From the NCBI GenBank assembly GCA_030697555.1, contig JAUYPV010000017.1, forward strand, positions 1-64,000: DNA of 64,000 nt. Direction: 5' to 3'. This document shows, one piece after another, positions 1-64,000 of the stretch; the stretch's first letter is position 1, and each line of letters opens with the position of its first letter. Made by a program: the position numbers and the translations under genes. The DNA comes from Hyphomonadaceae bacterium (lineage in GTDB: Bacteria; Pseudomonadota; Alphaproteobacteria; Caulobacterales; Hyphomonadaceae). Under the pieces are notes generated by a model that was not told the DNA's origin, made no database searches, and saw only the letters and a list, made by a program, of their open reading frames with translations.

Positions 1-165
1 CGCGTTTCTCTTCTACCGGTCACGCTGAGCAATCAGCGCAGCCAAACCAACGCGGGCGATCCCGCGTCCCCGGCCCTCCACCTAACTGGAGGCGCACATA
101 GCGACCCGCGGCGAGTCATTCGCACGCGACAGCGAACGTGCGCCCCGAACCAAAGGAAGCTTTTC

Positions 166-375
166 ATGTTTGCACCAGCCCACGACTTCTTCCGGGCCAT
201 CCACAAGGCTGGCAAAGCCACGCGCCGAGGCAACTACGCCGAGGCCGATCGGTGGACCCGGATCGCCGAGCGCCATCTGCAGATGGCCAAGCGTTTCGAG
301 GATCTCATTCCAAAACCGCCTGCGCGGCCCAAGGAGCGTCCGGTCGAATACAATCCGCCGGACCCCAGATATTGA
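166..375 (+). CDS. Small basic protein of unknown function
   Basis: Encodes 69 residues that I do not recognise. Residues 5-45 are rich in Ala, Arg and Glu and read as two amphipathic helices, a little like a tetratricopeptide pair. Residues 48-69 form a proline- and charge-rich tail. The ATG has an AAGGA ribosome-binding site 8 bases upstream (153-157), which is the main support that it is translated. It has no signal peptide, membrane segment or cysteine. It ends 22 bases before the convergent thioesterase gene. Codon use is typical of the window. No function is proposed. Confidence 0.55.
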   Translation: MFAPAHDFFRAIHKAGKATRRGNYAEADRWTRIAERHLQMAKRFEDLIPKPPARPKERPVEYNPPDPRY

Positions 376-397
376 GAGCACTTGAAACGGTGACAGC

Positions 398-916
398 CTA
401 CTCCGCCGCCACCGCGTACGCCTGTTCCGCCGCCTCCGTCCGCAACGCCAGCGACACCGGCGGCATGAGGTGAGGACGCAGGCGATCCATCATCATGGGC
501 GGGATGCGGCGGGGTCGGCCATCGAGGCTGACGCAGACATTCTCGACCTCGGCTTCGAGGATCAACTCGTTGCCGCGGAAGACGGCCTGGCGGCAGAACA
601 GCCGGGCGCCGCGAACCCAGTCGCAGTGCGTGCGCACGTCCAGCCGGTCGTCGATTTTCGCCGGACGCACGAACCGCATGCTCAGCGCCGAGACCATGAA
701 GGTGGCCGGGCTCGGCCCTTGCAGCAGGCTGGTGTGGCTCGCGCCGATGGCGCGGATGAATTCCGAACGGCCGCGCTCGAGATAGCGGACATAGTTGGCG
801 TGATAGACGACGCCCGAGAAATCGGTGTCCTCGTAGTAGATGCGCAGCGGCAGGATGTGCTCACGGCCGCAGAAGCGGCCCCCATCGCTGCCAGCAATGG
901 CGGGGTCGTGCTCCAA
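398..916 (-). CDS. ybgC: YbgC/4-hydroxybenzoyl-CoA-type acyl-CoA thioesterase
   Basis: Hot-dog-fold thioesterase that hydrolyses acyl-CoA thioesters in the cytoplasm. The YbgC signature YYEDTDFSGVVYHANYVRYL lies near residues 27-46, with the catalytic Asp at about 32 and a conserved His at 39. The 172-residue length exceeds the usual ~135 because of an extra N-terminal ~20 residues and a longer C-terminus. The start is TTG, chosen because AGGGAG sits 7 bases upstream and no in-frame ATG lies before the motif. In many proteobacteria ybgC heads the tol-pal operon, but no tol or pal gene is adjacent here, so a role in envelope lipid metabolism is only an inference. Confidence 0.85.
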   Translation of the reverse strand: MEHDPAIAGSDGGRFCGREHILPLRIYYEDTDFSGVVYHANYVRYLERGRSEFIRAIGASHTSLLQGPSPATFMVSALSMRFVRPAKIDDRLDVRTHCDWVRGARLFCRQAVFRGNELILEAEVENVCVSLDGRPRRIPPMMMDRLRPHLMPPVSLALRTEAAEQAYAVAAE

Positions 917-1097
917 GATCCGTCTCCCTGGCGCCGGTCCGGCCGCAAAGGATCGCGCCGCCGTCGCCTCCCAAAAACTGCCAGTGTGCCCCGGCTATTC
1001 ATGCCGGTTGCAAGGAGCTTGCCTGCGGTTAATGCAAAGCTTGACGGGTCACCGCCCGGAACGGCACATCGCCGGATTGTCCGAGGAGAGACCGCTA

Positions 1098-1349
1098 ATG
1101 CCGCAGAAGGAAATGCGCATCATCGACAAGCCGGGGAAGGACGCGATCGTCCTCGAGCCGGCGGCTGGAACGCTCGCTCTCGAAGGCCAGGGCGACACCA
1201 CCTATCGCTGCGGCTCGTGCAAGACCCGGCTGATGTCCAACGTCAGCCACATGGACGTCTTCCACGGCGAGCCGTTCGACGCCGTGAAGTGCCCGAAATG
1301 CGGCAAGTACAACGCCGTCCCGCCCGAGGATCATCACCACCATCACTAG
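1098..1349 (+). CDS. Zinc-ribbon protein with a natural penta-histidine C-terminus
   Basis: Encodes 83 residues. Two CxxC knuckles (CGSC at residues 38-41 and CPKC at 65-68) make a treble-clef or zinc-ribbon metal site. The protein ends Glu-Asp-(His)5 directly before the TAG stop, an unusual native run of five histidines that could add metal affinity. The start ATG follows GAGGAGAG at 1083-1090. There is no signal peptide or membrane segment, so it should be cytoplasmic. It may be a small nucleic-acid-binding or metal-handling protein; the family is not recognised. The divergent ybgC gene starts 181 bases upstream. Confidence 0.7.
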   Translation: MPQKEMRIIDKPGKDAIVLEPAAGTLALEGQGDTTYRCGSCKTRLMSNVSHMDVFHGEPFDAVKCPKCGKYNAVPPEDHHHHH

Positions 1350-1356
1350 GCGCTGG

Positions 1357-1412
1357 GGCAGTCGGCAGTAGGCAGTCGTTTCCCGATTGCCGATTGCCGA
1401 TTGCCGACTGCC
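1357..1412. repeat. Heptamer-type tandem repeat that can fold back
   Basis: The stretch contains GGCAGTCGG-GCAGTAGGCAGTCG followed by GATTGCC repeated three times in tandem and then degenerate units. GGCAGTCGG (1357-1365) is the reverse complement of CCGACTGCC (1404-1412), so the block can form a hairpin. Similar CGGCAATCGGCAATCGG-type tandem strings occur between genes in many unrelated bacteria. It begins 8 bases after the zinc-ribbon stop codon. Confidence 0.7.
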
Positions 1413-1437
1413 AATTGCCTCACGGGCGGGCGTTCCC

Positions 1438-1625
1438 CTTCCGATTCCAGTCCGTTCCCTGCGCGATTCCGGGACGTTCGGCAGGCTGTGGATAAGCCCG
1501 GCCTGTGGGAACACCCGGGTTGGCGGGCCTCCGAGGCCACGTCGGACTGCTTCCGATTCCGGTCCGTTCCCGATGCGATTCCGCGACGTTCGGCTAGGCT
1601 GTTGATAAGTTGGGCTGTTGGAACA
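1438..1625. repeat. Two-copy ~76-bp imperfect direct repeat with DnaA-box-like sequences
   Basis: Copy A (1438-1513) and copy B (1550-1625) are each 76 bp and match at most positions, both starting CTTCCGATTCC and ending GGAACA. Copy A contains TGTGGATAA (1487-1495), a perfect reverse-strand DnaA box (TTATCCACA). Copy B has TGTTGATAA (1600-1608), a one-mismatch box in the same place. The repeats lie in the non-coding gap between the zinc-ribbon gene and the PAS_5 gene. No replication gene (dnaA, hemE, parAB) is nearby, so an origin is not supported. Confidence 0.75.
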
Positions 1626-1670
1626 GCCCTACTGGTCTCCAGAGTCAGGATCTTCGCCGGCCGGCAGCGC

Positions 1671-2180
1671 TCAGGCCGCCATGCGCTCGCCATCGAGACG
1701 CAGGGCCGCGTCGGCCGCGCGAGCGGCGGCTTCCGGGTCGTCCAGCGACTCCGCCGGCAGGTAGCGGTCGTGGCACAGAACCTGGTCCGCCATCACGCCG
1801 TCCGACGACATCGGCAGGCGCAGCCAGTAGTGGACCGTGCCGTCCGGCAGCCGCGTCCGGCCCGAGACCGGCGCGAGACGAGCCAGCGCCTTGGCGGCCA
1901 GCTCGGTCCACATGGTGGAGCCGCGGCAGATATCGATCTCCGCGGCGGAGAGCCCGCGCGCTTCGCAGCCGAACGCCGCGCGAACCCCCGACCCCGCGAG
2001 GCGGAAGCGGAAGCGGCCGTTCTCGCATGCAAGGATCGAGAGGTGCGCAAGCTCGACGCCCACGCTACCCGCGTTGAAATCCTCGCGATGGATGAACTGC
2101 CGGCCAAGCAGCCGGCGCCGCCACGCTTCACGCACCCGCTCCTGCCCCGAAAGGCAGGTTTCAATCTCTTCGACGTGCAT
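1671..2180 (-). CDS. PAS_5-type sensory protein
   Basis: Encodes 169 residues. The central region (about residues 37-120), with a GRFRFRLAGSGVRAAFG stretch, resembles the alphaproteobacterial PAS_5 family, whose core reads GRFRYRLVGT..FG. These proteins have a lone PAS fold and no output domain. The start ATG is preceded by GGGGCAGAGG, giving a plausible ribosome-binding site. No membrane segment is present, so it is probably cytoplasmic. The gene is transcribed away from mucR, with a 344-base upstream region that includes a palindrome. Ligand and partner are unknown; the family call is by pattern and moderately sure. Confidence 0.65.
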   Translation of the reverse strand: MHVEEIETCLSGQERVREAWRRRLLGRQFIHREDFNAGSVGVELAHLSILACENGRFRFRLAGSGVRAAFGCEARGLSAAEIDICRGSTMWTELAAKALARLAPVSGRTRLPDGTVHYWLRLPMSSDGVMADQVLCHDRYLPAESLDDPEAAARAADAALRLDGERMAA

Positions 2181-2524
2181 CCTCTGCCCCTTCGAGTCCG
2201 TTCGCGTTCGCGCCGTCCAGGCGCGTCAGCAACACGGCTTCCTGTTGAATCCCAGGTTCGTCAGCGGCCAGCCCGACCGAAGAGAACCCAACCGTCCGAA
2301 AACGCCCCGCTTCCGTACAAACCCGACTCGAAGCGGAAAGTGATTCTCGAATCACCTGAGGCCAGCGTGATTCGCGTCGCCCTCTTTGACAAGGGCGGAA
2401 GCAACGAATTCTTAGCCTGCGTCAATAAAGTCCAAATAGCGTTCGTTGCGAATGCGATTCAATTGTCGATGTTTGGACTATATGTTGGGGCTATATTGGA
2501 GAAGCCACAAGTTATTGAAGCACG
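2181..2524. promoter_or_regulatory. Regulatory gap upstream of the PAS_5 gene with a GTGATTC palindrome
   Basis: This 344-base gap has no convincing gene. At 2340-2355 GTGATTC and GAATCAC form a perfect 7-bp inverted repeat around TC; each arm contains a GANTC sequence, the target of the alphaproteobacterial CcrM methylase. Bases 2430-2515 are distinctly AT-rich compared with the surroundings, the kind of DNA that MucR-type proteins favour. Both signals lie upstream of the PAS_5 start and just downstream of mucR. Confidence 0.5.
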
Positions 2525-2935
2525 CTACTTCTTCGACTGTCCGAGGCCCATCTTGCGCGCGAGGTCGGAGCGTTGCTTGGCGTAGTTGGGCGCGACCATC
2601 GGGTAGTCGGCCGGCAGGTTCCACTTTTCCCGGTACTCGTCGGGGCTCATGTCGTAGCGCGTCCGCAGATGCCGCTTCAGCGATTTGAACTTCTTGCCGT
2701 CCTCGAGACAGACGATGTGGTCGTCACTCACCGACTTGCGAATGGGAACAGCGGGCTTGAGCTCAGGCTTCGGCTCGGTCGTGCCGGAAGTTTCGATCTC
2801 GGAGAGCGTGGAGTGCACCTTCTCGATCAGCCTGGGCAGCTCCGCAACCGGCACCGGATTGTGCGACACGTAAGCGGAGACGATGTCTGACACCATCTCG
2901 ATAAGATAAGATGCTGATCTTGCTTCCCGTTCCAT
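2525..2935 (-). CDS. mucR: MucR/Ros-family transcriptional regulator
   Basis: A 136-residue DNA-binding global regulator. The N-terminal part ([18 protein letters not shown], residues 9-26) is the usual MucR oligomerisation region. The C-terminal part carries the hallmark [27 protein letters not shown] and MGLG motifs. The zinc-finger positions read Cys76-x2-Asp79 and His89-x3-Arg93, so two of the four Ros-type ligands are replaced; zinc-free MucR-like proteins are known. The start at 2935 gives the standard family N-terminus; an upstream ATG at 3025 would add 30 unconserved residues. The gene follows the antiporter operon in the same direction after a 136-base gap. Confidence 0.92.
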
Positions 2936-3071
2936 TGCGGCAGGTCTTCCGGGCCTGAAAGAATCGAATAAGGGCGACTCTTTTACTGGCAGGATATTCA
3001 AGCAGATCAAGGTGACTGTAAACACCAGTCACGGCGTATTCGCCTGAACGTGTATCTAATGCTGTTGAGTT

Positions 3072-4856
3072 CTACGAGAAGAGCGAAACAGCTACGACCA
3101 GGCCCAGTATTGCGAGCGTCCAGACTGCGGTCGCTGCCAATGGAACCTTGCGGGAGACCACACCACCGGTCGCGAAGACATTGCGAGCCAGTGCGACCAC
3201 TCTCGCGACAGTGGAATTGGACAGTGCAGAGATCGCCCTGCCCGGCGCGGATGCCGGGCGCGCCAGCGAGCGGCCCAGCGACGGCAGCGCCTTCCGCCAG
3301 AGCCATTCGGCATCCAGGATCACGCCCGGCCGCTCGGCCGGATAGAGCTTCAGCCACTTCAGGACCATGAAGGCCAGGACAGCGAAGCAGAGCAGTTCGA
3401 GCTGCTGCACGATGTGGCTGGGGGAGAACAGGTCGAGCGCCAGGTATTCCAGCGCCTGATCCCGGAACGGCATGAGCTGGTAGAACCAGTGCGGCGACAT
3501 GCCGATCGACATGCAGATCACCGCCGAGAGCCCCATCGCCAGCAGCATGTTGAACGGCGCCTCCTGGGGCCGCTTGCCGCTGTCGTGGCTGAAAAAGGCA
3601 AAGAACGGAATCTTGATCCCCGAATGCTCCAGCACCCCGGCCGAGGCGAAGAGCAGCATCAGCCAGATGACGAACAGTCCGGGCCCGCCTTCCGCCGCCG
3701 TCATGATCATCGCCTTGGAGGAATACCCGGCGAAGAACGGGAGGGCCGAGATCGACGCCGCACCGATCAGGCAGGCGATGGTAGTGTAGGGCATCGTTCG
3801 ATGCAGACCGCCAAGGTCCGTAGCCTTGGTCGTGCCCAGTCGCATCTGCACCGCGCCCATTGCCATGAACAAGAGGCCCTTGAAGATCATGTGCGCGACG
3901 GCGTGGGCGGCCGCCCCATTGAGCGCCAGCGGCGTGCCGATCCCGACGGCGCAGACCATGAAGCCGATCTGGTTATTGGTCGAATAGGCCAGCACTTTCT
4001 TGAGGTCATTTTCCATCACGGCAAAGAACACCGGATAAACCGTCATGATCGCGCCGATCCAGACCAGCCATTCAAGGCCGGCGAAGCCTCGCGCCAGGAC
4101 GTAAACGGCCAGTGTTGTCGTGTAGGGCGACATCACCACCCCGCCCGTCTCCGTCGTATTGGGATAGGCGTCGGTGAGCCAGTTGTGCACCAGCGGGAAC
4201 GCGGCCTTCACACCGATGCCGCCGAGGATGAGCAGCGCACCCGGCTGCGACAGATCGAAGATTCCGACCAGCACGCCGTTCCACAGCCCGCCAAGCTCCG
4301 CCAGCAGGAACGTACCCTGCGCCACTCCGTACATCGCAACGCCCGCCGTCAGCATCAGCCCGGCGATCATCTGGATGGCGAGATAGCGCAGCCCGGCGCG
4401 ATAGGCGGGAGCTGTGCGTGTGGCGAAGACGAGGACGGCGGATGTGATGGTCGCGAGCTCGGCAAAGACAACCAGGCTGATCATGTCGCCCGCGAAGACG
4501 GCGCCCATGGCGGAACCGGCATAGACGAGTCCCGCCGCATCCTGCATCCGGTCGCGGCGGTGCAGCGAGTAGATGCCGCCGAGGGCCGCGGCCAGCACGA
4601 AACCGAAACCGAAAATCAGCGACAGCGAGTCCGGTCGGTAGAAGGCGAGGCTGTAGCCCAGGAAAGTCTGCTTCGAGACCTCTATGCCCGCGACAGGCGG
4701 ATAGAGCAGCACGACCAGCGCTATCGCCGGGCCGCCGATCAGGGCGATGGCGCGCAGCACGACATCCTTGGCGACGGCTGCAAGCAGCGCGGCCGCGATA
4801 ACGAAGAAACCGGGATTGATGGTCGCGAGAATGTCTATGAGGCGGTCAACGGTCAT
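3072..4856 (-). CDS. Mrp antiporter, third ND-type subunit (MrpD-like)
   Basis: Encodes a 594-residue polytopic inner-membrane protein of the proton-translocating ND2/ND4/ND5-MrpD superfamily. The TM5 glutamate is present (FAELATITS, Glu133), as is the TM7 lysine (GVKAAFPLVHNWLTDA, Lys217). The TM8 lysine of the two sibling subunits is missing: the segment reads SPYTTTLAVYVLARG near residues 243-257. A further charged loop, ENDLKKVLAYSTNNQIGF, is conserved. The C-terminal ~90 residues form an extended Arg-rich loop plus a last membrane helix. It is the last gene of the operon and overlaps the preceding small gene by 11 bases. Confidence 0.88.
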   Translation of the reverse strand: MTVDRLIDILATINPGFFVIAAALLAAVAKDVVLRAIALIGGPAIALVVLLYPPVAGIEVSKQTFLGYSLAFYRPDSLSLIFGFGFVLAAALGGIYSLHRRDRMQDAAGLVYAGSAMGAVFAGDMISLVVFAELATITSAVLVFATRTAPAYRAGLRYLAIQMIAGLMLTAGVAMYGVAQGTFLLAELGGLWNGVLVGIFDLSQPGALLILGGIGVKAAFPLVHNWLTDAYPNTTETGGVVMSPYTTTLAVYVLARGFAGLEWLVWIGAIMTVYPVFFAVMENDLKKVLAYSTNNQIGFMVCAVGIGTPLALNGAAAHAVAHMIFKGLLFMAMGAVQMRLGTTKATDLGGLHRTMPYTTIACLIGAASISALPFFAGYSSKAMIMTAAEGGPGLFVIWLMLLFASAGVLEHSGIKIPFFAFFSHDSGKRPQEAPFNMLLAMGLSAVICMSIGMSPHWFYQLMPFRDQALEYLALDLFSPSHIVQQLELLCFAVLAFMVLKWLKLYPAERPGVILDAEWLWRKALPSLGRSLARPASAPGRAISALSNSTVARVVALARNVFATGGVVSRKVPLAATAVWTLAILGLVVAVSLFS

Positions 4857-5190
4857 CGCCGGCCTCCCCGCTCGTCGTGTCGTAATAGTCTTCCGGACGC
4901 CGCATCAGCTTGCCGAGCGGCCAGCCGCTCAGCACGGCGAGGCCAAAAGCGATGAAACCAAACACGCCGAAGAAGCCCGGCAGATTCTCGATGCCCGAAT
5001 GGCCGCGATAGAGGAACACGATCTCATAGGCGATCAGGAAGACCCCCAGCGCTGCGAGCAGCGCCATCAGGATGCGGAAGAACAGCGTCGACCGCATCCA
5101 CGAGAACAGCAGCACGGAAAGCGGATGCTCGCCCGGATCGCCAAGCTTCGGCGGGCCCTGCGGTTCGCCTTTCGGTTTTTTCTCGATCAT
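4846..5190 (-). CDS. Small membrane protein of the antiporter operon
   Basis: Encodes 114 residues with a charged Pro-rich N-terminus (residues 1-24) and two membrane helices at about 38-60 and 70-92, ending in a charged tail. It overlaps mrpD copies on both sides (4 bases upstream, 11 downstream), so it must be co-translated with them. I do not recognise the family; it may be an accessory subunit particular to this form of the complex. The ATG position is fixed by the ATGA-type overlap with the preceding gene. Confidence 0.8.
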   Translation of the reverse strand: MIEKKPKGEPQGPPKLGDPGEHPLSVLLFSWMRSTLFFRILMALLAALGVFLIAYEIVFLYRGHSGIENLPGFFGVFGFIAFGLAVLSGWPLGKLMRRPEDYYDTTSGEAGDDR

Positions 5191-6665
5191 GGCGCAGCAC
5201 CGGCAACCGGGACAAGGAAGGCGATGACTTCGTCGGCGAAGAAGAACAGCGCGACACTTGCAATCGCAGTGATGACCAGCGGTGCAACGGTGAGCCCCGG
5301 CGCGCCGCCGGGACGGACGAATTCCACCGGTGCAGCGTCGCTAGCAGGCGGCAGCAGCCCGCGAATGGCGATGGGCGCGAGATAGAACAGGCTCAGCATG
5401 GAAGAAACGATCATCGCCGTGGCGGTGATCCATTCCTCCGAGCCAAAGCTGGCGGTGATCAACAGGAACTTAGACCACATGCCCGCGAACGGCGGCATCC
5501 CGACGATCGACAACGCGCCGACCAGGAAACAGAAGAACACCACAGGCATGCGCCGGCCGAGGCCCCTCATCTGCGAGACGCGCGTTGCGCCTGTGGCGAC
5601 ATAGATGGCGCCGGCGCACATGAAGAGAGTGATCTTGGCCACTGCGTGGGCCAGCAGGTGCAGACCGCCGGCGGCAAAACCCGCAGCGGCGGGCAACAGC
5701 GCCGCGGACGTGACATAGGCAAGCTGGCCGATGGTGGACCAGGCGAGGCGCGCCTTGAGGTCATCCTTCCGCATCGCCACCAGCGAGGAGATGACGATGG
5801 TGGCCGCCGCCAGCCAGAGCAGCCATTGCGCCACGGGCATGTGGCCGATGAGGTTGGGTCCGAAAGTAAAGGCCGATATCTTCATGATGGTGAAGACGCC
5901 TGCCTTCACCACCGCGACGGCATGCAGCAGCGCGGAGACCGGCGCAGGGGCGACCATGGCGGTAGGCAGCCATGAATGCACCGGCATCAGCGCCGCCTTG
6001 GCCGCGCCAAACACCAGCAGCGCGAGCAGGATGCCGCCGACATCGAGGTTGACCTTGCCCTGCAGCAGCCCGCCTTCGACGAAGTCGGTGGAGCCTGCGA
6101 TCGCCTGCACGGCGATGATGCCCGGCAGCAGTAGCGTCACCGACGCGCCGACGAGGATGGCGAGATAGATGCGCCCCGCCCGGCGCGCCGGCTCGTCGCC
6201 CTTGTGCGCCACCAACGGATAGGTCGAGAAGGTCAGCACCTCGTAGAAGACAAACAGCGTGAAGAGGTTCGCGGCCATCGCGATGCCCATCACACCGAAG
6301 ATGGCGAAGCAGAAGCAGACGTAGAAGCGGGTCTGGTTGGGTTCGCGCTTGCCTCGCATATAGCCGATCGAGAACATCGAATTGATGCCCCAGAGCACGC
6401 TGGCCATCAGGGCGAAGAGCGCGCCGAGAGGTTCGAGGCGGAAGGCGAGTTCGAGGCCCTGCAGCGGCCTGGCCATCACGAGCTGAGGCGCATCGCCTGC
6501 GCCTGTGCGCACAGCCATGGAGAGCGTGATGATGGTGAGGCCGATCGCAGACACGAGCGTCAGTGTCTCGCGCACGTCCGGCATGCGGCCGACGGCATAG
6601 GTCGCAGCGGCCGCGAACAGTGGCAGGGCGAGCGCGAGTGCGATGAGAAGCTCGCCCGTGTTCAT
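5187..6665 (-). CDS. Mrp antiporter, second ND-type subunit (MrpD-like)
   Basis: A 492-residue inner-membrane protein of the Mrp/complex I proton-channel superfamily. The key residues are all present: Glu142 in FYEVLTFSTYPLVAHKG, Lys223 in AAKAALMPVHSWLP, and Lys254 in HAVAVVKAGVF. This is the most canonical of the three copies and so probably a working proton path. It overlaps its upstream and downstream neighbours by 4 bases each, showing translational coupling. It would act with MrpC and MrpD1 to exchange Na+ (or another monovalent cation) for protons. Confidence 0.9.
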   Translation of the reverse strand: MNTGELLIALALALPLFAAAATYAVGRMPDVRETLTLVSAIGLTIITLSMAVRTGAGDAPQLVMARPLQGLELAFRLEPLGALFALMASVLWGINSMFSIGYMRGKREPNQTRFYVCFCFAIFGVMGIAMAANLFTLFVFYEVLTFSTYPLVAHKGDEPARRAGRIYLAILVGASVTLLLPGIIAVQAIAGSTDFVEGGLLQGKVNLDVGGILLALLVFGAAKAALMPVHSWLPTAMVAPAPVSALLHAVAVVKAGVFTIMKISAFTFGPNLIGHMPVAQWLLWLAAATIVISSLVAMRKDDLKARLAWSTIGQLAYVTSAALLPAAAGFAAGGLHLLAHAVAKITLFMCAGAIYVATGATRVSQMRGLGRRMPVVFFCFLVGALSIVGMPPFAGMWSKFLLITASFGSEEWITATAMIVSSMLSLFYLAPIAIRGLLPPASDAAPVEFVRPGGAPGLTVAPLVITAIASVALFFFADEVIAFLVPVAGAAP

Positions 6666-8185
6666 GGCCGCCCTCCCATCAGCGCCTGCGCGCCAGCGAT
6701 GGCGATGCTTTCAGGGAGCGAAGCGTCGATGCCGAACCAGACGCAGAAGCCAGCGAGAATCCAGAGCGGCACGAGAACACCGAGCGGGGCTTCCTTCGCG
6801 CGCTCGGCGCCGGGAGCAGCGGTGCGGAAGAAGATCGCCTCCAGCATCCGGCCGGCATAGGCGAGCGCGAGCAGCGAGGAGATTGCGATCACCACCACCA
6901 TCCAGATCTGTCCGGCGGCGAGCGAGGCTTCGATCAGGCGCCATTTGGAGAGGAAGCCGGCAGTCAGCGGTATGCCGATCAGGCTGGCAGCGCCTGTCGC
7001 GAACGCGGCCATGGTCCAAGGCGCGTCCCGGCCGGCGCCGGCGAAGTCGTCGAGCGTGCGGCCGCGGAAATGCAGCGCCACGCCGCCCACCGCCATGAAC
7101 AGCGTCGCCTTCATCAGCGCATGCGCGAGCAGATGTAGGAAGCCGGCGGATGCGGCCGCCGTCGTGCCGATGGAGAGACCGAGCAGGATGTAACCGACCT
7201 GCGCGACCGAGGAGAAGGCGAGGACGCGGCGAAACTCCTTCTCGAACGCTGCCTGGATGGAGCAGATGACGGCCGCGGCGCCGGCCAGCGGGCCCAGCAC
7301 CCACGCCATGAAGTGGTAGGCAAAGTCGGAGCCCGGCTCGAACACGCCGAACAAGAAACGCACCATCAGGTAGAGAGCGGCCTTGGTGGCGGTGGCCGAC
7401 AGGAAGATGTTCATCAGGGAGGGCGCGTGCGCATAGGCGCCGGGCAACCAGCCGTGCAACGGGAACATCGCGGCTTTCAGGCCGAGGCCAACGACGATGA
7501 AAGCGAAGCCGGCCTGCACCATCCTGCTGTCGCCTAGCGTCACAACGCGCGCGGCGATGTCGGCCATGTTGAGCGTGCCGGTGGCGGCGTAGAGGAAGCC
7601 GACTCCAATGACATAGAAAGTCGCGCCGATCGTTCCCATGATCAGGTAGTTGAACGCGGCGGGAAGCGCACGGCGGTCGCGGCGCTCTCCGGCAGCGATC
7701 AGGGCGTAGGTTCCGATCGAGGAGACTTCGAGGAAGACGAAGGCGTTGAAAGCGTCGCCGGTGGAGACGAGCCCCAGCAGGCCCGCGACACAGAGCAGGA
7801 AACCGGCCTGGAAGAGCGTGTGTTTGGACGATCGCACCTCGGCGTCGAGTGCGTGTCCCGAATAGAGCGCCGCAGCAGCGGAGACGGATGACACGAGCAG
7901 CGCCATCATCACGCCCAGCGCGTCGATGCGGAAGGCGATTCCCAGCGGCGGCGCGAAACCGCCCATGTAGTAGTTGACGACGCCCTGCCGCGCTACTTCG
8001 CCGGCGAGGCACAGGGCCATCCAGACGGCGAAGATGGTGGAGCCGACCGAGATCATCCACGCCCAGCGCGAATTTGGCGATAGCGCCGCAACGCAGGCGC
8101 CGATCAGCGGGCCAACGACCAGCAGGGCTGGCGCATGCGCCGTAAGGGCCGGTGGAGCGGCGTAGAAGGCTTCGAAGGTGATCAA
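6662..8185 (-). CDS. mrpD: Mrp antiporter, first ND-type subunit (MrpD)
   Basis: Encodes 507 residues with about 14 membrane helices. The proton-channel residues are Glu153 (FVFLEVSSIGTYALIAAG), Lys237 (GLKAAMFPLHGWLPGAY) and Lys268 (ATATKAALYLMVR). The start codon is TTG, overlapping the mrpC stop as TTGA; no better in-frame ATG gives a complete first helix. Position directly after mrpC matches the usual C-D order of Mrp and membrane-bound hydrogenase modules. It acts in the inner membrane as part of a secondary cation/proton antiporter for pH and sodium homeostasis. Confidence 0.92.
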   Translation of the reverse strand: MITFEAFYAAPPALTAHAPALLVVGPLIGACVAALSPNSRWAWMISVGSTIFAVWMALCLAGEVARQGVVNYYMGGFAPPLGIAFRIDALGVMMALLVSSVSAAAALYSGHALDAEVRSSKHTLFQAGFLLCVAGLLGLVSTGDAFNAFVFLEVSSIGTYALIAAGERRDRRALPAAFNYLIMGTIGATFYVIGVGFLYAATGTLNMADIAARVVTLGDSRMVQAGFAFIVVGLGLKAAMFPLHGWLPGAYAHAPSLMNIFLSATATKAALYLMVRFLFGVFEPGSDFAYHFMAWVLGPLAGAAAVICSIQAAFEKEFRRVLAFSSVAQVGYILLGLSIGTTAAASAGFLHLLAHALMKATLFMAVGGVALHFRGRTLDDFAGAGRDAPWTMAAFATGAASLIGIPLTAGFLSKWRLIEASLAAGQIWMVVVIAISSLLALAYAGRMLEAIFFRTAAPGAERAKEAPLGVLVPLWILAGFCVWFGIDASLPESIAIAGAQALMGGRP

Positions 8186-8637
8186 GGGGCCGGCTCCACC
8201 TGGCCGGCGGCGGTGAGCACGCGGTCGAGCGCCTGGATCTCGTCGGTCTCGATGGTGCCGTAGGCTTCACGGAGGCGAACGGCGATGGCGAGGCCAACCG
8301 CGAGGGTCGCAACGCCGACGACGATGGCGGTGAGGATCAGCACATGCGGCAGCGGGTTCGAATAGATGACACCCTCTACGCCGTAGCGCGCCACCTGCTC
8401 CGCTCCGGCGCGAGCGGCGAGCGCCTGCCCTTCGGCGCTGACAGCATCGAGCGTGATCGCAGCAGTCCCGCCGGAGACCTTGCCGAGGCTGATATAGAAG
8501 AGGCCGGTCGAAGTCTGGAAGATGGCGAGGCCGATCATCCGGCGGACGAGGTTGCCAGTCGATAACAGGATGTAGAGGCCGCCCATCATCAGGACGATCA
8601 CGGCCACGTAGTTGAAGTGAGTGAGAACGGCGCTCAT
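8182..8637 (-). CDS. mrpC: Mrp antiporter subunit C (NuoK-like)
   Basis: Encodes 151 residues. The N-terminal two helices contain the NuoK/MrpC pattern VIVLMMGGLYILLSTGNLVR and RMIGLAIFQTSTGLFYISLG. A third helix near 105-130 has the usual ILTAIVVGVATLAVGLAIAV sequence. A ~35-residue insertion between helices 2 and 3 (about residues 55-95) makes it longer than the common ~115-residue MrpC. It overlaps the fused B subunit and mrpD by 4 bases each. It bridges the ND-type channel subunits to the rest of the complex. Confidence 0.9.
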   Translation of the reverse strand: MSAVLTHFNYVAVIVLMMGGLYILLSTGNLVRRMIGLAIFQTSTGLFYISLGKVSGGTAAITLDAVSAEGQALAARAGAEQVARYGVEGVIYSNPLPHVLILTAIVVGVATLAVGLAIAVRLREAYGTIETDEIQALDRVLTAAGQVEPAP

Positions 8638-9740
8638 GCGGCCCCGCTCCTCGGCGCGCCAGGTTGCGGCGCTTCCATCGAGCGCCCGGCGAAGCCGTAG
8701 AAGATCGTGACCATGGTGGCGGCGACGGTGAACAGCACGCCCAGTTCGATGGCCATGATGCCGAAGTGCTGGCCCCAGTGATGCGGGTGGGCCGGATCGG
8801 CGGGGCCAAGGATCCAGTCAGGGATCTGCGCCTCGATATGGCGCGGGAAGAGATGATCGTAGTCGAGGAAGCCGCCGCCGTTGACGATGCAGGTGACGCC
8901 GATGCCCGCGTAGAGCAGCACGCCCAACGCCGCAACGCCGCGCGCGAACTTCGGTTTCACCGCAGCCATCGTGTCTTTCAGGCCAAACACCAGCGCGTGG
9001 AGTATGACGGCGACGGCGAGGATGACGCCCGCCTGGAAGCCGCCTCCGGGGCCGAGGTCGCCGTGGAACTGCACGTAGAAGGCATAGAGCGCGATGATCG
9101 GGATCAGCAGCTTGGCCGCGACGCGCAGGACGACGTGGTGATCAGCAGGGCCGCCTGCCAGCGGCTCGATGGTGCGATCGGCCATGGCGCGCTCACCGAA
9201 GCCCAGCATGATGGCGACACCGATGGCGGCGGCGAATATGACGACAGTCTCGCCCAGCGTGTCGAAGCCGCGATAGCTGGAGAGCACGGCGGTGACGACA
9301 TTGGGAATCCCCATGTCGTTTCCGGTCGCCTCCAGATAGGCGCGCCCGACATAGGCGTTGGCGGGTGACGCGGGATCGCCGAAGTCCGGCAGGTCGAGCG
9401 TGGCATAGATGAGGATTGCGCCAACCCCGAGCGCCAGGACTGCGGGCAGAAACCGCCGCCGGCCGCTCACCTTCGCAGCCGCGCCACGCGTGAGCAGGAT
9501 TGCGCCGAGAAGCACGATGGTGGAGACGCCCGCGCCAACAACGGCCTCGGTGAAGGCGACATCCGCTGCGTCCATCACGACGAGCCAGACGGCGGAGACG
9601 AGCGAGTAGAGGCCCATCAGGATCACGGCCGACAGCATCCGGTGCGTGGCGGCGATCGCCGCCACGATGACGACCAGCATCACGAGCAGGATTGCATCGA
9701 GCGCAAGATTCGCATCGAAACCGGGAATGTAGCCGGTCAT
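8634..9740 (-). CDS. Fused antiporter subunit: MrpA C-terminal domain + MrpB
   Basis: Encodes 368 residues. Residues 10-85 match the DUF4040/MbhD-like C-terminal part of MrpA (VFTEAVVGAG-type segment, here DVAFTEAVVGAGVSTIV). Residues 95-190 resemble MbhE, including the conserved DTLGETVVIFAAAIGV. Residues 205-350 are MrpB/MbhF (FHGDLGPGGGFQAGVI). The large N-terminal ND5-like part of a standard MrpA is absent here and elsewhere in the operon. This fusion replaces three separate archaeal MBH subunits. It overlaps mrpG and mrpC by 4 bases. Confidence 0.9.
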   Translation of the reverse strand: MTGYIPGFDANLALDAILLVMLVVIVAAIAATHRMLSAVILMGLYSLVSAVWLVVMDAADVAFTEAVVGAGVSTIVLLGAILLTRGAAAKVSGRRRFLPAVLALGVGAILIYATLDLPDFGDPASPANAYVGRAYLEATGNDMGIPNVVTAVLSSYRGFDTLGETVVIFAAAIGVAIMLGFGERAMADRTIEPLAGGPADHHVVLRVAAKLLIPIIALYAFYVQFHGDLGPGGGFQAGVILAVAVILHALVFGLKDTMAAVKPKFARGVAALGVLLYAGIGVTCIVNGGGFLDYDHLFPRHIEAQIPDWILGPADPAHPHHWGQHFGIMAIELGVLFTVAATMVTIFYGFAGRSMEAPQPGAPRSGAA

Positions 9741-10081
9741 CGCGACCCGCCTTTCCGGTTGTCCTGCATGATGCGGAACGAACCGATCCAGGGCGTGTGG
9801 CCGGCGCTGTAGGCGGCGTTGGCCAACGCGTTCGCCGCCGCGGGCGACGTCAGCATGATGAAGACCCAGACCAGGACGAGCTTCAGTGTGACCAGCGACA
9901 GGCCGGAGATGAGGCAGAGGCCGAGGATCATCAGCGTAGCGCCGCCGGTGTCGGTGATGCTGGCGGCGTGGATGCGCGTATAGACGTCCGGAAAGCGCAG
10001 CACGCCCAGCGCGCCGATCAGCGCGAGCAACGCACCAGCCGCGGCTAAACCGCCGCCGGCCCAGAAGAGAGCGTCAGCCAT
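9737..10081 (-). CDS. mrpG: Mrp antiporter subunit G
   Basis: A 114-residue membrane protein with three helices. The motif LGVLRFPDVYTRIHAASITDTGG (residues 26-48, family hallmark DxYxRxHAA) identifies MrpG/MnhG. Its start overlaps the end of mrpF by 8 bases and its stop overlaps the fused A/B gene by 4. It is a small structural subunit of the antiporter. Confidence 0.92.
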   Translation of the reverse strand: MADALFWAGGGLAAAGALLALIGALGVLRFPDVYTRIHAASITDTGGATLMILGLCLISGLSLVTLKLVLVWVFIMLTSPAAANALANAAYSAGHTPWIGSFRIMQDNRKGGSR

Positions 10082-10373
10082 TGCCGCCCTCCTTCGGTGT
10101 GTGCGTCGTCAAGGGCGCCGCAAGCGAGCGATAACGGAAGAACTTCATCAACGCGATCGTGGTGACGAAGTTGATCAGCGCATAGACAAGCGCAATGTCG
10201 AGAAAAGCTGGCCGCCCGAACACGAAACCGATGATGGCGAGAAGCAGCACAGTCTTGGTGCCGAAGGAATTGGCGGCGAGGATACGATCGTAGTGCGACG
10301 GGCCCATGATCGCCCGCGCGATCATCAGGCTCATCGCGACCAGCAGGCCGGCGGCGGCGCCAATGAGCAGCAT
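10074..10373 (-). CDS. mrpF: Mrp antiporter subunit F
   Basis: A 99-residue protein with three membrane helices. The pattern GPSHYDRILAANSFGTKTVL after helix 1 is the MrpF/MnhF signature (GPxxxDRxxAxxxxGT). It starts 2 bases after the mrpE stop codon and overlaps mrpG. MrpF of Bacillus has been linked to bile-salt and cation efflux, but here the role is taken to be structural within the complex. Confidence 0.92.
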   Translation of the reverse strand: MLLIGAAAGLLVAMSLMIARAIMGPSHYDRILAANSFGTKTVLLLAIIGFVFGRPAFLDIALVYALINFVTTIALMKFFRYRSLAAPLTTHTPKEGGNG

Positions 10374-10375
10374 GG

Positions 10376-10885
10376 CTACGCCTTCCCGCCATGAGCGGCT
10401 TTTGCCGCGTGGCCGCCGTCAGCGGCCTTTGCTGCGTGGCGATCCATGGGGGAGAAGCTGTGAACCGTCGCTGCCTCGCGCACCAGCGCATGCACGACCA
10501 GAAGATCGCCCTCGATATCGACGGTCACAGTGCCCGGCGTCAGTGTGATGGAGTTGGCGAATAGGGCGCGGCCGAGATCCGTCTTCGCACTGGTCTTGAG
10601 GCGTACGAGCGCAGGATCGATCGCGTGCCTCGGCCCCAACACCTTTGCGATCACCGCGATATTGGCTTTGACGATCTGCCCCATGAGCCAGACCAGATAG
10701 AGCGCAAGCTGTACAAGTCGATGATAGGGCGAGGCATCGCGGTCGATGATCCGGAGCCGCGCGGCAAGCCACAGCGTGACGAGGACGGAAAGCGCGCCCA
10801 GCGCCAGGAACATCGGCGCCGTCTCGCCCGACAGGGCGAACCACAGCGCCGCAAGCGCCACGAGAAGGCCCGGTAGATAGATCAT
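10376..10885 (-). CDS. mrpE: Mrp antiporter subunit E, first gene of the operon
   Basis: Encodes 169 residues with two N-terminal helices (about 5-45) and a soluble C-terminal domain. The NSITLTPGTVTVDIEGDLLVVHAL stretch is diagnostic of MrpE/MnhE. The ATG at 10885 follows a strong AAAGGAGGG ribosome-binding site 7 bases away; a second ATG at 10889 is out of frame. The C-terminus has a repeated HAAKAAxGG ending. Transcription of all nine operon genes probably starts in the 98-base gap 10886-10983. Putting E first rather than A departs from the textbook mrpABCDEFG order. Confidence 0.92.
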   Translation of the reverse strand: MIYLPGLLVALAALWFALSGETAPMFLALGALSVLVTLWLAARLRIIDRDASPYHRLVQLALYLVWLMGQIVKANIAVIAKVLGPRHAIDPALVRLKTSAKTDLGRALFANSITLTPGTVTVDIEGDLLVVHALVREAATVHSFSPMDRHAAKAADGGHAAKAAHGGKA

Positions 10886-10983
10886 GCATCGCCCTCCTTT
10901 GCGCAAAGCCTCAAAAGGGACTTGAACCAATCCATTGCCGATTTCCAGCAAAACCGGTCAGTCAGAATTAATTCCGGTCAAGG

Positions 10984-12207
10984 CTAGCGGCCGTAGGTGG
11001 CCGCGCGCGGACGCGTGGCGTCCTCGATGATGCGCAGGTCCCGCGCAAGATTGTCCTGGTCCTGGTCTTCATCCACCGCATCCGGCGAGAAAGCGGCGCT
11101 GAGCGACCAGTTCCAGTAACGCAGCACGGTCTGCGCCTTGGCGACCGCGATGCTCTCATAGACGTCCGACACGCGCGCGAAGGCCGGGTCGTTGTCGCCC
11201 TTGGACCTTCCCAGCGCCGTCCACAGATCGCGGAGGAAATTGCGCTTGAGGCCGGTAGCCTTGCAGAGCACGGCAATACCTTCGCCGCCGATGTCCGTGA
11301 AGATGCGCTCGCCCGTGCGGGGCTTCACGCCGGATAGGTGCGAGATATCGGCCATGGCCGTCGCGTCCATGCCCTTGACCAGCGCCGCGGCGATAGCCGC
11401 CTCGAGGCTCTCGTACGGAGATTTGGAGATCGCCGCGCGGTTGCGCTGCCGGCGCTCAATCACCTGCAGCACCTTGCGTACGACCGGATCGGAATAGCCT
11501 TCGGTCGCCGCATAGCGGAAAATATCGGAGCACATGTCGATCAGCAGCACGCGTTCCGCCGAAAAGCGCAACAGGATCTGCTTCCGTTCCGGCGCCTCGC
11601 ACCACCAGAACATCGCCAGCGCGTGCGCCGGGCGAAGTTCCTCGCGCTGGATCAGCAACGGCGTCAGCTCGCGCGCCTTGCGCGAGGCGGCCACTATCAG
11701 CTCGACTGAGCGATCGGAAAGCTTCGACTGGCTGTTGCCGAGAAGGGCGCGCATCGCAGTAGCGTCGCCCGAGTCCGCGATGGCCGAAGCGACCGCCGGC
11801 CCTAGTTCGCGGCGGTTGGCGACGGCGACGCGGTGCGGCGTGCCGCCATGAGCGATGATATAGGCAAGGTCTGCGTCGTCGAACGCCTTGTTGTCGGCGA
11901 GAATGATCTTGGCGACATGCGGCGCATCCAGCGCCAGGAAGCGCAGCAGGCGCTTGGGCGCTTGCGACATCTCCTGCAGCCGGCGGGCGCAGAGCTCGCG
12001 CGCGGCGACATCGGATTCGATCAGGATCTCGAGCAGCAGGTCGCCGGCGATAGCCCGGTCCTGCATGTTCCCCCGGGAAGCCGGCAGGGCGACAACGTCC
12101 ATCAGCCGGCGCAGCAGCGAGCGGCGCGCGAATCCGTCCGACGTCGCTTGCGCAACGCCGCCAGGCAAGACGCCTTGCGCCTCATCCGGGGACGGAATCT
12201 CCGCCAT
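10984..12207 (-). CDS. DUF2336-domain protein
   Basis: A 407-residue, largely alpha-helical protein of the DUF2336 family found in alphaproteobacteria. Helical-repeat features include LLLEILIESDVAARELCARRL and HVAKIILADN-type segments near residues 50-110, with a different helical domain after residue 270. No signal peptide or membrane segment is evident, so it is cytoplasmic. The ATG at 12207 has GGGGAG 5 bases upstream; a longer start at 12240 is less likely. The biochemical role of the family is not established. It lies just upstream of mrpE in the same direction. Confidence 0.85.
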   Translation of the reverse strand: MAEIPSPDEAQGVLPGGVAQATSDGFARRSLLRRLMDVVALPASRGNMQDRAIAGDLLLEILIESDVAARELCARRLQEMSQAPKRLLRFLALDAPHVAKIILADNKAFDDADLAYIIAHGGTPHRVAVANRRELGPAVASAIADSGDATAMRALLGNSQSKLSDRSVELIVAASRKARELTPLLIQREELRPAHALAMFWWCEAPERKQILLRFSAERVLLIDMCSDIFRYAATEGYSDPVVRKVLQVIERRQRNRAAISKSPYESLEAAIAAALVKGMDATAMADISHLSGVKPRTGERIFTDIGGEGIAVLCKATGLKRNFLRDLWTALGRSKGDNDPAFARVSDVYESIAVAKAQTVLRYWNWSLSAAFSPDAVDEDQDQDNLARDLRIIEDATRPRAATYGR

Positions 12208-12301
12208 GAAACTCCCCTGCTTGACCGTCAGGGAAAGCATGCGCCCGGCGCGGTTAAGAGATCATCAACCTGCGAACCATTCTCGGCGGAGAAACTGGTG
12301 A

Positions 12302-12748
12302 TTACCGGCCGTAATAGCTTTGCGGACCGCTGGCATTGCCGCCGGACCTCCCGGGGTGGACCACGGCCAGCACCAGTGACGCCACCAGCAGGGCCAGCGT
12401 CAGATAGAAAAGACCGCCGCCATCCGTCTTGCCGTCGGGGGTCGGCAACGCCATGCCGATCCAGACGAATTGGGCCGCCAGCGCGCCTGCCGCGATCAGC
12501 GCGCCGAGTATGGCGCCGAGACGTCTCGTCCACGGAATGAGGATCAGCAGGGCCGCGAGCACTTCGAGCAGGCTGACCGCAAGACGGCCCGTCGGCTCGA
12601 ACAGGTAGTATTCCGACTTCTCGGCCAGCATCGGGAAGACGATGTTCCTCCCCTCGCCGGGGAACAGGCTCTGGTCGGCGATCCAGAGAAACATCGCCAT
12701 AAGGAAAAGGGCGAGCACCCAGCTCCCCATCATCCGGGCATCGCGCAT
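12302..12748 (-). CDS. Small four-helix membrane protein, DoxX-like
   Basis: Encodes 148 residues with hydrophobic helices at about 7-27, 57-75, 80-100 and 115-135. The layout LEVLAALLILIPWTRRLGA in the second helix is similar to the DoxX/DoxD group, but this is a loose resemblance. The start at 12748 is set by GGAGGGAG 7 bases upstream. It is probably co-oriented with, but not necessarily in an operon with, the DUF2336 gene 94 bases downstream. The MFS transporter gene is divergent. Function unknown. Confidence 0.65.
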   Translation of the reverse strand: MRDARMMGSWVLALFLMAMFLWIADQSLFPGEGRNIVFPMLAEKSEYYLFEPTGRLAVSLLEVLAALLILIPWTRRLGAILGALIAAGALAAQFVWIGMALPTPDGKTDGGGLFYLTLALLVASLVLAVVHPGRSGGNASGPQSYYGR

Positions 12749-12903
12749 TCGCGTACTCCCTCCACGCACCACCGGGCGCAGTATGTATGGCATTTGCGGC
12801 TGCGACCAGATGGCCTCGGCGCCAGAGGCTGCCTCGCGCGTTAAAGGCCATTCGCTTCCCTAACACCCTGATCTGGCTATGTTGCCCGCCCGGAGGGTCC
12901 GGT

Positions 12904-14274
12904 TTGAACGATAACCCACTCGACAAACTCGGCGAAGAGATCGCCGAGGGCGCCGCTTCGCCCGTGGCGGGCGTTCTGTCCTCCGTGGTGGCGGGCGAGG
13001 CGCTGACCGCGGTAGGCGGCCGGCGGCGGGTACTGGTCGAACTGCCGGCCTATCTGTTCGTGCAGATCGCCTGGTTCGCCGCGTTCGGGCTGCAGACCGT
13101 GCTCTTCCCGTACATGCTGAAGAACATCCTCGACGTCTCGGGCACGATGCTGGGTGTAGCGCAGATGGCGCTGGCGGCGCCGTCGGTGGTGTTCATCCTG
13201 CTGGGCGGAGTGGTGGCGGAACGCGCGGACGGACGGACGCTGCTGGTGCTGTTCCACGTCCTCGCATCCGTGCCCGCCGTGGCGCTGGCCTTCGCGATGC
13301 GGACGGAGGGACTCGAATACTGGATGATGCTCGCCTACGCGATCGCAATGGGCACGATCGGTGCGTTCATGATGCCTGCGCGCGATGCGATCCTGAACGA
13401 AGTGGTGGAGAGGCGGCGCGGCGCCGGGTCGACCATCACCCTGCAGCAAGGTGTGGCTTTCGCAACGCTGGCGCAGTTCGCGGCACAGATCGTCGGACTA
13501 TGGATCGGCGGCTTCGCCAACTGGTCTGGCGTGTGGCCGCTGCTGGGCGTGCAGGCGGTGATCGTCGCGCTGGGGGCTATTGCCGCGATCTTCCTCGACC
13601 GTGGACGCATGGTGCAGACCGGACGCAAGGGCGCCGGCGCCGTGTTCGGCGACATTCTCGACGGCATGCGATGCGTGCGCGCCAACCCGATCCTGCTGTC
13701 GATGGTGATATCGATGTTCGGCGTCGGCGTGTTCGTCATCGGCGCGTTCCTGGTGATCCTCCCGATCGTCAATGCCGACGTCTATGGATTCGAGTCCGGC
13801 GGCCTCAGGAACATCTTCGTCACCTTCTGGGCGGGTGCGTTCTGTTCATCCATTGCTATCTCCCGCTTCCGCAACCTGCGCCGGCCGGGCCGCATCCTAC
13901 TGGCGGCGCAGTTCATCGGTTCAGCGGGAATACTGTTCCTCACGACGCACACGCCCTACCCGGCCTTCATTGCGCTGGTGTTCGTGTGGGGGCTCGCGGC
14001 AGGCATCTCGATCATGATGAGCCGCAGCATCGTCCAGGCAGCTGCCCCGCCGCATATGCTGGCGCGCGTGCTGTCGATCTACCAGCTCGGCTTCATGGGT
14101 GGAGCGCCGGTGGGCGCGGCGCTGATGGGCATCGTCGCCGACCGCGCAGGCCCACAGCTTGTGATCCTCGTGCCTTCGATAGGCATGCTGGCGATGATTG
14201 TCTGGATGACGTTCTTCACGCCGATCTGGGGCATGCGAGCCCCCGAGACGCACGAAGGCGGCTCGGGGATTTAG
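12904..14274 (+). CDS. Major facilitator superfamily transporter
   Basis: A 456-residue inner-membrane transporter with about 12 helices. The MFS loop motif GGVVAERADGRTLLVLFHVLAS lies near residues 98-120. The fold resembles drug or siderophore exporters of the MFS_3/EntS group. The start is TTG at 12904, selected because GGAGGG lies at 12892-12897 with a 6-base spacer and the upstream in-frame stretch is Arg-rich and unlike protein. The first ~45 residues are a cytoplasmic extension. Substrate unknown. It converges with the EF-hand gene, 14 bases between stops. Confidence 0.85.
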   Translation: MNDNPLDKLGEEIAEGAASPVAGVLSSVVAGEALTAVGGRRRVLVELPAYLFVQIAWFAAFGLQTVLFPYMLKNILDVSGTMLGVAQMALAAPSVVFILLGGVVAERADGRTLLVLFHVLASVPAVALAFAMRTEGLEYWMMLAYAIAMGTIGAFMMPARDAILNEVVERRRGAGSTITLQQGVAFATLAQFAAQIVGLWIGGFANWSGVWPLLGVQAVIVALGAIAAIFLDRGRMVQTGRKGAGAVFGDILDGMRCVRANPILLSMVISMFGVGVFVIGAFLVILPIVNADVYGFESGGLRNIFVTFWAGAFCSSIAISRFRNLRRPGRILLAAQFIGSAGILFLTTHTPYPAFIALVFVWGLAAGISIMMSRSIVQAAAPPHMLARVLSIYQLGFMGGAPVGAALMGIVADRAGPQLVILVPSIGMLAMIVWMTFFTPIWGMRAPETHEGGSGI

Positions 14275-14288
14275 CGACGCCGAACAGC

Positions 14289-15257
14289 TCAGGCTGGCGG
14301 TAGATATTCCGCCAGCGACAGCCTGTTGTCCCTGTTCACATCCAGCTTGGTGAAGCTGGCCTTCAGCGCTTCGGACGAGATAGTCGGTCCGCCCTGCACC
14401 CGCACGTCAGGCGTATCGGGTTCGCCGGCGATCTTCGGCAGCGGCGGCGATACGATCTTCTCGTATTCGGCGAGGGTGAGCGTCTTGTCGTTGTTCTGAT
14501 CGAGGATTTCGAAGCCGCGGGTCAGCATGGCTTTCTGGCGCGACTGGTATTCGGCGAGGCTTACCTTGCCATCCTTGTTGGTGTCGAACGTGTCGAACTC
14601 GTTCTTGCGGATATCGTCCAGCGATGGCGGGTTTGGCGGCGTCGGCGGCGTGGTGGAGGCGCCGTCACCCGACTGGACCCGGACTTCGTGCCTGGAAACG
14701 AACTTGTACTCACTCTGCTGCTGCGCGCCGTCCGCGCCGTCGGGCAGCCAGAACGAGAAGGCCTCCTGCTTGATCTCGGGCTTCTCGTTGGCGGGCGGCG
14801 CATTGGCGCCGTCTTTCGATGTCTTGTGCACGCGGGTCTCGACGATGACGTCCTTGCCGTCTTCGTTCCCGCCCTTCGGCCCGGTGAATTCATCGGCGGA
14901 CAGCATGCCGTCGCCGTTCTTGTCGAGCGTCTTGAACTGGGTGGCGAAGTCGGGCGCGGCGGCGCTGGGCAGCGCGGCGAAGGTGGCGAGGCCGACTGCG
15001 GCGATGCCGCCGGCGGCGATCCGCAGACCATAGCGGCGCACGGGTTGGGGAAGTTTCATGATGAGCGTCCTTGCCTGTTGGGGTGTCGGCCGCCCACGCT
15101 CGTCGAGATAGGTCTGGACGGAGGTGCGAACCACTTCGCTCGCTGTCGTCCCGTCTTCCCGGCAGGCGGTCAGGAATGCCTGCTTGGTCTCGTAGGGGAT
15201 GCGCACTTCCAGGGTTTCGGATTTCTTTTCCCTGCGGGGTCGTTTGTCGTCGGTCAT
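14289..15257 (-). CDS. Ribbon-helix-helix / transmembrane / EF-hand fusion protein
   Basis: Encodes 322 residues with an unusual domain order. Residues 13-55 form an Arc/MetJ-type ribbon-helix-helix domain (TLEVRIPYETKQAFLTACRE then TASEVVRTSVQTYLDER). One hydrophobic helix follows at about 76-98, ending in an Ala-rich PSAAAP. Beyond it lie four EF-hand calcium loops: DKNGDGMLSADE (112-123), DTNKDGKVSLAE (225-236), DQNNDKTLTLAE (253-264) and DVNRDNRLSLAE (306-317). The topology suggests cytoplasmic DNA binding and periplasmic Ca2+ binding in one chain. The start ATG at 15257 includes the complete first strand. If the helix were cleaved as a signal, the two halves would separate. Confidence 0.85.
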   Translation of the reverse strand: MTDDKRPRREKKSETLEVRIPYETKQAFLTACREDGTTASEVVRTSVQTYLDERGRPTPQQARTLIMKLPQPVRRYGLRIAAGGIAAVGLATFAALPSAAAPDFATQFKTLDKNGDGMLSADEFTGPKGGNEDGKDVIVETRVHKTSKDGANAPPANEKPEIKQEAFSFWLPDGADGAQQQSEYKFVSRHEVRVQSGDGASTTPPTPPNPPSLDDIRKNEFDTFDTNKDGKVSLAEYQSRQKAMLTRGFEILDQNNDKTLTLAEYEKIVSPPLPKIAGEPDTPDVRVQGGPTISSEALKASFTKLDVNRDNRLSLAEYLPPA

Positions 15258-15499
15258 GAGGCGCTCATCCCCTTCGCGTGGCGGCCGCTTCCATCTGGGG
15301 TGCGCCGCTCAAGGACTCCCAGCGAATAGCCGCCGGGGCGCCACAGATGTCGCGCCCGGTCGCGGCAGGATCATGGCAGGCCCGCCTCCAGCCTCGGGGA
15401 AAATCCGTCCGGACGCCAGAAAAAGCGTGTCCGGACACGCCTTGCGCACGGTTTGCCGGGGAATATGGTCTGCTCAGACAACCGATCGGGAACCCCTTC

Positions 15500-15949
15500 A
15501 TGCGCAATGTGAACTTCAGCGAGCTCGAATCCCTGGTGGGGACCGCGGTGGGCGAGTCCAACTGGCACCAGATCACCCAGACGCAGGTGAACAAGTTCGC
15601 GGAAGCGACCGGCGATCACCAGTGGATCCACGTCGATGTCGAACGCGCCACCAAGGAGCTCGGCGGCCCCATCGCCCACGGTTACCTGACGCTCTCCCTG
15701 CTGCCGATGTTGGCCGCCCAGATCATGCGGGTCGAAGGCGTCTCGCGCGGGATCAATTTCGGCTGCAACAAGGTGCGCTTCACCAGCATGGTTCCGGTGG
15801 GCTCGCGCGTGCGGCTGAAGCAGAAATGCCTGTCGGTCGAACCCCGCGCCGGCGGCAAGCAGATAACGATGGAATCCACCATCGAGATCGAGGGCAAGGA
15901 CCGCCCCGCCTGTGTCGCCGAGTCGATCGGCATTCTCTACGGCGCCTGA
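15500..15949 (+). CDS. MaoC-family (R)-specific enoyl-CoA hydratase-like protein
   Basis: A 149-residue single hot-dog protein. The hydratase-2 motif is present as FAEATGDHQWIHVDVERA, with catalytic Asp39 and His44, followed by GPIAHGYLTLSLLP. It resembles the NodN/MaoC branch that hydrates trans-2-enoyl-CoA to (R)-3-hydroxyacyl-CoA, feeding lipid or PHA metabolism. The start ATG at 15500 is the first that leaves the family N-terminus; the upstream in-frame sequence is not conserved-looking. It is divergent from the EF-hand gene across a 242-base gap. Confidence 0.88.
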   Translation: MRNVNFSELESLVGTAVGESNWHQITQTQVNKFAEATGDHQWIHVDVERATKELGGPIAHGYLTLSLLPMLAAQIMRVEGVSRGINFGCNKVRFTSMVPVGSRVRLKQKCLSVEPRAGGKQITMESTIEIEGKDRPACVAESIGILYGA

Positions 15950-16143
15950 GACCAGCCGCCGGGGACGGCAAATCTGGCGTCGAAACAGGGATTTTTGCAG
16001 GCCTTCTGCCCTGAGCGCGCCAGAATCCTGTGCACTGCCTTGTGCAGCGGAAATCCGCACACACATGTCTCGACTCTAGGCATTGGGCCGAATCAAGAGT
16101 CCAATGACAAACAGCCCGCAATTGCAGTGGGTTAGTTCAGTTC

Positions 16144-18354
16144 ATGGCGCGTATGTCGAAAGCGGGGGCCGGTCGCACGCGCCGCACCAAAGCCATAGGC
16201 GGCGCGTTGACCGATACCCCCTCCTCCACCCGTTCGGCTTCTGGAGCGCCCGCGGCGCGCCGTGACAACCTGCCCCCGATTAGGGAACAGCACGGCCGCA
16301 CGCGCACGGATCCCTACGCGTGGCTGAAGGACGAGAACTGGCGCGAAGTGATGCGCGATCCGATGCGGCTGCGCGCCGACATCCGCAAGCATCTCGAGGA
16401 AGAGAACGCCTACACGCACCGTCAGCTTGAAACCGTAACCGCAGCGCTGCAGGACGAGCTGTTCGAGGAGATGAAGGGGCGGATCAAGGAGAACGACTCG
16501 TCCGTTCCGGCGATCGACGGGCCTTGGGCCTATTACCGCCGCTACCGCGAAGGCGGCGAGTATCCGCTGTTCGCGCGCCGTCCGGCCGCCAACGCCTTCG
16601 ACAACGATCCGGCGCACGAGCACATCCTGCTCGATGGCGATGCACTGTCTGTCGGCTGCGATTACTTCGACATCCGGAAAGTCGCGCACTCGCCCGATCA
16701 TCGCCTGATCGCCTACGCCATCGACGACAAGGGTTCTGAATTCTACACGCTGCGTGTCCGCGACGCCGTCACCGGCGCGATCACCGAGGAAATTCCGCAC
16801 ACCTATGGCGAGTTCGTGTGGGCGGAGGATTCAGCATCGCTCTATTGGGTGGCGCGCGACGAGAACGCGCGACCGGTAGCGGTTCATCGCCGTATCCTGG
16901 GCGCCGAGCAGGACCCCCTGGTCTATCTTGAGGAAGATCCCGGCTTCTTCGTTGGCGTGCAGAAGAGCCAGTCGCGGAACTTCATCTTCGTCACCGCCAA
17001 CGATCACACCACCACCGAGTGGCGCTATTTTCGTACCGACGAGACAGTGCCGGTGCTGCATCTCGTCGCGCCGCGCGAGCGCGGTGTCGACTATTCCGTC
17101 GTCGATTTCGACAACCGCTTCTGGATACGCACCAACCGCAACGGCGCCGTCGACTTCGCGCTGGTCTCGGCGCCACAGAACAATCCGTCGGAAGAAAACT
17201 GGCGCATCGAGATCCCGCATCGCCCCGGCATACTGCTCCTCGACGTCGAACCCTTCGCCGACTTCGTCGTGCGCATGGAGCGCGAGAACGGCCTGCCCCG
17301 CATCGTGGTGCGTGAACGCAAAGGCGGCGCGGAGCATTCGATCGATTTCGCCGAGGCGGCCTACGCGCTCGGCATGTCGAACGGCTATCTGTGGGACTCG
17401 CCCTGGCTGCGCTTCGAGTATTCCTCGCCTTCGACGCCCACGCAGGTGTTCGACTACAACATGGCGGCGCGCGAGCGCGTGCTCCGAAAGACCCAGGAAA
17501 TTCCCTCCGGCCATAATCCGTCTGACTATGTGGTCGACCGCATCGATGCACCCGGCGAAGACGGCGCGCTGATCCCGGTCACTCTGCTGCGCCGGAAGGA
17601 AACGAAGCTCGACGGCACGGCGCCGGTACTACTCTACGGCTATGGCGCCTACGGCATCACCATTCCTGCCGACTTCCGCACGGCGCGCCTCAGTCTTGTG
17701 GACCGCGGCTTCATCTATGCCGTCGCTGATGTGCGCGGCTCGATGGCCAAGGGCTATCAGTGGTATCTCGACGGCAAGCTCGAGAAGAAGAAGAACACGT
17801 TCGAGGACTTCGTTGCGGCCGGCCGGCATCTGGTCGCGCTCGGCTACACCCGCCCGCGCAACATCGTCGCCATGGGCGGATCGGCGGGCGGAATGCTGAT
17901 GGGCGTCGCCGCCAATATCGCCCCGGAACTGTTCGGCGGCATCATCGCCGCGGCGCCCTTCGTCGACGTGCTGAATACCATGTCGGACGAGACCTTGCCG
18001 CTCACGCCGCCGGAATGGCCCGAATGGGGGAACCCGCGTCTCGACATCCTGGCGTACGACACCATCGCGGACTACTCGCCTTATGAGCAGGTGGGCCGGA
18101 AGCCCTATCCGCCGATGCTGATCACCGGCGGTCTCACCGATCCGCGCGTCACCTATTGGGAACCCACGAAATGGGCGGCGCGCCTCCGTCACGAAGCGCC
18201 GGATGCCGGCCCTTTCTTCCTGCGCATAAACATGGACGCAGGTCACAGCGGCGTGTCAGGGCGTTTCGCTTCGTTAAAGGAAACGGCTCTTGAATTTGCT
18301 TTTGCGCTCGCCGCGGTGGGGCGGGCGGGGCCGGATATCCGCCTCGCGCCCTGA
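16144..18354 (+). CDS. ptrB: Oligopeptidase B (S9 prolyl-oligopeptidase family)
   Basis: A 736-residue serine peptidase that cuts peptides after Arg or Lys, normally in the cytoplasm. The N-terminal seven-blade propeller is followed by an alpha/beta hydrolase domain. The catalytic triad is Ser580 (MGGSAGGMLMG), Asp666 (TGGLTDPRV) and His701 (MDAGHSGVSGRF). The early motif REQHGRTRTDPYAWLKD and length fit oligopeptidase B. The ATG at 16144 has no clear ribosome-binding site; ATG 16153 is a close alternative. The N-terminal ~40 residues are an Arg/Ala-rich extension. Confidence 0.92.
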   Translation: MARMSKAGAGRTRRTKAIGGALTDTPSSTRSASGAPAARRDNLPPIREQHGRTRTDPYAWLKDENWREVMRDPMRLRADIRKHLEEENAYTHRQLETVTAALQDELFEEMKGRIKENDSSVPAIDGPWAYYRRYREGGEYPLFARRPAANAFDNDPAHEHILLDGDALSVGCDYFDIRKVAHSPDHRLIAYAIDDKGSEFYTLRVRDAVTGAITEEIPHTYGEFVWAEDSASLYWVARDENARPVAVHRRILGAEQDPLVYLEEDPGFFVGVQKSQSRNFIFVTANDHTTTEWRYFRTDETVPVLHLVAPRERGVDYSVVDFDNRFWIRTNRNGAVDFALVSAPQNNPSEENWRIEIPHRPGILLLDVEPFADFVVRMERENGLPRIVVRERKGGAEHSIDFAEAAYALGMSNGYLWDSPWLRFEYSSPSTPTQVFDYNMAARERVLRKTQEIPSGHNPSDYVVDRIDAPGEDGALIPVTLLRRKETKLDGTAPVLLYGYGAYGITIPADFRTARLSLVDRGFIYAVADVRGSMAKGYQWYLDGKLEKKKNTFEDFVAAGRHLVALGYTRPRNIVAMGGSAGGMLMGVAANIAPELFGGIIAAAPFVDVLNTMSDETLPLTPPEWPEWGNPRLDILAYDTIADYSPYEQVGRKPYPPMLITGGLTDPRVTYWEPTKWAARLRHEAPDAGPFFLRINMDAGHSGVSGRFASLKETALEFAFALAAVGRAGPDIRLAP

Positions 18355-18492
18355 ATTGCCTTGGAATCTGACCGTCTTAAAACTGCAATACGCGGCTGTG
18401 ACAGTCAGGCGTGATTTTTTGTGGCGCTCATGCGCATCCCCCCTGTATTGTTGCCGTCACATTCGCGCTTCCGGGGGGAAAAGCCCAACATC

Positions 18493-19140
18493 ATGCCAAA
18501 CAACGCACGACGGCCCGCCTCTAGTCCGCCTGCAGCGCGCCTCAAGCCGCGCGTCGATCGCGAGGCGCGCAAAGCGCAGTATCTCCGCGCCGCCGCCAGC
18601 GCGTTCATCACCAAGGGCGCGGCCGCGTCGATGCAGGACGTCGCCGATGAAGCCGGCGCGCCGAAGCCGGTCTTCTATCGCATCTTCCCCTCGCGCGCGG
18701 ACCTGATCGAGGCGTTCTACGAACACGTGCACGATGTCATCATCAACACCCAACAGGGACAGTGGGATGGGTATGGCTGGGCGCTGCGCGTGCTCTATCT
18801 CGAGGCGAAGAAGGAACGCGAGATCTTCCTCGTCGCGCTGAAGACGTTCCGCGGCGACCCCGCGCTCGAGCCGTGGCGCGAAAAGCTGTTCGACCTCATC
18901 TCGACGCAGGCTACCGGTTTCTTCCATCCGGCCGATGGCGCTCCCCCGGGTGGCGAAGCGCGCGGCCGCCAGGCGTCGCGTACGCTCACCTCGATGGGCC
19001 TCGACACACTCGTCACCTGGCTGGAAGACAGCGACGGCCTTTCCGACGAGAAACGCTTCGCCTGGTGGGGCCGCATCGTTCGCGAATGGCGCAAAGCTAC
19101 GCGCGAAGCCTACGACCTCGATCCGCCGGAGAAGAAGTAG
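18493..19140 (+). CDS. TetR-family transcriptional regulator
   Basis: Encodes 215 residues. The N-terminal helix-turn-helix reads AASMQDVADEAGAPKPVFYRIFPSR (about residues 40-65), typical of TetR repressors; the C-terminal ~140 residues form the ligand domain and do not identify a subfamily. The start at 18493 is preferred over 18421 because it begins close to the usual TetR arm and lies after a GGGGGG stretch. It lies 158 bases upstream of the PQQ dehydrogenase in the same direction and could regulate it. A pair of inverted 10-mers sits in the gap. Confidence 0.88.
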   Translation: MPNNARRPASSPPAARLKPRVDREARKAQYLRAAASAFITKGAAASMQDVADEAGAPKPVFYRIFPSRADLIEAFYEHVHDVIINTQQGQWDGYGWALRVLYLEAKKEREIFLVALKTFRGDPALEPWREKLFDLISTQATGFFHPADGAPPGGEARGRQASRTLTSMGLDTLVTWLEDSDGLSDEKRFAWWGRIVREWRKATREAYDLDPPEKK

Positions 19141-19195
19141 CTCGCCGCCAAGCCAATACTTCTGCCCGGCGGAAACTGGGGCCGGATCGCCGTTT

Positions 19196-19269
19196 CCTTG
19201 TATTGGAACCCAACCCGCGGCCCATTGCCCTTGGCGGCTTCGGCTTTTAGCTTGCGCCTCAATACAAGG
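19196..19269. promoter_or_regulatory. Widely spaced inverted repeat upstream of the PQQ dehydrogenase
   Basis: CCTTGTATTG at 19196-19205 and its exact reverse complement CAATACAAGG at 19260-19269 are 54 bases apart, ending 29 bases before the dehydrogenase ATG. The 64-bp period is close to six helical turns, compatible with a looping operator, or the two arms could pair in the mRNA leader. The adjacent TetR protein is a candidate binder. GGGGAGAG near 19287-19294 is the likely ribosome-binding site. Confidence 0.5.
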
Positions 19270-19298
19270 CGTCTGAAACGCCGTCGGGGAGAGAAATC

Positions 19299-21467
19299 AT
19301 GCGCGCACTGTTGCTGTCGCTGGCTGTCGCCGCGCCTGCCTTTCTGACGTCCTGCACCAACAACGTACCCAGCGCGCCGGTCGACACCGCCGCCCCGGCG
19401 CCTACCTACCCGACAGGCTCGGCGGCGGTGAACAACGAGCGCCTGATCGCCGCCGACAGGGAGCCCGGCTCCTGGCTCGCAACCGGCCTCAACTATCACG
19501 AGGATCGCTTCAGCCGGCTCGACCAGGTCAACGACGCCAACGTCAAGCAGCTCGGCCTTGCCTGGTACGCCGACATCGACACGGAACGCGGCCAGGAATC
19601 GACACCCATCATCGTCGACGGCGTGATGTACCTCACGACAGCGTGGAGCATGGTGAAGGCCTACGACATTCGCTCCGGCGCGAAGCTGTGGGAATACGAT
19701 CCCAATGTCGCCAAGGCGAAGGCCGCGGACGCATGCTGCGATGTCGTCAACCGCGGCGTCGCGGCGTGGAACGGCAAGATCTATCTCGGCGCGCTCGACG
19801 GACGACTGATCGCGCTCGACGGCAAGACCGGCAAGGAAGTCTGGTCGGTGCAGACCACGGACACGAACCTGCCCTACACGATCACCGGTGTTCCCCGCAT
19901 CGTCAAAGGCAAGGTGATCATCGGAAACGGCGGCGCCGAATATCGCGTGCGCGGCTACGTGACGGCCTACGACGCCGAAACCGGTAAGGAGGCATGGCGC
20001 TGGTGGACCGTGCCGGGCGATCCGTCGAAACCCTACGAACAACCTGAACTGGCGGAAGCCGCCAAGGGGTGGAAGGGCGACAATTACTGGAAGATCGGCG
20101 GCGGCGGCACGGCGTGGGACGGCATGGCCTACGATCCCGAACTCGACACCATCTATGTCGGCACCGGCAACGGCAACCCGTGGAACCAGGCGATCCGCTC
20201 TCCGGGCGGCGGCGACAATCTGTTCCTGTCCTCGATCGTGGCGCTCGATCCCAACACCGGCAAATACAAGTGGCACTACCAGACCACACCCGGCGAGACC
20301 TGGGACTACACCGCCGTTCAACCCCTCATCATCGCCGACCTCAACTATCCGGAAGGCAAGCGCCGCGTCGTCATGCAGGCGCCGAAGAATGGCTTCTTCT
20401 ATGTGCTCGACGCGAAAACCGGAGAACTCCTGTCGGCCGAGAAATTCGCCCCGCTCACCTGGGCGACGCACGTCGACATGAAGACCGGCCGGCCGGTAGA
20501 GATTCCGGAGGCCCGCTACGAGATCACGGGCAAGGCCGTCATCGTCTCGCCCGGCGCGCTCGGCATGCATAACTGGCACCCGATGGCGTTCAGCCCGGAA
20601 ACGGGCCTCGTCTACATTCCCGTACAGGTTTCGGCGGCGCCCTATGTCGGGCCGAAGGAGTTCAAGCTAAATCTCCAGGGCACCAACACAGGCACTGACT
20701 TCTCCGGCGGCCAGGCGCTGTGCCAGCAGCCGGGCGCAAGATGCGGCAACCTCGAAACCTACATCCTCGCCTGGGATCCAATCGCCGGCAAAGAGAAGTG
20801 GCGCATTAAGAACGAGGTCTACGGCTCGTCCGGCATTCTCGCGACCTCAGGCAACCTCATCTTCTCCGGCAACCACAAGGGCGAGTTCAACGCCTACAAC
20901 GCCACCACGGGCGAGAAGCTCTGGACGGCGCCGACACAGGCGCGCGTCGTCGCCGCGCCATCCACCTTCCTTGTCGACGGCCAGCAGCAGGTTGCGATCC
21001 TTGTCGGCGCGCGCGGCCTGCCGAACGACCAGAAACGCACCAACGCGATAAGCGCCAACAACTCCCGCATCCTGGTGTTCAAGCCGGGCGGCGCCGCATC
21101 GCTACCGGCCGAGATGCCAGCCGCCACAGCCGCCGCTCGCGTTAAAATCGATCCGCCCCTGCTCACCGCCAACAACGAGACGGTGTTCGCCGGCGAACAG
21201 GCCTACGCCGCCAACTGCGCGAGCTGCCATGGTCCCACTGCCGTTCCCGGCGCCGGCTCGATCGCGCCCGATCTGCGCTACAGCGGCCTCCTGCCGATCC
21301 GCAATGGCTGGAACCCGACCGTGCGGGATGGCGACCGCGCTACCCGCGGCATGCCCGGCTTCGCCGCAACGCTGAGCCAGGAAACCACCGACGCCATCCT
21401 CGCCTACGTGATCAAGCGCGCGAACGATGAGAAAGCCGCGCAGGAAGCGGCAGCGAAGCCGAACTAG
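19299..21467 (+). CDS. PQQ-dependent alcohol dehydrogenase with C-terminal cytochrome c (lipoprotein)
   Basis: A 722-residue periplasmic quinohaemoprotein that oxidises alcohols and passes electrons to the respiratory chain. A lipoprotein signal ends FLTSC (Cys19). Residues ~45-600 form the eight-bladed propeller with tryptophan-docking repeats. The adjacent disulfide Cys146-Cys147 and catalytic Asp336 (GETWDYTAVQP) are typical. The residue two beyond the Asp is Thr rather than Asp, pointing to Ca2+ rather than a lanthanide as cofactor metal. The haem site CASCH is at 640-644. The substrate cannot be read from the sequence. Its TAG stop shares the CTAG palindrome with the stop of the convergent FGE gene. 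Confidence 0.92.
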   Translation: MRALLLSLAVAAPAFLTSCTNNVPSAPVDTAAPAPTYPTGSAAVNNERLIAADREPGSWLATGLNYHEDRFSRLDQVNDANVKQLGLAWYADIDTERGQESTPIIVDGVMYLTTAWSMVKAYDIRSGAKLWEYDPNVAKAKAADACCDVVNRGVAAWNGKIYLGALDGRLIALDGKTGKEVWSVQTTDTNLPYTITGVPRIVKGKVIIGNGGAEYRVRGYVTAYDAETGKEAWRWWTVPGDPSKPYEQPELAEAAKGWKGDNYWKIGGGGTAWDGMAYDPELDTIYVGTGNGNPWNQAIRSPGGGDNLFLSSIVALDPNTGKYKWHYQTTPGETWDYTAVQPLIIADLNYPEGKRRVVMQAPKNGFFYVLDAKTGELLSAEKFAPLTWATHVDMKTGRPVEIPEARYEITGKAVIVSPGALGMHNWHPMAFSPETGLVYIPVQVSAAPYVGPKEFKLNLQGTNTGTDFSGGQALCQQPGARCGNLETYILAWDPIAGKEKWRIKNEVYGSSGILATSGNLIFSGNHKGEFNAYNATTGEKLWTAPTQARVVAAPSTFLVDGQQQVAILVGARGLPNDQKRTNAISANNSRILVFKPGGAASLPAEMPAATAAARVKIDPPLLTANNETVFAGEQAYAANCASCHGPTAVPGAGSIAPDLRYSGLLPIRNGWNPTVRDGDRATRGMPGFAATLSQETTDAILAYVIKRANDEKAAQEAAAKPN

Positions 21468-22324
21468 CGGGCGTCACTCGCGCATCTGAACCCCACATGC
21501 ATCAGCGCCGTCTGCGGCGTCGAATGGCTGCGCGCTGTGGCGCGGAAGCCGGCGCACATGTTCGGATCGCACAGGAAGGAGCCGCCACGCTGCACGCGTT
21601 CCGGCGCCTTGCGCATGTCGTTGGCGAGCGCCGGATAGGGAAGATAGGACGATGACGTCCATTCCCACACATTGCCGGCCATGTCGGTGAGACCCGACGG
21701 CGCCTCTCCGAAGGCGCCGACCGGAGACGTGCCGGTGTAGCCATCCTCGCCAAGGTCGAGCACGGGGAAGATTCCCTGCCAAACATTCACTCGGAACTTC
21801 GCGTCGATGGAAATGCGCGTGCCGGCGCGGAACACCGTGCCATCCGGCGTTTGGCCCATGCGGGCGGCGCGCTCCCATTCGAACTCTGTCGGCAGGCGCA
21901 AGCCATAGGCCTTGCAATACGCAGTCGCATCGTTCCACGACACCTGCGTCACGGGATGGTCGTCAGCGGCTTGCGGCTTGTTCGGGCCACGCGGATGACG
22001 CCAATCGGCGCCCTCCACCTCGACCCACCCCCCCTCGCCTTTGCTCAACACGCCCGACGCTCCGGCGCTCTCGGCGTCGGTCACATAGCCGGTTGTTTCT
22101 ACGAAGCCGCGGAACAGCGTGACGGTCACCGGCGTCCGATCCATGCGGAACTCGGCAATGGCGCGCTTGAACTGTGGACGTTCGTCATGCGGCGCGGCGT
22201 CGTCGCCGATCTGCGTTTCCGCCGCCGGAATGACGACCATGGTCGCCTCCCGCCCCTCGAGCGCTGGCGCCCTGGCGCATGCCGCCGCCAGAAGGACGGC
22301 GAGGTATGCCAGCTTGAGCTTCAA
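21464..22324 (-). CDS. Formylglycine-generating enzyme (sulfatase-modifying factor), apparently exported
   Basis: Encodes 286 residues. It has the FGE-sulfatase fold features VTQVSWNDATAYCKAYGLRLPTEFEWERAAR and GLTDMAGNVWEWT. The copper-binding active-site pair is conserved as RGGSFLCDPNMC (Cys252 and Cys257), indicating a true FGE that converts a sulfatase Cys to formylglycine with O2. The start is TTG at 22324, overlapping the sulfatase TGA stop, giving an N-terminus KLKLAYLAVLLAAACARAP that looks like a lipoprotein or Sec signal. Classical bacterial FGEs are described as cytosolic, so export is notable. It is translationally coupled to the sulfatase. Confidence 0.85.
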   Translation of the reverse strand: MKLKLAYLAVLLAAACARAPALEGREATMVVIPAAETQIGDDAAPHDERPQFKRAIAEFRMDRTPVTVTLFRGFVETTGYVTDAESAGASGVLSKGEGGWVEVEGADWRHPRGPNKPQAADDHPVTQVSWNDATAYCKAYGLRLPTEFEWERAARMGQTPDGTVFRAGTRISIDAKFRVNVWQGIFPVLDLGEDGYTGTSPVGAFGEAPSGLTDMAGNVWEWTSSSYLPYPALANDMRKAPERVQRGGSFLCDPNMCAGFRATARSHSTPQTALMHVGFRCASDAR

Positions 22325-23790
22325 ATCGGCAACTCGAACGGCGTGCCGCAGACATTGTAGGTGACATTCGGCCGCGACGGCCACGCCGGGTCGCGCATGT
22401 CCTTCGCCCACTGGTCGAACGCGTCGCTCAATTCTTTCAGCTTGGCCGGTTCCTTGCCCGCCACGTTGGTCGCTTCGTTCGGATCGTCCTTCAGGTTAAA
22501 CAGCAGCGTGAACTTGCCATCGAGGCTCTTCCACAGCTTCCAGTCGCCCTCGCGGATCGAGGCATGCGGCGTCCGCCGCCACATCAGCGCATTGTGCGGG
22601 ATGGCCTGCGACTTGCCGGTGACGAACGGCATCAGGTCGACGCCGTCATAGATCCGGTCGGCCGGAAGCCTGCCTCCCGCCGCCGTCAACGACGTGGTGT
22701 AGACGTCCATGGTCGAGACGACGTTGCGATAGACCTGCCCGCCCTTGATGGCGTTTGGCCAGCGCACCATGAAGGGCACGCGCACACCGCCTTCATAGTG
22801 GCTGAGCTTGCCGCCGCGCATCGGCTCGCAGGCGCAGATGCCCTGGATGTACGCCGCGCAGCCATTGTCCGACATGAAGTAGACCATGGTGTCGCCGCTC
22901 TCGCCCGATGCCTCCACGGCATCGAGGATTGCGCCGATCTGATCGTCCATCGCCGAGATCATCGACGCGTAGACGCGCATCCCTTCGTCTTTGATCTGGG
23001 GGAAGCGGTCGTAATATTTCTGCATCGTCTGAAGCGGGTCGTGCGGCGCATTGAACGCGGCGAACAGGAAGTAGGGCGCGTCCGACGCTGCATTGCGCTT
23101 GATGTAGTCGACCGCGCGTTCCCCGAAATACTCCGTGAGATAGCGATCCTCATTCTCGACGAAGGTGCGGCTGGGGCCTTCCACGATCCTGTTAGCCGCC
23201 GACCGCCGTGGCGCTGGCGTAGCAGAGGAACCCTCGGGCTGCACGAAGATTGTCCCCGGTGCGGTCGGCCGGATGTAGGAGGTTGCGCCCGTCAGGAAGC
23301 CGACGAATTCGTCATAGCCCCGGTTGGTCGGATAGAAATCGTCGTTGGACCCGAGGTGCCACTTGCCCACTAGGCCGGTGTGATAGCCCTGCGCCTTGAG
23401 CGCCTTGGCGAGAATGACCTCGTCCTTCGGCAATCCGAGGTTCTGCTCGATGTCGCGCTGGGCCGGGCCGTTATTGTATTCGAAACCGAAGCGATCCGGG
23501 TGCCGGCCAGTGTTGAGTCCTGCGCGCGAGGGCGAGCAGACCGGCGCGGCCGAGTATCCATCGGTGAAGATGACGCCGTCCTTAGCGATCCGGTCGATGT
23601 TGGGCGTCGCGATACGCTTGCCGCCGTAGGAAGAGATGTCGGCGTAACCGAGATCGTCCGCCAGGATCACGACGATGTTCGGCTTCTTGCCGGGGACGCC
23701 TCCCGCAACCTGTTGCTCGACAGCCTGCGGCCCAGCGCACGCGGCGAGCATGCAGGCGGCAGCAAACCCCAGAATTCTGCGGCTCGTCAT
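22321..23790 (-). CDS. Formylglycine-type sulfatase (lipoprotein)
   Basis: A 489-residue type I sulfatase of the alkaline-phosphatase superfamily that hydrolyses sulfate esters. The lipoprotein signal ends LAAC (Cys18). Metal ligands lie in LADDLGY (Asp45/46), and the modification site is Cys85 in APVCSPSRAGL, the canonical CxPxR motif needing FGE. Other conserved parts include TGLVGKWHLG and MSDNG. GGGAGGAG precedes the ATG at 23790, which is preferred over an upstream ATG at 23808. Substrate may be a sulfated polysaccharide or steroid, not determinable here. It forms an operon with the FGE gene. Confidence 0.92.
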   Translation of the reverse strand: MTSRRILGFAAACMLAACAGPQAVEQQVAGGVPGKKPNIVVILADDLGYADISSYGGKRIATPNIDRIAKDGVIFTDGYSAAPVCSPSRAGLNTGRHPDRFGFEYNNGPAQRDIEQNLGLPKDEVILAKALKAQGYHTGLVGKWHLGSNDDFYPTNRGYDEFVGFLTGATSYIRPTAPGTIFVQPEGSSATPAPRRSAANRIVEGPSRTFVENEDRYLTEYFGERAVDYIKRNAASDAPYFLFAAFNAPHDPLQTMQKYYDRFPQIKDEGMRVYASMISAMDDQIGAILDAVEASGESGDTMVYFMSDNGCAAYIQGICACEPMRGGKLSHYEGGVRVPFMVRWPNAIKGGQVYRNVVSTMDVYTTSLTAAGGRLPADRIYDGVDLMPFVTGKSQAIPHNALMWRRTPHASIREGDWKLWKSLDGKFTLLFNLKDDPNEATNVAGKEPAKLKELSDAFDQWAKDMRDPAWPSRPNVTYNVCGTPFELPI

Positions 23791-23942
23791 TCGCTCCTCC
23801 CGATACAATTCGAATCTCGACCATGATGAATGCAGGTCGAGACTTGCAAGAATGGCTCTAATTGATACTCATCGGTAGCATTAGGCCTTGCCGATCCCGG
23901 GTCAAGCAGGCCAGGTCAAGCAGCAGATTGAGGATGTGGATG

Positions 23943-24908
23943 ATGATGAAGCGTCTGGCTCTGGTTGTTGCATTCCTCGCCCTCGCCGCCTGCACCGGAA
24001 GCCCAAGCGCGACGCCTCAGTCGCCGTCATCCGGCGCGCCGAAGCTCACGGATGAGACGCTCAATCATGACGGCCGCGCGCGGCGCTTCCTCATACACGA
24101 CTATTCCGGCGGCAAACCCGCGCCGGTGGTGATCGTGCTGCACGGCGGCGGCGGGCATCCCGAGAACGCGGTCGATATGAGCCAGTTCGACGTCATCGCT
24201 GCACGCGAGCACTTCATCGCCGTCTATCCCGGTGGAACGGGCGGCACACCGGGCGGGCGGCTGCTGACGTGGAACGCCGGCCACTGCTGCGCCTACGCAC
24301 GCGAGAACAAGATCGACGATGTCGGCTTCATCTCGGCGATGATCGATCAGCTCGTCACGTCAGGGCGGGCCGATCCGAAGCGCGTCTATGTCACAGGCAT
24401 GTCGAACGGCGCGATGATGACACACGTCCTGGCGCGCGAATTGCCCGGCAAGATCGCCGCCATCGGTCCCATCGTCGGCGCGGTGTTTGGCGATGAGCCC
24501 GCCGCGAAAGGCCCTATCGCCGCCGTCATCTTCGTCGGCCAGGACGACAGGACGGTGCCGGCAGCGGGTGGCGCCATCGGCGGCAACCGGCGCGACGGCG
24601 TCATCGCCGGCCTCGCGCGTCCGCCCGCGGATCGTGATGTGACGCCTGACGTCGCCCAGGCCGACTACTGGGTGAAAACCAATGGCTGCACTCAATCGCC
24701 AGTGGAATCGCTCGATAAGGCCGGCAAGCTTGTGGAAATCCGCTGGACCTGCCCCGGCAAGGCGGATGTCCATTTCTACAGGGTAGCCAACAACGGCCAT
24801 GCTTGGCCCGGCGGCAAGGCTGGCCGCGCCGAGGCCGACCAGCCTACTCAGGCCTTTTCGGCAAGCGAGACCATGTGGCGGTTCTTCAAGGACCACCCGA
24901 AGAAGTAG
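23943..24908 (+). CDS. Poly(3-hydroxyalkanoate)-depolymerase/feruloyl-esterase-like lipoprotein
   Basis: A 321-residue exported alpha/beta hydrolase of the LpqC/PHB-depolymerase esterase group. The lipoprotein signal ends LAAC (Cys17). The oxyanion region LHGGGGHPENA (about 66-76), nucleophile Ser154 (TGMSNGAMM), and C-terminal NNGHAWPGG with the catalytic His are clear. It probably cleaves acetyl, feruloyl or short polyester bonds in the periplasm. The start is chosen among clustered ATGs (23934, 23940, 23943, 23946) because GAGG lies upstream; all give the same signal. It is divergent from the sulfatase and may act on the same polymer, an inference from position. Confidence 0.82.
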   Translation: MMKRLALVVAFLALAACTGSPSATPQSPSSGAPKLTDETLNHDGRARRFLIHDYSGGKPAPVVIVLHGGGGHPENAVDMSQFDVIAAREHFIAVYPGGTGGTPGGRLLTWNAGHCCAYARENKIDDVGFISAMIDQLVTSGRADPKRVYVTGMSNGAMMTHVLARELPGKIAAIGPIVGAVFGDEPAAKGPIAAVIFVGQDDRTVPAAGGAIGGNRRDGVIAGLARPPADRDVTPDVAQADYWVKTNGCTQSPVESLDKAGKLVEIRWTCPGKADVHFYRVANNGHAWPGGKAGRAEADQPTQAFSASETMWRFFKDHPKK

Positions 24909-24912
24909 GACC

Positions 24913-24938
24913 GGTCAGCTAATCTGGTCAGCTAATCT
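24913..24938. repeat. Perfect 13-bp tandem duplication
   Basis: GGTCAGCTAATCT occurs twice head to tail (24913-24925 and 24926-24938), starting 5 bases after the esterase stop codon. It is the first part of the 273-base gap before the autotransporter and may affect its promoter or simply be a recent slippage product. Confidence 0.85.
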
Positions 24939-25112
24939 GGGTCGTGACCGCCGAGCCACGTTTTGGCCCCGTTCATCTCCGCGGACGCACTTCCGCCACA
25001 AGTGGGCGCTCGAAATCCCGTGCCTGTCCCGGCCCTGCCGGAATGCGACAAGCCTTACGCAGGACCGGGGTTTCCTCCCGCCGCGCGGCAGGCTAGGCAG
25101 GCGGGGGCCGGG

Positions 25113-25139
25113 CGGGGCGCCTGGCCGTTTGGCGCCCCG
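25113..25139 (+). promoter_or_regulatory. GC-rich hairpin in the autotransporter leader
   Basis: CGGGGCGCC and GGCGCCCCG form a perfect 9-bp stem around a 9-base loop, 43 bases before the autotransporter ATG. No T-run follows, so it is not a standard terminator. It could be a leader structure that tunes or protects the mRNA. CAGGAGT at about 25164-25170 is the likely ribosome-binding site. Confidence 0.6.
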
Positions 25140-25181
25140 GCGCCACAGTTTGTGCTGACTGTTCAGGAGTAGACGGCTCTC

Positions 25182-28100
25182 ATGTCACTTAAAGTCCGCC
25201 TGCTGCTTGGGGCCGCGGCTCCGCTCTTGTTCGCCATGCCCGCCATGGCGCAGGTGCAGATAACAACAGCAACAACAACACCAATCGCAACCGGAACCGC
25301 AAACGGAGGCGCAGCAGCAAACGTAGAAATCACCACAACCGGAAGCATCGCGATAGACGAAACCGCAGGCGCAACCGCCGCCACAATCAACAGCAACAAC
25401 ACAATCACCAACGCCGGCGCCATCACGATCACGGACAGCAACAACAGCACCAACGTCCGCATCGCCACCGGCATCACCGGCGGCTACACCGGCACAGGCC
25501 AGATCAACAACACCGAAGACTACACCCGCACCGATAGCGATACAGACGGCGACGGCGAAGGCGCCCTCGCCCTCGGCACGGGCCGCACCGGCATCCTCGT
25601 CGAGCCCGGCGGCACGCTCAACGGCAGCATCACTCTTGGCTCAGGCTCCAGCATCTCCGTCGAAGGCAACAACTCCGCCGGTGTCAGCATCCAGTCGGTC
25701 CTCAACGGCGATTACCGCCAGAGAGGCACCAATACCATCATCGGCTCCAACAGTGTCGGCGTGGAATTCCGCGAGAACGTCACCGGCAACATCGCGATCG
25801 GCGGCGCGAACTCCACCACGTTCGCGCAGGGCGAAGGCACGGTTGGTGTGCGCGTCCTCGGCGATGTCGCCGGCGAGTTCCTGATCGATGGCGCGGTTAC
25901 TGCAACGGGCTTTGCCAGTACCTCGCTGTCGAACTACGAAGATCCGGACCTCGCCGACGACAACGACACGGGCACTGACGAACCGGCCGACCTGGAGCCG
26001 GACGATCTGCTCGTCGGCGGCTCGGCGGTCGAAATCCGTGGCGACCTCGCCCGCGGCTTCCTGGTCAACGGCGCCGCGGTTGGCGGCACGGACCCCACCG
26101 ACGACGTCAAGGACGTGATCCAGGATTTCAACGAAAACCGTACTCCCGGGCAGGTCTCTTCTGTCGGCTCCGCTCCGGCCATCCTGATCCAGTCGCTCGA
26201 TGGCGCTGCGGGAGACGAGATTCGTCTCAGTCGCGTCCGTGAAAGCATCCAGGATACCCTCGATGACGATGATGACGACAACGTCACCGAGATCATTGGC
26301 GTCTTCGACTATGACTTCGGCTTCATCAACCGCGGCGCAATCGTCGGCAGCGGACTCAACATCGGATTTGCCTCCAAGGGCCTGCGGATCGCCGGCTCGG
26401 CCGACGGAACCCACCAGACCATCGTCGAAGGCGGCATCTTCAACGGCGGATCGGTGACCGCGGTCGCGTTCGAGGCCGACGCCGTCGGGATCAACTTCGG
26501 CGCGGGCGCTTCGACGCCCCAACTGGTCAACACCGGCTCCGCGATCGCAAATGTGAACACCGAGACAACCCATGACGCCTACGGCGTGCGGATCGACGCC
26601 GGCGCCAGCCTGCCGTCGGTCGCCAACAGCGGCCTGATCGCCGCCAGCGTTCGGGGCTATGATGGCGACGCCGTTGCCTTCCAGGATCTCTCCGGAACGG
26701 TGACGACTTTCACCAACTCGTCGCGCGTCGCGGCGGGCTTTACCGACGACGACACCACCGACGACATCACGTCCGGCCTCGGCCGCGCTATCGCGCTAGA
26801 CCTTTCCCATGGCAGCTCGGCCGTTACGCTCACCCAGAACGACACGGTCGACAACACACGCATGTTTGGCGATGTACTGTTCGGCGCCGGCGGCGACCGG
26901 TTCAACCTGCTGTCAGGCGAGGTTGTCGGCGATGTCGATTTCGGCACGGGCGCGGATACGCTCGACATCAATAGCGCTAAGCTGTTCGGCGACGCCGTCT
27001 TCCACGGAACCAGCGCGAACGTGTCGCTGACTGGCGCCGAAATGCAGGGCGCGCTCACGCTAGGCGGCGCAGCGAGCGCCCTCTCCTTCACCGGTGGTTC
27101 GATCTACAATGGCGCGATCACCAGTTCGGGCGGCGCTGTCTCGATGCTGGTCAACAACTCCACCGTCAACAATAGCGGCACAGGCACGCTGAACCTCGCG
27201 TCAATGGGGCTGTCGAACAACGCCAAGGTCGGCTTCGTCATCAACAATGCTCGCATCAGCGGCAACACGTCGATCTACAACGTGACCGGGACGGCCGACA
27301 TCGGCGCCAATACGGTGTTCACGCCGATCTTCGAGGACTTCACCAATCAGGCTTTCACGCTACGCGTTCTCAACGCCGGAACGCTGAACCTCGGCGGCCC
27401 GCTGGCGTCGATGCTGAACGCGAACTCGCCATACCTCTACAATGTCCAACTGGTCCAGCCGAACCCCAACGCGCTCGATCTCGTTCTGAGCGTCAAGACG
27501 GCGGCCCAGCTCGGCCTCAACGGTCGCCAGGCCGGCGCCTATGACGCGGTGCTCGACCTGCTTGAAGAAGACTCGACCGTCGCGGCGGCTGTGACTTCGC
27601 TGCCGGGCGCCAACGAGTTCCTGCGTGGCTGGACCGACCTGCTCCCGGGCAGCGACGCCGCGGTGATGAAGGTGCTGGCGTCCAACTCGAACGCCGCCTT
27701 CGGCGCGACCGCCCACCGCCTCGACCTGATCACCGACAAGCCCGACGCTCCCGGCGGCGCCTGGACGGAGGAGTTCGGCGTCTACCACGAAGGCGATCGT
27801 ACAGCCGATGGCTTTGCCGTTTCCGGCGGCGGCTTTGGCGTCGCGGCCGGTGTCGATCTTCTTTCCAACGGCAACGCATTGATCGGCGCCTTCGCCTCGC
27901 TCGAGTCCGTCGAGATGGACGAGCGCTCGCGCACGGGCGCTCCGCTCAACGTCGCCCAGACTACTCTGGGCCTCTATGGCGGCTGGAAGGCTGGTAACCT
28001 CGCGGTCAACGCCGCCGGCGGCGCCGGCTTCGTCGACTTCACGTCGGACCGCAAGGTCGAAATGGGCGGCATCTCCGACCGGCTGCGCGCCGACTGGAAA

Positions 28101-28595
28101 GGCCAGACCTACAACGTCGGAGCGCGCGCGACCTACACTGTCCCGCTCGGCTTCATGGACGTGAAACCGTATATCGCGGCCGACTATATGAGCTTCAGCC
28201 AGGACGCATATCAGGAGAATGCCGAGGTCAACGAAGAACTCGAAATCGTCGCGGGCGACAGCGAAGCGACACTGGCGACAGGGTCCTATGGCCTCACCTT
28301 CGAGAGTAGCTTCGGATCGGACGACGCCTTCGCCTTCAAGCCTCAGCTCTCTGTCGGCTACCGCAACGTGCTGACCTGGGACGCCCCCTCCGCGGACTAC
28401 CGGTTCGCAGGCGGCTCGACGGGCACAACGTTCAACCTGACGCCGGGACAGGAGCCGGAGGACGGCATTGTCGCCGGCCTGGGCCTCAACATCGACAGCC
28501 AGTTCCTCAACATCAAGCTAGGCTACGACACCGAGATCTCGGACAGCGCCACCACGCACTACGGCTCGATCACGCTGCGGATGGCGTTCTGGTAG
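25182..28595 (+). CDS. Large autotransporter (type V secretion) surface protein
   Basis: Encodes 1137 residues. A Sec signal ends MPAMAQ near residue 24. The passenger (about 25-840) is rich in Asn, Thr, Gly and Ser with repeating beta-helix-like strands (for example AGAITITDSNN, NSGLIAASV, GDVLFGAGGDRFNLLSGEV). The C-terminal ~280 residues form an autotransporter beta-barrel ending in an aromatic residue (ITLRMAFW), as outer-membrane barrels do. No cysteine was seen. It should insert in the outer membrane and expose the passenger for adhesion or another surface role. Codons 25-80 favour A-ending triplets unlike the rest. Confidence 0.9.
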   Translation: MSLKVRLLLGAAAPLLFAMPAMAQVQITTATTTPIATGTANGGAAANVEITTTGSIAIDETAGATAATINSNNTITNAGAITITDSNNSTNVRIATGITGGYTGTGQINNTEDYTRTDSDTDGDGEGALALGTGRTGILVEPGGTLNGSITLGSGSSISVEGNNSAGVSIQSVLNGDYRQRGTNTIIGSNSVGVEFRENVTGNIAIGGANSTTFAQGEGTVGVRVLGDVAGEFLIDGAVTATGFASTSLSNYEDPDLADDNDTGTDEPADLEPDDLLVGGSAVEIRGDLARGFLVNGAAVGGTDPTDDVKDVIQDFNENRTPGQVSSVGSAPAILIQSLDGAAGDEIRLSRVRESIQDTLDDDDDDNVTEIIGVFDYDFGFINRGAIVGSGLNIGFASKGLRIAGSADGTHQTIVEGGIFNGGSVTAVAFEADAVGINFGAGASTPQLVNTGSAIANVNTETTHDAYGVRIDAGASLPSVANSGLIAASVRGYDGDAVAFQDLSGTVTTFTNSSRVAAGFTDDDTTDDITSGLGRAIALDLSHGSSAVTLTQNDTVDNTRMFGDVLFGAGGDRFNLLSGEVVGDVDFGTGADTLDINSAKLFGDAVFHGTSANVSLTGAEMQGALTLGGAASALSFTGGSIYNGAITSSGGAVSMLVNNSTVNNSGTGTLNLASMGLSNNAKVGFVINNARISGNTSIYNVTGTADIGANTVFTPIFEDFTNQAFTLRVLNAGTLNLGGPLASMLNANSPYLYNVQLVQPNPNALDLVLSVKTAAQLGLNGRQAGAYDAVLDLLEEDSTVAAAVTSLPGANEFLRGWTDLLPGSDAAVMKVLASNSNAAFGATAHRLDLITDKPDAPGGAWTEEFGVYHEGDRTADGFAVSGGGFGVAAGVDLLSNGNALIGAFASLESVEMDERSRTGAPLNVAQTTLGLYGGWKAGNLAVNAAGGAGFVDFTSDRKVEMGGISDRLRADWKGQTYNVGARATYTVPLGFMDVKPYIAADYMSFSQDAYQENAEVNEELEIVAGDSEATLATGSYGLTFESSFGSDDAFAFKPQLSVGYRNVLTWDAPSADYRFAGGSTGTTFNLTPGQEPEDGIVAGLGLNIDSQFLNIKLGYDTEISDSATTHYGSITLRMAFW

Positions 28596-28612
28596 GCTTC
28601 ACACCCTAGGCT

Positions 28613-29716
28613 TCAGGCGCGCTTCAGCGCCTCGGTGAGCATCGGCGCGGCAGCGAGCCCCCAGCCGGCATGGCCGTCAAAAGCCGAGAGGTCCACGCCG
28701 CCGCCCGGGTCGAAGCCTAGTGACGGCGCGACCGGATCCTCGCTGAGGAGTCGGGGGCCGTAAGCCCCTTCATAGCCGATAAGCACATCGCCGGCGGCGG
28801 CCGCAAGCGCGGCGCCCGCGCGCGCGAGGATGCTTGTCTCGCCGACCTGCGCGCCAACGATTGCGCGTTGCCCGCGTTCGACTGCGCGCGCCAGTACGGC
28901 AAGGGAGCGCAGCAGACCGCCGAGCTTGGATACGCGCAGGTTGAGCACGAACTCGTCCCCCTCGGGCATGGCGTCGAGATCGTCCAGAGTGATCAGGCTT
29001 TCATCCGCGATGATGGCAAGGCCAGTCGCCTTCCATACCCCGTCCATGCCCGCCCAGTCGCGCGCGCGAATCGGCTCCTCGATAGCCCAGGCGTCGTCGC
29101 CTATGACGCGCAGGGCAGGGATCGCCTCGGCGGCGCCCGGCCAGAGGTTGTTGGCGTCGAGCCGTACATCGCCATGCCCCGCCAGCCGCCGCACTCGCCG
29201 CCTGTCCTGGTTCACATTGCCGGTGAGCTTCAGCTTGGCGTCATGAATGCCGTTGGCTTGGAAAAGCAGCGCCTGCGCCTCGAACTTCAAGAAGGCGCTG
29301 GCGCCATAGATGGCGCTGACCACCAACTCCTTGCCCTTCCCGATCCCCAGCAGGTCTTCGACCGGTTTGCCGACTTGCTGCGCGAAGAGATCCAGCAGAG
29401 CCAGTTCGGCGGCACAGAAAGCGCTTGGATTGGCGTCGACCTCGCGCTCGTGCGTCGCGATCCATGCCCGCAACGCCTCGAGATCCGCTACAGCGACCAG
29501 GCTCTCACTATGCTGGGCGAGAAAGGCCGTCGCGGAGGCAAGGGTTTCGCCGGTTACGTATTCCCGCGGGCAGCCTTCCCCCAGTCCGGCGCGGCCTTCG
29601 CCGTCGACCACGCAAACGATGACGTTCTCGGCCTGGTTCCGGGAGGCTGACGCATGTGCGAAAGCCGTCCGGAACGGGATGGGAAGGCTAGTGAAGATCA
29701 GTGACTGCGGCCGCAT
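28613..29716 (-). CDS. Enolase-superfamily L-Ala-D/L-Glu (dipeptide) epimerase-like enzyme
   Basis: Encodes 367 residues. The muconate-lactonising subgroup acid/base pair is seen as DAKLKLTG (KxK) and RVSKLGG. Metal ligands follow the order Asp (RLDANNLW), Glu (AIEEPI) and Asp (ADESL). This set is typical of dipeptide epimerases that invert one residue of a dipeptide in the cytoplasm. The ATG at 29716 was chosen because it leaves a normal capping domain; it overlaps the GH3 gene end by 29 bases, so it is coupled to that gene. As last gene in the four-gene operon it may act on an amino acid or peptide used by the GH3 enzyme. Confidence 0.85.
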   Translation of the reverse strand: MRPQSLIFTSLPIPFRTAFAHASASRNQAENVIVCVVDGEGRAGLGEGCPREYVTGETLASATAFLAQHSESLVAVADLEALRAWIATHEREVDANPSAFCAAELALLDLFAQQVGKPVEDLLGIGKGKELVVSAIYGASAFLKFEAQALLFQANGIHDAKLKLTGNVNQDRRRVRRLAGHGDVRLDANNLWPGAAEAIPALRVIGDDAWAIEEPIRARDWAGMDGVWKATGLAIIADESLITLDDLDAMPEGDEFVLNLRVSKLGGLLRSLAVLARAVERGQRAIVGAQVGETSILARAGAALAAAAGDVLIGYEGAYGPRLLSEDPVAPSLGFDPGGGVDLSAFDGHAGWGLAAAPMLTEALKRA

Positions 29717-31358
29717 CGGCGATCTCAAAAGCGGCGAAGTCGAAGTCGCATTCCTCAACGGTTTGCAGCGCCAGCACCTTCGCCTGGGCCTCGCGCTGCT
29801 TTCTCACATCTACGCAATGCCGGTGATAGGCTTCCCCTGCGCCGGACCGCAGCAGACGTACGTTGACAGCATGCAGCCGTCCGCTCGCACGTTTCGCGGC
29901 GTATTCGATATTGAGCGAGGATAGGTGGTCGTCCAGAGCTACCGCGATGGATTTTGTGACTACTGCCCCGTTTGGGCTTTCGATGTACGCCCGATAACCG
30001 GAGAGCGCCGCATCTGCGAGCACGACGAAAAAGGCCGGCTTGGGCGAGAGCCTGCCCATCGCTGCGTGGACCTGATCCTCGGACAGTTTCTCGCCGGTGA
30101 TGTTGGTCATGCCCCGGCCCTTGCGGATGAAGGCCAGCGTAGGTGTCGCGCCGATGCGGGCCGTGGCGCGGACGACGTCGTTCATGTGATACCGGAGCAG
30201 GCCGGCCACACTCGAGACTATCACGTGATAGTCCTGTCCCTCGGCCAGTTCGTGTAGGAGGAGGGTCTGCCGCTCGCCCCTGTCCCATACCTCGACCGGC
30301 ACGAACTCGAAGAACACGTCTGACAGCAGAGGCAAGGCGAGGCCACGCTCGATATCGACCACGATCGTGCCGCGCATCTCGCTGGCGACGTATCCGGCGT
30401 CGACCATGCGGGCGCCAGCCGGGAGCTGCTTGCGGACGGCTTCGGCGGCTAGAGCACAGCCACCGCCCAGCCAGGTGACGACAGCACGGAGTTTCGGCCA
30501 CAAGTCGCCGATCTGCGCCGGGCGGCCGGAGGCGATGACGCGGCCGAGTTCGTTCGCCCTCCGCTGGTCGGGCGCAAGAAGCGGCTTGATCTCGCGGGCG
30601 ACTTCTGGCGGCAGCGCCGAATAACCCGCGAACGCCCCGTCCGCTACCTCATTGACGATGCGAGCGAGGTCGCGATTGGCAACGTCCATCAGGCGCAGAA
30701 GCGTGGAGGGGTTGGCGGTGGCGAACACCGTGACGTCGTCCGCCCCCGCCGCCAGCCTGGCGATGACCTCGTATTTAAGCTGATAGTCCGTCACCGAAAA
30801 GATGCTGGGCGGCACGACATACTTCTTCCGCATGAAGCGGGGCATGGTCTCGTAAATGAGGCCTGTGGTGGCGCCTGCCGGCGTGCCGTCGGGCAGGATC
30901 TCTTCGGACTTCGCGCCGCCGAGACCAACCAGCCTGCCGGAGAAAGCCCGCAGCGCCTCGTGCTGCGTGAACGCCATGGCGCGCTGGGCGGTACGAAGCT
31001 GTTTCAGCACTCGCGTTGTGACGGGAATGTACTTCGGCGATCCGGTCGTGCCGCTAGAGCGCGCATACATGATTGGCTTTTCGGGCGCGATCTCCAACGC
31101 GCCGCTGGCGATCTGGCGGTCGATCGCCGGGCGCATGTCTTCGTAGGTCTGGATCGGGACGGCCCGGCGGAACGCGTCGACATCTGCAACCTGGCCGAGT
31201 CCGAAGCCGCGGCCCTGCTCCGTTTCCCGGCAGGCTTCGACGATGGACATGAGTGCGGCGTGTTGAGCTTTCTCCGGGTCTTTCGCGGCAAACAATAGAT
31301 GGGCGCGGGCGCGGCGGCCCAGCGTGTCCATGCCAATCACGAAAGCGGTGTTGGCCAT
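29688..31358 (-). CDS. GH3-family acyl-adenylate/amino acid conjugating enzyme
   Basis: Encodes 556 residues of the GH3 auxin-responsive family within the ANL adenylating superfamily. The ATP motif is YARSSGTTGSPKYIPVT (residues 98-114). Later conserved stretches include LWPKLRAVVTWLGGG, YVASEMRGTI and LRYHMNDVVR. Plant GH3 proteins join amino acids to acyl acids such as jasmonate; bacterial members are little studied. The ATG at 31358 lies 7 bases after the hydroxylase stop; ATG 31376 would overlap it. Location between a fatty-acid hydroxylase and a dipeptide epimerase suggests synthesis of an acyl-amino-acid product. Confidence 0.88.
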   Translation of the reverse strand: MANTAFVIGMDTLGRRARAHLLFAAKDPEKAQHAALMSIVEACRETEQGRGFGLGQVADVDAFRRAVPIQTYEDMRPAIDRQIASGALEIAPEKPIMYARSSGTTGSPKYIPVTTRVLKQLRTAQRAMAFTQHEALRAFSGRLVGLGGAKSEEILPDGTPAGATTGLIYETMPRFMRKKYVVPPSIFSVTDYQLKYEVIARLAAGADDVTVFATANPSTLLRLMDVANRDLARIVNEVADGAFAGYSALPPEVAREIKPLLAPDQRRANELGRVIASGRPAQIGDLWPKLRAVVTWLGGGCALAAEAVRKQLPAGARMVDAGYVASEMRGTIVVDIERGLALPLLSDVFFEFVPVEVWDRGERQTLLLHELAEGQDYHVIVSSVAGLLRYHMNDVVRATARIGATPTLAFIRKGRGMTNITGEKLSEDQVHAAMGRLSPKPAFFVVLADAALSGYRAYIESPNGAVVTKSIAVALDDHLSSLNIEYAAKRASGRLHAVNVRLLRSGAGEAYHRHCVDVRKQREAQAKVLALQTVEECDFDFAAFEIADAAAVTDLH

Positions 31359-31365
31359 CCAATCG

Positions 31366-32250
31366 CTAAGCGGCATCGGCATCCGGCTTTGCGTTTCGGA
31401 AAGGCGCGCCGAGCTGGCGCATGAAAGTATCCGGATAGGTCTCGTCCAGAAGCCCGAGCTTCTCGACCTTCTCATCCTTCGGCCGGAAATACGTCCCGAA
31501 CACCAGGTCCCACACAACAAAACTATGGGCGTAGTTGTTGTTCGACTCCCGGACCTCGCGCGAATGGTGCCAGCGATGCACTTCCGGCCCACTGAAGACA
31601 TAGTTCAATGACCCCAGCCGGATATCGATGTTGGCATGCTGCAGCAGACCGCTCAGCGAATAAAACACGAAATAGTAGGCCAGCACCTCGGTGCCGATGC
31701 CCAGCACCATGAAGGGCAGCGTGTCGCAAAGAAACTGAAGCGACTTTTCGAAGGGGTGAAAGCGGAAGACATTGGTGGTGTAGAGCTTCTGCGGCGAATG
31801 ATGCACCTCGTGCAGCCGCCATAGGGGCGTCCAAGTGTGCGCTAAGCGATGCAGCCAGTAGCGCAGGAGGTCGCCGGCGACGACTTTCAAGGCGAGCTGC
31901 GCCAGGATAGGCCACGAACTTGGCCAGAGGTTGAACGTCCAGCCATTGGAGACGAGCGCCCCGTTGATCAACAGGGTTGCCGCCCAGATCATCGCCAGCG
32001 GCACCGCCACCTGCACGACGCCCATGAACACGGCATCACGGAGGAAGTCTTGCGGCCCAGGCCGCCAGTCGGGACGGAATGGCGCGATGTACTCGCAGAC
32101 AAGAATCAGCGGCCCGATGATCGCGACCGCCGCATAAGGCGCCCAAGCGAAATCAACGCCGTTCGACAACAGCAGCCACAATATGAGCAACCCGCCAGCC
32201 AGCAGGCCGGGATAGGCGCCGTAGCGGATCGCAGTGCGCAACGCGCTCAT
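31366..32250 (-). CDS. Sterol desaturase / fatty acid hydroxylase family membrane enzyme
   Basis: Encodes 294 residues with about four to five membrane helices. The di-iron histidine clusters are HRLAH (134-138), HEVHH (147-151) and HRWHH (225-229), with extra His165 and His205, matching the fatty acid hydroxylase superfamily. It would hydroxylate or desaturate an acyl or sterol-like lipid in the inner membrane using O2. The ATG at 32250 overlaps the upstream gene's stop as ATGA, fixing the start. Bacterial relatives modify ornithine lipids, carotenoids or fatty acids; the substrate here is unknown. Confidence 0.9.
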   Translation of the reverse strand: MSALRTAIRYGAYPGLLAGGLLILWLLLSNGVDFAWAPYAAVAIIGPLILVCEYIAPFRPDWRPGPQDFLRDAVFMGVVQVAVPLAMIWAATLLINGALVSNGWTFNLWPSSWPILAQLALKVVAGDLLRYWLHRLAHTWTPLWRLHEVHHSPQKLYTTNVFRFHPFEKSLQFLCDTLPFMVLGIGTEVLAYYFVFYSLSGLLQHANIDIRLGSLNYVFSGPEVHRWHHSREVRESNNNYAHSFVVWDLVFGTYFRPKDEKVEKLGLLDETYPDTFMRQLGAPFRNAKPDADAA

Positions 32251-32726
32251 TGGCCCGCCCGCCGTTTCGGGAGCCGCTTGGGAAAAAGGGGGGCGCCGGC
32301 GCGGAAGTAGTCGCCCGCGATCAGCACCATGCTGGCCAGCACGATATGAAAGAACCCGGGAAGGTGCGCCGACAGGAACGGTACACCCTGCGCGACCGTC
32401 AGCCCGGCGATGAAGCGCGCGACCGCGCCGACGAAATAGACGATGCCGATCCAATTGATGATGCGACCCAGCAGCGCGTTCGGTTTCATTGCCCCGCTCG
32501 CGAAGCCTGCGATAGCCCAGAGCGTGAACGCGATGATCGCTGCCTGAGAGACCAGCAGGCTCCAGTAGGGAATCGTCCCCGACTGCCATGCCTCGAAGGG
32601 CGGCAGCGCATCAGTCGGTGCAATGGATTGCAGGAGCTGAATGCCGACGCGGACCAGGAATGCGACGAGCAGAATGCCCAGCCACAGCGCATGGCCGCGT
32701 CCGCGAGCTGATCTTGCGCCGTCCAT
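32247..32726 (-). CDS. Four-helix membrane protein of unknown function
   Basis: Encodes 159 residues with hydrophobic helices near 14-34, 54-76, 86-108 and 121-140 and an Arg/Lys-rich C-terminus. I do not recognise the family. It is the first gene of a tight operon: its TGA overlaps the hydroxylase ATG. It may supply a membrane partner or a transport step for the lipid pathway encoded downstream. The TonB receptor gene diverges from it across 232 bases. Confidence 0.7.
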   Translation of the reverse strand: MDGARSARGRGHALWLGILLVAFLVRVGIQLLQSIAPTDALPPFEAWQSGTIPYWSLLVSQAAIIAFTLWAIAGFASGAMKPNALLGRIINWIGIVYFVGAVARFIAGLTVAQGVPFLSAHLPGFFHIVLASMVLIAGDYFRAGAPLFPKRLPKRRAGQ

Positions 32727-32958
32727 CAGAATCGAACCCCCAAGGCCGCCACCATGCTCTTACCAGCCCCGGCCCATCTACCCCAAGTTTTTAGGCCGAA
32801 ACGTGGTCTCATTCGTCCCAGACCGATTGCGCAGCCAATGCTCGCGGCCGCAGCGCAGAAGTGTTGCGCCGCAAGATCGGGTTTAATGTTCGCAGCCGCA
32901 AATTCGCCCCGATGTGACGTCTCGATCCTGGAGACGGACATCGGGGGTCAAACCAATC

Positions 32959-35043
32959 ATGCTCATGCCTGCCGGCAAGCGAGCGGGGCCGAGCCTGCGC
33001 CTGCAGCCAAGTCTCTGCGCGCTCCTCATTTCCGTCGCCGCGCCGTCTGCATGGAGCCAGCAGACTCCCGCCTCGGTTGAGCAGATCAGCCCGAAAGCGG
33101 ATGAGTCGAATTCGAACATCACGCCCTACCAGCCCGCCTTCTTCACCGAATTCCGGCCGAACACGGCATTCGATATGGTGGTGCGGATCCCCGGCTTCGT
33201 TTTCGAGAACAGCGGCTTTGCACGCGGCTTCGCTGGAACCGCCGGCAATGTGCTGATCGACGCCGAGCGACCGCCGTCGCGCAACGACACACTGAGCTCA
33301 GTGCTGTCCCGTATTCCGGCCAGCGCCGTGGAACGCATCGACATCATACGCGGCGGCGCCGAAGGCATCGACATGCGAGGCAAGCCGATCATCGCCAACG
33401 TGATCCGCAAGCCGGATGCCGGCGCCACCGGCGCTGTCAACGCCAACACCAACCTCAACACGCGCGGCGGCGGTAGCGTCAGCGCCAACATCCAGATGCA
33501 GGACCAGCGCGACGGACGCCGGCTGGAAGGCTCGCTCGGCGGAAACGGCGGCCTGGCCAAGGGCGAGAACAGCCGGCAACGTATCGCGCCATCCGGCGTG
33601 ACCATCCTCGACGCGTACTCCGAGTCCGACAACGACTATGAGAACTACTTCGCGACGGGCGCTTACGAGTCGGCCCTACTGGGCGGCAAGGTCCGCATCA
33701 ACGGTCAGGCCAATTTCTCCATCGCCCAGTACGCTTCCGAAGAAGTGCAGACCATTCCGCTGGCGGGCTCGCAGGTTGAACACTACGAGGATGAATCCGC
33801 GTCCGGCGAAATCGGCTTGCGCTACACCCGCGACATTGCCGGGTATGGCGTCGAGCTGGTTGCCTTCCAGTCGCTGGAAAGCGAGGAATCCACCAACCTC
33901 TTCAACACATCGACCTTCACGTCCGGCGGCCAGTCAACCGGCAACAGCGGCCAGAGCATTGCACGCGCAACAGTGCGCCTGCCGACCGCCGATAAGCTTT
34001 CGTTCGAGACGGGCGCTGAGGGCGTCTACAACTGGACCGAATCCGAAAGCGCCAATATCTTCAACGGCCAGGTCTTCCCCTTGCCGGGCGACGCCTTCCA
34101 GGCGGACGAGACGCGCGCCGAGGCCTTCGCCGCGGTTACGTGGAAGCCGAGTGAAACACTGAACGTCGAACTGGGCGCACGCTATGAATGGTCCCACATC
34201 GCGGCGGATCTGGGCGCTGACAGTTCGGAAAAGACGCTCGGCTATCTGAAGCCTCGCCTCAACGTCTCCTGGTCTCCGGAGAAGGACCACCAGTTCAATC
34301 TCCGCGTCGAACGCACCGTTGACCAGTTGAGTTTCGAGGGCTTTGCCTCAAGCGTCTCATTCGAGAACGGCGTCTTCGGCATCGGCAATGTGGAGATTGA
34401 GCCAGAAAAAAGCTGGATCGTCGAAGGACGCTACGAGCGCCAATTCGGCGGCCAGAACTCATTTGTGGCCAAGCTCACTCACCGCGAGATCGAGAATGTT
34501 CTTGGCAATGTCGCCGGGCCTGCGCCGGATTTCTTCCAGTTCTCGCGCAATGGCGGCAGCGCCACGTTCGACACACTTACTCTTTCCGGAATCGTGGAGC
34601 TCGACCGTTTCGGCATGCCGGGCGGCATCCTCAATCTGGGCGGCAACGTCCAGTCGACCGAGACACTCGACCCGGTGACCGGGGAGTCGCGGCGCGTATC
34701 GCAAGAGTCGACCTATGGCTGGAATCTCAGCCTGCAGCAGACGCTCGACAACGGGAATTTCAGGTGGTCGCTTTTTGTTGAGGATGATGATGATTACTAC
34801 AACTATTCGGTTCGTAGTTTTGGGAAGTCGGCGCAGTTGATGTTTATTGGCGGGAATATCAGCTGGAAGCCTGTTGCGGGGTGGACGTTTGGGGCTGGAA
34901 TCAACAACATACTGAGGAGTGGCGGACGGGGCTGGTCGGTGTTCTACAATGCCCCGCGCAATGTAGGGACGCCGCTCTACCTGTCCCGCGGCGGCGGGGA
35001 TGGCGTGACCACCTTCTTCGTCAGCCTGCGCAGGAACTTCTGA
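32959..35043 (+). CDS. TonB-dependent outer-membrane receptor
   Basis: Encodes 694 residues. A Sec signal precedes SAWSQQ (about residue 33). The plug domain shows VRIPGFVFENSG, GNVLIDAERPPS and IPASAVERIDIIRGGAEGIDM, and the rest alternates strands of a 22-stranded barrel that ends in Phe (SLRRNF). It resembles the plug-carrying receptors for carbohydrates or siderophores but lacks a specific signature. GGGGGT lies 11 bases upstream of the ATG at 32959. Bases 34764-34925, near the 3' end, use T- and G-ending codons (TTT, GTT, GGG, AGG, AGT) unlike the rest of the gene. Confidence 0.88.
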   Translation: MLMPAGKRAGPSLRLQPSLCALLISVAAPSAWSQQTPASVEQISPKADESNSNITPYQPAFFTEFRPNTAFDMVVRIPGFVFENSGFARGFAGTAGNVLIDAERPPSRNDTLSSVLSRIPASAVERIDIIRGGAEGIDMRGKPIIANVIRKPDAGATGAVNANTNLNTRGGGSVSANIQMQDQRDGRRLEGSLGGNGGLAKGENSRQRIAPSGVTILDAYSESDNDYENYFATGAYESALLGGKVRINGQANFSIAQYASEEVQTIPLAGSQVEHYEDESASGEIGLRYTRDIAGYGVELVAFQSLESEESTNLFNTSTFTSGGQSTGNSGQSIARATVRLPTADKLSFETGAEGVYNWTESESANIFNGQVFPLPGDAFQADETRAEAFAAVTWKPSETLNVELGARYEWSHIAADLGADSSEKTLGYLKPRLNVSWSPEKDHQFNLRVERTVDQLSFEGFASSVSFENGVFGIGNVEIEPEKSWIVEGRYERQFGGQNSFVAKLTHREIENVLGNVAGPAPDFFQFSRNGGSATFDTLTLSGIVELDRFGMPGGILNLGGNVQSTETLDPVTGESRRVSQESTYGWNLSLQQTLDNGNFRWSLFVEDDDDYYNYSVRSFGKSAQLMFIGGNISWKPVAGWTFGAGINNILRSGGRGWSVFYNAPRNVGTPLYLSRGGGDGVTTFFVSLRRNF

Positions 35044-35046
35044 GCG

Positions 35047-36150
35047 CTACTTCACTTTTATGTGCTGTCGGCACGTCATCAGCGGCTGGATGCGCTTGCC
35101 GAAATTCTCGACGCCGGAGACGAACTCGTCGAACGTCAGCAGCACCCCGGATGTGCCCGGCACCGACGCCACCTCGTCCAGCATGCGCGCCACGCTCTCA
35201 TAGCTCCCGACCAGCGTGCCCATGTTCAGGTTCACGGCGCTGGTCGGATCGGCGAGCTGTTGCGTGTTCGTTGTTGCACCTGCCTTGGCGTTCGGCGCAG
35301 CCTGATTGGCGAGCCATTTGGTGGCGTCCTTGTCCTCGCCCTGGCGGTAGAGTTGCCACTTCGCCATCGCCTTTTCGTCGGTCTCGTCGGCGATCACCAT
35401 CATCAGCAGGTAGGAGCCGACATTGCGCCCCGTCTTGGCCGCTGCCGCTTCCAGCCGCTTGTTCACGGGCGCAAACGCCGTCGGTGTATTCGTGCCCTTG
35501 CCGAGCGCAAATGCGTAGTCTGCATACTTCGCCGTGAACGCCAGGCCCTCATCCGAAGACCCAGCGCAGATCAGCTTCACGCCCTTGGCGTGCGGGCGCA
35601 CGAGACAGTCTTCCATCTGGAAATACTTGCCCTTGAAGTCCGAGCGGCCGGTGTCGAGCAGTTCACGCAGGATGGTCGCGTACTCGGCGAGATAAGTGTA
35701 GCGGTCGGTGTAGTGGTTATCGCCCGGCCACAGCCCCATCTGGTCGTACTCGGCCTTCTGCCAGCCGGTGATGAGATTGATGCCGAACCTTCCCGGCGCG
35801 ATCGAGTCGATCGTCGCCGCCATGCGCGCAACCATCGCGGGCGGGAACACCAATGTCGGCGCGGTAGCGAAGATCTTGATGCGGTTCGTCACCGCCGCGA
35901 GCCCCGCCATCAGCGTGAAGCTTTCGAGATTGTACTCCCAGAACTCCGATTTGCCGCCAAAGCCGCGCAGCTTGATCATCGAGAGCGCAAAATCGAAGCC
36001 GTACTTGTCGGCCGACTGCGTGATCGTCTTGTTGAGCTCGAAACTCGGCTTGTACTGCGGCGACGTCGTCGAGATCAGCCAGCCATTGTTGCCGATCGGA
36101 ATGAAGACGCCGACTTCCATCTGAGGAACTGGCATCTGGGGATCTGCCAT
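35047..36150 (-). CDS. rutA: Pyrimidine monooxygenase RutA
   Basis: A 367-residue flavin-dependent luciferase-like monooxygenase that opens the uracil ring to ureidoacrylate. The RutA-like regions [34 protein letters not shown] and [20 protein letters not shown] are present. The N-terminus [20 protein letters not shown] matches the family after a short extension. It is the last gene of the cluster, 4 bases after rutD. AAAGG precedes the ATG. It needs reduced FMN from a reductase (RutF), which is not in this window. It converges with the TonB receptor gene, 3 bases apart. Confidence 0.95.
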
Positions 36151-36154
36151 GTGA

Positions 36155-36955
36155 TCAGCCTTTCCGCATGTCGCCGCCGAGGAAATCCAGCAGCGTCGAG
36201 TTGAAAACCTCGGGTTCCGTCACGCTCATGCCGTGGCCGCCCCAGGGCGTGATGTCGAGCGTGGCATTGGGCAGCCGCTCCGCCAAGCGTTTCGAGCAAG
36301 AGACCGGCACCAGCATGTCGTCCGCGGAAGCGCTGACGAGCACCGGCGCCGCTATTTTCGGCAGTTTGGCGTCGATGTTGAAGGCCAGCAGCGCCTCGAT
36401 CCGCGCCAGCATAACGTCGGTCGCCGGGAAGCCCTTCACCATGTGCTCTTCTTCGGCGTCGATACGCTCGGTGTTCTCCGAGATCCACGTCGCCGGATAG
36501 AGAAAGAGCGGCTGCGCCCGCACATAGGCGCGCTTGCCGGATTTCTTCAGCAGCGCCACGCGCGCCTCGAAGCAACGCGCGATATGCGGATCGGGCCTCG
36601 ACCAGCCATTCACCACCACCAGCTTGCCAACCCGCTTGGGCGACTTCAGCGCCAGAGCCAGTCCAGCCAGGCCGCCCGCAGCATGCCCGACAATATGTGC
36701 AACCTTCGTCTTGCTCGCATCCATCACCAGCCGGATGTCCGCCGCCATCGCCTCGACCGAATGCGGCTTGGTTAGCTTCCGCACGCTGCGCGCCGTGCCG
36801 CGATGATCGTAGAGCACCACTCGAAATCGCCTGGTGAGCGCTTCCAGTTGCGGCGCCCAGAACGCGGCCGAACCTCCGAGGCCAGCGGACAGCAGCACGG
36901 TCTCAGCCCCGTCGCCCACCACCTCGTAGTACAGGCCGTCCCCCGTGGTCGCCAT
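36155..36955 (-). CDS. rutD: RutD-type alpha/beta hydrolase (carbamate/aminoacrylate step)
   Basis: A 266-residue alpha/beta hydrolase. The nucleophile elbow reads GHAAGGLAG, with Ala in place of the usual Ser; E. coli RutD also has Ala there, which supports the assignment. Other RutD-like stretches are [34 protein letters not shown] and [20 protein letters not shown]. It promotes hydrolysis of a pathway intermediate in the cytoplasm. The ATG lies 3 bases after the rutC stop and its stop is 4 bases before the rutA ATG. Confidence 0.93.
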
Positions 36956-36958
36956 CCT

Positions 36959-37348
36959 CTATTTCTTGCCGATGTGCGCGATTGAGCCGATCTCCACCAG
37001 CGCGTCCGGCCGCACGAGCCCGCAGACGATGCACCAGCGTGCGGGTTTGTCGCCCGGGAAGTATTCCGCATAGACCTTGTTCATCGCGGCGTAGTCGTCC
37101 CACGACTTCAGCATGATGTTGTTCATGGTGACGTCCGCCATCGTACCGCCCGCCGCCTCGATGACGGACTTGATGGTCTCGAGGATGTGCTTCGTTTGCG
37201 CAGCGGCATCGCCGGGGAACAGGATCTTGTTGTCCTTGTCGAACGCCAGCGTGCCCGAGACGTAGACGATCCCGTCGGCCATCGTACCGGGCGAGAACGG
37301 CGCGATCGGCGTATGCGTGCCGGGCGGAAGGATGACTTTCTTGGGCAT
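36959..37348 (-). CDS. rutC: RutC, RidA-family aminoacrylate deaminase
   Basis: A 129-residue RidA-like trimeric protein. The N-terminal [20 protein letters not shown], middle [11 protein letters not shown] and C-terminal [21 protein letters not shown] follow RutC closely. It deaminates aminoacrylate produced by pyrimidine breakdown. AGGAGC 5 bases before the ATG at 37348 decides the start over a longer form at 37402. It sits downstream of the EF-G-like gene with 69 bases between. Confidence 0.93.
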
Positions 37349-37417
37349 GGGCGCTCCTGATCGATCTGCCGGCAGCTTGAGCCGACTTGCGTGCTGGCTC
37401 AACAGAAATCGAGAGGT

Positions 37418-38323
37418 CTAGCCTCTCAGCACAGCGGCAGATGTGAATGGCGCATCCCCGCCATCCATCGGAACTTCTTCAAGCCCGGCCAACTTCCAGC
37501 TATGGGTGGCAGCGTTCTGCGTCATCGATCCAAGATGAGCTTCGTACCCAATTGCGTTTGCCAGCGGGACGAAGCCGTAGATCGCGACGACGCCCGGGCT
37601 CAACTCCTTGGCGTTACTGACGCCCCGTCGCGATTTGAAATCGCCGATCACCGTGCCAACAAACGCTTCCGGCGTCGTGATGTTCACCTCGAGATAAGGC
37701 TCCAGCACCTTCATCGCTGTTCCAGCGGCCGCTTCGCGAAACGCGGCACGGGTCGCAATTTCAAAAGCCAGCTCGCTCGAATCCGTATCGTGCCATGCCC
37801 CATCCAGCAGGATTGCGCGGCAGGCCACGACCGGAAACCCTATCCGCGGACCGCTCCTGGTTACGCTTAGAAAACCCCGCTCCACACCTGGTGAGTATTG
37901 CGACGGCACAGCTTCCGGACTGGCCGAGTTGATAAATGTGTTGCTCATGCTCCGGGAATTGGGCTCGAAGCGCAGCTTCACGCGCGCGAACTGTTCGGTC
38001 ACGCCGTTCTGCTTCTTATGCGTGTTGTCGGCCTCGACCGGCGCCGCGAGTATCTCGCGATAAGCGACCAGCGGCGCGCCGACGTTCATCGCGACGCCAG
38101 CCCCGCGAAGCGCTTGCAAGGCGGCTTCGATCCCGCTCTCGCTCATGGCATCGAGCCGCACCTGTCCGCTCTCTTCGTCTATCGAGAAGGCATAACCCCG
38201 CTCTTTTGCGGCGATGCCCCGCAACACATCGGCAAGCTTGCTAGCGTGATCCTTCGATTTCGGCTCGATAGCCACACCGAGCGGCAGATAGTCTCGCGGA
38301 AATGGACGAAGGTTGAGCGGCAC
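37418..38323 (-). CDS. Free-standing EF-G domain III-V protein lacking the GTPase domain
   Basis: Encodes 301 residues that match the second half of elongation factor G. LGVAIEPKSKDHASKLADVL begins domain III; AFSIDEESGQ, NVGAPLVAYREI, NTHKKQNGVTEQFARVKLRF (domain IV), HDTDSSELAFEIATRAAFRE, VIGDFKSRRG and GSMTQNAATHSW (domain V) follow in order. The GMGELHL-type stretch is degenerate (AMSESGIEAALQAL). There is no G domain or domain II here or upstream in any frame. The only start that fits is GTG at 38323, 4 bases after the rutB stop. It is intact for 300 codons, so more likely a protein with a special role than a decayed fragment, but a pseudogene cannot be excluded. Confidence 0.75.
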   Translation of the reverse strand: MPLNLRPFPRDYLPLGVAIEPKSKDHASKLADVLRGIAAKERGYAFSIDEESGQVRLDAMSESGIEAALQALRGAGVAMNVGAPLVAYREILAAPVEADNTHKKQNGVTEQFARVKLRFEPNSRSMSNTFINSASPEAVPSQYSPGVERGFLSVTRSGPRIGFPVVACRAILLDGAWHDTDSSELAFEIATRAAFREAAAGTAMKVLEPYLEVNITTPEAFVGTVIGDFKSRRGVSNAKELSPGVVAIYGFVPLANAIGYEAHLGSMTQNAATHSWKLAGLEEVPMDGGDAPFTSAAVLRG

Positions 38324-38327
38324 AGCC

Positions 38328-39068
38328 CTAGCGCTGCTTTGCGTTGTCGATCTGCCCGAACGCGCCCTTGAAATCGGCGACGCTGGAGACCCAGCCGAAG
38401 AATGTCTCGATGTTGTAGATGGCGGCCTTCTGCACGAAATCAGGCCCGGCCTGATGCGTGGCGTCTTCAAGGACGACGCCGAAATACTCCAGGAAGAAAC
38501 CGTCGCGCAGAGTCGACTCGACGCACACATTCGTGGCGATGCCGGTGAACACCAGGTGCCGGATACTTCTCGCGCGAAGCACACTGTCGAGCTGCGAGTT
38601 GAAGAACCCGGAATACCGCGTCTTGTGCAGCACGATGTCGCCCGGCTGCGGCTTCAGCTCGTCGACCAGCTCATAGTCCCATTGCCCCCGCGCCAGCAGC
38701 TTGCCCTGCAGTTCGGGCCGCTTGCGCATCGTCTTGAGCGCGTTCGACTTGTGGAAGTTGGGCGAACCCGGCCCGCCGGCCTCGACATAGTCGCAGTCCC
38801 AGCCGTTCTGGAAATAGATCACCGTCATGCCGGCCGCCCGCGCCGCTTCCACCACCGCCCTGGTGTTGGCGATCACCTTCACCGCGCCGGAAATGTCGAA
38901 GCCGGCAAGATCGAGATAGCCGCCCTTCGAGGCGTAGGCGTTCTGCATGTCGATGACGATCACCGCCGTCTTCGAGGCGGGCACGGCAATAGGCTCCGGC
39001 CGTGCAGGCAGCATCACCGCATCGGTCTCGCCAAAGGACCCGGGCGCAATTGAATCGGCTGGCGGCAT
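38328..39068 (-). CDS. rutB: Ureidoacrylate amidohydrolase RutB
   Basis: A 246-residue isochorismatase-fold hydrolase that releases carbamate from ureidoacrylate. The catalytic triad positions are visible: Asp in [16 protein letters not shown], Lys in [13 protein letters not shown] and Cys in [30 protein letters not shown] and [11 protein letters not shown] are RutB-like. The ATG at 39068 has GGAG 5 bases upstream and is preferred over upstream candidates. It is the first gene of the minus-strand rut transcript and diverges from rutE across 81 bases, which must contain the promoters of both. Confidence 0.94.
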
Positions 39069-39149
39069 CAAGGCTCCGTCTTGTGTCGCGCGCAGCATGG
39101 CATAGCCTCGCCCGGCGCCAACAGCTTTCCTTGGGTAAACAGGCCTCCG

Positions 39150-39764
39150 ATGACCGAACGCACAACCGCTGGCTCCCGGGCGGCCCTGCCAGGCCACTCG
39201 CTCGACCAGCTTTTTCGCACAGCCCGCACCTACAATGCGTTCGAGCCGGAGCGGATCGCGCAAGCGCTGATCCAGGAGATCTACGAGCTGGCGAAATGGG
39301 GGCCGACGGCCAGCAACTGCAATCCCGGCCGCTTCGTGTTCCTCGCCAGCCCGGAAGCCAAGGCGCGGCTGGCGCCGCACATGTCGAGCGCCAACCGGCC
39401 CAAGACGCTGGTTGCGCCTATCAACGTCATCATGGCCTACGATCTCGACTTCGCGGAGAAAGTGCCTTTCCTGTTCCCGCACAAGCCCGAAGCTGCCGCG
39501 TGGTTCGCCAAGCCGGAAGTTGCAATGGAAACGGCGTTCAGGAACGGATCGCTACAGGCAGCCTACCTGATGATGGCGGCGCGCTCGCTCGGCCTCGATT
39601 GCGGGCCGATGTCGGGCTTCAAGGAAGCGGGCGTCAACGATGAGTTCTTCAAAGGCACTGGCTGGCGCGCCAATTTCATCTGCAACATCGGCTATGGGAC
39701 GAACGAAAATCTCTTCCCACGCCTGCCGCGCCTGCCGTTCGAGGTTGCCTGCCAGGTCCTCTGA
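39150..39764 (+). CDS. rutE: RutE, nitroreductase-fold malonic semialdehyde reductase
   Basis: A 204-residue FMN-binding nitroreductase-family protein. RutE features are [40 protein letters not shown] and [15 protein letters not shown]. It reduces malonic semialdehyde to 3-hydroxypropionate, the exit step of the Rut route. It is transcribed opposite to rutB. Its TGA stop abuts the matB stop inside the palindrome TGATCA (39762-39767), so the two convergent genes touch with no gap. Confidence 0.92.
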
Positions 39765-41183
39765 TCAGGACTTGAAGAGATCGGCATAGGTCTGGCGCAG
39801 CACATTCTTCTGCACCTTGCCCATGGTGTTGCGCGGCAGGTCGGCGACGAAGATCACGCGCTTGGGCGCCTTGTAGGCGGCAAGCTGCTTGCGCGCTTCT
39901 GCGATGATATCGGCCTCGACGCCCTTGCCCGTGCACACGGCGGCGACGCCTTCGCCGAAATCCGCGTGCGGCAGGCCGATCACGGCGCTTTCCGTGATGC
40001 CCGGAAGTTCGTCGAGCACCAGCTCCACTTCCTTCGGATAGACGTTGTAGCCGCCGGAGATGATCAGGTCCTTCGCCCGGCCCGATATCCAGACGCGCCC
40101 ATCCGGATCTTTCCTGCCCACATCGCCGGTGATGAAGAAGCCGTCCCTGGTGAACTCCTCCTTCGTCTTCTCCGGCATGTGCCAGTAGGCGGAGAACACG
40201 CTGGGCCCCCGTATCTCGATGACGCCGTTCGCCGAAGGCTCACCCTCGCCGCCGCCGATACGCAGCTCGACGCCCGGCAGTGGGAAACCGACGCTTCCCG
40301 CAATGCGATCGCCATTCAGCGGATTGGTTGTGATGATCACCGCCTCACTCATGCCGTAGCGTTCGAGGATGCGCTGGCCGGATCGCTCCTCGAACTCGGC
40401 GAAGGTCGACGGCAGCAAGGGCGCGGAACCGGAAATGAACAGCCGCACATTGGGCGCGCTTGCCTTGGTGAAGTTCGGATTGGCCAGCAGGCGCGTATAG
40501 AATGTCGGGACGCCCATCATCACCGTTGCCCGCTTCAGCCCGCCCAGAACCTCGGCATCCGTGAACTTCGGCAACCAGATCATCGGCCCGCCCGAAAGCA
40601 TCGAACAATGCAGCGCCACGAACAGGCCATGGACATGGAACACCGGCAAGGCGTGCAGCAGCACGTCCTTCTCCGAGAAGCCCCACGCCGCATGCAGCGC
40701 CCGCGCATTCTCGGCGAGGTTACCATGGCTCAGCATCGCGCCTTTCGACCTGCCGGTCGTGCCGCTGGTATATATAAGAGAGGCTAGATCGGCCTTCGCG
40801 CGGGCCACGGCTTGTTTCAGTGGCGCGTGCCTGGCGGCGTCGCGCACGAAGCCCGGAGGATCGGTGACGAACACTTTTGGTTCGGCGTCGCCTATAAAAT
40901 AGTCAATCTCGGTACGTGTATAGGCGGCGTTCAGGGGCACAAACACGGCGCCCGCCATCAGCACGCCGAGATAGACCATGATCACCTCGGCGGATTTCTC
41001 CGCCTGTAGCGCCACGCGATCTCCCGGCTCGACGCCTTCCGCCATCAGCCGCGCCGCAACGCGTCCGGCATTCTCCTCCAGCACGCTGTAGCTGATCTCC
41101 GAGCCGTCGCTCAGGATGAAGCACGGTCGCGCACGGTCCTTCGGAAACCGGCTCGCCAGCAGCTCGTAGAGATTGTCCGACAT
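39765..41183 (-). CDS. matB: Malonyl-CoA synthetase (MatB-type)
   Basis: A 472-residue acyl-CoA synthetase of the ANL superfamily. The ATP motif is IYTSGTTGRSKGAMLSH, and MatB-like stretches are HALPVFHVHGLFVA, VPTFYTRLLANP, RLFISGSAPLL, ITGDVGRKDP, GGYNVYPKEVE and PRNTMGKVQKNVLR with the catalytic Lys. It is somewhat shorter than the ~500-residue relatives because of a deletion near residues 115-130. It would activate malonate to malonyl-CoA. Beside the rut cluster it could capture carbon from malonic semialdehyde after oxidation, an inference from context. Confidence 0.88.
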   Translation of the reverse strand: MSDNLYELLASRFPKDRARPCFILSDGSEISYSVLEENAGRVAARLMAEGVEPGDRVALQAEKSAEVIMVYLGVLMAGAVFVPLNAAYTRTEIDYFIGDAEPKVFVTDPPGFVRDAARHAPLKQAVARAKADLASLIYTSGTTGRSKGAMLSHGNLAENARALHAAWGFSEKDVLLHALPVFHVHGLFVALHCSMLSGGPMIWLPKFTDAEVLGGLKRATVMMGVPTFYTRLLANPNFTKASAPNVRLFISGSAPLLPSTFAEFEERSGQRILERYGMSEAVIITTNPLNGDRIAGSVGFPLPGVELRIGGGEGEPSANGVIEIRGPSVFSAYWHMPEKTKEEFTRDGFFITGDVGRKDPDGRVWISGRAKDLIISGGYNVYPKEVELVLDELPGITESAVIGLPHADFGEGVAAVCTGKGVEADIIAEARKQLAAYKAPKRVIFVADLPRNTMGKVQKNVLRQTYADLFKS

Positions 41184-41236
41184 CCGCGCCTCGCTTGAGG
41201 CCGCGACACTAGCGGCCCCAAGGAGGCATTCAACCT

Positions 41237-42712
41237 CTATGGCGTCGCGATCTTCGGCGGCGCGAAGGTAATCGTCGCCGGCGTGGGCTCGCCCTTGAAG
41301 AACGCGACAACCGCGTCAGCCACTCGTTTGTCCGCCTCGTAGATGTTGTGGCCGCCATTTTCCACGATCAGCCGGCGCTTGTTGGAAAAACCCTTGATTT
41401 CCTCCGCCGCCTCGTCGGGATAGGTGCGCCCGTCCAGCGTCGCGGAAATGAACAAGGCGGGAATGTCGGACTTGAACGCCGCCCGGAATTCATCGCCCAG
41501 GTCGATCTGGTCGCGAATGCCCAGAAGTTGCGGCATCGGGAAGTTGAGCGTGTCGCCCAGCAGCGAGGTCTCCGCCTCTTTTTGCGTCAGCGCCAGCCGC
41601 GCCTTGGTCGCTCCTGAAGCCAGGTCCATCGCGGCGGACATGCCGGTGAAGCCGGTGAGCTGCTGGCGGAAATTGTAGATACGCTGCGCCACCACGTCGT
41701 ATTTGCCGTTGTCGACCGCTAGATAGAGCAACGGGATCTGCGTGAAGCCCGGCGGATCGGCGATCGAGCCCGAGACCAGCATCTGCGCCGCGAAGCCATC
41801 GAACGTGATGGTCACCGGCGCGCTCGCGCCCTGCGGCGTGAACGTGACGGTGGCCGGATTCGCGTTCAGCTTGGCATGCACGCGCCGCATCATGCCGGCG
41901 AGGTCGGGATAGACCGCTTTGGCCTTGGGGTCCGCGTCGATGATTTCCTGCACATGCGCGAACAGTTTGTCGGTGAGCGCCGGCCGCTTGACCGTCTGGT
42001 CCAAGCCTTCGATGCCGGACAGAACGGCCTTGCTGATCGATTTCGGATAGTACTTCATCATCGCAAGGCCGAGGTGCGAACCATAGCTGATCCCCCACAG
42101 CCGGATCTGCTTCACGCCCAGCGCGCGGCGCAGATCCTCGATGTCATGCACGTTCTCCATTGTCGTATAGCCGTCGATGTCGACGCCCTGGGCTTCCCAC
42201 CAGTCGAAGCACTTCGCGATGCCGTTGCGGTAGAACGGCACGATGGTCGTGCGCGTCAGCGGAGTGTCCGCGCCGAAGGCCGGCTCGGCCCGGCAGAACG
42301 GCATGGTGCTCGACATGCCGGTGCCGCGCTGGTCGAACGCGATCACATCGCCCTGTTCGCGCAACGCCATGAACAGCGGGAAACGCGGTCCCTGCGCCGT
42401 CCCCGTTCCGGTGCCACCCGGCCCGCCTGCCAGATAGATGATCGGATCGCCTGGCGTCGCCGAGGTCGACGAGAAGCGCACGAAGCTGATCTTGATCTTG
42501 CGCGACTTCGGGTCCTTGCGGTTCTCGGGAACCTCGAACGTGCCCTTTTGCGCCTCGACCTTCGTGCCGTTGCCGGCCGTGAATGTGTAGGGCTCGACCG
42601 TGAGTACGGGCGCGGGCGCCGCCGCTTCGGCGACAGGCTTGGGCGGCCCGCTCGAACACCCGGCGATCGCCAGGAGGGCAAGGGCGGATACGGCGGACAA
42701 TGTTCTAAGCAT
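41237..42712 (-). CDS. Lipoprotein alpha/beta hydrolase of the proline iminopeptidase/TAP-like (S33) group
   Basis: A 491-residue exported hydrolase. The lipobox is IAGC (Cys19). The oxyanion loop YLAGGPGGTG (about 93-102), VIAFDQRGTGMSS and nucleophile Ser209 in LWGISYGSHLGL are typical of S33 peptidases; the Asp (SATLDGRTYP) and His (ENGGHNIYEA) follow. It probably removes N-terminal residues from peptides in the periplasm. The gene is divergent from the LytS-type kinase across 140 bases that contain a LytTR-like repeat, so the two-component system may control it. Confidence 0.88.
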   Translation of the reverse strand: MLRTLSAVSALALLAIAGCSSGPPKPVAEAAAPAPVLTVEPYTFTAGNGTKVEAQKGTFEVPENRKDPKSRKIKISFVRFSSTSATPGDPIIYLAGGPGGTGTGTAQGPRFPLFMALREQGDVIAFDQRGTGMSSTMPFCRAEPAFGADTPLTRTTIVPFYRNGIAKCFDWWEAQGVDIDGYTTMENVHDIEDLRRALGVKQIRLWGISYGSHLGLAMMKYYPKSISKAVLSGIEGLDQTVKRPALTDKLFAHVQEIIDADPKAKAVYPDLAGMMRRVHAKLNANPATVTFTPQGASAPVTITFDGFAAQMLVSGSIADPPGFTQIPLLYLAVDNGKYDVVAQRIYNFRQQLTGFTGMSAAMDLASGATKARLALTQKEAETSLLGDTLNFPMPQLLGIRDQIDLGDEFRAAFKSDIPALFISATLDGRTYPDEAAEEIKGFSNKRRLIVENGGHNIYEADKRVADAVVAFFKGEPTPATITFAPPKIATP

Positions 42713-42784
42713 CGCGGATTCCCAGACAGCAGTCGACGACCCGGGCCAGACAACCCTGTTCGGCCGGGATTTGCGCGCCTTCCT

Positions 42785-42816
42785 CGGCGAACGGCCCGAA
42801 ATTTCCGGCGAACGGC
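42785..42816. promoter_or_regulatory. Candidate LytTR-regulator binding site (two direct repeats, 21-bp period)
   Basis: CGGCGAACGGC occurs at 42785-42795 and again at 42806-42816, exactly 21 bp apart. On the minus strand each half reads GCCGTTCGCCG, carrying the GTT core of LytTR/AgrA-type 9-bp sites, which are also spaced by two helical turns. The site is in the divergent region between the S33 hydrolase and the sensor kinase whose partner is a LytTR regulator. Confidence 0.5.
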
Positions 42817-42852
42817 GCCGCGCCCGGCCTCGATCTCGGCTAGACTGCGCAC

Positions 42853-44565
42853 ATGACCCTGCGCGTGGCGCTCTTCCTGCTGGCCTTCCTGATTGCGCCT
42901 GCGGCCTTTGCGCAGCGCGAGCCGGTTACGTCCAACGCCGTCCGGGAAGTCTGCGATAGCCGCGGCGACAGCGAAGACCCCTCCGACATGAACGTCGCGA
43001 CCTGCCGGCCCTTTGGCCATTTCGCAGAAGTCGACAGTCAGCGCCGCGTCATATGGGTGCGCGGAACCATCGTCGTGAACGACGCCTACAAAGGCGACGT
43101 CCCGCTCGCCTACTACACCGGCGCGCTCGCGGCGCGGGACATCTGGTGGAATGGCGAACGCATCGGCCGCGTCGGCCAGCCCGGCGCCTCACCGGAAAAG
43201 GAGATCGTCGGCAATCTCGATGCGGTCACGTGGATTCCGCCGCACCTGATCCGCAAGGGCGAGAACGCCGTCGCCATCCGCTATTCCACCCAGCACCTGC
43301 CGCTCAGGATCGCCACGCCTATCCACTACGCCTATGTGGCGCCGATGGGCGTCATCGAGCGCCTGCTGTTCCTCGACTATGCCCCGGGTCTTGCCGCCAG
43401 CGGTGCTCTCGTTGCCGCCGCGATCTTCTTCGGCTTCGCCTTCGTCACCAACCGCAAGGTCATCGCACCGCTGTTCATCTCGATGATGGCGCTGTTTGCC
43501 GTCGGCCAGCTCTGGCTCGAATCCCTGCGCGGTTTCATGGACTTCCTCTATCCCGACCAGATCTGGCGCCTCTCCGCCATCGCCTTCCTCGCCATGGCCT
43601 TCGCCCTGTCGATGACGGCCTACGTCGCCCATCGCTTCACGCCAAAGCGCTGGCGCCTGCACGTCGCCATCGCGGCGGCGCTCGGGGTCGCCCTCGGCGC
43701 AGTCTTCCCTGGCTTCGACGGCATGACGCTGGGTTTCATCATGGGGCCCTCGATCGTCTCGCTTGCCGCCGCCCTGCAGGGCGCATTCGCAAGACGTTCC
43801 GGCGCGATCATCACGTCTGTCGCGCTCGCTGTTTTCCTGGTACTTCAGCTTGTCGAGAACGCCGGCTTTCTTAACCGCACCTTCTATCTCGCGGTCAGCA
43901 TGCTGGCGCTTGTGTTGTTCATCGACCAGGTCCGCGAACTCCACCGCGCCCGCGCCGCCATCGAGCAAGCCAGCCGCAGGGCCGCACTGCTGGAACTCGA
44001 ACTCCTGCGCCGCCGCATCGCGCCGCACTTCCTGATGAACACGCTCAACGCGTTGGCCGAATGGGTGGAGTCCGATCCCAAGACTGGCGTAAAAATGATT
44101 GAGGCGCTCGCCGGCGAATTTCGATTGCTCTCCCAGGTCAGCGACCGTCCGCTCATCCCGCTGGCCGACGAGATTGCGCTCTGCCGCCGCCATCTCGAAG
44201 TCATGTCCTATCGCGTCGGCCGCGCCTTCACGCTGCGCGCCGAGAATGTCGACGAAGCAACTGAAATCCCGCCTGGCGTCCTGCACACGCTTGTCGAGAA
44301 CGCCTTCACCCATGGCCGCTTCTCGGGCGGCGAGGAATTCGTCCTGACGCAATCGCGGGACGACACCGCGGATCGGCTCACGCTGCTTGCTCCTCCCGCG
44401 GAGCCCGCGCCGCCGCCAAAGACATCCAGCGGACAAGGTCTCGCTTATGTGCGCGGCCGGCTCGAAGCCGCCTTCGGGGCCGGCGCACGACTCGCAGGCG
44501 GCCCCACGCCAAAAGGCTGGCTCAGCGAACTCATCCTTCCCCGGCCAAGGCCGCGACCGGCATGA
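42853..44565 (+). CDS. LytS/YehU-type sensor histidine kinase with extracellular and multi-TM sensor
   Basis: Encodes 570 residues. A signal peptide (1-20, ending AAFAQ) precedes an extracytoplasmic beta-rich domain to about residue 175 and then about seven membrane helices (175-360), a 7TMR-DISM-like layout. The kinase core starts RRRIAPHFLMNTLNALAEW, with phospho-acceptor His392, followed by the N-box VENAFTHGRF and the glycine motif SGQGLAYVRGRLEAAFG, typical of the His_kinase family that pairs with LytTR regulators. The ligand is unknown; the outer domain looks carbohydrate- or galactose-binding-like. The ATG at 42853 begins the signal peptide. It overlaps the regulator by ATGA. Confidence 0.9.
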   Translation: MTLRVALFLLAFLIAPAAFAQREPVTSNAVREVCDSRGDSEDPSDMNVATCRPFGHFAEVDSQRRVIWVRGTIVVNDAYKGDVPLAYYTGALAARDIWWNGERIGRVGQPGASPEKEIVGNLDAVTWIPPHLIRKGENAVAIRYSTQHLPLRIATPIHYAYVAPMGVIERLLFLDYAPGLAASGALVAAAIFFGFAFVTNRKVIAPLFISMMALFAVGQLWLESLRGFMDFLYPDQIWRLSAIAFLAMAFALSMTAYVAHRFTPKRWRLHVAIAAALGVALGAVFPGFDGMTLGFIMGPSIVSLAAALQGAFARRSGAIITSVALAVFLVLQLVENAGFLNRTFYLAVSMLALVLFIDQVRELHRARAAIEQASRRAALLELELLRRRIAPHFLMNTLNALAEWVESDPKTGVKMIEALAGEFRLLSQVSDRPLIPLADEIALCRRHLEVMSYRVGRAFTLRAENVDEATEIPPGVLHTLVENAFTHGRFSGGEEFVLTQSRDDTADRLTLLAPPAEPAPPPKTSSGQGLAYVRGRLEAAFGAGARLAGGPTPKGWLSELILPRPRPRPA

Positions 44566-45260
44566 GGATCCTCATCGTCGAGGACGAAGCGACTGCCGCC
44601 CAGCGGCTCGAACGCCTCGCCACGGCGCATCTCGGGACGCGCCTGAAGGAGATCGTCCACGCCGAAACCGTCGAGCGTGGCCGCAGGGCGCTGGCCGCCT
44701 CGCGCTTCGATCTTGTCCTGCTCGACCTCGATCTCAATGGCGCCGACGGCTTCGACATCATCCGAGGGTCGGGCGACACGCCTCGCGTCGTCGTCGTCTC
44801 TGCCCGAACCGACCGCGCCATCGACGCCTTCGACAACGCCGTCATCGACTTCGTCGCAAAACCCGTAACGCAGGAGCGCCTCGCCCGCGCCCTCGATCGC
44901 GCGATGGAGGCCGCCTCGCCGGCCGGCGCCGCCGGCCCGAGCCTGGTCGTGCGCTCCGCCGGACGGATCCAGCTCGCGCCGCTGACGGACGTCATGCTGC
45001 TTTCAGGCGCCGGGGACTATGTCGAGGTCACACTCGCCGATGGCCGAAAACTGCTCCACGACGTGCGGCTCGACGATCTGGAGAAGCGATTGCCCGCATC
45101 GTGGCTGCGTGTGCATCGCTCGCACATCGTCAATTTGAAACACGTGCGCGGAACGAGAAAGGTGGCTGGCGGTCGCCACGTGGTTGAACTCCGCAACGGC
45201 GCGGAGATCCCGGTGAGTCGCCGGCGCGCGCCACAGGTCGTCGCCGCCCTAACATCCTAA
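44562..45260 (+). CDS. LytTR-family response regulator
   Basis: Encodes 232 residues. The receiver domain (1-120) has acidic residues EDE near the N-terminus, phospho-acceptor Asp55 (LVLLDLDLNG) and Lys in VAKPVT. The C-terminal LytTR DNA-binding domain (about 130-230) includes VMLLSGAGDYVEVTLADGRK and WLRVHRSHIVNLKHV. Its ATG overlaps the kinase stop (ATGA), so the two are co-translated. Likely targets include the direct repeat between the kinase gene and the S33 hydrolase gene. Its stop codon lies inside an 8-bp tandem repeat. Confidence 0.93.
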   Translation: MRILIVEDEATAAQRLERLATAHLGTRLKEIVHAETVERGRRALAASRFDLVLLDLDLNGADGFDIIRGSGDTPRVVVVSARTDRAIDAFDNAVIDFVAKPVTQERLARALDRAMEAASPAGAAGPSLVVRSAGRIQLAPLTDVMLLSGAGDYVEVTLADGRKLLHDVRLDDLEKRLPASWLRVHRSHIVNLKHVRGTRKVAGGRHVVELRNGAEIPVSRRRAPQVVAALTS

Positions 45261-45272
45261 CATCCTGACATC
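45249..45272. repeat. Three-unit 8-bp tandem repeat across the response-regulator stop codon
   Basis: CTAACATC, CTAACATC and CTGACATC follow each other at 45249-45256, 45257-45264 and 45265-45272. The regulator's TAA stop is in the second unit. Loss of one unit would give a TGA at the same codon, so slippage would not lengthen the protein. Confidence 0.85.
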
Positions 45273-45309
45273 TCAACCGTATTTGCAACTTAACTCGGAT
45301 CCCCAGGCC

Positions 45310-45334
45310 GGAACCCGACTCGCCATAAGCCGTT
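45310..45334 (+). promoter_or_regulatory. EcfG-type general-stress promoter for the 50-aa membrane protein
   Basis: GGAAC at 45310-45314, a 16-base spacer, then CGTT at 45331-45334 is an exact match to the alphaproteobacterial sigma-EcfG consensus. The start codon is at 45355, so the leader is very short and holds AGGAGG at 45343-45348. Confidence 0.8.
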
Positions 45335-45354
45335 TCCACGTCAGGAGGCTGGTT

Positions 45355-45507
45355 ATGGCAACTCGAAATGAGACAATCGACTCTTCCAACAGCGGTCCGG
45401 GAAAGACCGGTGGAGGGAACGTCTCCGGATTTCTCGGCATGGCCATCGCCGGGATCCTTTTGGTTGGAATGCTCTTCCTCCAGGCCAGCGCGGGATCGCT
45501 TCTCTAG
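45355..45507 (+). CDS. Small single-pass membrane protein (50 aa)
   Basis: A 50-residue protein with a polar Ser/Gly/Asn-rich N-terminus (1-23) and one membrane helix (about 25-46, GFLGMAIAGILLVGMLFLQA). A perfect AGGAGG lies 6 bases before the ATG and a perfect EcfG-type promoter lies just upstream, so expression under stress is well supported. Family unrecognised; many stress-induced small membrane proteins in alphaproteobacteria look like this. It is followed by a 242-base gap that contains the 14-bp palindrome GCCGCTGCAGCGGC (45535-45548). Confidence 0.8.
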   Translation: MATRNETIDSSNSGPGKTGGGNVSGFLGMAIAGILLVGMLFLQASAGSLL

Positions 45508-45687
45508 CGCCTAGTCAAAGCGCGAGCGGATACAGCCGCTGCAGCGGCGGCAAGAGAAAGTCCGAGCCTCAGTTTGGGATTTCGCGAAACCGTCAGTATC
45601 ACCGCATCGCGCCGCATGACACATCTCCCCCGCGTGAAATCATGGAATACGCGGACACAGCATCCGGTTCCATCCATTCTCACATCG

Positions 45688-45713
45688 GGAACCCTGGTCG
45701 CAGCACAACCGTA
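45688..45713 (+). promoter_or_regulatory. EcfG-type promoter for the 86-aa stress-type protein
   Basis: GGAAC at 45688-45692, a 17-base spacer, and CGTA at 45710-45713, one mismatch in the -10 element. The start codon is 37 bases downstream of the -10 element. Confidence 0.65.
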
Positions 45714-45749
45714 CTGCCGGTGTGGCGTGGGAAGATCACGGAGACCGCA

Positions 45750-46010
45750 ATGAGTTCGGCAACCCCCATTACCAACCACAAGGAAATCCGTCGCTGGGTC
45801 GAAGAGAACAACGGCCGCCCCGCTTGCGTGAAGGGCACCGGCAAGGGCGATGACCCGGGAATGCTGCGCATCGACTTTGATGACAAAGACGCAACGCTCA
45901 ACGAGATCGCATGGGAAAAATGGTTCGAGTGGTTCGACAAGAACGAGCTTGCGCTGCTTCGTTCCGACGAAACGCGCTTCAACAAGCTCGTCAGCCGAAA
46001 GCCGCATTAA
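45750..46010 (+). CDS. Small acidic protein of a conserved stress-associated type
   Basis: An 86-residue soluble protein. The run RRWVEENNGRPACVKGTGKG followed by DDPGMLRIDF and WEKWFEWFDKNELALL matches a small conserved family often mislabelled as a glucan branching enzyme fragment; it has no known activity. GGAG lies 6 bases before the ATG at 45750. An EcfG-type promoter just upstream points to general-stress control. It is cytoplasmic, with no signal peptide. Neighbours on both sides also have EcfG-type promoters. Confidence 0.82.
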   Translation: MSSATPITNHKEIRRWVEENNGRPACVKGTGKGDDPGMLRIDFDDKDATLNEIAWEKWFEWFDKNELALLRSDETRFNKLVSRKPH

Positions 46011-46017
46011 CCGAGGC

Positions 46018-46042
46018 GGAACAGAGACAGGGTGGCGGCGTT
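46018..46042 (+). promoter_or_regulatory. EcfG-type promoter for the DUF4142 lipoprotein
   Basis: GGAAC at 46018-46022, a 16-base spacer and CGTT at 46039-46042 give an exact sigma-EcfG consensus. It starts 7 bases after the preceding gene's stop codon and lies 58 bases before the ATG at 46101. Confidence 0.8.
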
Positions 46043-46100
46043 CCTTCCGCGCCGGCGGCGCCCGTGACGGACGCCTCTTTGTGCTTGTTGGGAGGACATC

Positions 46101-46700
46101 ATGCCCCACCACCTTCGCCTCACTTTCCTGGCCGCTACGGCCGCCCTCGCTTTCGCCGCATGCTCGCCCGAGAACCCGGCTTCTGAAGCCACCACAACGC
46201 CGGTGACCACGCCTGACGGCTCCACGACGATTGTCGCCGAGGCTGATGGCGCCACGAAGAATTATGTCGAGAAAGCCACCATCGGCGACATGTTCGAAAT
46301 CGAAGCCAGCAAGATCGCTCTCGATCGCTCCAAGGTTCAGCCAGTGAAAGACTTCGCCCAGATGATGATCGACGCCCACACGGCGACGAGCAGGGAGATG
46401 AGCGGCCTCGCCACCGCGGCCGGCGTCATGGCGCCGAGTGCGCTCGACAACGACCACACCGCCAAGCTCGAAGAACTTCGCACCGCCAGCCTGCAGGACT
46501 TCGATGACAAGTACATCGACCAGCAGACCGCGGCCCACTCCGCGGCGCTGGACCTGTACAAGGATTACGCCAACAACGGCAAGGACGCCGCCCTCCAGGC
46601 CTTCGCGGCCAAGGTCGCGCCCACCATCGACTCCCACCTCCTGGCGGTGAAAGCGCTCGACAAGTCGCCAGCTGACGACGTCACCAAACCGACCAACTAG
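46101..46700 (+). CDS. DUF4142-domain lipoprotein
   Basis: A 199-residue exported protein. The lipobox is FAAC (Cys21). Residues ~50-190 form the ferritin-like DUF4142 helical bundle (YVEKATIGDMFEIEASKIAL, VKDFAQMMIDAHTATSREM, YIDQQTAAHSAALDLYKDYA). The family is periplasmic or envelope-bound and often stress-induced; its activity is not known. GGGAGGAC precedes the ATG. A perfect EcfG-type promoter lies upstream and a strong hairpin terminator follows. Confidence 0.9.
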   Translation: MPHHLRLTFLAATAALAFAACSPENPASEATTTPVTTPDGSTTIVAEADGATKNYVEKATIGDMFEIEASKIALDRSKVQPVKDFAQMMIDAHTATSREMSGLATAAGVMAPSALDNDHTAKLEELRTASLQDFDDKYIDQQTAAHSAALDLYKDYANNGKDAALQAFAAKVAPTIDSHLLAVKALDKSPADDVTKPTN

Positions 46701-46743
46701 GCTGAAGACAGAAGCGCGCGAGGAGCCTGACTCCCCGCGTTGG

Positions 46744-46779
46744 AAGGCCTGGAAGCAATCCCCCCTGCTTCCGGGCCTT
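46744..46779 (+). terminator. Hairpin terminator after the DUF4142 gene
   Basis: A 14-bp stem (46744-46757 with 46766-46779, one G-U pair) around an 8-base loop lies 43 bases after the stop codon. The T-run that follows is weak. It separates the stress genes from the polysaccharide locus. Confidence 0.7.
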
Positions 46780-46833
46780 CGCTTTGCCCGGGCGCGGCCT
46801 AATTCAACACCGGTAGCGTTCCAGGCGAAACCC

Positions 46834-47778
46834 ATGGCCAGACAGCTTTTCAGATACGTCGCGCTGGCCGGAGCTGCGCTCACGATCATCGTCATTGGCG
46901 CGGCCGCAATCGCCCAGCGGAGCGACGGGCCGCCAGTCCAGCGCCCCGGCGTCGAAGGCTTCCGTCCCGAAGCCTTCACCCCATTCGAGGAGGACCTGCT
47001 CGCTCGCGCCAGCGCCAGGGGCGCCGTGCACGAGAATGAATCCCCACCACCTGCCGACAACAACGCCCGCGGCCTCATCCTCGACCAGGGCGACGCCGCC
47101 ATCGTCAATCTCTCGGTCTGGCGCCGCAAATACGGAGTATCGCTCGACGGCACGGGTGAAGTCCTGATCAAGAACTTCACCTTCACCGACCGCCGCTCGA
47201 TGGACATCTATGGCAGCGGCCTGATCATGGGCGGCAAGAAAGGCACCCGCGGCGAAACCTGGCTCAGTAATGCCTGGATCGATCTAAAGGGCGCCGGCCC
47301 CAATCCCGACTACAAACGCGCCAACAACGAGGCGATCACGGTCGAACGGGGCAATAAGCCGCTCAACATCCGCCGCGCCGTCCTGATCGGCGGCGAGGAA
47401 TCCGGCATCGACAACAAGGGCGACGTCCGCCTGGACGCCTCCTTCGTCGCCTCCGGCCACCGCCCGATCCGCATCTGGAACGGCGGCAGCCTCGTCATCG
47501 CAAACTCGACCGTTCTCGCCTATCCGGACTTCGCCGGCTTCTGGTTCGGCGGCGGCGAGGGCATTGCGCGACTGGACTATTACAACTGCAAATTCGGCCG
47601 CATCGGCGACCGGCCCGAGCAGCTTACCAGCCGCCTGCCCGACTGGATGGTCGCGAAGGACGAGGACGATCCTGTGGACGTCCGCATCACCCGCCTCATC
47701 CGCGACCCGTTCGACAGAGGCCGAAACAGCTTCTGGATCCGCACCGAAACTCCCACTCCATCCGGATATCTTCGCTGA
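46834..47778 (+). CDS. Exported right-handed beta-helix protein at the start of the polysaccharide locus
   Basis: Encodes 314 residues. An N-terminal signal or anchor helix spans about 8-28. Residues ~85-260 form short repeating strands of a right-handed parallel beta-helix (for example GVSLDGTGEVLIKNFTFT, KPLNIRRAVLIGGEESGIDN, GGSLVIANSTVLA). It is clearly homologous to the beta-helix lipoprotein at the other end of the locus. Such folds serve polysaccharide lyases and C5-epimerases, but no catalytic signature was recognised. Its TGA overlaps the ATG of the next glycosyltransferase. Confidence 0.78.
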   Translation: MARQLFRYVALAGAALTIIVIGAAAIAQRSDGPPVQRPGVEGFRPEAFTPFEEDLLARASARGAVHENESPPPADNNARGLILDQGDAAIVNLSVWRRKYGVSLDGTGEVLIKNFTFTDRRSMDIYGSGLIMGGKKGTRGETWLSNAWIDLKGAGPNPDYKRANNEAITVERGNKPLNIRRAVLIGGEESGIDNKGDVRLDASFVASGHRPIRIWNGGSLVIANSTVLAYPDFAGFWFGGGEGIARLDYYNCKFGRIGDRPEQLTSRLPDWMVAKDEDDPVDVRITRLIRDPFDRGRNSFWIRTETPTPSGYLR

Positions 47779-49007
47779 TGAGCAAGGCCGTCATCCTGCC
47801 GTTCCCCGCAACACCGACAACGCGCCGGCGCATAGCCTTCGTCATCAATTCGCTCGGCCCCGGCGGCGCCGAGCGAGTTTTGGACAACATCCTTCACACG
47901 GCGCCCGAGGGCGAATGGGAGTGCCATCTCATCCTGCTTGACCAGGAGCACGAACACCGCACCCCGCCCGATTTCGTCACCATCCACAGGCTCGATTGCC
48001 GCCTCCATCTTCTTCCGTCCGTCCGCCAGTTGCGCGAGCGCCTGCTCGCCATCCGCCCCGATCTCGTTGTCTCTTTCCTGGTCCGCGCCAACATCGCCGC
48101 CATCATCGCCTCGCGCGCCATCGGCGCGCCTTGCATCATCAGCGAGCGCTCCCATCTCACCACCCACTTCGCCGAGCGTCACCGCGGCTTGCAGCTTGCC
48201 GCCGCCTCGCTCGCCTCCCGTCTCGCCTACCCTCGCGCCCACCACGTGATCGCCGTGTCGGAGGGGGTACGCGCCGATCTCATCCAGAACTTTGGCGTCA
48301 TGCCGCACCTGTCTGCCAGCATTCCCAACCCTTACGACCTCGAAGGCATCGCCCATGCGGCCGAGGCCGCGCCAGAATTCCCCCTGCCCGACCGCTTCAT
48401 GGTCAGCGCCGGCCGCCTCGTCGGCGCCAAGGGCTTTGACGACCTGATCAGGGCCTACGCCATCGCCCAACCACCCATTCCACTGGTCATCCTCGGCGAG
48501 GGCGCCGAGCGGCCCTACCTGACATCCCTGATCGCATCGCTTGGCCTGCAAGACCGGATCCTGCTGCCCGGCTATGCAAAGAACCCATTCGCCATCGTCG
48601 GCCGCGCCGAGATGTTCGTCTCCGCCTCGCATTGCGAAGGCTTCCCGAACGCCATGGCCGAAGCAATGGCGCTGGGCCTTCCCGTAGTCGCCACTGACTG
48701 TCCGTCGGGGCCTGCGGAAATCCTCGCCGGCGTCGAGACAACAGGCTCAAACGGCATCGTCGAAGCCGATCACGGCATTCTCGTACCCGTCCGCGAGCCG
48801 GCGATGTTCGCCCGCGCCATCACGCTGATGTCCGACCCGAAACGCCGCCAGCACTACGCCGCCATGGCCCGCCGCCGCGTGGACGACTACCGCATCCACG
48901 GCATCACCACTCGCTACTGGAAAACCTTCGCCGACGTGCTCGACCGCCGCCCTGTCAGTGCACCGCAGCCCGGACCTCCGCCGGTGGCCGGGCGCGAGAC
49001 TGCCTGA
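47778..49007 (+). CDS. GT4-family glycosyltransferase
   Basis: A 409-residue GT-B enzyme. The acceptor-side motif INSLGPGGAERVLDNI is at about 23-38; the donor-side signatures are SAGRLVGAKGFDDLIRAY and SASHCEGFPNAMAEAMALGLPVVAT, with the EX7E-type glutamates. It transfers a sugar from a nucleotide-sugar to the growing polysaccharide at the cytoplasmic face. The start ATG overlaps the beta-helix stop (TGATG). Its 3' end overlaps the next, oppositely oriented glycosyltransferase by 53 bases. Confidence 0.9.
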   Translation: MSKAVILPFPATPTTRRRIAFVINSLGPGGAERVLDNILHTAPEGEWECHLILLDQEHEHRTPPDFVTIHRLDCRLHLLPSVRQLRERLLAIRPDLVVSFLVRANIAAIIASRAIGAPCIISERSHLTTHFAERHRGLQLAAASLASRLAYPRAHHVIAVSEGVRADLIQNFGVMPHLSASIPNPYDLEGIAHAAEAAPEFPLPDRFMVSAGRLVGAKGFDDLIRAYAIAQPPIPLVILGEGAERPYLTSLIASLGLQDRILLPGYAKNPFAIVGRAEMFVSASHCEGFPNAMAEAMALGLPVVATDCPSGPAEILAGVETTGSNGIVEADHGILVPVREPAMFARAITLMSDPKRRQHYAAMARRRVDDYRIHGITTRYWKTFADVLDRRPVSAPQPGPPPVAGRETA

Positions 49008-50091
49008 CGATGATCTCGCGGTGGCGGCTCGCGATCGTCTCCCAGTCATTCTCCTTCAGGATCTCCGCCCGCCGCGTGCAGCGAAGCGTCTCGAACCCGC
49101 CCGCATCCAGCCGCGCCGCCAGCGCGTCCACATCCTTGCATGCGAAATAGGACGAAGCATCGAGCCCCACTTCGCGGTGCGCCGGAATGTCCGACACCAG
49201 GATCGGCGTATCCGCCGCCAGCGCCTCAAGCACGACAATGGGAAACCCTTCGAGGTGTGAGGGGTGCAGGAACAACCCGGCATTGCGATAAAGCATCCGG
49301 ATTTCGTTCGACGGCCGCGCCCCAAGGAACATCACGTCCTTCGTAGCAGACCGCATCAGCTCTTGCGCGAAGACGTCATCGGGCAGCGCGCCGCCCGCTA
49401 TCACCAGCTTCATACCCGCCGGTCGCGCCTTCTCGAAAGCGCGCACCGCATCCGGGAAACCTTTGGCGGGATCGAGCCGTCCTACGCACAGGATGTACTT
49501 GCCCGGCTCGAGTCCACATTTTTCGAGCAGGTTCCCGGCCGAGCTCGCGCCCGATGCTGGCGGAGCGCCGTTGCGGATCGTGACAAAGCGTTGCCTGGCC
49601 ATCGGAAAACGCTCGCCGAGGCTCGTCTCGATCGCACTCGAAACGCAGATCACCTCGTTTGCGAACCGGGCCATCATCCACTCGCCGGCGGTCAGGAACC
49701 AGCGCCCGAACCTTCCCCACTTCGACCGCTTGTAGTCCTGCGAATGGTGCGTTCCGATTACGCGGAACCCGAGCAGCCGCGCCAGCGGCGTGAAGAACCC
49801 CGGTCCCACGGCGTGCAGGTGAATCACGTCCGGATGCAGAAACAGCCGTGCATAGAGAATGGCCAGCGGCGTATGGATCAGCGCTTCCAGCGTCTTGTGC
49901 TTCGGCGCCCAGAGCGTGACGACGCGCACGTTTCCGTAGTGGCCGCTGCGCACATAGCCGCTTCGTCCCACGACAACGATCTCGAGCTTGTCATCAAGCT
50001 TCGCCAATCGCGGATAGAGATGTTCGCAATGGGTCTCGACCCCACCCATGACATCCGGGATGCCACGCAGCCCGATCGCGCAGATTCTCAT
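48955..50091 (-). CDS. GT4-family glycosyltransferase
   Basis: A 378-residue GT-B enzyme. The N-terminus RICAIGLRGIPDVMGGVETH and HLHAVGPGFFTPLARL are typical of Wca/Gum-type GT4 enzymes, followed by ILCVGRLDPAKGFPDAVRAF and FLHPSHLEGFPIVVLEALA. The ATG at 50091 was chosen because it begins the first beta-strand; the ribosome-binding site is weak. The gene is opposite in direction to both neighbours and overlaps the 3' end of the previous one by 53 bases. Confidence 0.88.
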   Translation of the reverse strand: MRICAIGLRGIPDVMGGVETHCEHLYPRLAKLDDKLEIVVVGRSGYVRSGHYGNVRVVTLWAPKHKTLEALIHTPLAILYARLFLHPDVIHLHAVGPGFFTPLARLLGFRVIGTHHSQDYKRSKWGRFGRWFLTAGEWMMARFANEVICVSSAIETSLGERFPMARQRFVTIRNGAPPASGASSAGNLLEKCGLEPGKYILCVGRLDPAKGFPDAVRAFEKARPAGMKLVIAGGALPDDVFAQELMRSATKDVMFLGARPSNEIRMLYRNAGLFLHPSHLEGFPIVVLEALAADTPILVSDIPAHREVGLDASSYFACKDVDALAARLDAGGFETLRCTRRAEILKENDWETIASRHREIIVRQSRARPPAEVRAAVH

Positions 50092-50211
50092 ATATTGGTC
50101 CGTTCCGCTCTGCACACGAACTAGTGCGCGGACGAGCCGGGGAAACGGGGCGGCCTATATTCCTGCAGCGAGTGTGCGCTTGAAGACGCGCACGGCGGAG
50201 AAACTGGGCAG

Positions 50212-51360
50212 ATGGTCGAGCGCGTACTCTTTCCTTTCCGGGGTTCCCAGATCGGCGGCAGCCACGTCGCCACCTTTACGCTCGCCCGTGCGCTCCAGCA
50301 GGCGGGAATCGAATGCGTCGTCATCTGCCCCGATGGCACGATGATCATGGACGAAGCGAAAAAGGCCGGTCTGCGCGTGGTTTCCTCGGGCGAGACGCCA
50401 ACCGGCCGCAACAACCCAATCACCGATTTCAGCCGCGTTTCCGCCCGTCGCCGCGTCCTGGAAGGTGAATTCCGGGAAAGCTGCGTCATGCATTGCAACG
50501 ACATCAACTCGTTGCGCGCCTGGGGCCTGCCTGCGCGTCTTTCGGGCATTGGCGTGGTCTACCATCATCACGCCCTCAACCGGCTGTGGTGGCCGCCGCA
50601 CCTGCTTTCCCTTGGCTATGCCAACGAAGTGCTCTGCATTTCCGACGTCACGATGAACGCGATAAAGGCGTGGCGGTCCAATCCGGTGAAAGAACTCAAC
50701 CCCTTTGAGCTCGACCCCAACTATGATCGGGATACCGCCCGCCAGGCCCTGCTCCATGAATTCGGCTGGCGTCCGGACGCCCGCATTATCGGGTGGATCG
50801 GCAATTTCTGGGCCCGCAAACGCCCCGATTTCTTCCTCCGGGTTGCTGCCGAACTCTACCGCCGCGACCCCAAATGCCGCTTCATCATGTTCGGACGCGA
50901 TGGCGATTTCTCGGTCGCCGAGGTCAAGCAGATGGCCATAGAATACGCGGTCGACGAGGTCACGGCCGTTCCCGGCTTCCGTCTGCCTGTCGAAACAAAC
51001 CTTGCCCCGCTCGACCTCCTGTTGGCGCCGGCGCCGACAGAGCCTTTCGGCCGCGCGCTGGTCGAAGCGATCATCCTGAGCACGCCGGTCGTCGCCACAC
51101 GCGGCGCCGGCCACAGCGAAATCATCGGCGCGTGGGGCGGCGGCCTGCTCAGCAACGAAACCGATACGCCGGCCGAGGCCGCCAGCCTCTGCCTGGAGGT
51201 GCTGGCAGAGCCTGACCGCTACCGCCTCTCCGACGCCGCCCGCCACGCGCTGGCGGAAGACGTGACGCCGCAAGCCCACGCGCGCCGTGTTCTCAGTGTC
51301 TATGAGCGCGCCGCACGCACGCCCCATCAGGCGCCCGAGCGCGTGCGGGCGGCCCACTAG
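50212..51360 (+). CDS. GT4-family glycosyltransferase
   Basis: A 382-residue GT-B enzyme. VLFPFRGSQIGGSHVATFTL opens the acceptor domain, GWIGNFWARKRPDFFLRVA the donor domain, and APTEPFGRALVEAIILSTPVVATRG is the sugar-nucleotide site. No signal peptide or membrane segment. It is divergent from the preceding glycosyltransferase and convergent with the polymerase gene 12 bases away. Donor and acceptor cannot be read from the sequence. Confidence 0.88.
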   Translation: MVERVLFPFRGSQIGGSHVATFTLARALQQAGIECVVICPDGTMIMDEAKKAGLRVVSSGETPTGRNNPITDFSRVSARRRVLEGEFRESCVMHCNDINSLRAWGLPARLSGIGVVYHHHALNRLWWPPHLLSLGYANEVLCISDVTMNAIKAWRSNPVKELNPFELDPNYDRDTARQALLHEFGWRPDARIIGWIGNFWARKRPDFFLRVAAELYRRDPKCRFIMFGRDGDFSVAEVKQMAIEYAVDEVTAVPGFRLPVETNLAPLDLLLAPAPTEPFGRALVEAIILSTPVVATRGAGHSEIIGAWGGGLLSNETDTPAEAASLCLEVLAEPDRYRLSDAARHALAEDVTPQAHARRVLSVYERAARTPHQAPERVRAAH

Positions 51361-51372
51361 GCAAAACGCTCG

Positions 51373-52773
51373 TCAGGCCTGGGATTTATCCAGTTCCGGC
51401 GGCCGCGCCGGATCCTTCCACCAGTCAGGCGTCTTCGTCATCTTCGGCGGCGGCGTGTAGTGCCGGATCATCGGTTTGCGCACGCGCGATGGCGACATGC
51501 AGACCGTGTAGCCGCATAGCACGCCATAGAGGATCAGCCCCTCGATCTGCCAGAACGGCATGGTCGCCATGTTGAGCAGGAAGAAGCCGATATGCACGCA
51601 CACCAGCTGGCCCCGCAGCGCCCAGTCCCTGATGCTTAGCGCCCGCCCCAGCATCGCCAGCCAGACGAGGACGATCAGCGTCGCCCCGACCAGCCCGAAC
51701 TCGTAGAGATACGAAACGATCGTGTTGTGCGCATAGACGCCGAACGGCTCGACCCACGAGTCAGGCCCATGTCCCAGCAGCAGGGTCTTGTCATCGCCGG
51801 CGCCATAGCCCTCCAGATACCGGTTCCAGATATAGAGCCGTCCCGACAGCAGCTTCTGGTCAGCAACCGTGAACTCTTCGGTGGGCCGGATCAGATCGTC
51901 GGTTTCGCCGGCCGCTATCGCGACATCGTTCAAACGCTCGGCCAGCAGGACGTTGGCCGCGACGAACCCGCCCGCCATCACGATGAACCCGACCAGGCTG
52001 ATAAGGATCCGCCGAGCAGGTTTTGCCGCCCGCGCCGCGCCGAAAACGAAGTATCCGAAGGCGATCGGCGCAATAGCGATGAACGACGTGCGGTAGTTAG
52101 CTGCGAAAATGCCCGCGAGACAAACAACCAGCAGGAACAGGCGAACAACAGGATTGAGCTTCGGCGCCAGGCTGGCGACGGCAAAGCAAGTCACCAGCAC
52201 GATTGAGAACGCCGCCTCGTGATTATAGCCGCCAATGAAGCTGATCGACCCGTCGTTTTCGCCCGCCTTGCCTACGCCCAGTCCGATCGACAGCGCCTGG
52301 TAGACCAGGGGCGGCGCGAACGCCCACAGCAGCAGCCCGAGAATGCGGATGTCGCCGTCGCGGCGGATGCAATCCTGCACCGCCAGCATGACGATCAGGA
52401 AATATCCCCACTTGAGAACGGTCTCGATCATCGGCTCGACAGCGCCGTTCATCAGGCCGCTCGCCATCACCACTGCGATCAGCGACAGGATGATCGGGTA
52501 GCGGCCTAGGTCGCCGATCTGCCTGCGAAGGACGAAAGCCCCCACGCAGCACACGGCCAGCGATCCCAGCGCATTGATGCTCACGCCGCCGAACGAGATG
52601 TAGGTTATCTCATGATAAGCCTGCATCACGTAGCGCAGCCACACGATGCTGATCAGCAGACGCCCCGACGCGTGCGGCGTCTTCATGACAGCGCGAATGA
52701 GCAGGATGAACAGGATCAGGGTCGCCGGATGGAGGGCATAGGACGGCAGTGCGCGGGAAGCCTCCTCCAGCAT
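51373..52773 (-). CDS. O-antigen ligase / Wzy-like polysaccharide polymerase
   Basis: A 466-residue integral membrane protein with about 11-12 helices. A large extracytoplasmic loop (residues ~275-345) contains SGRLYIWNRYLEGYGAG and LLGHGPDSWVE followed by AHNTIVSYLYEFGLVG, the pattern of Wzy/WaaL-type enzymes. It would polymerise repeat units in the periplasm. The C-terminal ~50 residues are a charged, Pro-rich cytoplasmic tail. The ATG at 52773 is preferred; a TTG at 52812 is an alternative. It diverges from the wzc-like gene. Confidence 0.85.
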   Translation of the reverse strand: MLEEASRALPSYALHPATLILFILLIRAVMKTPHASGRLLISIVWLRYVMQAYHEITYISFGGVSINALGSLAVCCVGAFVLRRQIGDLGRYPIILSLIAVVMASGLMNGAVEPMIETVLKWGYFLIVMLAVQDCIRRDGDIRILGLLLWAFAPPLVYQALSIGLGVGKAGENDGSISFIGGYNHEAAFSIVLVTCFAVASLAPKLNPVVRLFLLVVCLAGIFAANYRTSFIAIAPIAFGYFVFGAARAAKPARRILISLVGFIVMAGGFVAANVLLAERLNDVAIAAGETDDLIRPTEEFTVADQKLLSGRLYIWNRYLEGYGAGDDKTLLLGHGPDSWVEPFGVYAHNTIVSYLYEFGLVGATLIVLVWLAMLGRALSIRDWALRGQLVCVHIGFFLLNMATMPFWQIEGLILYGVLCGYTVCMSPSRVRKPMIRHYTPPPKMTKTPDWWKDPARPPELDKSQA

Positions 52774-53157
52774 GTGACGTCCACCCGTCCTCTGTTCGAT
52801 TCCGATACGCAACGAACACGCGCACGTACGTCACGCGCGAACCGGTCAGTTGCGACATCTCGAATATTGATCGACCGCCGGCCCCTTCAACGACACATCG
52901 ATGAATTCATTCGGCGTGTGCGCTACCGCACGCACGCCCGCCTCATCAGAGTGCATTATGTGACGAGAAATTCGTCAGACGACGGAGGACAACGTTAAAT
53001 CATCAGCCGACGGATCACTTGAGGGAACTCTCGTTGGGCGCCTGCGTATACGGCTTGCAAAGTCGCGGATGGATTGAATCCGCCTTGCGACCCGGCGGGA
53101 TTTCAAAGTCGACCCGATAAGCCGGCGCCGCTGAGTAGATTGCGTGGGGTTTCCTAG
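52774..53157. other. Divergent control region between the polymerase and autokinase genes
   Basis: This 384-base gap has no gene. It contains the palindrome TGACGA-GAAAT-TCGTCA (52961-52977) and an EcfG-type promoter pointing to the autokinase (53024-53048). No clear promoter was recognised for the polymerase gene. Confidence 0.6.
53024..53048 (+). promoter_or_regulatory. EcfG-type promoter for the Wzc-like gene
   Basis: GGAAC at 53024-53028, a 16-base spacer and CGTA at 53045-53048, one mismatch in the -10 element. It lies 110 bases before the autokinase ATG, leaving a leader of about 100 bases. The palindrome at 52961-52977 is 46 bases further upstream. Confidence 0.6.
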
Positions 53158-55494
53158 ATGAACGAAACAGGCACCAACCTTCCGACAAGGCACGATGGTG
53201 GCCGCGTCGGACAGCCACAGCCTCAGGCGTATCCTGCTTATCCGGCAGCCGCCGAGGAACGCGAGGGCAATGCCTTCGGCAGCATCTTCGACATGATCGT
53301 GCGCCGCGCGCCCCTGATTCTCGGCGTGTTCGTTGCGGTCTCGGCGCTTGGCGTGGGATTGACCCTGCTTCAGACGCCGAAATACTCGTCCACCGCCCTC
53401 CTGATGATCGAGACCAATCCGGACCAGGTTGTGTCTGAGAAACAGTCGCTCTCCAGTTCACGCGCCGATTCCGGCCTCGTCGATTCGGAGATCGAGGTCC
53501 TGAAATCGCCCACCCTCGCCGCCCGGCTCGCCAGCGAACTCGGCCTCGACAAGGACCCGGAATGGACCGGTCCCGCAAAGACGTCCGGCGAGACCAACAC
53601 TGCGAACCTCACCCGCTCGAACAACGCCATCGGCTTCCCCGGCGCCGTCCGCGCCAACGTCGAGCGGCCCTCCCTCCTGTCAGCCTTCCCGGACCTTCCC
53701 GCCGATCTGCGCCCGGAAGCCGCGAAGCGCCCCGTCATCAATGTTGCCGACGAAGTTGTGGACTCCGTCGCCAAGGCGATCGACATCCGCCGCCGCGGCC
53801 TCAGCTACGTGGTCGAAATCTCCGCGGAGTCCCAGTCGCCGAAACGCTCGGCGGAAATGGCCAACAGCCTCGCCAACATCTACCTCAAGTCGCTGGCCGA
53901 AGCTCGCTATGACGTTTCCGAGAAGGCCAACCTCTGGCTCACCGATCGGCTCGACGAGCTGAAGGCCGAGGTCCTGCAGAAACAGGCGGCAGCCCAAGCC
54001 TACCGCGCGCAGCGCAATCTGCTCACCGCCGGCGGCGTCAGCCTAGTCGAGACTCAGCTCGCCCAGGTCCAGTCCTCGCTCCTGCAGACCCGCGCCGAAT
54101 ACGCCCAGAAACAAGCCGAATACAACGGCCTCGCCGACTACTCGAAGGACGGCAAGACCGTCGCCATCTCCGGCGTCTCCGCCGACTCCATGCGCGAACT
54201 CCGCTCGCAGGAAGCCCAGGTCGCTCAGCGCATCGCCGACCTCGAAAGCCGCTATGGCCCCGAACACCCCTCGCTCATCCAGGCGAAAGAGGAAAAGGCG
54301 TCCCTCGACACCCGCATCCGCGAGGAGATGCAGCGCACGACCAATAAATCCAAGGTGGAAGCCGAAGCCCTTAGCGCTCGCCTCAACACCCAGGAAAGCG
54401 AGCTCAACTCGCTGCGCGGCCAGCTTGTGACCGACAATTTCGACCAGGTCCGGCTCGACGCCCTCGAAACCGACGCCTCCGCCGCGCAATCGGTCTACGA
54501 AAGCTTCCTGCAGCGCTACCACGAGGTCGCCCGCCAGGGCAGCCTCGCCGCCGCCGTCGGTGCCCGCCTCCTCTCCGAAGCGCGCCCACCGCCGGCTCCC
54601 TCCTCGCCGCACCTCCTGTTCAACGGCGCACTCTCCGTAGCCGCGGGACTCGTTCTTGGCCTGCTCGCCGGCCTCCTCGCCGAACAATTCCGCGGCACGA
54701 TCGAAACGACTGAGGAAGTCGAGCAACGCGTCGGCGCCCGCGCCCTCGTCGCCATTCCCGCCCTGCGCAGCGGCGACCTGCGCCGCCTGCCCAAGCTCAA
54801 CCGCTCGCCCACCGGCTATCTGGTGACCAAGCGGATGTCTCCGTTCGCGGAAGCCTTCCGCGTGCTGCAGGCCTCGATCCTCCTGACCAATCAGGGAGAC
54901 AAGGTCGTCGCCATCACCTCCGCTATGCCCGGCGACGGCAAGACCACGCTTTCGCTGGGCCTCGCCCGCGTCGCCGCCATGGGCGGCCAGAAAGTCATCG
55001 TCGTCGACTGCGACGTCCGCATGCGCTCGCTCAACAAGATGCTGGGCATCGATCCCAAGGAAGGCCTGCAGCAGGTCCTCGAAGGCGAAAAGCACTGGAA
55101 AGAGGTGGTTGGCTGCGACCAGGCTTCCGGCGCACACGTGCTCCCTTCCGCCGGCGTCACCTCCAAGGACATCTTCGGCACCGGCGCGATGGAACTCCTG
55201 ATCGCTGAGCTGCGCCAGGAATATGACCTCGTTGTCCTCGACTGCGCGCCTGTCTTCGCCGTAGCCGAAACCCGTTTGGTGGCCGCTCTGGCGGACACGG
55301 TCGTGGTGACAGCCCGGGCCCGCAAGACGCCCGGCCGCGCCCTCGCCGCGGCGATCTCCCAACTCGAGATGGCCGGCGCCCGGGTCCTCGGCGTCGCTCT
55401 CAACCGCGTCGACATCCGCCGCGGCCGCCGCTCCTTCTACGACGGCCTCTACTATTCAAAGGCGTTCTCCGGCTATTACGCTCGAGAAAGCTAG
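53158..55494 (+). CDS. Wzc-like polysaccharide co-polymerase and tyrosine autokinase
   Basis: A 778-residue inner-membrane protein. A Wzz domain follows the first helix (about 50-75); a long coiled-coil periplasmic part spans ~240-460; a second helix is near 483-505. The cytoplasmic BY-kinase has Walker A AMPGDGKTT (589-597, Lys595), Walker A' VVDCDVRMRS and Walker B VVLDCAPVF. The C-terminal tyrosine cluster FYDGLYYSKAFSGYYARES is the autophosphorylation site. It controls polymer length and export with the Wza-like protein. An EcfG-type promoter lies upstream and a terminator follows. Confidence 0.93.
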   Translation: MNETGTNLPTRHDGGRVGQPQPQAYPAYPAAAEEREGNAFGSIFDMIVRRAPLILGVFVAVSALGVGLTLLQTPKYSSTALLMIETNPDQVVSEKQSLSSSRADSGLVDSEIEVLKSPTLAARLASELGLDKDPEWTGPAKTSGETNTANLTRSNNAIGFPGAVRANVERPSLLSAFPDLPADLRPEAAKRPVINVADEVVDSVAKAIDIRRRGLSYVVEISAESQSPKRSAEMANSLANIYLKSLAEARYDVSEKANLWLTDRLDELKAEVLQKQAAAQAYRAQRNLLTAGGVSLVETQLAQVQSSLLQTRAEYAQKQAEYNGLADYSKDGKTVAISGVSADSMRELRSQEAQVAQRIADLESRYGPEHPSLIQAKEEKASLDTRIREEMQRTTNKSKVEAEALSARLNTQESELNSLRGQLVTDNFDQVRLDALETDASAAQSVYESFLQRYHEVARQGSLAAAVGARLLSEARPPPAPSSPHLLFNGALSVAAGLVLGLLAGLLAEQFRGTIETTEEVEQRVGARALVAIPALRSGDLRRLPKLNRSPTGYLVTKRMSPFAEAFRVLQASILLTNQGDKVVAITSAMPGDGKTTLSLGLARVAAMGGQKVIVVDCDVRMRSLNKMLGIDPKEGLQQVLEGEKHWKEVVGCDQASGAHVLPSAGVTSKDIFGTGAMELLIAELRQEYDLVVLDCAPVFAVAETRLVAALADTVVVTARARKTPGRALAAAISQLEMAGARVLGVALNRVDIRRGRRSFYDGLYYSKAFSGYYARES

Positions 55495-55511
55495 GCGCTG
55501 CTAACATGAAG

Positions 55512-55546
55512 AAGAGGCGGCTCACGCACGCGAGCCGCCCTCTTTT
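55512..55546 (+). terminator. Rho-independent terminator after the Wzc-like gene
   Basis: AAGAGGCGGCTC (55512-55523) pairs with GAGCCGCC-CTCTT (one bulged C) around an 8-base loop and runs into TTTT. It also lies downstream of the convergent sugar transferase gene and could serve both. Confidence 0.85.
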
Positions 55547-55574
55547 CACAAGTTAAGATTTCCCCGCCGCGAAC

Positions 55575-56315
55575 CTAGAACGCGTCCTTATCCTTCAGAA
55601 CGACTGATACGGTTTTCAGCAGGATGCCGATATCCATCTTCCACGACCAGGCCGTCACATAGCGAAGGTCGTACTCGGTGCGCACGCGGATCTTCTCAGG
55701 CGTATCCGTCCGCCCGCGTGAACCTGACACCTGCGCCAGCCCTGTGATGCCCGGCCGCGCATGGTGGCGGCTGATATAGCGCCGGTCGAGCGTCGAGAAC
55801 TGCCGGTCATGCGCCAGCGCATGCGGCCTCGGTCCGACGATGGACATGTCCCCCAGCAGCACGTTGATCAATTGCGGCAGTTCGTCGATGCTTTTCGCGC
55901 GCAGGAACCTGCCCAGCTTCGTGGTCCGGTCATCGCTCTCTTTTGCCTGCGAAATGGTCTTGTCTTCGGAGACCCGCATCGTGCGGAACTTGTAGATGTG
56001 GAAGGGTCGGCCCTGGAAACCGCCGCGCCGCTGCTTGAAGAAGCCCGGCCCGGGGCTTCCCAGCCTCACCGCAATCCAGATCCCCGCCAGAACCGGCGAC
56101 AGCACAAGCAGCGCGCTGGCAGACGCCGCGATGTCGAACGCCCGCTTCAAAGGCCCGCCGACGACGCGCCCCTTATAGGTGCGCAAAGCCCGCCCATGAC
56201 GCTCCTGGATAGGAGGCGCGCTGAAGCTGTACGGTGGTGCAACGCGCGGCGGTGCAGCAAGCCCGTCGCGGCGTGCATACGTTCTTGTTGTCCGTGAACC
56301 GTGACCCCCGTCCAT
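55575..56315 (-). CDS. Undecaprenyl-phosphate sugar phosphotransferase (initiating transferase)
   Basis: A 246-residue bacterial sugar transferase (ExoY/PglC-type core). One membrane helix precedes the catalytic domain: KRAFDIAASASALLVLSPVL (about 57-76), GSPGPGFFKQRRGGFQGRPF, YKFRTM, KSIDELPQLINVLLGDMS, VGPRP and RHHARPGITGLAQVSG. It starts the repeat unit by moving a sugar-1-phosphate to undecaprenyl phosphate. It lacks the extra N-terminal helices of WbaP-type enzymes. GAGG lies 5 bases before the ATG, and a perfect EcfG-type promoter and a hairpin lie upstream. Confidence 0.93.
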   Translation of the reverse strand: MDGGHGSRTTRTYARRDGLAAPPRVAPPYSFSAPPIQERHGRALRTYKGRVVGGPLKRAFDIAASASALLVLSPVLAGIWIAVRLGSPGPGFFKQRRGGFQGRPFHIYKFRTMRVSEDKTISQAKESDDRTTKLGRFLRAKSIDELPQLINVLLGDMSIVGPRPHALAHDRQFSTLDRRYISRHHARPGITGLAQVSGSRGRTDTPEKIRVRTEYDLRYVTAWSWKMDIGILLKTVSVVLKDKDAF

Positions 56316-56650
56316 CGCAGCCTCACTCGATGCGTGTTTTCACGCATTAACTTCTCGCACACCGGAAACGCTCCGCTAAAGCAGAGGGTTCCCTTCACGC
56401 GCGACTTTTTCTGCATGGACTACACACGATACGCAGTGGCGCCGAAACCGTCATCGTTGGCGCCTCGAACGCATTCACGCGAGCCTTTCAGCACGGTGTC
56501 ACATGGGAGGAATCCAACGGCGGTTGCGCTCCTGCAACATAGTCCGTCAACGGCGCTTTTTTCGCAGGGTTCCCCTTTGCGACTCACCGCGCCCCTCTAG
56601 TTGAGTGGCAGGTGCGTGAGTACGCCAATACTGCCTTGGGACGTCCTGTC
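56316..56650. other. Divergent control region between the sugar transferase and Wza-like genes
   Basis: This 335-base gap holds no gene. It contains the hairpin ATGCGTG-TTTT-CACGCAT (56330-56347) in the leader of the sugar transferase, an EcfG-type promoter for that gene (56367-56392), and no recognised promoter for the Wza-like gene. Confidence 0.6.
56367..56392 (-). promoter_or_regulatory. EcfG-type promoter for the initiating sugar transferase
   Basis: Read on the minus strand: GGAAC (56392-56388), a 17-base spacer, then CGTT (56370-56367), an exact sigma-EcfG consensus. The start codon is 51 bases downstream of the -10 element, and the hairpin at 56330-56347 is in the leader. Confidence 0.78.
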
Positions 56651-57229
56651 ATGAAACTCGTCAATCTTGCGCGCCTTCTCCTCGGGCCCGTCTGCGCCCT
56701 TGTGATCGCCGCCTGCGCCAGCGAGCCCCTTCCGTCCGGGAACGCCGCCTTCGCCGTCGATACGGGTCATGAGTACAAGCTCGGCCCAGGCGACAAGGTT
56801 CGCGTCACCGTCTTTGGCGAGGAGGCCCTGTCGGGCGAATTCATCGTCGCCAACAACGGCGCGATCGCTGTGCCCCTGATCGGCGAAGTCCAGGCCGGCG
56901 GCATGACGCCCCCCGCCTTCCAGATCGCCGTCCAGGAAAAGCTCACCTCGTCGGGAATGGTCAAATCCCCACGCGTCAGCACGGACGTGATCGCCTATCG
57001 CCCCTATTATATCCTCGGCGAAGTCTCGAAACCCGGCCAATATCCCTACGCCGTCGGCCTCACCGCGACAAAGGCCGTCGCCACCGCCGGCGGCTTCACC
57101 TACCGCGCCAACAACAAGATCATCTACGTGACGCGCGAAGGAACGACCCGCGAGGTGCCAATCTCGCTAACGGCCGCCAGCGCCATCGGCCCTGGCGACA
57201 CGATCCGGATTGCGGAACGGTATTTCTGA
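56651..57229 (+). CDS. Wza-like polysaccharide export lipoprotein (OPX family)
   Basis: A 192-residue outer-membrane-associated protein. The lipoprotein signal ends IAAC (Cys22). A Poly_export domain follows (YKLGPGDKVRVTVFGEEALSGEFIVANNG), then an SLBB segment (YYILGEVSKPGQYPYAVGLT, ATAGGFTYRAN). It is short for Wza and lacks the C-terminal helix that forms the outer-membrane pore in E. coli Wza, so it may need another outer-membrane partner. The ATG at 56651 begins the signal; the ribosome-binding site is weak. Confidence 0.9.
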   Translation: MKLVNLARLLLGPVCALVIAACASEPLPSGNAAFAVDTGHEYKLGPGDKVRVTVFGEEALSGEFIVANNGAIAVPLIGEVQAGGMTPPAFQIAVQEKLTSSGMVKSPRVSTDVIAYRPYYILGEVSKPGQYPYAVGLTATKAVATAGGFTYRANNKIIYVTREGTTREVPISLTAASAIGPGDTIRIAERYF

Positions 57230-57371
57230 GCCGCTGGCGGCTGCCCCCACCGGCCGAACAACGAACACACACTTTTCCTCACCCAGCGAAGCTGGCGGGT
57301 CAGCGCGAAGCGATGACGATCGCGCGCTTGTGCGCGAGACGGTGGGGGTGAGAAGCGATCCGAGTAGCGGA

Positions 57372-57396
57372 CGAATTGATCCGCGGGATCAATTCG
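57372..57396. repeat. Perfect inverted repeat (11-bp arms)
   Basis: CGAATTGATCC and GGATCAATTCG flank GCG, a perfect palindrome apart from the 3-base centre. It could be an operator or an RNA hairpin. It is 143 bases after the Wza-like stop codon. No T-run follows. Confidence 0.85.
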
Positions 57397-57519
57397 AGCG
57401 ACGAACGCCCCGGCAGGGGCAGCAACCAGCGCCAATTCGGCCGAATCCAGTGAGGCGTAACTCGACCTGTTTTTGAGAGAATCCGAACGATCTCAAAGAC
57501 AAGTATGGGGGCGAGGTGT

Positions 57520-57553
57520 GGGATAAGAAAAATCTTATCCCCGCCCCTTTTTT
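57520..57553 (+). terminator. Hairpin terminator downstream of the Wza-like gene
   Basis: GGGATAAGA (57520-57528) pairs with TCTTATCCC (57533-57541) around AAAA, and a TTTTTT run follows at 57548-57553. If it ends the Wza-like transcript, that transcript has a ~300-base 3' untranslated part containing the other inverted repeats. Confidence 0.75.
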
Positions 57554-58230
57554 CCGGACTCATACTCGCCCGATGACCCAGCTGGACGAAATCGAGGATC
57601 ACGACCCGGCATGGCTGCCGTCGAAGCCGCAGCCCCGGCTTGTTGTTGGTGTTGTTAGTATTGTTAGCAACGCCGTTTTCTCAATTGCTGGTTTCCCACC
57701 GTCGGTCGCCGCATCCGCGCTCCCCCTAGGCGTGCCCGCGCCCACTTCCATTCCGATCCCGAGACATACATCCGCCGCCACGCCGCTCGCGTCGTGAAGC
57801 CGCAACGCGCTTCAGGCTCGTGGTCGAAGCCGGCGCCACTCCTGATCGCCTGCGCAAATCCGCGGCGTCTCGTCGCGCCGCGCACGGAGTTCCATCCGGG
57901 GAGCGTGCTCATTCGGTCCTGACGCATCGCAAGTAAGACAAAATCCATGTCCTCGGTTTCCACTCCCGGCGCAACGCACCGCGTAGAGCGCATCCGATGT
58001 ACGGCAACTTGCTTGATGATAATCGCAACCGCTCCCTCGGCGTTTCTTTGCGCCGAAGTAATCCAAACGCGACAATTCAACACCCCTGTCACGAGGAACC
58101 TGCCCCGAGTTCGTCTCATTTCGGCGGCCTCCTTCTCACGCACACGCGGCGTGACCGGACTGACGGTTGCGATGCTGGTCGGGGTCGCATTTCCAGTAAC
58201 GGGGTCGGGCGCGGGGGCGCAGGAGAGCAC

Positions 58231-59463
58231 GTGATCAATCGTACTCGGGCCAGCCTTTTGGCTGCTCTCGCTTGCGTGGCGTTTTCCAGCTGCGGCGGTG
58301 GCGGAACCACCACCACGGCTGACGCGGTCGGCGGCGCCCCGATAAGTCCTCCCGGTTCGCCCCCGCCTCCTCCGCCTCCTCCTCCGCCCCCTCCGCCCGG
58401 AACATCGGGCGGCGACATTCGCCCGGCCCTGTACATCGAAAAGGACGCTGCTGGTGTTCCCTATCTCCGCGTGGAGGAACAGGCCTACACGCCATTCGCC
58501 GCCCAGCGCGTCGTCGCCGACCAGTATATGGGCCCCGCACCGGGGCAGAACTACGTCATCGAAGGCGACGCATCCACGCAGATCAAGAACGTCGATATCT
58601 TTCGAATGAAGCACGGCCTGACCATGCAGCAGAGTGGGCAGGTCGAAATCTACGATTACACATACACACAGTTCGACGGCGGCGGCAGCATCCACGGCGC
58701 GGCGATAAAGCTGGGCGACAATGACCGGCCGACCAACGGCTCGACCTACATCCAGCGCGTCACCGCAGACGGCATGCAGACGCCTGACGCTACGTACCAG
58801 ATAAGCAACAACGACTTCCTCGGCGTCGAGACCGACAGCGGCCCCATCTATGTCCGCGACGTGAGCGGCAAGAATTTCGGCGACGCCGGCGTCGATACGA
58901 AATCGAACCAAGTCTACATCATGAACGCCACGCTCGAGCATGCACACCGCATTCTGCGGGCCTGGCCCGGGGTCGAGATCATCATCATCAACTCGATCAT
59001 CAACGGCACGGCCGGCCATGGCCAAGGCTGGGTTTACGATGGAACGTCGACAATCCGCTATTACAACACGCTCTGGTGCATGGACGCGGCGAACCCCGGG
59101 CCCAATGATCCCAACTGCCGGACAACGCCGTGGGTGGTGGAAGGCGAAGAGATAGCAACCACGGTCGCCCAGGCGCGCTTCATCCCGCTCGACTCCAATC
59201 CGCTGCCGGGCATCAGCCCGTTCTTCAAGACGAGCATCGACCAGATCGCCGCAGAATACTCCCGCGACGGTGGCGGGACATGGCAGGCGCTTACCCTGCC
59301 GAACACGGGCGGCCCCGGCTCCGCGCCGGTCGGCGACCCGCGCTACAAGATCCCGCTCAATCTCAACGATGCAAACTATCTCTTCCGCGCGTCCTATTTG
59401 AAGAACAGTGCAAAAGTCGGCGCGACCTCGGCGGTGATCGACGAGGCGGGAACGGTGCAATAG
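58231..59463 (+). CDS. Beta-helix lipoprotein with poly-proline linker at the end of the polysaccharide locus
   Basis: Encodes 410 residues. The lipobox is FSSC (Cys19). A GGGGTTTT linker and a run of 13 prolines (about 43-55) project the domain from the membrane. Residues ~110-290 form a right-handed parallel beta-helix (GLTMQQSGQVEIYDYTYT, GPIYVRDVSGKNFGDAGVDT, EIIIINSIING). It is homologous to the beta-helix protein at 46.8 kb. The GTG start at 58231 follows AGGAGAG and gives a clean lipoprotein signal. Probably an outer-membrane protein that binds or modifies the polysaccharide; no catalytic residues recognised. Confidence 0.82.
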   Translation: MINRTRASLLAALACVAFSSCGGGGTTTTADAVGGAPISPPGSPPPPPPPPPPPPPGTSGGDIRPALYIEKDAAGVPYLRVEEQAYTPFAAQRVVADQYMGPAPGQNYVIEGDASTQIKNVDIFRMKHGLTMQQSGQVEIYDYTYTQFDGGGSIHGAAIKLGDNDRPTNGSTYIQRVTADGMQTPDATYQISNNDFLGVETDSGPIYVRDVSGKNFGDAGVDTKSNQVYIMNATLEHAHRILRAWPGVEIIIINSIINGTAGHGQGWVYDGTSTIRYYNTLWCMDAANPGPNDPNCRTTPWVVEGEEIATTVAQARFIPLDSNPLPGISPFFKTSIDQIAAEYSRDGGGTWQALTLPNTGGPGSAPVGDPRYKIPLNLNDANYLFRASYLKNSAKVGATSAVIDEAGTVQ

Positions 59464-59470
59464 CGCGATG

Positions 59471-60178
59471 TTACGCCTCGAGGGCCTTGCGGATCGTATG
59501 TAAGAAAGCGTTCCGCACTTTCGTCAGCGGCGTTGTGTCCGGGGAGATAACCCACTGCGCCGTCACGCCGCGCAGGCCTGCGAGAATCCAGATCGCCTCG
59601 ATTTCCGGAACCGCGTTCTTCCGTATTTCACCGCGCTCGACGCCGGCGCGAATGAAACTGACGAATGTCTTCTTCGTTTCCTCGGTCAGCCGCGTCATGG
59701 ATTTTGCGAGCGCGGGCTTGCCCGGCGCAGACCCAAGCACAGCATGAAACGCGCGCAGCACACGCGGGTCTTTCTTTCCTTCGTCGAAATACTGCCCGAC
59801 GCGATCGAGAAAACCTTCCAGTCCTTCCCGTCCCGGAACCAGGCGTTGGACGCGTCGCAGATATTCCTCGACGACGAAATCTCCCAGCGCTGCAAGCGCC
59901 GCATCCTTCGAGTCGAAGTAATGAGCAGGAAGCGCGCGGCTATATCCGGCCCGTTCGCCCGCTTCGGCCAGGGTGAGTTCGTCGATGCCGCGTTCGGCGA
60001 CGATCTCCATCGCCGCGCCTAGGATCGCATGTTCGGCTTTCTCGCGCCGCTCTGCCTGCGTCGATCTGTGCGCCACTCGCGAGGCCGGCGCGGGGACGCG
60101 TGTGGCGCGCGTCCCCTCGACATTGCCTGTCTTCTGACGTCCGGCTTTCGCCGATTTCGTCACCGCCGCAGCAGGCAT
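59471..60178 (-). CDS. TetR-family transcriptional regulator
   Basis: A 235-residue regulator. A basic, Ala-rich extension (1-44) precedes the TetR helix-turn-helix (IVAERGIDELTLAEAGERAGYSRALPAHYFDSK, about 59-91, cited by position). The C-terminal domain includes FVSFIRAGVERGEIR and a TetR_C-like end. A 30-bp imperfect palindrome just upstream (60190-60219) is a likely autoregulatory site. It lies downstream of the TonB receptor gene in the same direction, 121 bases away, and may regulate uptake. It converges with the beta-helix gene. Confidence 0.88.
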   Translation of the reverse strand: MPAAAVTKSAKAGRQKTGNVEGTRATRVPAPASRVAHRSTQAERREKAEHAILGAAMEIVAERGIDELTLAEAGERAGYSRALPAHYFDSKDAALAALGDFVVEEYLRRVQRLVPGREGLEGFLDRVGQYFDEGKKDPRVLRAFHAVLGSAPGKPALAKSMTRLTEETKKTFVSFIRAGVERGEIRKNAVPEIEAIWILAGLRGVTAQWVISPDTTPLTKVRNAFLHTIRKALEA

Positions 60179-60189
60179 CCCGTCCCCGC

Positions 60190-60219
60190 AAACTTATTGG
60201 TTTGCAATCAAACAAGTTT
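60190..60219. promoter_or_regulatory. Palindromic operator-like site upstream of the TetR gene
   Basis: A 30-bp imperfect palindrome whose arms begin AAACTT and end AAGTTT and match at 12 of 15 positions. It starts 12 bases upstream of the TetR start codon and is AT-rich against a GC-rich background, as TetR operators often are. Confidence 0.6.
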
Positions 60220-60299
60220 ACCGCTTGCTGACAAGCCGAAAATCAACGCCGCCCGGACCAGGCAGTCGGGGTCTGCTGGATTTTCCTAACCAGCCTCGT

Positions 60300-62765
60300 C
60301 TATTCGAGCCTGTACCGGAACCTCACGCCGAATGTGAGCGGCGGCGCAACGTTGGTATAGAACGAGCGAACGTTCGCGCCGTTGATCGTCTGGTTGAAGC
60401 GCGCGGTCGAGCGGGCCCCGGTTTCGATGTATTCATCGAACAGGTTCTTCACGAACCCGGTCACGGCCCATGCCCCGGCGTCATACGTCACCGACGCGTT
60501 CGCTACGCCATAGCTGTCCAGCGTCAGGCTGCCGCCGCGCCCGCCCGTGCGGGTGAGCACATCGTCCTGCCACGAATAGCCAAGGCGATAGTTGAGCGTC
60601 GCGTCGCCCGAAAGCGGTTGCTCATAGTCCGCGAAGAACGCGAACTGATTCTCCGGCGACCCCGGCAGCCGGTCCCCGGCAAGTCCGTCCTCGAACGTCG
60701 TCGCGAAACCCGGCGGCGCGATCGTGGTGATGAGATCGGGCACGTCTTCCGTAAGCTCGGACTTGGCATAACTGTAGCTGCCGCGCAGCCGGAGCTGTTC
60801 AGTGGCGAACCAGTCGGCCGAAAACTCAACGCCCTTGGACTCAGCCCCATTGGCGTTGATGGTGATCGGAATGGCGGCGTTGACCGTGGCGGACCCCACC
60901 TGCGGATCCTCCCATTCGATAAAAAACGCGGCGCCGTTGAAGATCAGGTCGCCATCCAGCAGCGAAGACTTGAAGCCGATCTCGTAGTTCTGCGTCTTGT
61001 CGGGCCCATACTGCCGCTCATCGAACTGGGCGATATCGCCCGCTCCCGGACCATACTGCTGGCCGGGCGCCAGCGCGCATGAGCCTTGCGGCGACAGCGG
61101 GTCGAAGCCTGGGCACGGCGCAAGTCCGTTGGAGTTACCGATCCGGAAGCCCTGGCTGACGGTGAGATAGAGCAGCAGGTCATCGTTCGGCTGCCACGAC
61201 GTGTTGAACTTGTAGAGCCAGCCATCGTCCTCCTGCCCGGCGTCCGTCAGCTCCATGACGATCGCATCGTTGGGCGTACGGCCGAGGCCGGTTTCAAGCA
61301 GCGGGAAGTCCTGATCGCTCGCCGTGCGGAAGGTGTACTCGTACTGGCGCGCTCCCAGCGTCACGTCCCATTGCGGCGTGATGTCGTAGCTCACCTCGCC
61401 GAAGAACGCTTTTTCGATCAGGTGTGTGTAGTCGGCCGAATAGTATTCCAGCGCGTCAGGCCGGAAATCGAAGCCGAAGTCCGTCACGACGAAATCGTTG
61501 AAGCCCGGAGTGAATTCCTGGCTGACGCCATAACTGTAGCGGTGGTTGTAAAAGCCGCCGACAATCCAGCTCAGCGGGCCTTCCATCTGCGAAACCAGGC
61601 GCATTTCCTGGGTGACAAACTCGTCTTCCACATCCTCTCGCGTGAACGCCGCGAACTCCGGGAAAGCCTCGTAGGAATATTCCAGCGTGATCAGCAGATC
61701 CGTCTGGTCGCGTTGCCCATGCTCTTCGTAGCGCCCATAGCCGCTCGCCGAAGTGAGTTCGGCAAAGCCGAGATCGGCGATCACTTCGAGCGCAAGCAAT
61801 TCCTGCTGGCGGTCGTTGGGCTCGCGCACGCGCATGCCAGCCTCGTATTCGCCGGCCGGCACGGTGGAACGCTTGCTCGATATCGTGCGGCCTTCGATGT
61901 CCTGCTGCTGGTAATAGTAGCTCAGCGTTGCATCGAGCCAATCCGTCGGCAGCCAGCGGGCCGCGATCCGGCCGGAAAGCATGTCCTGTCCGTTGGCGTC
62001 TTCGGCCGGCGCGAAGTTGGCGGCGCGCGCCGCCGGGTCTGCGAAGTTCGGGTCTGGTTCGGAAACTCCGATCTCCTGGACGACAAAGGGATAATCGATA
62101 AAACCGCTATCGCTGAGATAGCCAAGCGTCCCCCGGATCGCGAACTTGTCGCCGAGCGCCTTGTTGAAGGTGAAGCCGACGTCGTAACTTGCGTCGCTGG
62201 CCTCCGAATATCCGTAGACCGAGCTGCGCAGTTCCAGCGTGTCGCCGGTCGTGTCCGGCTTCCTCGGGATATAGCGAATGGCGCCGCCCAGCGTGCCGGC
62301 GCCATAGAGCGTGCCTTGCGGTCCCAGCAGGACCTCGACGCGTTCGAGATCCTCCAGCTTCAGGTCGATGTAGACGGGAATCTCGCCGACATAGGTGGCG
62401 ACCGTGCCCCCGCCATCGGACACACCTTCCTCGGCGCCGATCGGATCAGCGTTGAGACCGCGAACAATGATCGGGTTACCCGCGCGAGGTCCCTGGTCGA
62501 CCACGGTGAGGCCCGGGATCACCGCCGCCAGATCCGACAACTCGACAAGGCCTTCTTCCTCGATCTCCGCGCCGCCGACGGCGGCAATGTTGATCGGCGT
62601 GTCCTGCACGCTCTCGTCTCGTCGCGTGCCGGTGACGATGATGATCTCGCGCTTGTCGTCGTCCGCCTGCGGCGCGGTCTGGGCGTGGGCAATGCCAAGG
62701 CATGGCGCTGTGGCAAGCGCGACGATGGCCGCGCTGGACGTCTGCATGAGTCGACGCTTGTTCAT
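60300..62765 (-). CDS. TonB-dependent outer-membrane receptor
   Basis: An 821-residue receptor. A signal peptide ends GIAHAQ (about 29); the TonB box region is EIIIVTGTRRDESVQDTPI; the plug includes LSDLAAVIPGLTV, NPIIVRGLNAD and LEDLERVEVLLGPQGTLYGAGTLGGAIRYI. The barrel ends in FGVRFRYRLE. Plug and barrel proportions match the sphingomonad/Caulobacter-type receptors used for carbohydrates, phenolics or steroids. GGGGAT lies ~8 bases before the ATG. A Cys pair in a barrel loop (CPGFDPLSPQGSC) may form a disulfide. The substrate is unknown. Confidence 0.93.
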   Translation of the reverse strand: MNKRRLMQTSSAAIVALATAPCLGIAHAQTAPQADDDKREIIIVTGTRRDESVQDTPINIAAVGGAEIEEEGLVELSDLAAVIPGLTVVDQGPRAGNPIIVRGLNADPIGAEEGVSDGGGTVATYVGEIPVYIDLKLEDLERVEVLLGPQGTLYGAGTLGGAIRYIPRKPDTTGDTLELRSSVYGYSEASDASYDVGFTFNKALGDKFAIRGTLGYLSDSGFIDYPFVVQEIGVSEPDPNFADPAARAANFAPAEDANGQDMLSGRIAARWLPTDWLDATLSYYYQQQDIEGRTISSKRSTVPAGEYEAGMRVREPNDRQQELLALEVIADLGFAELTSASGYGRYEEHGQRDQTDLLITLEYSYEAFPEFAAFTREDVEDEFVTQEMRLVSQMEGPLSWIVGGFYNHRYSYGVSQEFTPGFNDFVVTDFGFDFRPDALEYYSADYTHLIEKAFFGEVSYDITPQWDVTLGARQYEYTFRTASDQDFPLLETGLGRTPNDAIVMELTDAGQEDDGWLYKFNTSWQPNDDLLLYLTVSQGFRIGNSNGLAPCPGFDPLSPQGSCALAPGQQYGPGAGDIAQFDERQYGPDKTQNYEIGFKSSLLDGDLIFNGAAFFIEWEDPQVGSATVNAAIPITINANGAESKGVEFSADWFATEQLRLRGSYSYAKSELTEDVPDLITTIAPPGFATTFEDGLAGDRLPGSPENQFAFFADYEQPLSGDATLNYRLGYSWQDDVLTRTGGRGGSLTLDSYGVANASVTYDAGAWAVTGFVKNLFDEYIETGARSTARFNQTINGANVRSFYTNVAPPLTFGVRFRYRLE

Positions 62766-62880
62766 TTTCGTTATCCCCTTCCCGAGGATGAGTTCTGACC
62801 TTGCGGGAAGTGGAGCGGAGCCGCTTCATGCCCGACAACCAGAAAACTCACCGGACTCAGCTTTTCTAACCTGCTGATGC

Positions 62881-64000
62881 ATGTTGAATCAACGAATGCC
62901 CAATCGCGCGCCACCTGTGACGGACGAGATTTCCGGCCAGCTTGCGGTTGCGGCGCAACATCTCGAAGCGCGCCGTTACGAAGACGCGCATCGCCTATGC
63001 CTCGACGTGCTGAAAGCGGCGCCCGCCACAGGTGAAGCCTTCCAGCTTTTGGCCGTGATCGCGGCCGATCATGCCAATCACGCTAGGGCAACTGACCTCT
63101 TGGACAAGGCGATCGCCAACGGCGCTGGCGCGGCGCGGTCCCTGGCGCTGAAGGCGCGCAGCCTGATCGCCCTCAATCGCCGCGCCGAGGCCATCAGCGC
63201 GGCCGAAGACTCAGCCGCACTCGCTCCCAAGGACGCGTTCACGCTCGACACTTTGGGGGTAACGTTCAGCCGCGCCGGTCTCCACGGGCGAGCGCCGGAT
63301 TTCTACCGCCGCGCAGCAGCGGTAGGCGGAACAGCCGGCCAGTACTACAATCTCGGAGCTTCCCTGCAATTCCTCGGCGCGTTCGACGACGCCCGCGCCG
63401 CCTATCGCGCCTGTCTCGCCCGCGACCCGCACCACGCCCGCGCATGGTCGAGCCTGACGCAGATCACGCGCGCGACCACGGACAGCAACGACATCCCAGC
63501 GCTCACCGCCGCGTTCGAGGCGCGCCAACACGACTCCGACGACACGCTCAATCTTGGCCACGCGCTCGCCAAAGCGCACGAAGATCTCGGCGACCCCCCG
63601 GCCGCCATGGACTGGCTTGCGAAGGCAAAAGCCAGCAAGCGCGCCGCCCAGCCCTACGATCCTGACTTCGACGACAGGCTCTTTGCCGCAGCCACAAGAT
63701 CGGCGATCCTGCCTTCATCGCGGGGCTTCACCGGCGCCGCGCCGATCTTCATCGTCGGCATGCCCCGTACCGGCACCACACTGATCGACCGCATCCTCTC
63801 AAGCCACAGCCAGGTCACGTCCGCCGGCGAGCTCACCGACTTCGCATTGGCAATGAAACGGATGACCGCCAGCTCAGGCCCCTACGTTCTGGACGATGCA
63901 ACACTCGACAACGCGCCGCTGCTCGATCCGACACAGCTCGGCGAGGCCTATATTGCTTCCGTGCACTCTACGCTCGGCCTCGCCGGCCGCTTCACCGACA
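62881..64000 (+). CDS. TPR-repeat sulfotransferase (3' end outside the window)
   Basis: At least 373 residues, open to the window edge. Residues 15-265 are tetratricopeptide repeats (AAQHLEARRYEDAHRLCLDVL, YYNLGASLQFLGAFDDARAAY, LGHALAKAHEDLGDP). A sulfotransferase domain then begins with the PAPS-binding loop PIFIVGMPRTGTTLIDRIL (288-306). Such TPR-sulfotransferases are common in alphaproteobacteria and transfer sulfate to unidentified acceptors, perhaps surface glycans. The ATG at 62881 or 62896 may be the start; neither has a strong ribosome-binding site. It is divergent from the TonB receptor. Confidence 0.88.
   Translation, partial: MLNQRMPNRAPPVTDEISGQLAVAAQHLEARRYEDAHRLCLDVLKAAPATGEAFQLLAVIAADHANHARATDLLDKAIANGAGAARSLALKARSLIALNRRAEAISAAEDSAALAPKDAFTLDTLGVTFSRAGLHGRAPDFYRRAAAVGGTAGQYYNLGASLQFLGAFDDARAAYRACLARDPHHARAWSSLTQITRATTDSNDIPALTAAFEARQHDSDDTLNLGHALAKAHEDLGDPPAAMDWLAKAKASKRAAQPYDPDFDDRLFAAATRSAILPSSRGFTGAAPIFIVGMPRTGTTLIDRILSSHSQVTSAGELTDFALAMKRMTASSGPYVLDDATLDNAPLLDPTQLGEAYIASVHSTLGLAGRFTD

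Follow-up and report, generated by a model that had tools for sequence, protein, structure and literature searches.

Arc, RelB-DinJ and CopG are small, soluble proteins of the ribbon-helix-helix (RHH) fold, in which alternating strand residues read a palindrome and tandem sites serve dimers. E. coli PutA is an RHH autorepressor whose association with the membrane relieves repression. In ToxR and CadC a cytoplasmic DNA-binding domain, one hydrophobic helix and a periplasmic domain are carried in one chain, and membrane-bound transcription factors of the SREBP type are released by proteolysis.

The protein described here is encoded in a 64,000-nt stretch of a Hyphomonadaceae genome (contig JAUYPV010000017.1, positions 1 to 64,000; hereafter the window) and shares features with each of these systems. 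As in PutA, which gave the top row in structural comparisons of the RHH model, an N-terminal RHH domain sits in a larger protein and would repress its own gene; PutA, however, is a soluble enzyme that binds the membrane reversibly on substrate, whereas in the window protein the RHH is followed by a probable signal peptide and then by a predicted exported protein. The layout corresponds to the three parts of ToxR and CadC, with an RHH in place of their winged helix-turn-helix, and, unlike those proteins, the family has a signal peptidase I-type site, a proposed internal start in many members and a variable exported domain. With Arc, RelB-DinJ and CopG the family shares both the fold and a palindromic tandem operator, but those proteins are small and soluble, whereas the window RHH heads a probable signal peptide. 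The combination of a DNA-binding head, a membrane segment and a protease site recalls the SREBP type, except that the expected protease would be the general signal peptidase I and that, in Caulobacteraceae, an operator-bearing neighbour encodes one.

A further parallel comes from a related bacterium: in the CaBP-SigV circuit of Caulobacter, CaBP, a 133-residue protein whose predicted signal peptide spans residues 1-21, works together with an ECF sigma factor and links an exported EF-hand protein to gene regulation, but that signal peptide leaves no space for a preceding RHH, unlike in the window protein (PMC13171946). The original prediction had held that no system of this type is described, which agrees with full-text searches of open-access literature (subscription papers and preprints lie outside them). 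There, RHH in combination with EF-hand or transmembrane gave no match, none of the matches listed for RHH or CopG with signal peptide, signal peptidase, EF-hand or membrane/TonB looked on topic, and among the matches listed for prokaryotic EF-hand proteins none appeared to describe an RHH fusion. The matches listed for the 10-mer TGTCCGGACA concerned eukaryotic topics by title, and those for GTCCGGAC with Caulobacter were off topic.

Results

One open frame joins an RHH domain to EF-hands

The window ORF lies at 14289-15257 on the minus strand and encodes 322 residues from an ATG start with 0 internal stops. The ORF itself, Pfam and a family profile confirm the predicted presence of an RHH domain, one hydrophobic helix and four EF-hand loops in this single chain. 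The features of the locus are as follows.

14289..15257, minus strand: whole ORF (long product: RHH, proposed signal peptide, EF-hands), from translation and homologues with equal frame
15093..15227, minus strand: ribbon-helix-helix domain, residues 11-55, from profile match, AF2 model, superposition and covariation
15068..15072, minus strand: Shine-Dalgarno-like AAGGA, 8 nt 5' of the internal ATG, from sequence and family test
15057..15059, minus strand: internal ATG (Met67), proposed second start, from sequence and family test
14289-15059, minus strand: proposed short product, 256 aa, from Met67
14964..15032, minus strand: hydrophobic segment, residues 76-98 (about), h-region of the proposed signal peptide, from sequence and AF2 model
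14958..14969, minus strand: PSAA, residues 97-100, proposed signal peptidase I site with the cut after A100, from motif
14889..14924, minus strand: EF-hand loop 1, residues 112-123, from Pfam and sequence
14550..14585, minus strand: EF-hand loop 2, residues 225-236, from Pfam and sequence
14466..14501, minus strand: EF-hand loop 3, residues 253-264, from Pfam and sequence
14307..14342, minus strand: EF-hand loop 4, residues 306-317, from Pfam and sequence
15428..15437, unstranded: operator 1, TGTCCGGACA, centre 175 nt 5' of the start codon, from motif analysis
15407..15414, unstranded: operator 2, GTCCGGAC, 22 bp from operator 1, from motif analysis
15500..15949, plus strand: divergent MaoC-like gene, from Pfam, with its start codon read from the sequence

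The fusion of the RHH to a predicted exported EF-hand part in a single chain is borne out by full-frame homologues. Matches to the window protein were obtained in 45 of 101 genomes (its own genome counted), and in 11 other genomes a single open frame runs from residues 1-7 to residues 320-322 at 40-61% identity; among the 101 genomes the N-terminal block is also present outside the window's genus and family. The equal frame in many genomes rules out an assembly or frameshift artefact in the window. In one genome (L017, G011:C28:23530-24488) the orthologue is found in two frames that meet near residue 197-202, likely as a result of a frameshift or sequencing error.

No second copy was found in the window's genome, where the next best match (E 0.005) is confined to the EF-hand region. 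Pfam placed four of the five neighbours (MFS, MaoC, prolyl oligopeptidase and DUF2336) and gave no match for the other. A functional tie to neighbouring genes in Hyphomonadaceae was considered and rejected, only gene order being shared (uppP-like and glutamate synthase-like genes, named by eye). Scanning of 14260-15560 revealed no sigma-70 promoter, and no match pointing to plasmid carriage was found.

In the EF-hand part PF13202, PF00036, PF13499 and PF13405 all score above the Pfam cut-off, and the four loops read as D-x-N-x-D...E, from which Ca2+ binding is predicted. The protein falls below the cut-offs for XopAW effectors (NCBIfam NF041410, 41.4 bits versus 120) and Lanmodulin (NF053806, 32.1 bits versus 135). 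Across the family, EF-hand models match 94 of 138 members and TonB_C matches 8 of 138, the 138 being the 145 cluster representatives minus ORFs cut by a locus end; EF-hand counts were taken from Pfam, as a regular expression was too strict. Other members have exported parts that appear beta-rich by eye. The exported parts of L032, L084, L104 (second member), L112, L132, L137, L138 and L178 look TonB_C-like, again by eye, and at some Henriciella loci a TonB_C-like member adjoins an EF-hand member.

The family extends well beyond the window's genome

The window protein belongs to an alphaproteobacterial family. A profile spanning the RHH and signal-peptide regions matched at least 104 of 299 genomes of the order, at least 5 of 385 in a draw from the class and at least 13 of 398 in a draw from the phylum, where the draws overlap, the own genome is counted in each, and the counts are lower bounds because at most 12-16 candidates were scored per genome. 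A scan of contigs yielded 124 relatives from 141 pattern hits, with 80 kept; by title these belong to Hyphomonadaceae, Caulobacteraceae, Parvularculaceae, Maricaulaceae and Kordiimonadaceae, with a few Hyphomicrobiales and one Altererythrobacter. The 194 non-identical members collected form an uneven sample, since loci were drawn from best-hit lists. Caulobacteraceae members are 103-250 aa long (median 112, n=46) and consist of an RHH, a hydrophobic segment and usually one EF-hand-like loop. Both parts are under purifying selection, with a median dN/dS of 0.07 in the RHH and 0.15 in the exported part over 52 pairs, which have members in common and are not independent.

Assignment of the N-terminal domain to the RHH fold draws on profile and model comparisons. 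The single sequence gives a weak Pfam match to RelB (E 0.012, under the cut-off), and Pfam RHH models match a minority of members (RelB 23 of 138, RHH_1 20 of 138). The 51-row family profile produced seven PDB matches at E<=10, the best being DinJ at 2.5e-4, and all are RHH proteins, whether by name or by fold. Modelled by AF2, the first 103 residues form helices at 22-35 and 39-55, with block pLDDT of 93-97 over residues 21-50, and the RHH strand is absent from this monomer model; the whole-protein model, with a mean pLDDT of 53, was for that reason left out of fold searches. The RHH model aligns without gaps to the PutA RHH (2rbf; Z 5.8, 44 residues) and to Arc (Z 5.4, 45 residues), rows within 1 counting as tied. 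For the N-terminal model VIA-align gave a best Z of 5.8 and nothing at Z 8 or more, and Foldseek nothing at E<=0.001, its top rows being mostly RHH proteins. In the superposition, strand residues T15, E17 and R19 fall on Arc 9, 11 and 13, which we take to be Arc's DNA-contact residues.

A palindromic operator covaries with strand residue 15

A palindrome is strongly enriched in the 160 nt upstream of family genes (145 cluster representatives of 187 members). GTCCGGAC is found there in 73 of 145 representatives versus a shuffle mean of 0.5, and TGTC-N2-GACA in 81 of 145 versus 0.3. Within 250 nt upstream, 127 of 193 members carry TGTCCGGACA with at most one mismatch, 90 of them exactly, at a median of 101 nt before the start, and a profile anchored on the site in 98 representatives reveals a weaker second copy with its centre 22 bp away. 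It is by position, not by genome-wide number, that the operator stands out. The window's 5-Mb genome has two copies of the exact 10-mer TGTCCGGACA and two of its reversed control, and the 10-mer copy away from the family gene falls within an ORF; exact palindromes in 28 genomes number 133 versus 100 for the reversed control and are hardly enriched. A large palindrome regulon was accordingly not seen among those genomes. The tandem arrangement is found a single time in the window's genome; of 61 family genomes 10 have it, versus one genome for the reversed control, and by position 8 of the 12 listed tandem places are at the window gene or an orthologue. At other genes near family members GTCCGGAC lies within 220 nt in 15 of 387 cases, the positives including some antisense or overlong ORFs. 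The 66 of 193 members that lack a site within one mismatch comprise 26 from Caulobacteraceae (25 of these with a site at lepB), 15 with GTCATGAC, and 25 that fit neither group.

At the window locus both operators lie inside the divergent intergenic region 15258-15499, which is common to the RHH gene and the MaoC-like gene, so that co-control of the latter is possible. The centre of operator 1 is ~67 nt 5' of the MaoC-like gene's ATG, nearer than to the RHH gene.

Residue 15 and the operator centre vary together. Lysine at this position is paired with an AT centre (GTCATGAC) in members at 14:0 and other residues with a CG centre at 97:0; the corresponding figures for representatives are 10:0 and 75:0. 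These tallies cover 191 of 193 members, two without the strand motif having been left out; the Fisher tests were limited to sequences whose operator centre is unambiguously AT or CG, namely 111 of the 191 members and 85 of 144 representatives. One of the 17 K15 members has both centres, one has none and one has CT; both centres also occur in two non-K members. When the tree is built with residue 15 masked, there are four changes in each trait, and across supported branches all three independent pairs agree (3/3; sign test p 0.25, too few for significance); the covariation rests on three to four independent changes. Taken together with the Arc superposition, it is good evidence that the RHH reads a TGTCCGGACA-type operator. 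Given the operator upstream and the residue-15 covariation, it is very probable that the RHH is a DNA-binding domain controlling its own gene, which supports, at the level of sequence, the direct transcriptional control proposed originally.

Among the members with both K15 and GTCATGAC, the exported parts of L201, L204, L214, L221-L223, L229 and L238 are beta-rich by eye and without EF-hands; in L229 both operator centres are present.

The hydrophobic helix ends in a conserved signal peptidase I-type site

A site conforming to signal peptidase I rules follows the hydrophobic segment in 141 of 143 representatives. At the predicted sites position -1 is Ala in 139 of 141, -3 is Ser or Ala in 129, -4 is Pro in 97 and -2 is variable, with the raw column counts inflated because the choice of site favoured the residues counted. 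The motif P-[SATV]-x-A is found in 98 of 143 representatives versus 17% in shuffled segments, and A100 is invariant in the 51-row alignment, independently of site choice. With such a site at its end, the helix is probably a cleaved signal peptide. A short, positively charged n-region at the N-terminus fits the product that begins at Met67; in the long product, 66 further residues, the RHH among them, come first. An uncleaved, ToxR-like anchor, the preferred reading at the outset, is disfavoured by the conserved P-[S/A]-x-A site and by a proposed second start that would make an ordinary secretory precursor, and these sequence features favour instead the alternative mentioned at that time, cleavage of the helix by signal peptidase.

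The second start is a candidate feature of the family outside Caulobacteraceae, where 86 of 108 representatives have a linker Met before the h-region and 56 of 108 also have a well-spaced ribosome-binding core; in Caulobacteraceae the linker Met occurs in 5 of 36 representatives and the core in 1. In a test on 144 representatives, of which 91 carry a linker Met, a Shine-Dalgarno (SD) core precedes 57 of 91 linker Mets versus 62 of 144 annotated starts, with controls of 28 in 441 for other in-frame Mets and 319 in 3261 for non-Met linker codons. Duplex energies likewise separate linker Mets from other Mets (Mann-Whitney p 2e-18), and the SD cores are spread over the three codon phases (29, 16 and 12), which makes protein sequence a poor explanation. 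A more stringent null, in which the given residues are recoded synonymously, separates the sites less clearly, with mean energies of -6.8 versus -4.6 kcal/mol and an individual p<0.05 in only 16.5% of 121 members. The Met67 product would resemble an ordinary secretory precursor, that is, a plain secreted EF-hand protein.

In several pairs, though not all, involving L026, L030, L031, L034 and L112, synonymous sites change less across the linker and signal-peptide region than across the exported part, a pattern that conservation of a ribosome-binding site in this region would produce.

In Caulobacteraceae the operator also marks an adjacent lepB gene

A LepB-like signal peptidase I gene lies convergent to the family gene at <=2 kb in 43 of 47 Caulobacteraceae members and at about 2.5 kb in one further member. 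For the remaining three, the contig of L103 ends in the gene, L057 has no lepB in 4 kb, and L193 shares its genome with another member, L179, which adjoins lepB. The pair occurs, for example, in Caulobacter ginsengisoli (L060) and Phenylobacterium aquaticum (L095). All 45 lepB rows adjoining the family (44 distinct genes, since L151 and L165 are one gene) have the conserved Ser and Lys of LepB, the catalytic residues of this enzyme; the paralogue is intact. An exact or one-mismatch operator lies upstream of 44 of these 45 rows (L110 is without a site, and L106 and L114 have a one-mismatch site only), in tandem at 21 or 22 bp spacing in 34 of 45. Among lepB genes not beside the family, the operator was found at 0 of 28, these being the ones that show the lepB motif out of 30 lepB loci. 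All 24 Caulobacteraceae members that adjoin lepB without an operator of their own have GTCCGGAC at lepB, and in G073 the main lepB (L257) is without a site while the paralogue adjoining the RHH gene (L151) has one.

No operator was found at the lepB of the window's own genome (L281). In the window's family, where 20 lepB regions were fetched (L287 without the motif), only two of 13 genomes with the lepB motif have a site, namely G009 (GTCCGGAC) and G046 (a one-mismatch GTCATGAC-type). With its own lepB free of the operator and few sites in its family, the link to the peptidase is indirect for the window gene.

Two lepB genes stand in tandem in a genome of the same genus (L285, G009:C54:193250-196100), and GTCCGGAC precedes the SM motif of each by about 290-300 nt.

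Discussion

We lean, by a narrow measure, towards a model in which an RHH repressor rides on a cleavable Sec signal peptide ahead of an exported EF-hand protein and reports on its export or processing. The elements supported by sequence are an RHH predicted to read the palindrome at its own gene or at a lepB paralogue, a peptidase I-type site, and an internal start. For the remainder we infer repression rather than activation, the opposite sign being possible, and that the state of the signal peptide sets how much RHH is available for DNA binding. RHH dimers would bind the tandem TGTCCGGACA-type palindromes 22 bp apart at the family gene and, in Caulobacteraceae, at the dedicated lepB paralogue too. 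Unprocessed precursor would hold the RHH at the membrane, much as membrane association does with PutA, leading to derepression, and cutting followed by clearance of the RHH-signal-peptide stub would allow the RHH to repress. The resulting negative loop could fit lepB expression to processing demand in Caulobacteraceae and the output of EF-hand protein to export in the window's lineage, where the internal start would also yield EF-hand protein without an RHH.

A more specific form of this model, which we hold tentatively and at somewhat less than an even chance, is a gauge of signal peptidase I capacity: the repressor head forms the front of the signal peptide, so that one molecule would be both a substrate of the peptidase and a regulator of the peptidase gene or of its own cargo. 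Under the capacity gauge the second start would uncouple cargo from regulator, and the EF-hand just past the cleavage point may render translocation or cutting dependent on Ca2+, in which case part of the earlier idea of a Ca2+ response would survive.

That idea in its original form, an uncleaved transmembrane one-component sensor whose helix is an anchor and whose periplasmic EF-hands bind Ca2+ and alter RHH-operator binding, we consider doubtful. It accounts for an RHH and EF-hands in one chain alongside an operator and a DNA-reading residue, for the EF-hand matches in 94 of 138 members, and for the one EF-hand-like loop kept by nearly all of the short Caulobacteraceae forms (L110 excepted). 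It sits poorly with the conserved peptidase I-type site and with the internal start in the window gene and in 56 of 108 representatives outside Caulobacteraceae, and the same RHH and operator are used with TonB_C and other exported domains. A simpler arrangement, in which the RHH is an autorepressor leader and expression of the exported protein is limited through feedback by the product, with no signal conveyed by membrane state or cleavage, is in our judgement slightly less likely still. The operator does adjoin the family's own genes and no large regulon appeared in 28 genomes (133 versus 100 for the reversed control), but if free RHH were enough, it would be odd for 104 of 299 genomes to keep it fused in frame with a signal peptide, and the 24 Caulobacteraceae members that adjoin lepB without their own operator have one at lepB. 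As for the RHH being an antitoxin or a structural head rather than a transcription regulator, the domain does resemble the RelB/DinJ type; with 0 toxins among the five neighbours scanned, and in view of the operator and its covariation, we regard this as highly improbable.

To our knowledge, the means by which bacteria adjust signal peptidase I to the demand for export are largely open, and the presence of one operator at the family gene and at a signal peptidase gene hints at a possible new mode of protein-export monitoring. Under the export-reporting model the family would provide a candidate sensor together with its defined operator, a residue that may set specificity, a linked target gene that has the conserved Ser and Lys, and minimal versions of ~110 residues. 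One frame may moreover give both a DNA-binding regulator and, from the internal start, a secreted EF-hand protein, a pairing that routine annotation could miss.

At L020 (G013:C9), in a genome of the same genus, and also at L245, both tandem operators are kept while the RHH and signal-peptide part is seemingly lost and the EF-hand end left; L020 seems to be a natural deletion of the RHH head.
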